Shown here piece by piece: positions 1-12,843 of a DNA stretch of 12,843 bases (positions within the stretch are counted from its first letter, which is position 1; each line of letters begins with the position of its first letter). The translations under genes were made by a program, and so were the position numbers. Source of the stretch: Ignavibacteria bacterium. Its GTDB lineage: Bacteria > Bacteroidota > Ignavibacteria > Ignavibacteriales > Melioribacteraceae. The stretch is from positions 1-12,843 of the forward strand of contig DAIEQT010000225.1 in assembly GCA_027347545.1 (NCBI GenBank). Reading direction: 5' to 3'. Under the pieces are notes generated by a model that was not told where the DNA came from, made no database searches, and saw nothing but the letters and a program-made list of their open reading frames with translations.

Positions 1-177
1 TTGCGGAAATTCTTGCATTGTTGCGGCTACAGCGGCATTCAGGCTGTTCATTTTCTTAAAATACTCGCGTGCTTCTTCATTGCTGCCCAGTGAAGTAAAC
101 AGAAGCGCTTCTTTACCTTTCTCTAATTCGTTATCGAAATAGAGAACTATCAGTTTTATCAAATCTTCGTTGTTCAT
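1..177 (-). CDS. Possible anti-sigma factor, N-terminal part (runs off left edge)
   Basis: This open frame starts with ATG at 177 and stays open for 59 codons to the window edge, so the C-terminal part is missing. It begins MNNEDLIKLIVLYFDNELEK, which resembles the short helical start of many anti-sigma factors in this phylum (a leading 'LIxLYxDNEL' stretch). No HxxxCxxC zinc motif is visible in the part present. It follows the TPR gene by 10 bases and has a strong ribosome binding site (AGAGAGG, 7 bases before ATG), so it is very likely translated as the third gene of the operon led by the ECF sigma factor. The anti-sigma role is inferred mostly from this position; a short unknown protein is the alternative. 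The reading frame is more certain than the function. Confidence 0.55.
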   Translation of the reverse strand, partial: MNNEDLIKLIVLYFDNELEKGKEALLFTSLGSNEEAREYFKKMNSLNAAVAATMQEFPQ

Positions 178-187
178 ATTAACCTCT

Positions 188-1444
188 CTACTTTTCCAAT
201 TCCTTACTGCGTTTAGAAGCGTATTTGTATTCACTTTCCATACTGGGAATATTTTTCATCAGCGCTACACTTTTCTTATAAAGCTTCAGCGCCAAACTGC
301 TTTTCTTTTGTTCATCATAAACTCTAGCCAGATTAAAATTGGCAAATACATTTTCCGGCTCCAGTGCCAAAACTTTCTCGCACGCTTCTCTTGCTTCATC
401 AAACTTTCTTTGCTTTAGGTTGATAAAGCCAATCTGGTTGATAATAAAAGTCATCTGCATCACGCCAAAGTTTTGCAATGCGGCTTCAAAAGAACTCTTA
501 GCCGCATCAAGAGAATCTAATTTTAAGTAAGCCATTCCAAGATTTTGAAACACCGTTGGATTATCTTCATCAAGCTTAGCTGCACGGCTGTATGCAGCAA
601 CTGCCGAATCCATTTTATCTTCCATGTAATAACAATAACCCAGATGGGAATAGTAATTCGCAACTGTTGAATCCAGCTTTACAGCTTTCTCGTAACTTGG
701 AATTGCCGTGAGAAAATATTTCATCTTCTCTAAGCACAATCCAATTTTGAAATGTGCTTCCGGATCAGAGATTTTGTTGTATGAAGACGCTTCGTATTCC
801 GTTAACGCTCTTTTATATTGCTTCCTGGTGAAATAGTAATTGCCAAGCAGATCACGAGCCGGAGTAAACCGTGGATTGTTTATCAAGCAATGTATCAAAT
901 GATTGGGAACCGTTTCGGTATCCGGTTTGGCTGTGTTCATATTATAAACTGAAAGCGCTAGATAATAATGGCTGAGGAAGTCGGTGTAATTAAGCTCGAG
1001 CAACTTTTCAAAAGTTGATTGTGAAAGATCATACTTTTTTGTAGCCAGATAAATTGAACCGAGATCGGAAAGCGCGGCTATGTTTGTTGAATCGGTTTTA
1101 ATAATCTCGTTTAGATTTTCAATAGCATCGCTGGTATTGCCGCTAAGATTAAGCGCCCGCGCAAAGCTAATACGGAATCCGTTGTGCACCGGATTTAACT
1201 GCACCGCTTTTTTATAAGCTAGAATTGCCTGGAGTATTTCCTTGTTGGAATTGTAGCTTTGAGCGAGATAGAACCAATCTTCGGCGGTTCGTTTGCTCGT
1301 GTCAATTTTAGATATGAAAGTGATTGCTTCTTTGAAGTTGCCTTCGTTATAAAACTTTTTGTAAGAATCGGAAAGATTTGCTTGCCCAAATGAAACCGCG
1401 TTCAAACACATTACAGCCAACAAGATGATAACACTATTTTTCAT
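188..1444 (-). CDS. Secreted tetratricopeptide (TPR) repeat protein
   Basis: The 418-residue product starts with a typical signal peptide (basic MKN, then a hydrophobic stretch to about residue 18, likely cut near SFGQ-A at 21/22), so it should act in the periplasm or at the outer membrane. The rest is a run of helical TPR units from about residue 25 to 395, with recurrent A..Y..A..L.P spacing, for example around 54-85, 124-152, 228-259, 262-292, 296-324 and 333-362. TPR solenoids bind other proteins; no catalytic domain is visible. The ATG start overlaps the sigma factor stop by four bases (ATGA, 1441-1444), so the two are translationally coupled. Placed between an ECF sigma factor and a possible anti-sigma factor, it may be a sensing or scaffold component of that switch, but this is inference from context only. 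Confidence 0.85.
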   Translation of the reverse strand: MKNSVIILLAVMCLNAVSFGQANLSDSYKKFYNEGNFKEAITFISKIDTSKRTAEDWFYLAQSYNSNKEILQAILAYKKAVQLNPVHNGFRISFARALNLSGNTSDAIENLNEIIKTDSTNIAALSDLGSIYLATKKYDLSQSTFEKLLELNYTDFLSHYYLALSVYNMNTAKPDTETVPNHLIHCLINNPRFTPARDLLGNYYFTRKQYKRALTEYEASSYNKISDPEAHFKIGLCLEKMKYFLTAIPSYEKAVKLDSTVANYYSHLGYCYYMEDKMDSAVAAYSRAAKLDEDNPTVFQNLGMAYLKLDSLDAAKSSFEAALQNFGVMQMTFIINQIGFINLKQRKFDEAREACEKVLALEPENVFANFNLARVYDEQKKSSLALKLYKKSVALMKNIPSMESEYKYASKRSKELEK

Positions 1445-1965
1445 ACCAGCACTTTAGAAATTTGTTTAATTAGTTTTTGTCTTGTTTTGTGAAGCCGGCT
1501 TTTAACAAGCTCTTCATCAATTTTTATCATTGCGGAAATTTCTTTGTAGCTGAAACCGCCGTACTCTTTAAGAAGAAATACTTCTTTCTGTTCAACAGGA
1601 AGTTTATTCAGTTCCGTCATCACAATTTCTTTTAGCTCAACGTCTTCATATTCTTCAGCAAGTTTGTAGTTGGAATCAAGTTCAAGTTCGTCGGTATCGG
1701 CAACGCCATATTGATCAACATGAATCCTCTTATTTCTAAAGAGCGTATAAATTTGGTTCCGCACTGTTGTAAAAAGCCAAACCTCAATTCTTTCCGCGTT
1801 TCTAATTTTTTCCAAGTTCTCATAAAGTTTCATAAAAGTGTTTTGGATAATGTCTTCGCATGCCGGCTGATCCCACAGCATTTTGAACGCGTAGTTATAG
1901 AGTTTTTTCTTGTGCTGGTTATAAACCAGCGTAAACTCAATTATCTTTTGCGAAGAATTCTGCAC
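1441..1965 (-). CDS. RNA polymerase sigma factor, ECF (sigma-70) family
   Basis: The 174-residue protein has the two-domain layout of ECF sigma factors. Sigma region 2 lies at about residues 14-80, with a DIIQNTFMKLYENL helix at 38-51 and the WLFTTVRNQIYTLFRN stretch at 63-78. Sigma region 4 lies at about 113-165, with LPVEQKEVFLLKEYGGFSYKEIS followed by a helix-turn-helix ending in VKSRLHKTRQKL. An acidic linker (about 90-110) joins them. It directs RNA polymerase to a small set of promoters. The start is GTG at 1965, chosen because AGGAAG sits just upstream; no ATG start lies closer to region 2. It overlaps the TPR gene by ATGA and heads a three-gene operon. An ECF-like promoter in the upstream gap suggests that it activates its own transcription. 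The target regulon cannot be told from sequence. Confidence 0.93.
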   Translation of the reverse strand: MQNSSQKIIEFTLVYNQHKKKLYNYAFKMLWDQPACEDIIQNTFMKLYENLEKIRNAERIEVWLFTTVRNQIYTLFRNKRIHVDQYGVADTDELELDSNYKLAEEYEDVELKEIVMTELNKLPVEQKEVFLLKEYGGFSYKEISAMIKIDEELVKSRLHKTRQKLIKQISKVLV

Positions 1966-1998
1966 TTTCTTCCTAGTAAGAAATGGCTTTCATACAAA

Positions 1999-2025
1999 TA
2001 GATGGTTAAGCGGCAAAAATGTTGC
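1999..2025 (-). promoter_or_regulatory. Candidate ECF-type promoter of the sigma factor operon
   Basis: On the minus strand GCAAC (2021-2025) is followed after exactly 16 bases by CATCTA (1999-2004). This matches the general ECF promoter layout (AAC-containing -35, 16-17 base spacer, C/GTC-type -10) and would start RNA about 25-30 bases before the GTG of the sigma gene. The -35 lies inside a short inverted repeat, CGGCAA-N5-TTGCCG (2011-2027). Autoregulation is a common property of ECF operons. The site is predicted by eye only. Confidence 0.5.
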
Positions 2026-2049
2026 CGTACGGAATGCAAAATTTCGGTT

Positions 2050-2619
2050 TTATTTTAGAGATGCAAGTACAGAATTTTGCGCCTTAAAGATTTCTGCGGG
2101 ATTTGCGGATTTTAGCGCGAACGCGGTTACTTCGTAATATTTGGAATCGTTCTTGAATATCACAGTTCTAACCGGTTCATCTTTTTCATTCAAATACTGA
2201 TACGCGTTGAAAACCGAATAGTTGCTACTGAATATTTCCTCATTCGTAAAGCCTGTGAAATTCTTGCCAAGTTTAGCTTTAAGCAGAATTTTATTCAGCT
2301 CAACAACTTTTCCAAGTTCATCAGATGCAAAATTCTCTGTGGTTTCATCATCAAGTGAAATGGCTACAAATTTTATCGTGGCAGAGTAATCTTCCTTAAC
2401 AAGCCAGATGTCCGTCGTTTTGAATTCGTTGTCTTCAGCAACAAACCAGCCTTGCGGAATTTGGATTTGCAACCGTGTAAAATTTGATTTTGCAGTTTTG
2501 GTAGTGAGTGGATAATCGAAATCGTAAATAGAAGAAAGGCTGCCGGAACACGCGTAAAAAGTGGAGATAAGTATTATTGCAAGAAAAATGTTTTTAGAGT
2601 TAATATAGAATTTCCTCAT
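2050..2619 (-). CDS. Small predicted lipoprotein of unknown function
   Basis: The 189-residue product begins with MRKFYINSKN, a hydrophobic segment at about 11-23 and a Cys at position 24 in the context TFYAC-SGS. This fits a type II (lipoprotein) signal with a slightly unusual lipobox (Phe-Tyr-Ala before Cys). The mature part, about 165 residues, is a mixed alpha/beta domain with PQGWFVAEDNEF near residue 55 and a YEVTAFAL strand near the end. That pattern recalls PsbP/DUF1795-like or other small stress-associated lipoproteins that handle 'GW...' strands, but I do not recognise the family. It lies 51 bases downstream of the peroxiredoxin gene on the same strand, with a GC hairpin between them. 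No clear ribosome binding site precedes the ATG. Confidence 0.75.
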   Translation of the reverse strand: MRKFYINSKNIFLAIILISTFYACSGSLSSIYDFDYPLTTKTAKSNFTRLQIQIPQGWFVAEDNEFKTTDIWLVKEDYSATIKFVAISLDDETTENFASDELGKVVELNKILLKAKLGKNFTGFTNEEIFSSNYSVFNAYQYLNEKDEPVRTVIFKNDSKYYEVTAFALKSANPAEIFKAQNSVLASLK

Positions 2620-2637
2620 TTGATTTTGAGATTCTTC

Positions 2638-2656
2638 GCCCCGCTCTTGGCGGGGC
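2638..2656. repeat. GC-rich hairpin between peroxiredoxin and lipoprotein genes
   Basis: A perfect 7-bp stem, GCCCCGC/GCGGGGC, closes a 5-base loop (2645-2649). On the minus strand it follows the peroxiredoxin stop by 14 bases and precedes the lipoprotein ATG by 18. No T-run follows on either strand, so it is not a canonical intrinsic terminator. It could attenuate read-through, stabilise the upstream mRNA or be a remnant of a palindromic repeat; its CCCCGCC start on the minus strand is shared with the GC-rich insert at 7589-7646. Confidence 0.5.
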
Positions 2657-2670
2657 TCAGAATTTTATAC

Positions 2671-3234
2671 TTAGATTTTGCCTACAAGGTCTTCACCCGG
2701 CGTTAATGTATCTGCGCCTGGCTCCCAGCTTGCCGGACAAACTTCATTCGGATGCTCGCTAACATATTTTGCTGCTTTAACTCTGCGCAAAATTTCTTTA
2801 GAGCTTCTTCCAATGCTGTTATCATGAATATCAATCGTCTTCAAAACACCATCCGGATTGATGATGAATGTTCCGCGAAGAGAAAGGCCATCTGCGTCTA
2901 TATAAGTTCCAAAAGTCTTACAGATGTTCGCGGTTGGATCAGCACCCATTGGGTATTTAATTTTCTTAATTGCCTTGGATGATTCATGCCAAGCTAAGTG
3001 TGTGTACTTTGTATCTGTGCTAAAGCTTAATAACTCGGCGCCAACTTTCTGAAATTCCGGATAAAAGTTTGCCGCTTCTTCCAATTCTGTTGGGCAAACA
3101 AAAGTAAAATCTGCCGGGTAGAATAAAAGTACAAGCCATTTTCCTTTGAACTCATCAAAACTCATTGTTTTGAATTGGTTATCGTGATAAGCATCGAACG
3201 ACATGTTGGGCACTTGTTCGCCTATTTTGAGCAT
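2671..3234 (-). CDS. ahpC: Peroxiredoxin, typical 2-Cys AhpC type
   Basis: The 187-residue protein has the usual length and sequence of bacterial AhpC. The peroxidatic Cys47 sits in FYPADFTFVCPTELEE and the resolving Cys166 in the C-terminal EVCPAS motif, at the same positions as in E. coli AhpC. The conserved STDTKYTHLAWH segment and the C-terminal DLVGKI end are also present. It reduces hydrogen peroxide, organic peroxides and peroxynitrite in the cytoplasm, using a dithiol reductant. No AhpF or thioredoxin reductase gene is next to it, so the electron donor is unknown. The ATG at 3234 follows AGGAG at a good distance. There is an 81-base gap upstream; I see no OxyR site or confident promoter in it. 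The lipoprotein gene downstream may be cotranscribed. Confidence 0.96.
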   Translation of the reverse strand: MLKIGEQVPNMSFDAYHDNQFKTMSFDEFKGKWLVLLFYPADFTFVCPTELEEAANFYPEFQKVGAELLSFSTDTKYTHLAWHESSKAIKKIKYPMGADPTANICKTFGTYIDADGLSLRGTFIINPDGVLKTIDIHDNSIGRSSKEILRRVKAAKYVSEHPNEVCPASWEPGADTLTPGEDLVGKI

Positions 3235-3315
3235 ATATTTTCTCCTGTGATTAGTTTAATTGATGTGAAATTTGATGCGGTAAAATAAGAAAAGATTTCA
3301 AGTTTATGTAGCCGT

Positions 3316-3798
3316 TTAAGGACGCTCCCGTCCTATGAACCTTTCCCTTCCTAATAGAAACTGAACTGCTCTTACAACATTTTTCTCTATTGCAGCTTCA
3401 CTTTTTAGATTAGAAATGTATCTAACAATTTCGTTTTGCCGGGAAGGACTTAAACTGTTGAACACTTTTTTGGCTTTTACATTTTGTGATAAAGCAGTTT
3501 CAAGTTTTGGATTCATTAAAACCGTTTTCTCAGAAGGATCAAACTCAATCTTAACAGTTATCGTATCCCCAACTTTTTTGTTAGCTGCTTTCAGCATTGG
3601 TCCATTTATATAAAGCCGCCAGTCTCCGCTATATTTTACAAGCGTCTGAGTGAAATCGTGTCCATCTATAGTTACCTTAACACGAATTGGACCCTTCGTT
3701 TTATTAGCTTGTTTTTGAATACCCGACAAAACACTTGCCGGTAAGAATACAAATGGGTTTATGCCAATAATATCAATCTTAGCTTTGAATGTATTCAC
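3316..3798 (-). CDS. DUF1905 / YdeI-OmdA family protein
   Basis: The 160-residue protein has an N-terminal beta-rich DUF1905 domain (about residues 1-88; FVFLPASVL near 17-24 and the VKVTIDGHDF strand near 40-49). A short helical region related to the YdeI/OmdA bacteriocin-resistance domain follows (about 98-155: LETALSQN, FNSLSPSRQNEIVRYI). Proteins with this pairing are common in Bacteroidota, but their biochemical role is not established. The start codon is GTG at 3798: an in-frame TAA lies 18-20 bases upstream of it and no ATG occurs in between. No Shine-Dalgarno site is visible. The last codons and the stop fall next to a 6-bp hairpin (3319-3334). A -7-like element lies in the short gap to the next gene upstream, so it may be transcribed alone. 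Confidence 0.85.
   Translation of the reverse strand: MNTFKAKIDIIGINPFVFLPASVLSGIQKQANKTKGPIRVKVTIDGHDFTQTLVKYSGDWRLYINGPMLKAANKKVGDTITVKIEFDPSEKTVLMNPKLETALSQNVKAKKVFNSLSPSRQNEIVRYISNLKSEAAIEKNVVRAVQFLLGRERFIGRERP
3319..3334. repeat. Short hairpin at the 3' end of the DUF1905 gene
   Basis: AGGACG and CGTCCT form a perfect 6-bp stem around a 4-base loop. On the minus strand it covers the last codons before the TAA. No T-run follows. It could protect the 3' end of the mRNA or be chance; similar GGACGGGAGCGTCC palindromes are familiar to me as dispersed repeats in other genomes. Confidence 0.35.
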
Positions 3799-3843
3799 AA
3801 TACGCTTTTGTTTTTGTTAAATGAAGCAACATTGAAAGTTTTA

Positions 3844-3851
3844 CAAAACTA
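3844..3851 (-). promoter_or_regulatory. Candidate -7 element before the DUF1905 gene
   Basis: The minus strand reads TAGTTTTG, matching the Bacteroidota TAnnTTTG -7 consensus. TTTA lies 19 bases upstream in the place of the -33 TTTG. RNA would begin about 40 bases before the GTG. The promoter would sit over the 3' end of the PorV/PorQ-like gene. Weak on its own. Confidence 0.3.
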
Positions 3852-3855
3852 AGAG

Positions 3856-4887
3856 TTATAATCCCTCTCGTAAAAACTTTGGCTCTTCAAGAGTTAGCAT
3901 AATTGATATGCGGTGTGTATCGGGCAATCTTTCTGTTTCAGATTGGCTGAAGCGCGCATACGAATAATCCACTTGGAGTTTTGGTAAGAACAACCCGGCG
4001 CCAACGGTAAACTGTTTTACATCGCTGTATCCGGCTCGTACTGCAAAAAGATTTTTGAACTTGTATTCGAGTCCGGCGTGAGCATCAATGCTAACCGGAC
4101 CAACATTAAACATGGAAGCGGTTTTACGGTTTTCAAATCTCAAATCTAAATCGAGTGCGGGAAGAATGGTTCCGCCTAAAGCTGAGATTGCATAAGCTGC
4201 ACCAACTTTTGCAGCTGGAGTAATCAATTCGTTTCGTCCGGTACTCCAAGCTTCCAAAGTTGTTGTTATATCTTGCACAGTTGCACCAAGATGCAAATTT
4301 TCCATCGGCATGTAATAAGCGCCAATATCAAAGCCAATTCCAAACGCGCTGGCTTCGGCAATATCGCGCTTAATAATTTTTACATTTGCGCCCCAGTAGA
4401 AATTTTCCGAGTGGCGCTTCGCAAAAGTTAGATAGAACGCCCAATCCGTGTTATTAAACTCCGTAATCTTTGAATAGTCAAGCCGGTCTGTATGAATATC
4501 TAAAATACCGTCACCGTTTGCATCGTAAAGCGCATTGCGTGTATCTGGAATTCCATCTACGCTAAGACGGATTATGCTCAAGCCAAAACTCATATCGTTT
4601 CCGTAAGGAATTGCCACGGCACCGTAATTATAGTTTACCAGGTTTCCAAAATGCTCTTCGTGCATCAAAGAAATTTGAGGGTAATTCATTCTGGCTAAGC
4701 CGGCTGGATTCCAATAACCGGCAGTAACATCGTTAACAATAGCAACGTGAGCGCCGCCCATTGCGGATGCTCGTCCGCCTGCACCGATTGATAAAAACTC
4801 GCCCCCATATTTGCCGATTACTGTTTGGGAATAACTTGTGGTAAGCAACAAGCCAAGAAAGAACATTGCAAACAATGATTTTTTCAT
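3856..4887 (-). CDS. PorV/PorQ-family outer membrane protein
   Basis: From ATG at 4887 the product has 343 residues and a clear signal peptide (MKKSLFAMFFLGLLLTTSYS-Q). The mature start (IGKYGGEFLSIGAGGRASAM, then a GYWNPAGLA motif) is characteristic of the PorV/PorQ family, FadL-like 14-stranded beta-barrels of the outer membrane. In Bacteroidota PorV works in type IX secretion and shuttles substrates to the attachment complex; many paralogues exist whose roles are unknown. A loop with DANGDGILD resembles a calcium-binding DxNxDG motif. The frame extends upstream to a TTG at 4953, but ATG 4887 is preferred: AAAGGA lies before it, the signal peptide begins there, and the predicted promoter would leave almost no leader before the TTG. 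No por genes of the secretion machine are nearby. Confidence 0.88.
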   Translation of the reverse strand: MKKSLFAMFFLGLLLTTSYSQTVIGKYGGEFLSIGAGGRASAMGGAHVAIVNDVTAGYWNPAGLARMNYPQISLMHEEHFGNLVNYNYGAVAIPYGNDMSFGLSIIRLSVDGIPDTRNALYDANGDGILDIHTDRLDYSKITEFNNTDWAFYLTFAKRHSENFYWGANVKIIKRDIAEASAFGIGFDIGAYYMPMENLHLGATVQDITTTLEAWSTGRNELITPAAKVGAAYAISALGGTILPALDLDLRFENRKTASMFNVGPVSIDAHAGLEYKFKNLFAVRAGYSDVKQFTVGAGLFLPKLQVDYSYARFSQSETERLPDTHRISIMLTLEEPKFLREGL

Positions 4888-4969
4888 TTCCGATTTTCCT
4901 TTACTGATTAAGACCGTAGAAAAGTCTATGTTCTTTCTCCTTGTTGGGTGCAATTATAAATCTTCTTTT

Positions 4970-4977
4970 CAAAGATA
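4970..4977 (-). promoter_or_regulatory. Candidate -7 element before the PorV/PorQ-like gene
   Basis: TATCTTTG on the minus strand exactly matches the Bacteroidota TAnnTTTG element. Transcription would begin near 4963, giving a leader of about 75 bases before ATG 4887. No clear TTTG -33 is present at the ideal distance. Confidence 0.4.
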
Positions 4978-4995
4978 GCAATGGAATAAATTTCT

Positions 4996-5018
4996 CCGCC
5001 CAAATTGTACTTGAGCGG
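4996..5018 (-). terminator. Probable terminator hairpin after gpmA
   Basis: On the minus strand CCGCTCAA and TTGGGCGG pair over 8 bp (one G-U) around a 7-base loop, 9 bases after the gpmA stop. The stem is followed by AGAAATTTATT, AT-rich but without a strict U-run, so termination may be partial. It separates gpmA from the PorV-like gene, which has its own promoter candidate just beyond. Confidence 0.45.
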
Positions 5019-5027
5019 AATTAAATA

Positions 5028-5774
5028 TTATTTCTTTTCAGTCTGTTTTGCTACAGCGTTAATTGCAGCGTTAATTGCTTCTTGATCGCCAAGATAATAA
5101 TGTTTAATCGGTTTCAAATCGGCATCAAGTTCATAAACAAGCGGTACGCCAGTTGGTATATTTAGCTCCGTAATATCAGCTTCGGAAATGTTATCGAGAT
5201 ATTTAACCAACGCGCGCAAGCTGTTTCCGTGCGCTGCAATTACAACACGTTTTCCACTCTTAATTGTAGGAGCGATTGTATCGAACCAATATGGCAGAAA
5301 TCTATCAACTGTAAGCTTCAAGCTTTCGGTTAACGGAATATCTTTCTTGTCCATATCGGCATAACGGCGATCTTTACCCGGATAGCGATCATCGGTTTCT
5401 TCCAATACTGGCGGCGGAACGTCGTAGCTTCTTCTCCAAATTTTTACTTTTTCGTTTCCATATTTTTCAGCGGTTTCAGCTTTGTTCAACCCTTGAAGTG
5501 CGCCGTAATGTCTTTCGTTTAGTCTCCAAGATTTAACAACCGGAATCCACATCAAGTCCAAGCCTTCTAACGCAAAATTCAAAGTCTTGATTGCTCTCTT
5601 CAAAACGGAAGTATATGCAATATCAAACTGATAACCTTCTTGTTTGAGCACAACACCGGCTTGCTTTGCTTCTTCAATTCCTTTTTCGGATAAATCAACG
5701 TCGGTCCAGCCGGTAAACAGATTTAGCTTATTCCACTCGCTTTCGCCATGGCGCAATAAAACCACTTTGTACAT
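5028..5774 (-). CDS. gpmA: 2,3-bisphosphoglycerate-dependent phosphoglycerate mutase
   Basis: The enzyme interconverts 3-phosphoglycerate and 2-phosphoglycerate in glycolysis and gluconeogenesis in the cytoplasm. From ATG 5774 it has 248 residues, the normal length of dPGM. The phosphorylated His9 lies in [10 protein letters not shown], the second active-site His182 in [10 protein letters not shown], Arg60 in VLKRAIKT, and Glu87 in [14 protein letters not shown]; the [13 protein letters not shown] segment is also typical. The frame continues upstream for 38 more codons, but these do not resemble the family. ATG 5774 has GAGGAAAAC immediately before it and starts at the family's first strand, so the shorter start is preferred. 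It is transcribed away from the TPM gene, with a TAnnTTTG promoter candidate in the shared gap, and is followed by a terminator-like hairpin, so it appears to be a single-gene unit. Confidence 0.97.
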
Positions 5775-5805
5775 GTTTTCCTCATTAATGTTAAAAATGC
5801 ATGCG

Positions 5806-5813
5806 CAAATATA
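5806..5813 (-). promoter_or_regulatory. Candidate -7 element of the gpmA promoter
   Basis: TATATTTG on the minus strand matches TAnnTTTG exactly. A TTTAT stretch about 19-20 bases upstream is a poor -33. RNA would begin near 5800, about 25 bases before ATG 5774. Confidence 0.4.
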
Positions 5814-5852
5814 ATTGTTTGGAACGAGAATCATAAAGAGGCGGTTAGATAG

Positions 5853-5883
5853 TTTCTTTTGATTACCACATGATTTATCTTTG
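5853..5883 (+). promoter_or_regulatory. Candidate promoter of the TPM/DUF4926 genes
   Basis: TTTC (5853-5856), a 19-base spacer and TATCTTTG (5876-5883) fit the Bacteroidota TTTG-N19-TAnnTTTG promoter with one mismatch in the -33. RNA would start near 5890, leaving a short leader of about 12 bases before ATG 5902, which agrees with the weak ribosome binding site there. Confidence 0.45.
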
Positions 5884-5901
5884 TACAAAAGCTGGTGAAA
5901 A

Positions 5902-6360
5902 ATGGAACGACTTATTTATCAATTCTTTAGCGATGACGACTTTTTAAGAATCTCCAATCAGATTAAGAAAGCCGAGAAAACAACATCCGGCGAGATTAGA
6001 ATTTCTATGAAGGAAAAACGCCAGTTTGCAGACAGAAGCAAATCCATACGCCAGCTTGCCGAAAAGGAGTTTTACAAACTGAACATGCACGCAACCAGAG
6101 ACAAGACCGGAATTCTACTTTACCTTCTACTGCACGAGCGTCAGTTTTACATTCTTGCCGATCAAGGCATAAACGAAAAGGTAACTCAAGAGACATGGGA
6201 TTCTGTCCGCAACGAAATTCAAGCTAAATTTCATGAAGGTAATTTTTGCGATGGAATGATTGCCGGAATTGAGAAGGTAGGAAAAATCCTAACCGAGCAT
6301 TTTCCGGTTAAAGCCGATGATACAAATGAGCTTTCGAATAAGATTGTGATGGAAAGATGA
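5902..6360 (+). CDS. TPM-domain protein without a signal peptide
   Basis: The 152-residue protein matches the TPM (TLP18.3/Psb32/MOLO-1) fold: [10 protein letters not shown] near 29-38, an amphipathic helix with [25 protein letters not shown] at about 53-77, then REFYILAD-like residues 80-87 and GINEKV at 89-94, and a C-terminal helix with [16 protein letters not shown] near 112-127. TPM domains have been linked to phosphatase activity and to repair or turnover of membrane complexes. Most are secreted or membrane-anchored, whereas this one lacks a signal peptide and any transmembrane segment and so should be cytoplasmic. It overlaps the next gene by ATGA. In related bacteria stand-alone TPM genes often occur near LemA genes; none is seen here. 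The specific function is unknown. Confidence 0.82.
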
Positions 6361-6584
6361 AAGAAAATGAAATTGTAGTGCTTGCAATAGATTTACCGGA
6401 AAGTGGGCTCAGGAGCGGAGATATTGGAACTATTGTTATGTGCCATAAAAATAATACAGCTTATGAAGTAGAATTTGTAAAATTTAACGGAGAAACAATT
6501 TCCGTTGAAACCCTCAACAGCTCGCAAATTAGACCTGTTGGAAATGATGAAATCCCACACGTACGCTTAATTAAAGTCGCATAA
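6357..6584 (+). CDS. DUF4926 family small protein
   Basis: The 75-residue protein has the pattern of the DUF4926 family: 'VVLAIDLPESGLRSGDIGT' at 7-25, then AYEVEFVKFNGETISVETL at 35-53, and a short tail. The DLPE-GL-x-GD-x-GT core predicts a small SH3-like beta barrel. Members are frequent near toxin-antitoxin or DUF6883 genes but also stand alone, and the function is not established. The ATG overlaps the TGA of the TPM gene (ATGA, 6357-6360), indicating coupled translation. The tail beyond the core (about residues 60-75, NDEIPHVRLIKVA) is not part of the pattern I know. No partner toxin is seen next to it. Confidence 0.8.
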   Translation: MKENEIVVLAIDLPESGLRSGDIGTIVMCHKNNTAYEVEFVKFNGETISVETLNSSQIRPVGNDEIPHVRLIKVA

Positions 6585-6628
6585 CCATTTCCGGGAATTT
6601 TCTTCTCACTTCTGTTGTTTTATAAACT

Positions 6629-7570
6629 ATGAAACGAAAAGACTTTTTAAAGAAAACTGTACTTGCCGCCGGCGCGACTTTCCTTTCTCCATTGTTTGTA
6701 AATAGCGACAGCGAAGCCAAACCGCTTGTTAAGTTAAATTACAAACCCGAACCATCAAATTGGAACAACGACCAGCTAACTTTAGCTTGGATTGGTCACT
6801 CTACAATTCTAATCAACATTTTTGGTAAGTGGATTATTACCGATCCGGTTTTGTTTGAGCGAATTGGAGTATATTTTTTTGGTGGCAGTCTCGGTCCGGC
6901 GCGCTTAACTCCACCAGCTTTGCACTCGCATGAATTTCCCAAGCCAGATATTATTTTGCTCTCACACGCGCACATGGACCACATGGATTATCCTTCTCTA
7001 AAATTCTTTACGGAGAAATATCCAAACCAAATTGATGTGATTACTGCATACTTAACCAAAGATGTTATCGAAGATCTTGATTGGAAATCCATAAATGTAA
7101 TGGACTGGAATGACGAATTAACTTTGCAAGGAATTAGATTTCGTGCGAATGAGATAAAACATTTCGGCTGGCGTTTTCCGTGGGAACGCGACCGCTCACG
7201 TGGTTATATGAAAGATGGAAGAAGTTTCAATTCATACGTGATTGATTATAACGGCAAGAAAATTTTGTTTGGCGGCGATACGGCGATGACGAACAAATTT
7301 CAGAACTTGAAAAGCGAAAACATTGATGTAGCTATTATGCCGATCGGCGCTTACAATCCTTGGGTGAGAAATCACTGCAATCCGGAAGAAGCGTTGAAAA
7401 TGTCTTCTGAAATCGGCGCAAAATATTTTATACCGATTCACACCAAAACTTTTAAGCAAAGCAACGAGCCGTTTGCAGAAGCAATAGATTGGATGAAACG
7501 CGACTCTACAAAATTCAATATCAAAATTGGATTAGAAGAAATCGGGCAAACGTTTGTACTGAATTCTTAA
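6629..7570 (+). CDS. Metallo-beta-lactamase-fold hydrolase (UlaG/NAPE-PLD-like), probably exported
   Basis: The 313-residue protein has a full MBL-fold metal site: GHSTILIN at 56-63, the HxHxDH motif His113-Ala-His115-Met-Asp117-His118, His178 in EIKHFGWRFP, Asp217 in GGDTAM and His271 in IPIHTKTF. The overall layout (TDPVL after the first strand, 'MPIGAY' before the last) is that of UlaG-like and NAPE-phospholipase D-like enzymes, which hydrolyse lactones or phosphodiesters; the substrate cannot be told. The N-terminus (KRKDFLKK followed by a hydrophobic stretch, AAGATFLSPLF) resembles a Tat signal with Arg-Lys in place of the twin Arg, so it may be exported folded with its metals. No good Shine-Dalgarno site precedes the ATG. 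The 44-base gap upstream shows no confident promoter, so it may be read with the DUF4926 gene. Confidence 0.88.
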   Translation: MKRKDFLKKTVLAAGATFLSPLFVNSDSEAKPLVKLNYKPEPSNWNNDQLTLAWIGHSTILINIFGKWIITDPVLFERIGVYFFGGSLGPARLTPPALHSHEFPKPDIILLSHAHMDHMDYPSLKFFTEKYPNQIDVITAYLTKDVIEDLDWKSINVMDWNDELTLQGIRFRANEIKHFGWRFPWERDRSRGYMKDGRSFNSYVIDYNGKKILFGGDTAMTNKFQNLKSENIDVAIMPIGAYNPWVRNHCNPEEALKMSSEIGAKYFIPIHTKTFKQSNEPFAEAIDWMKRDSTKFNIKIGLEEIGQTFVLNS

Positions 7571-7706
7571 TAGAACGCAGATGACACACCCGCCCGACTA
7601 CTCGCCTCGCTAAGACGAGTCGAAGCGGGCGTAGTTCGAGGCGGGGATTAAACGGATTTACGCTGATCAGCGATTATCAGTGTCATCCGCGTAATCAGCG
7701 TTCTAT
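7570..7706. repeat. Composite palindromic intergenic repeat between convergent genes
   Basis: The outer arms ATAGAACGC (7570-7578) and GCGTTCTAT (7698-7706) are exact inverted copies. A second pair, ATGACAC (7581-7587) and GTGTCAT (7680-7686), lies inside. The right half also holds a perfect 12-bp palindrome, CGCTGATCAGCG (7661-7672). The words GCAGAT, CGGATT and GCTGAT are reminiscent of dispersed repeats I associate with Bacteroidota genomes. The left arm starts at the last base of the hydrolase TAA and the right arm contains the TAG of the aminotransferase. It probably works as a bidirectional terminator or mRNA end. Copies elsewhere would define it as a repeat family; that needs the genome. 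Confidence 0.75.
7589..7646. repeat. GC-rich palindromic insert inside the repeat
   Basis: This 58-base block is far richer in GC than its surroundings. It opens with CCCGCC and closes with GGCGGG(G), continues inwards with GACTAC against GTAGTTC (one bulge), and contains further pairing arms (CGCCCG 7591-7596 with CGGGCG 7626-7631; ACTCG 7600-7604 with CGAGT 7616-7620). The bases on each side (ATGACACA and ATTAAACGG) read as one continuous repeat if the block is removed, so it looks like a second palindromic element inserted into the first. Confidence 0.6.
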
Positions 7707-8824
7707 TTCTTGAGAACATCTTTTAGAGAGTTCACGCAATAATCCACCAGCTTATCATTCGAGTTATAACCCATCAAACCAATGCGCCAAACTTTGCCAG
7801 CCAGTTCGCCAAGACCGGCACCAATTTCTAAGTTATGTTTTGTAAGAAGCTCCGTTCTAACTTTTGCTTCATCAACTCCTTCCGGAACTGCAATGGCTAA
7901 CAAATGTGGAATTCTTTCTTCGGCGGGAACAATTGGTTCGAGATACAATTCATCCTTTAACCGTTTAATTAATTTTGCGCTGTTCTCCTTGTGCCGCCGC
8001 CAGGCGTTTTCAATTCCTTCTTCTTTTAGAATGCGCAACGCTTCATGCAATCCGTAATATTGATTTGCCGGAGCCGTGTGATGATATGCTCGCTTGCCCG
8101 GTCCCTGCCAGTAACTTTCGAGCAAATTAAAATCGTTAAACCAACTTCTGATTGGAGTTTTCCGACTTTTGATATGGGCAACTGCTCTTTCACTAAAACT
8201 AACCGGCGACATTCCGGCAACACAAGCCAGACCTTTTTGCGAACAAGAGTAAACTGCGTCAAGCTTCCATTCTTCAACAAGAACATCTGTAGCGCCGAGC
8301 GAAGTAACAACATCTGCAATAACGAGCGCGTTATGTTTGTGCGCAATCTCCGAAAGAACTTTCACATTTGATAACGCTCCGGTTGAAGTCTCCGCATGAA
8401 CGAACGCTACAACTTTTGTATCCGGATTTGCATTCAGCGCATCTTCCAATTTTTGCGGATCGGTTGCTCTGCCCCAAGTTTCTTTAACAACAATTGCCTC
8501 TCCGCCAATCTTCTCAACTATTTGAACCATTCGGTTTGCAAAATAGCCGCCAACACAAACAACAACTTTGTCGCCGGGCTCAATCATATTTACCAAGCAC
8601 GATTCCATTCCTAGCGAACCGGGTCCCGATAAAACAAAAGTATGTTCGCTTTCAGTTTTAAATGTGTATTTAAGAAGCAACTTAATTTCATCCATCAACT
8701 CAATGAACTGCGGATCGAGATGACCGAGTGTTGGTTTGGAAAGCGCTTCTAAAACTTTTGGATGAACATTTGCGGGACCGGGTCCCATCAAAATTCTAGT
8801 TATAGGTTTGAATGAATTGCTCAT
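7703..8824 (-). CDS. Alanine/serine-glyoxylate aminotransferase (AGXT-like)
   Basis: The 373-residue protein is a fold-type I PLP enzyme of class V. PLP is expected on Lys197 (CSQKGL), with Asp171 (VIADVVTSLG) under the pyridine ring and Arg347 (KVWRIGLMGYN) holding the substrate carboxylate. MGPGPANV at 13-20, SGPGSLGMES at 66-75 and YHHTAPANQYYGL at 247-259 are typical of the AGXT/SGAT group. It moves an amino group from alanine or serine to glyoxylate, giving glycine. It is the last gene of a four-gene operon, 9 bases after the aldolase stop, with AAGGAAACC before its ATG. Next to a HOGA1-like aldolase, whose products are pyruvate and glyoxylate, it would detoxify the glyoxylate. The phosphonate and photorespiratory relatives are alternatives, but no such genes are nearby. 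Its TAG stop lies within the palindromic repeat. Confidence 0.93.
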   Translation of the reverse strand: MSNSFKPITRILMGPGPANVHPKVLEALSKPTLGHLDPQFIELMDEIKLLLKYTFKTESEHTFVLSGPGSLGMESCLVNMIEPGDKVVVCVGGYFANRMVQIVEKIGGEAIVVKETWGRATDPQKLEDALNANPDTKVVAFVHAETSTGALSNVKVLSEIAHKHNALVIADVVTSLGATDVLVEEWKLDAVYSCSQKGLACVAGMSPVSFSERAVAHIKSRKTPIRSWFNDFNLLESYWQGPGKRAYHHTAPANQYYGLHEALRILKEEGIENAWRRHKENSAKLIKRLKDELYLEPIVPAEERIPHLLAIAVPEGVDEAKVRTELLTKHNLEIGAGLGELAGKVWRIGLMGYNSNDKLVDYCVNSLKDVLKK

Positions 8825-8833
8825 ACGGTTTCC

Positions 8834-9718
8834 TTATAATAATCCGGCTTCTGTTAAAATATTTTTCAATAATTCTTTATCACTTTCTTGCAATGGCGAA
8901 AGCGGCAAGCGTGGTTCACCACCAAAATAGCCAAGCATATCAAGCGCTGCTTTAAGTCCGGCAACGCCATACTTAGCAGTTATTACTTTGTTAACCGGAA
9001 GCAATTTCTGCTGAAGCTTTAACGCTTCGGTATGATTTCCCTCTTCAACAAATTTCTGAATCCTTACACATTCATTAGGGGCAATGTTAGCCAGTGCTAG
9101 AATTCCGCCAACAGCACCAACACTTAAACTTGTATATAGAACCGAGCCGGTTCCGATAATTGTAGAAAAGTTTTTGTCTGTCATTGAAACAAGTTCGGCA
9201 GTCTGGCGTAAATTCTCAGCACTGTTTTTTATTCCCACAATGTTTGGATGCATTGAAAGCTTAGCAACAGTTTCCGCTTCAATATCTACACCGGTAAACT
9301 TTGGAACATTGTAGATAATTACAGGGATGCTTGTTCTATCAGCCACGGCAAAAAAGTATTTAATATATGCAGCCGGTTTCATTTCGGATTTGTAGAATGA
9401 CGGCGTAAGTATCAGCGCATAATCAGCTCCACGCTCTGCGGAATCATTAGTCAGCGAAATTGTATCTCTGACCGAATCACTTCCCGTTCCGGCAATTAAA
9501 AGTTTTTCTTCGGAAATATTTCTCTTAACTGCCTCTACCAATTTTAATTTTTCTTCGCGAGTTATAAAAACACTCTCGCCATTGGAACCCATTACAACGT
9601 AACCGCTTAACTCCGTTTTATTCCATTTAGATAAATTTTCGGCGAGTTTATCAAATGCTATTTCATCATTCAGAAATGGTGTAGCAATTGGGGGCATTAT
9701 GCCGTAAAGTTTTTTCAT
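8834..9718 (-). CDS. DapA-family aldolase, probably 4-hydroxy-2-oxoglutarate aldolase (HOGA1-like)
   Basis: The 294-residue protein is a class I aldolase of the dihydrodipicolinate synthase family: Schiff-base Lys164 (GIKNSAEN), Tyr136 (IIYNVP) and the carboxylate-binding GSNGE at 44-48. Three points argue against true DapA. GSNGE replaces DapA's GTTGE. The Arg that binds aspartate semialdehyde in DapA (NVPSRTG) is Phe141 here (NVPKFTG). The segments GYVVMGSNGE, MHPNIVGIKNS and GLKAALDMLGYFGGEPRLPL correspond closely, as I remember it, to human mitochondrial HOGA1. That enzyme splits 4-hydroxy-2-oxoglutarate into pyruvate and glyoxylate, the last carbon-cleaving step of hydroxyproline breakdown. 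The neighbours agree: a proline dehydrogenase-family gene lies 12 bases upstream and an AGXT-like aminotransferase 9 bases downstream. AAGGAATTAAA precedes the ATG. N-acetylneuraminate or sugar-acid lyases are less likely alternatives. Confidence 0.85.
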   Translation of the reverse strand: MKKLYGIMPPIATPFLNDEIAFDKLAENLSKWNKTELSGYVVMGSNGESVFITREEKLKLVEAVKRNISEEKLLIAGTGSDSVRDTISLTNDSAERGADYALILTPSFYKSEMKPAAYIKYFFAVADRTSIPVIIYNVPKFTGVDIEAETVAKLSMHPNIVGIKNSAENLRQTAELVSMTDKNFSTIIGTGSVLYTSLSVGAVGGILALANIAPNECVRIQKFVEEGNHTEALKLQQKLLPVNKVITAKYGVAGLKAALDMLGYFGGEPRLPLSPLQESDKELLKNILTEAGLL

Positions 9719-9730
9719 TTTAATTCCTTT

Positions 9731-10660
9731 TTAAGAGAACATGTTCTTTAATACAAACCAAACGTTTGCCGGGCGCTCGGCAAGGCGACGCATATACCAA
9801 GGATACCAAAATTTGCCGTAGCTAATTAGAACGCGCATTGTGTAACCACGATCGACTAAATCTTTTTGCTTTTCTTTTTTGATTCCATAGAGCATCTGGA
9901 ATTCCAACTTATCCTTACGAATATTATTCTGCTTAGACCACTTAATTAACGAGTAAACTATGTTCTCATCGTGCGTTCCAAAAGCGACACGTATTTTATC
10001 TTCGCCGGCTGCGGCTAAAAGAATTTTTGCCAGATTCGTATAATTCTCATCTACATCCTTCTTTTTTGCAAAGACAATTTCCGGGGATTCTTTATACGCA
10101 CCTTTCACCAGACGAATATTAGCGCCGATCTCAATCAACTCTTTAATATCTTTTTCTGTGCGAAACAGATATGCTTGCAAACATAGACCGACATTATCAA
10201 TTTCATTTTTTATTTTCTTGTAGAACTCAATAGTCTTTTGTGTGTAAGCGCTGCCTTCCATATCAATCCAAACTACATTACCAAGTTTCTCTTTTGCTTT
10301 CTGAGCGATCTGCTTGAAGCGGTCATGAGTTTCTTCTTCGGATAAATCAAAGCCAAGCTGAGTTAGTTTGAGAGAAATTTCTATGTTGAGTTTTTTTTCG
10401 GCAACGCTGTCTATCAACTTTAAGTATTTTCCGCAAACCTCACAGCCTTCATCTAAATTTGTGATATTCTCGCCGAGATGTGTAAAAACGGTTGGAATTC
10501 CGAGTAAATCGAAACGGCTGGCTGCCTTGAGAGCATCCTCCGAATTTTCACCGGGCATAAATTTTTTAACGGCTTTTTTTACAAACTTCCATGAGGGCAC
10601 TTTCCCCCTCATTCGTTTATTTTCCGACATCCACAAAAGAACAGTACGTGAGAAACTCAT
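9731..10660 (-). CDS. Proline dehydrogenase family FAD enzyme, possibly hydroxyproline dehydrogenase
   Basis: From ATG 10660 the protein has 309 residues, the size of monofunctional bacterial PRODH (a FAD beta/alpha barrel). Family marks are Lys98 in SLKLTQLGFD, Asp133 in WIDMEGS, Arg183 and Lys186 in IRLVKGAY, His230 in FGTHDEN, FQMLYG at 254-259, and the substrate-carboxylate pair Arg291-Arg292 with Glu295 in MRRLAERPANVWF. PRODH oxidises L-proline to pyrroline-5-carboxylate and passes electrons to quinone. Thirteen residues before the Arg pair, where proline-specific enzymes have Tyr (Tyr540 of E. coli PutA), this one has Leu278 (RVLISYG). The same Tyr is replaced (by Ser) in mammalian PRODH2, which prefers hydroxyproline. 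With the neighbours this suggests hydroxyproline as substrate. ATG 10660 is chosen over TTG 10663 because AAAGGA is spaced for it. No ALDH domain is fused. Confidence 0.9.
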   Translation of the reverse strand: MSFSRTVLLWMSENKRMRGKVPSWKFVKKAVKKFMPGENSEDALKAASRFDLLGIPTVFTHLGENITNLDEGCEVCGKYLKLIDSVAEKKLNIEISLKLTQLGFDLSEEETHDRFKQIAQKAKEKLGNVVWIDMEGSAYTQKTIEFYKKIKNEIDNVGLCLQAYLFRTEKDIKELIEIGANIRLVKGAYKESPEIVFAKKKDVDENYTNLAKILLAAAGEDKIRVAFGTHDENIVYSLIKWSKQNNIRKDKLEFQMLYGIKKEKQKDLVDRGYTMRVLISYGKFWYPWYMRRLAERPANVWFVLKNMFS

Positions 10661-10703
10661 CAAGTTCCTTTCGTTTTATTTTGATAAAACTTTTTGAGGA
10701 TTT

Positions 10704-11756
10704 TTAACGAAGAATAAATCCTTTTCCCATCGGATCATCCGGGTTTATATAAAATGTATTTTTACCGGTGATGAAAGCATTACCCTCAACTTCCGGAATG
10801 ACGGCATCGTACTCGCCAAACTTTGTTTCTTCGATAATCTTTGCTGAAAACTTCGTTCCAATAATACTTTCAATTACCATTGGAGTGTTGAATGTTAATT
10901 CTTTCTTTGTGTAATGTAACGCAGCCCGAGCACTTACTCCGGTTCCGGTTGGACTTCTATCAACTTCACCTTCAGCGAAGATACAAACATTTCTACTGCA
11001 TGTACCTTCAGATAGCGGTGCACCGTAAAATATTGTTCCGTATAAAAAGCTTAGATCGTCATCAAACGGATGTTTGATCGCAAAGTTTTTCATTACCGCG
11101 CGTTTAATCATCATGCCTTTTTCAATCAACTCTCTAAATTCACTCTCGTGCATTGTAAGCCCAAGCTGATCTGCTTTTACAAAAGCATAGAAAGCGCCGC
11201 CGAAAGCGACATCAAATTTAATCTTGCCGAGAGATGGAACATCAACTATTTGATCTTGCAACAAGACAAAAGATGGCACGTTATGAAAGTAAACTGACTC
11301 AACCTTTCCGCTCTTAATTTTTGCGTAAGAAGTAATCAGCCCGGCAGGTGAATCAATTTTGATTTGCGTAACCGGCTCAACCATTTCGAACATTCCGGTT
11401 TCCAAAACGACAGTTGTAACAGCAATTATTCCATGCCCGCACATTGTACTGTAGCCTTCGTTGTGCATAAAGATTACGCCAAAGTCTGCTTCGTTGGAAA
11501 CGGGAGGAGTGATTATACAGCCGTACATATCTGCATGACCGCGCGGTTCAAACATTAAGGCGGTTCTGTAATGATCAAGGTTTTCCTTCATGTAACGGCG
11601 CTTCTCTAAAATGGTCGCTCCTTTAATTTCCGGCAAACCGCTTAAAATAATTCTTAGCGGTTCGCCCGCTGCATGAGCATCAATTGTTTCTATTTCCAGC
11701 CAGTCGTCCGGATGATTCCAGTCTGCTATTTTTTTGAAGTGATTAGTAAAAGACAT
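10704..11756 (-). CDS. Proline racemase-fold enzyme, probably trans-3-hydroxy-L-proline dehydratase
   Basis: The 350-residue protein is a full-length member of the proline racemase family. The first catalytic Cys is kept (Cys106 in STMCGHG) but the second is Thr270 (DRSPTGTGVSAR). Proline racemase and 4-hydroxyproline 2-epimerase need both Cys; the Cys/Thr pair marks trans-3-hydroxy-L-proline dehydratases such as human L3HYPDH (Cys104/Thr273). These remove water to give pyrroline-2-carboxylate, which a reductase turns into proline. HNEGYSTMCGHG, at 98-109, is also typical. The gene heads a run of four genes on the minus strand, 43 bases before the dehydrogenase, with GGAGAG about 11 bases before its ATG. 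Its presence implies that the cell meets 3- and 4-hydroxyproline together, as in collagen. The reductase for its product is not in the window. Confidence 0.9.
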   Translation of the reverse strand: MSFTNHFKKIADWNHPDDWLEIETIDAHAAGEPLRIILSGLPEIKGATILEKRRYMKENLDHYRTALMFEPRGHADMYGCIITPPVSNEADFGVIFMHNEGYSTMCGHGIIAVTTVVLETGMFEMVEPVTQIKIDSPAGLITSYAKIKSGKVESVYFHNVPSFVLLQDQIVDVPSLGKIKFDVAFGGAFYAFVKADQLGLTMHESEFRELIEKGMMIKRAVMKNFAIKHPFDDDLSFLYGTIFYGAPLSEGTCSRNVCIFAEGEVDRSPTGTGVSARAALHYTKKELTFNTPMVIESIIGTKFSAKIIEETKFGEYDAVIPEVEGNAFITGKNTFYINPDDPMGKGFILR

Positions 11757-11840
11757 TAATTAATCCACTCTCCGCGATTTTCAGTCCTATAATTTTGGAG
11801 CCATAAAAGTTTTAATCCATCGGCACTATCATACCGGAAT

Positions 11841-11848
11841 CAAAATTA
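11841..11848 (-). promoter_or_regulatory. Candidate -7 element for the hydroxyproline operon
   Basis: The minus strand reads TAATTTTG, a match to TAnnTTTG. It lies just downstream of the 96-residue gene and would start RNA about 80 bases before the ATG at 11756. No good -33 is present at 19 bases. The rest of the 104-base gap shows no terminator or operator that I can support, so read-through from the 96-residue gene is equally possible. Confidence 0.28.
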
Positions 11849-11860
11849 AAGCGCCTCAGA

Positions 11861-12151
11861 CTATTCGTAATAAACCGGCTCACCGAGTTCCTTGAATGAG
11901 AACTTTGCAAGAATATGGTGACCATCAAAATCAATTACACGCAAATAGTCTTCTTGTTTTACATCTTCCATCACAGCATCATAGTGATGACCGTACTTTT
12001 GTTTAGCTAGATATTCGGGGATTTCGAAAGCGATAAATTTTTTGATTCCCTTTGAATGCAATCTGTTAATGAGGTAAGGATTTGTTAGAGAGTCATAAGT
12101 AGTAAGAATTACGATTGGACCTGAACCGGTGAAATAAATACCAGCTTTCAT
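11861..12151 (-). CDS. Conserved-looking 96-residue protein of unknown function
   Basis: I do not recognise a named family. The protein is cytoplasmic, with no signal peptide or membrane segment. It looks like a small alpha/beta domain: a first strand with GSGPIVILTTYDSL (9-22), a helix (NPYLINRLHSKGIKKF), a second strand FIAFEIPEYLAKQ, a HHYDAVMEDVK stretch around 55-65, then VIDFDGHHILAKFSF and an ELGEPVYYE end. The His pair and acidic residues could bind a ligand or metal, but nothing proves it. The ORF is convincing as a gene: AAAGGAGG, a full match to the anti-Shine-Dalgarno sequence, sits 6 bases before the ATG, and a sigma-70-like promoter lies about 70 bases upstream. It lies between an M24 peptidase gene and the hydroxyproline operon, which is the only hint to its role. 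Confidence 0.75.
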   Translation of the reverse strand: MKAGIYFTGSGPIVILTTYDSLTNPYLINRLHSKGIKKFIAFEIPEYLAKQKYGHHYDAVMEDVKQEDYLRVIDFDGHHILAKFSFKELGEPVYYE

Positions 12152-12157
12152 TTTGCA

Positions 12158-12165
12158 CCTCCTTT
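12158..12165 (-). promoter_or_regulatory. Perfect ribosome binding site of the 96-residue gene
   Basis: AAAGGAGG on the minus strand, followed by TGCAAA and the ATG at 12151. It is the strongest Shine-Dalgarno site in the window and settles the start codon; it suggests high expression. Confidence 0.85.
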
Positions 12166-12219
12166 CACTTTACAATCTTTACGGTTAAAATTGCTACAGT
12201 AAAAGAGATACCGCAATGA

Positions 12220-12248
12220 AATTTATCAGAAGACTTACTTAGAGTCAA
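12220..12248 (-). promoter_or_regulatory. Candidate promoter of the 96-residue gene
   Basis: On the minus strand TTGACT (12243-12248), a 17-base spacer and TAAATT (12220-12225) resemble a sigma-70 promoter. The same region also reads TTG-N20-TAAATTTC, close to the Bacteroidota form. RNA would begin near 12212, about 60 bases before the ATG. The rest of the gap from 12152 to 12330 is AT-rich and shows nothing else I can name. Confidence 0.5.
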
Positions 12249-12330
12249 CGTAATTATTGCTTGTTATGCTAACAGAAAAAAACTTACAAACACTACTCTA
12301 ACTTAAACTCATCCTTAAAATAAAAAGAAA

Positions 12331-12843
12331 TCAAATTTTGTTTGAAGCGAAATCCTCAACATCTTCAACTGCTTTCGGTATTGGCTTTCCAAGAACACGG
12401 CTTCCGTTTTTCAGAACAACAACATCATCTTCAATTCTAATTCCGCCAAATCCTCTGTATTCATTTACCTTATCGTAGTTAATAAAATCTGTATGCTTCT
12501 TTTCACCTTGCCATTTATCTATCAAAGTAGGGATGAAATACAATCCCGGTTCAACCGTTAACACAACTCCGGATACAAGCGGTTTTGCATAGCGCAAAGA
12601 TTTAAGACCAAATTGTGTGCTGCGTTTTAGTTTTTCATCATAGCCTAAATTGTTTTCGCCATAATTTTCCATATCGTGAACATCGAGACCGAGCAAGTGT
12701 CCGAGTCCGTGCGGAAAGAATAAAGCGTGAGCACCCGCTTCAACTGCGGATTTTGTGTTTCCTTTCATTAAGCCAAGTGCTTTCAAACCATCAACCATTA
12801 CCTCGGCACATTTAAGATGTACCGACTTGTAAGTAACCTTTGG
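12331..12843 (-). CDS. M24-family Xaa-Pro peptidase (prolidase/aminopeptidase P), C-terminal part
   Basis: The frame is open from the right edge to the stop at 12331, giving the last 171 codons; the N-terminal domain and the first metal-binding Asp residues are outside the window. The visible part is the pita-bread catalytic domain of M24B peptidases: PHGLGHLLGLDVHD contains the metal-binding and proton-transfer His residues, TVEPGLYF has the first metal Glu and GGIRIEDDV the second. Such enzymes need two metal ions and cleave Xaa-Pro bonds in dipeptides (prolidase) or at peptide N-termini (aminopeptidase P). The in-frame ATG at 12798 is an internal Met, since codons upstream (for example VTYKSVHLKCAEV) continue the family pattern. 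It lies upstream of a hydroxyproline-degradation operon and may release proline and hydroxyproline for it. A promoter in the gap downstream suggests a separate unit. Confidence 0.92.
   Translation of the reverse strand, partial: PKVTYKSVHLKCAEVMVDGLKALGLMKGNTKSAVEAGAHALFFPHGLGHLLGLDVHDMENYGENNLGYDEKLKRSTQFGLKSLRYAKPLVSGVVLTVEPGLYFIPTLIDKWQGEKKHTDFINYDKVNEYRGFGGIRIEDDVVVLKNGSRVLGKPIPKAVEDVEDFASNKI

Follow-up and report, generated by a model that had tools for sequence, protein, structure and literature searches.

Does a bacterium carry, in one operon, the oxidative hydroxyproline route that is known from mammals? The mammalian 4-hydroxyproline pathway consists of PRODH2/HYPDH, P5CDH, AspAT, HOGA1 and AGXT, and the bacterial epimerase route of 4HypE, cis-4-hydroxy-D-proline oxidase, Pyr4H2C deaminase and KGSA dehydrogenase. 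The question is raised by a stretch of 12,843 nucleotides from the Stygiobacter-like (Ignavibacteriota) draft genome of an Ignavibacteria bacterium (contig DAIEQT010000225.1; hereafter the window), for which an earlier note had proposed the mammal-type route. What we read are the genes present, their residue patterns, their linkage and their trees; every enzyme activity and metabolite flow is inferred from these. We consider it quite probable that the operon uses hydroxyproline of collagen-type peptides, its core being a second proline dehydrogenase, an aldolase like HOGA1 and an aminotransferase like AGXT.

Gene content and neighbourhood

Four minus-strand ORFs lie at 10704-11756, 9731-10660, 8834-9718 and 7703-8824, and their coordinates leave gaps of only 43, 12 and 9 bases, the close packing that the earlier note had described. 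Their Pfam matches are Pro_racemase (378 bits), Pro_dh (116), DHDPS (199) and Aminotran_5 (100), respectively, and the active-site signatures that had been claimed for each gene were indeed found in all four proteins. Between the first of these genes and a prolidase gene lies a 96-aa ORF (11861..12151, minus strand) that has no Pfam or NCBIfam match in the search of window proteins; a comparison of cluster loci, in which ORFs down to 90 aa were considered, showed a relative only in genome G001, at the corresponding position. The window gave no hit in searches for Rfam families and tRNAs, and since promoter-like sites were not above shuffled sequence (9 versus 11.1) we claim no promoter. Terminator-like sites numbered 8 versus 4.4 in shuffles, with seven of the eight inside genes; the eighth (7593-7577) is on the same strand, about 110 bases beyond the aminotransferase gene.

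The window ends in the prolidase gene (12331..12843, minus strand), of which it holds the C-terminal 170 residues of a prolidase/aminopeptidase P-like M24 peptidase (Pfam M24), truncated at the contig end; in G001 the corresponding stretch of the protein, residues 295-464, is 96% identical. This end overlaps exactly, over 141 bases, with contig C299 of the same genome, which encodes prolidase residues 1-341 together with the glycyl-radical 4-hydroxyproline dehydratase HypD. The HypD gene and an ORF resembling the activase of G001 thus stand directly upstream in the window's genome, and genes of the radical route sit beside those of the oxidative route, so that the glycyl-radical route, previously set apart as a bacterial alternative, belongs to the same cluster. 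That route forms P5C by radical dehydration and requires neither HYPDH nor HOGA. The genome of Stygiobacter electus 09-Me has the operon and no HypD match, and no intact HypD was seen in 7 of the 19 genomes with a HOGA-type aldolase. Counting against the oxidative reading, an 11.4-kb contig of G002, a member of the same genus whose genome is 77% complete, has HypD, prolidase and dehydratase and lacks dehydrogenase and aldolase.

A HOGA1-like aldolase

The third gene (8834..9718, minus strand) encodes a putative 4-hydroxy-2-oxoglutarate aldolase of the DHDPS superfamily, 294 aa long, with active-site residues Ser45, Asn46, Tyr136, Lys164 and Ser166. Riedel et al. described the HOGA set Ser77/Asn78/Ser198. 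Lys164, Tyr136 and Ser45 match the HOGA Schiff-base Lys196, Tyr168 and Ser77, and Asn46 and Ser166 match Asn78 and Ser198, which E. coli DHDPS does not have. Of 58 genomes, 19 encode a HOGA-type protein with the full Ser/Asn/Ser set, which occurs at none of their 26 other PF00701 places, the residues of the four most distant copies (L161, L163, L166 and L167) having been read from a poor alignment. The Ser198 equivalent alone is not exclusive, being carried by several other PF00701 copies. At the place of human HOGA Tyr140, contributed by the neighbouring monomer, the window aldolase has Phe108; relatives have Phe or Tyr here and Phe is a conservative change, but we therefore call the protein HOGA1-like rather than a proven HOGA.

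Among solved structures human HOGA1 (3s5n/3s5o) is the best relative, at 224 bits against 159 for the next, and in a tree built without the fragments L121 and L115 (L015 and L022 are one gene fetched twice) human HOGA1 nests among bacterial HOGA-like proteins in a broad clade from which DapA is separate. The suggested counterpart of HOGA1 is borne out by this tree and the residue set, as far as sequence can tell, and the aldolase would belong to the same subfamily as the mammalian enzyme. We did try the Ser/Asn/Ser set by itself as proof of HOGA and rejected it: at 22 of 80 loci, which belong to other phyla and do not fall in the operon clade, Ser/Asn/Ser (or Thr) occurs although the stretch fetched around it shows neither a dehydrogenase nor other hydroxyproline genes, and so the residue set alone does not prove the substrate.

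A second proline dehydrogenase with an altered pocket

The second gene (9731..10660, minus strand) encodes a second proline dehydrogenase paralog, our proposed hydroxyproline dehydrogenase, of 309 aa if translation starts with the ATG at position 10660 (a TTG one codon further upstream opens the mechanical ORF). According to work cited in PMC3718742, Tyr540 of PutA underlies its preference for proline over hydroxyproline, and Tyr540 and Tyr552 are positioned around the substrate (PMC10651016). At these places the operon protein has Leu278 and Trp288, with Arg291 and Arg292 retained, so that Tyr540, the loss of which we took as the mark of a hydroxyproline dehydrogenase, is replaced by Leu. Leu/Trp is found in all 18 operon dehydrogenases of the 58-genome set, and Tyr/Tyr in all 56 readable non-operon copies, namely 18 housekeeping copies and 38 of 38 from other genomes; the G016 copy (L179) is a fragment short of both positions, and G002 has no proline dehydrogenase match. 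Wider sampling by tblastn gave the same picture, with Leu at the Tyr540 place in 52/52 dehydrogenase-linked loci and both Leu and Trp in 52/52 aligned rows (the window and 51 loci; the partial L112 was left out of alignment and tree).

The operon dehydrogenases form a single clade to which none of the lineage's 18 housekeeping copies belongs, and are second copies alongside the housekeeping paralog in the same genomes; the best solved relative is Thermus proline dehydrogenase (2ekg, 199 bits). Mammalian PRODH2 carries Ser at the Tyr540 place, whereas the operon protein is a bacterial-type monofunctional PRODH with a Leu/Trp pocket. Where the earlier note saw a counterpart of human PRODH2, it is most likely a specialisation that arose in parallel among the proline dehydrogenases of bacteria.

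The aminotransferase and the racemase-family protein

The last gene (7703..8824, minus strand) encodes an AGXT-like class V aminotransferase of 373 aa (Aminotran_5). Its Lys197 and Arg347, which we take to be the PLP-binding and substrate-carboxylate-binding residues, align with those of 1vjo and 2huf, as in AGXT-type enzymes, and the AGXT-like 1vjo is the best solved relative (364 bits). We propose that it turns glyoxylate into glycine, in which case the last step of the mammalian pathway would also be encoded in the operon. It counts against this reading that a close AGXT is absent in G021 and that G025 has only a 54-residue piece.

Gene 1 (10704..11756, minus strand; 350 aa) has the catalytic pair Cys106 and Thr270; in the available text of PMC4364671, a Cys-Thr pair marks trans-3-hydroxyproline dehydratase and Cys-Cys the epimerase. 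Its best solved relative by sequence is 6r76 (509 bits) and its best NCBIfam match is NF045511, at 417 bits below the 540-bit equivalog cut-off, for which reason we name it dehydratase-like. The earlier note had made it a counterpart of L3HYPDH; the likeness to a Cys-Thr 3-hydroxyproline dehydratase stands, but the protein has no place in the 4-hydroxyproline route, since L3HYPDH-type enzymes act on trans-3-hydroxyproline in a side branch to proline (PMC8779045, in the part available). The Cys-Thr type is common to that branch and gene 1, but no pyrroline-2-carboxylate reductase was seen in the window, and the gene 1 family finds no match whatever in six of the 19 genomes with a HOGA-type aldolase.

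Co-occurrence and alternative explanations

Were the grouping accidental, it should not be conserved in relatives, yet it recurs across the family, and we therefore do not regard it as chance. The Leu-type dehydrogenase adjoins the aldolase in 18 of the 19 HOGA-type genomes and is found in none of the 39 others (Fisher value 4e-14, which ignores shared ancestry); the remaining genome, G037, has the aldolase without a Leu-type dehydrogenase or close AGXT, which counts against the oxidative reading. Around the 52 dehydrogenase-linked loci, AGXT was seen in 37, P5CDH in 21, and HypD or 3-hydroxyproline dehydratase in 20; the 80-locus set shares 17 contigs with the other fetched set, and the two are not independent. 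Related clusters also contain peptidases and a peptide transporter.

One may nevertheless consider other explanations. That the aldolase is simply the lysine-pathway DapA of this lineage, grouped by accident with an ordinary proline dehydrogenase, would fit the absence of a second PF00701 protein in G000 and in the 99% complete G001, G003, G004 and G005, and NCBIfam dapA does score the aldolase at 195 bits, close to the 206 cut-off. It is still below that cut-off, it has Ser/Asn/Ser instead of the Thr/Thr/Ala of DapA and Phe141 at the Arg138 place, and it branches apart from DapA; on these grounds we set the identity aside. Moreover, G021, G025, G048, G055 and G056 also carry a Thr/Thr/Ala copy elsewhere, no PF00701 match was obtained from 25 of the 58 genomes, of which several are 99-100% complete, and the operon dehydrogenase, with its altered pocket, comes in addition to a housekeeping one, all of which makes this reading highly improbable. 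Extremely improbable, in our view, is that the aldolase is the Pyr4H2C deaminase of the epimerase route, which likewise employs proline racemase- and DHDPS-superfamily proteins, encoded near each other according to the portion of PMC4113996 available. The catalytic residues differ, gene 1 being of the Cys-Thr rather than the Cys-Cys type, and no epimerase, D-amino-acid oxidase or ketoglutarate semialdehyde (KGSA) dehydrogenase was found among the window proteins searched, so that this candidate too was set aside. A classical-looking cluster does occur in the relative G037, with an epimerase (576 bits, cut-off 376), a protein that resembles D-amino-acid dehydrogenase but scores under the cut-off, and a DHDPS-family member that has Thr/Leu/Ser and is 27% identical to the window aldolase.

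The peptidases and transporter of related clusters would also fit a cluster in which HypD and the 3-hydroxyproline dehydratase serve the use of proline peptides and hydroxyproline. The substrate of the dehydrogenase would then be proline or some other imino acid, and that of the aldolase a 4-hydroxy-2-oxo acid of another kind, as the HOGA-like relatives away from hydroxyproline genes in other phyla might suggest. We think this unlikely, because it leaves unexplained why the remodelled dehydrogenase, the HOGA-type aldolase and the glyoxylate-type aminotransferase travel together, also in the genomes without intact HypD (7/19).

A proposed oxidative route

In the oxidative route that we prefer, the window would be the downstream half of a hydroxyproline operon. 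Prolidase would release proline and hydroxyproline, and the specialised dehydrogenase would convert trans-4-hydroxyproline to 3-hydroxy-pyrroline-5-carboxylate, from which P5CDH would yield 4-hydroxyglutamate. An aminotransferase would then give 4-hydroxy-2-oxoglutarate, to be split by the HOGA1-like aldolase into pyruvate and glyoxylate, the latter becoming glycine through the AGXT-like enzyme. Gene 1 would take trans-3-hydroxyproline, and the upstream HypD would provide a second, oxygen-sensitive route to P5C. The proposed chemistry and step order are identical to those of the mammalian pathway; the differences are that the genes form a bacterial operon and that P5CDH lies outside the window, elsewhere in the genome (inside the cluster in some relatives). 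The claim of a mammal-type route in one operon is well supported by residues, tree, co-occurrence and neighbourhood, and falls short in that the window encodes neither P5CDH nor the 4-hydroxyglutamate aminotransferase. Two enzymes alone, HYPDH and HOGA, are peculiar to hydroxyproline breakdown according to the text available of PMC8779045, and the operon contains one candidate for each.

A more specific version, in which a bacterial hydroxyproline dehydrogenase of its own arose via the Tyr to Leu/Trp pocket, the aminotransferase of the operon moves the amino group of 4-hydroxyglutamate to glyoxylate in a closed loop, and HypD serves when conditions are anoxic, is a tentative one that we hold to be doubtful; if true, one 4-hydroxyglutamate would give pyruvate and glycine without an outside amino donor. 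A bacterial HYPDH-HOGA operon was undescribed in open-licence titles and abstracts among the matches listed, which is weak evidence of absence, and PMC12899673 and PMC11278836, in the parts available, describe other matters than this oxidative operon route.

If the oxidative reading is true, hydroxyproline oxidation, thought of as an animal process, would also be encoded in a bacterial operon, with bacterial counterparts of enzymes that are at fault in primary hyperoxaluria. The dehydrogenase would then offer a clean case of parallel pocket remodelling, and these bacteria would possess a route from collagen-type peptides to glycine and pyruvate.

Gene order and extent of the cluster

The gene cluster is real and conserved. 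Four minus-strand genes lie at the coordinates, and with the gaps (43, 12 and 9 bases), that an earlier note had claimed: a dehydratase-like gene (gene 1, 10704-11756), a dehydrogenase (9731-10660), an aldolase (8834-9718) and an aminotransferase (7703-8824), belonging respectively to the proline racemase, proline dehydrogenase, DHDPS and class V aminotransferase families. The source draft genome is 75% complete, and the nearest named aldolase, 91% identical to that of the window, is from Stygiobacter sp. (Melioribacteraceae, Ignavibacteriota).

The operon extends beyond the window (contig C232). The window's right end falls inside a prolidase gene and overlaps the end of another contig of the same genome, C299, by exactly 141 bases. 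C299 carries, in the same direction as the operon, prolidase residues 1-341, the trans-4-hydroxyproline dehydratase HypD (1305 bits, cut-off 1100) and an activase-like ORF that reads like the activase of the related genome G001; a P5CDH fragment lies on the opposite strand at the contig's distal end. G001 has on one contig, in the same order, activase-like (320 bits, below its cut-off of 425), HypD, prolidase, a 96-aa ORF, dehydratase, dehydrogenase, aldolase and aminotransferase. Because a curated score assigns HypD to hydroxyproline, the neighbourhood indicates hydroxyproline independently of the mammalian reading. Some related clusters also include P5CDH, a peptide transporter of the POT family or a further peptidase (a second M24 or an S37 enzyme).

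The window's own 96-aa ORF (11861-12151) matched no Pfam or NCBIfam family, and lies between the prolidase and dehydratase genes, as does its G001 counterpart. On C299 (locus L074; 382-1245, minus strand) a sensor histidine kinase-like ORF, a possible regulator, separates the P5CDH fragment from the activase-like ORF, and a similar ORF adjoins P5CDH in G003. A PorV/PorQ family protein, linked to type IX secretion, is encoded at 3856-4953 of the window (139 bits, cut-off 90), with no sign of a connection with the operon.

The aldolase and the dehydrogenase

Human HOGA1 is the aldolase's best solved match (224 bits vs 159 for the next protein). Passages of Riedel et al. (PMC3188589) assign HOGA catalysis to Lys196, Tyr168 and Ser77, and describe Asn78 and Ser198 as residues found in HOGA alone; the window aldolase has equivalents of all five, but Phe108 in place of human Tyr140. 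In the tree, human HOGA1 and bacterial HOGA-like proteins share one branch (100/99) separate from DapA, although the long branch of HOGA1 makes its placement among Chloroflexota rows unsure. The five residues and the tree agree with the proposal that this is a HOGA1 counterpart, with a predicted activity. DHDPS-family proteins encoded near proline racemase-family genes are described as Pyr4H2C deaminases in part of Zhao et al. 2014 (PMC4113996). An epimerase-type cluster in the same family, L069 (G037:C38), which served as internal control, contains a 4-hydroxyproline epimerase above cut-off and D-amino-acid dehydrogenase-like, DHDPS-family and aldehyde dehydrogenase-like ORFs.

The 58 related genomes contain 46 PF00701 places, of which 20, distributed over 19 genomes, are HOGA-type, with the Ser/Asn/Ser set of HOGA1 (the G006 gene is split across two contigs, one half missing the initial stretch); none of the remaining 26 has the whole set (15 Thr/Thr/Ala, 11 other combinations). 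No PF00701 match, and so no recognisable DapA, was found in 25 of the 58, several of them 99-100% complete.

According to portions of two papers, proline in PutA is surrounded by Tyr540, Tyr552 and Leu513 (PMC10651016), and Tyr540 has a role in preferring proline to hydroxyproline (Ostrander et al. 2009, cited in PMC3718742). Proline dehydrogenase was found in 57 of the 58 genomes, with a second copy, adjoining the HOGA-type aldolase, in 18. All 18 operon copies have Leu at the position of E. coli PutA Tyr540 and Trp at that of Tyr552, the housekeeping copies of the same genomes have Tyr at both, and the Arg555/Arg556 equivalents are retained in 36/36. Copies from the remaining genomes are Tyr/Tyr in all 38 that cover both positions, a count outside which the G016 fragment falls, as it stops short of them. 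PRODH2 has Ser at the Tyr540 position and the operon enzyme Leu, so the residue governing selectivity appears to be lost in both, through different substitutions.

In the best 80 of 213 aldolase loci, a dehydrogenase lies within 2.5 kb in 52, and every one has Leu. The window and 51 of these 52 loci form one dehydrogenase clade (100/99), all Leu and Trp, separate from the 18 housekeeping copies; in the aldolase tree, all 52 dehydrogenase-linked rows, the window among them, fall in one clade of 57 (99/99). The fetched stretches of the 52 loci, many of which end at contig ends, contain AGXT (37), P5CDH (21), prolidase (19), HypD (12) and dehydratase (11). The other 28 of these 80 loci comprise five inside the operon clade, one fragment (L121) and 22 outside it in other phyla, which limits the residue set alone as proof. 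An AGXT-like gene is near two of the 22 (47% and 28% identity), and neighbours of the Bacillota loci resemble, by sequence reading rather than family search, a TRAP-type transporter and dehydrogenases. L145, L146, L149, L143, L155 and others, HOGA-like with Ser/Asn/Ser or Ser/Asn/Thr and from other phyla, have no hydroxyproline genes in the fetched stretches around them; perhaps this branch acts on another 4-hydroxy-2-oxo acid.

Co-occurrence and alternative routes

On co-occurrence in relatives, which the earlier note proposed as a check, the Leu-type dehydrogenase is present in 18 of 19 HOGA-type genomes. The exception, G037, has its aldolase beside dehydratase, transporter and peptidases, and a separate epimerase-type cluster. 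The other 39 genomes have a Tyr/Tyr dehydrogenase (37), a fragment only (G016) or none found (G002), and none shows a second copy, the two G036 rows being pieces of one Tyr-type gene. Full-length AGXT (57-100% identity) occurs in 16 of the 58, every one HOGA-type; G025 has a 54-residue piece, and no close match was found in G021 or G037.

Gene 1 was proposed as an L3HYPDH counterpart. Its Cys106/Thr270 pair is of the dehydratase type (PMC4364671, in part). Its score against NF045511 (417 bits) is below the cut-off of 540, and no pyrroline-2-carboxylate reductase, which its product would need, was seen within the window. The dehydratase is optional, since HOGA-type G006, G008, G025, G048, G055 and G056 have no Pro_racemase match. 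At L077 (G030:C17) and L068 (G037:C6) a 3-hydroxyproline dehydratase-like gene, POT transporter and M24 and S37 peptidases occur without the Leu-type dehydrogenase, as if this module were a separate imino-acid peptide unit.

HypD is above cut-off in 17 of the 58 genomes, 11 of them HOGA-type; it and the operon are on separate contigs in G003, G007, G037, G039, G042 and G056, and the G017 copy is cut by a contig end. Intact HypD was not found in seven HOGA-type genomes (G004, G006, G021, G025, G033, G048 and G055), where the oxidative route may be the sole 4-hydroxyproline route, unless another exists. At L035 (G006:C169), 3336-3434, just upstream of prolidase, a 33-residue piece 64% identical to the HypD C-terminal end is likely a remnant, as though the radical route had been lost and the oxidative core kept.

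Of the suggestion that a mammal-type route is encoded in one operon, the conserved, linked cluster stands, but neither P5CDH nor an aminotransferase for 4-hydroxyglutamate was found in the window; P5CDH is on C291 of the same genome (796 bits). Some JGI gene calls label the aldolase 4-hydroxy-2-oxoglutarate aldolase, so that name for the single gene has precedent; among the matches listed, we did not find such a bacterial operon described in open-licence literature, and what is added here is the interpretation at operon level together with the residues of the dehydrogenase. The best reading, which we regard as quite probable from sequence comparison, is a hydroxyproline operon whose predicted mechanism would be a bacterial version of the route that animals use.
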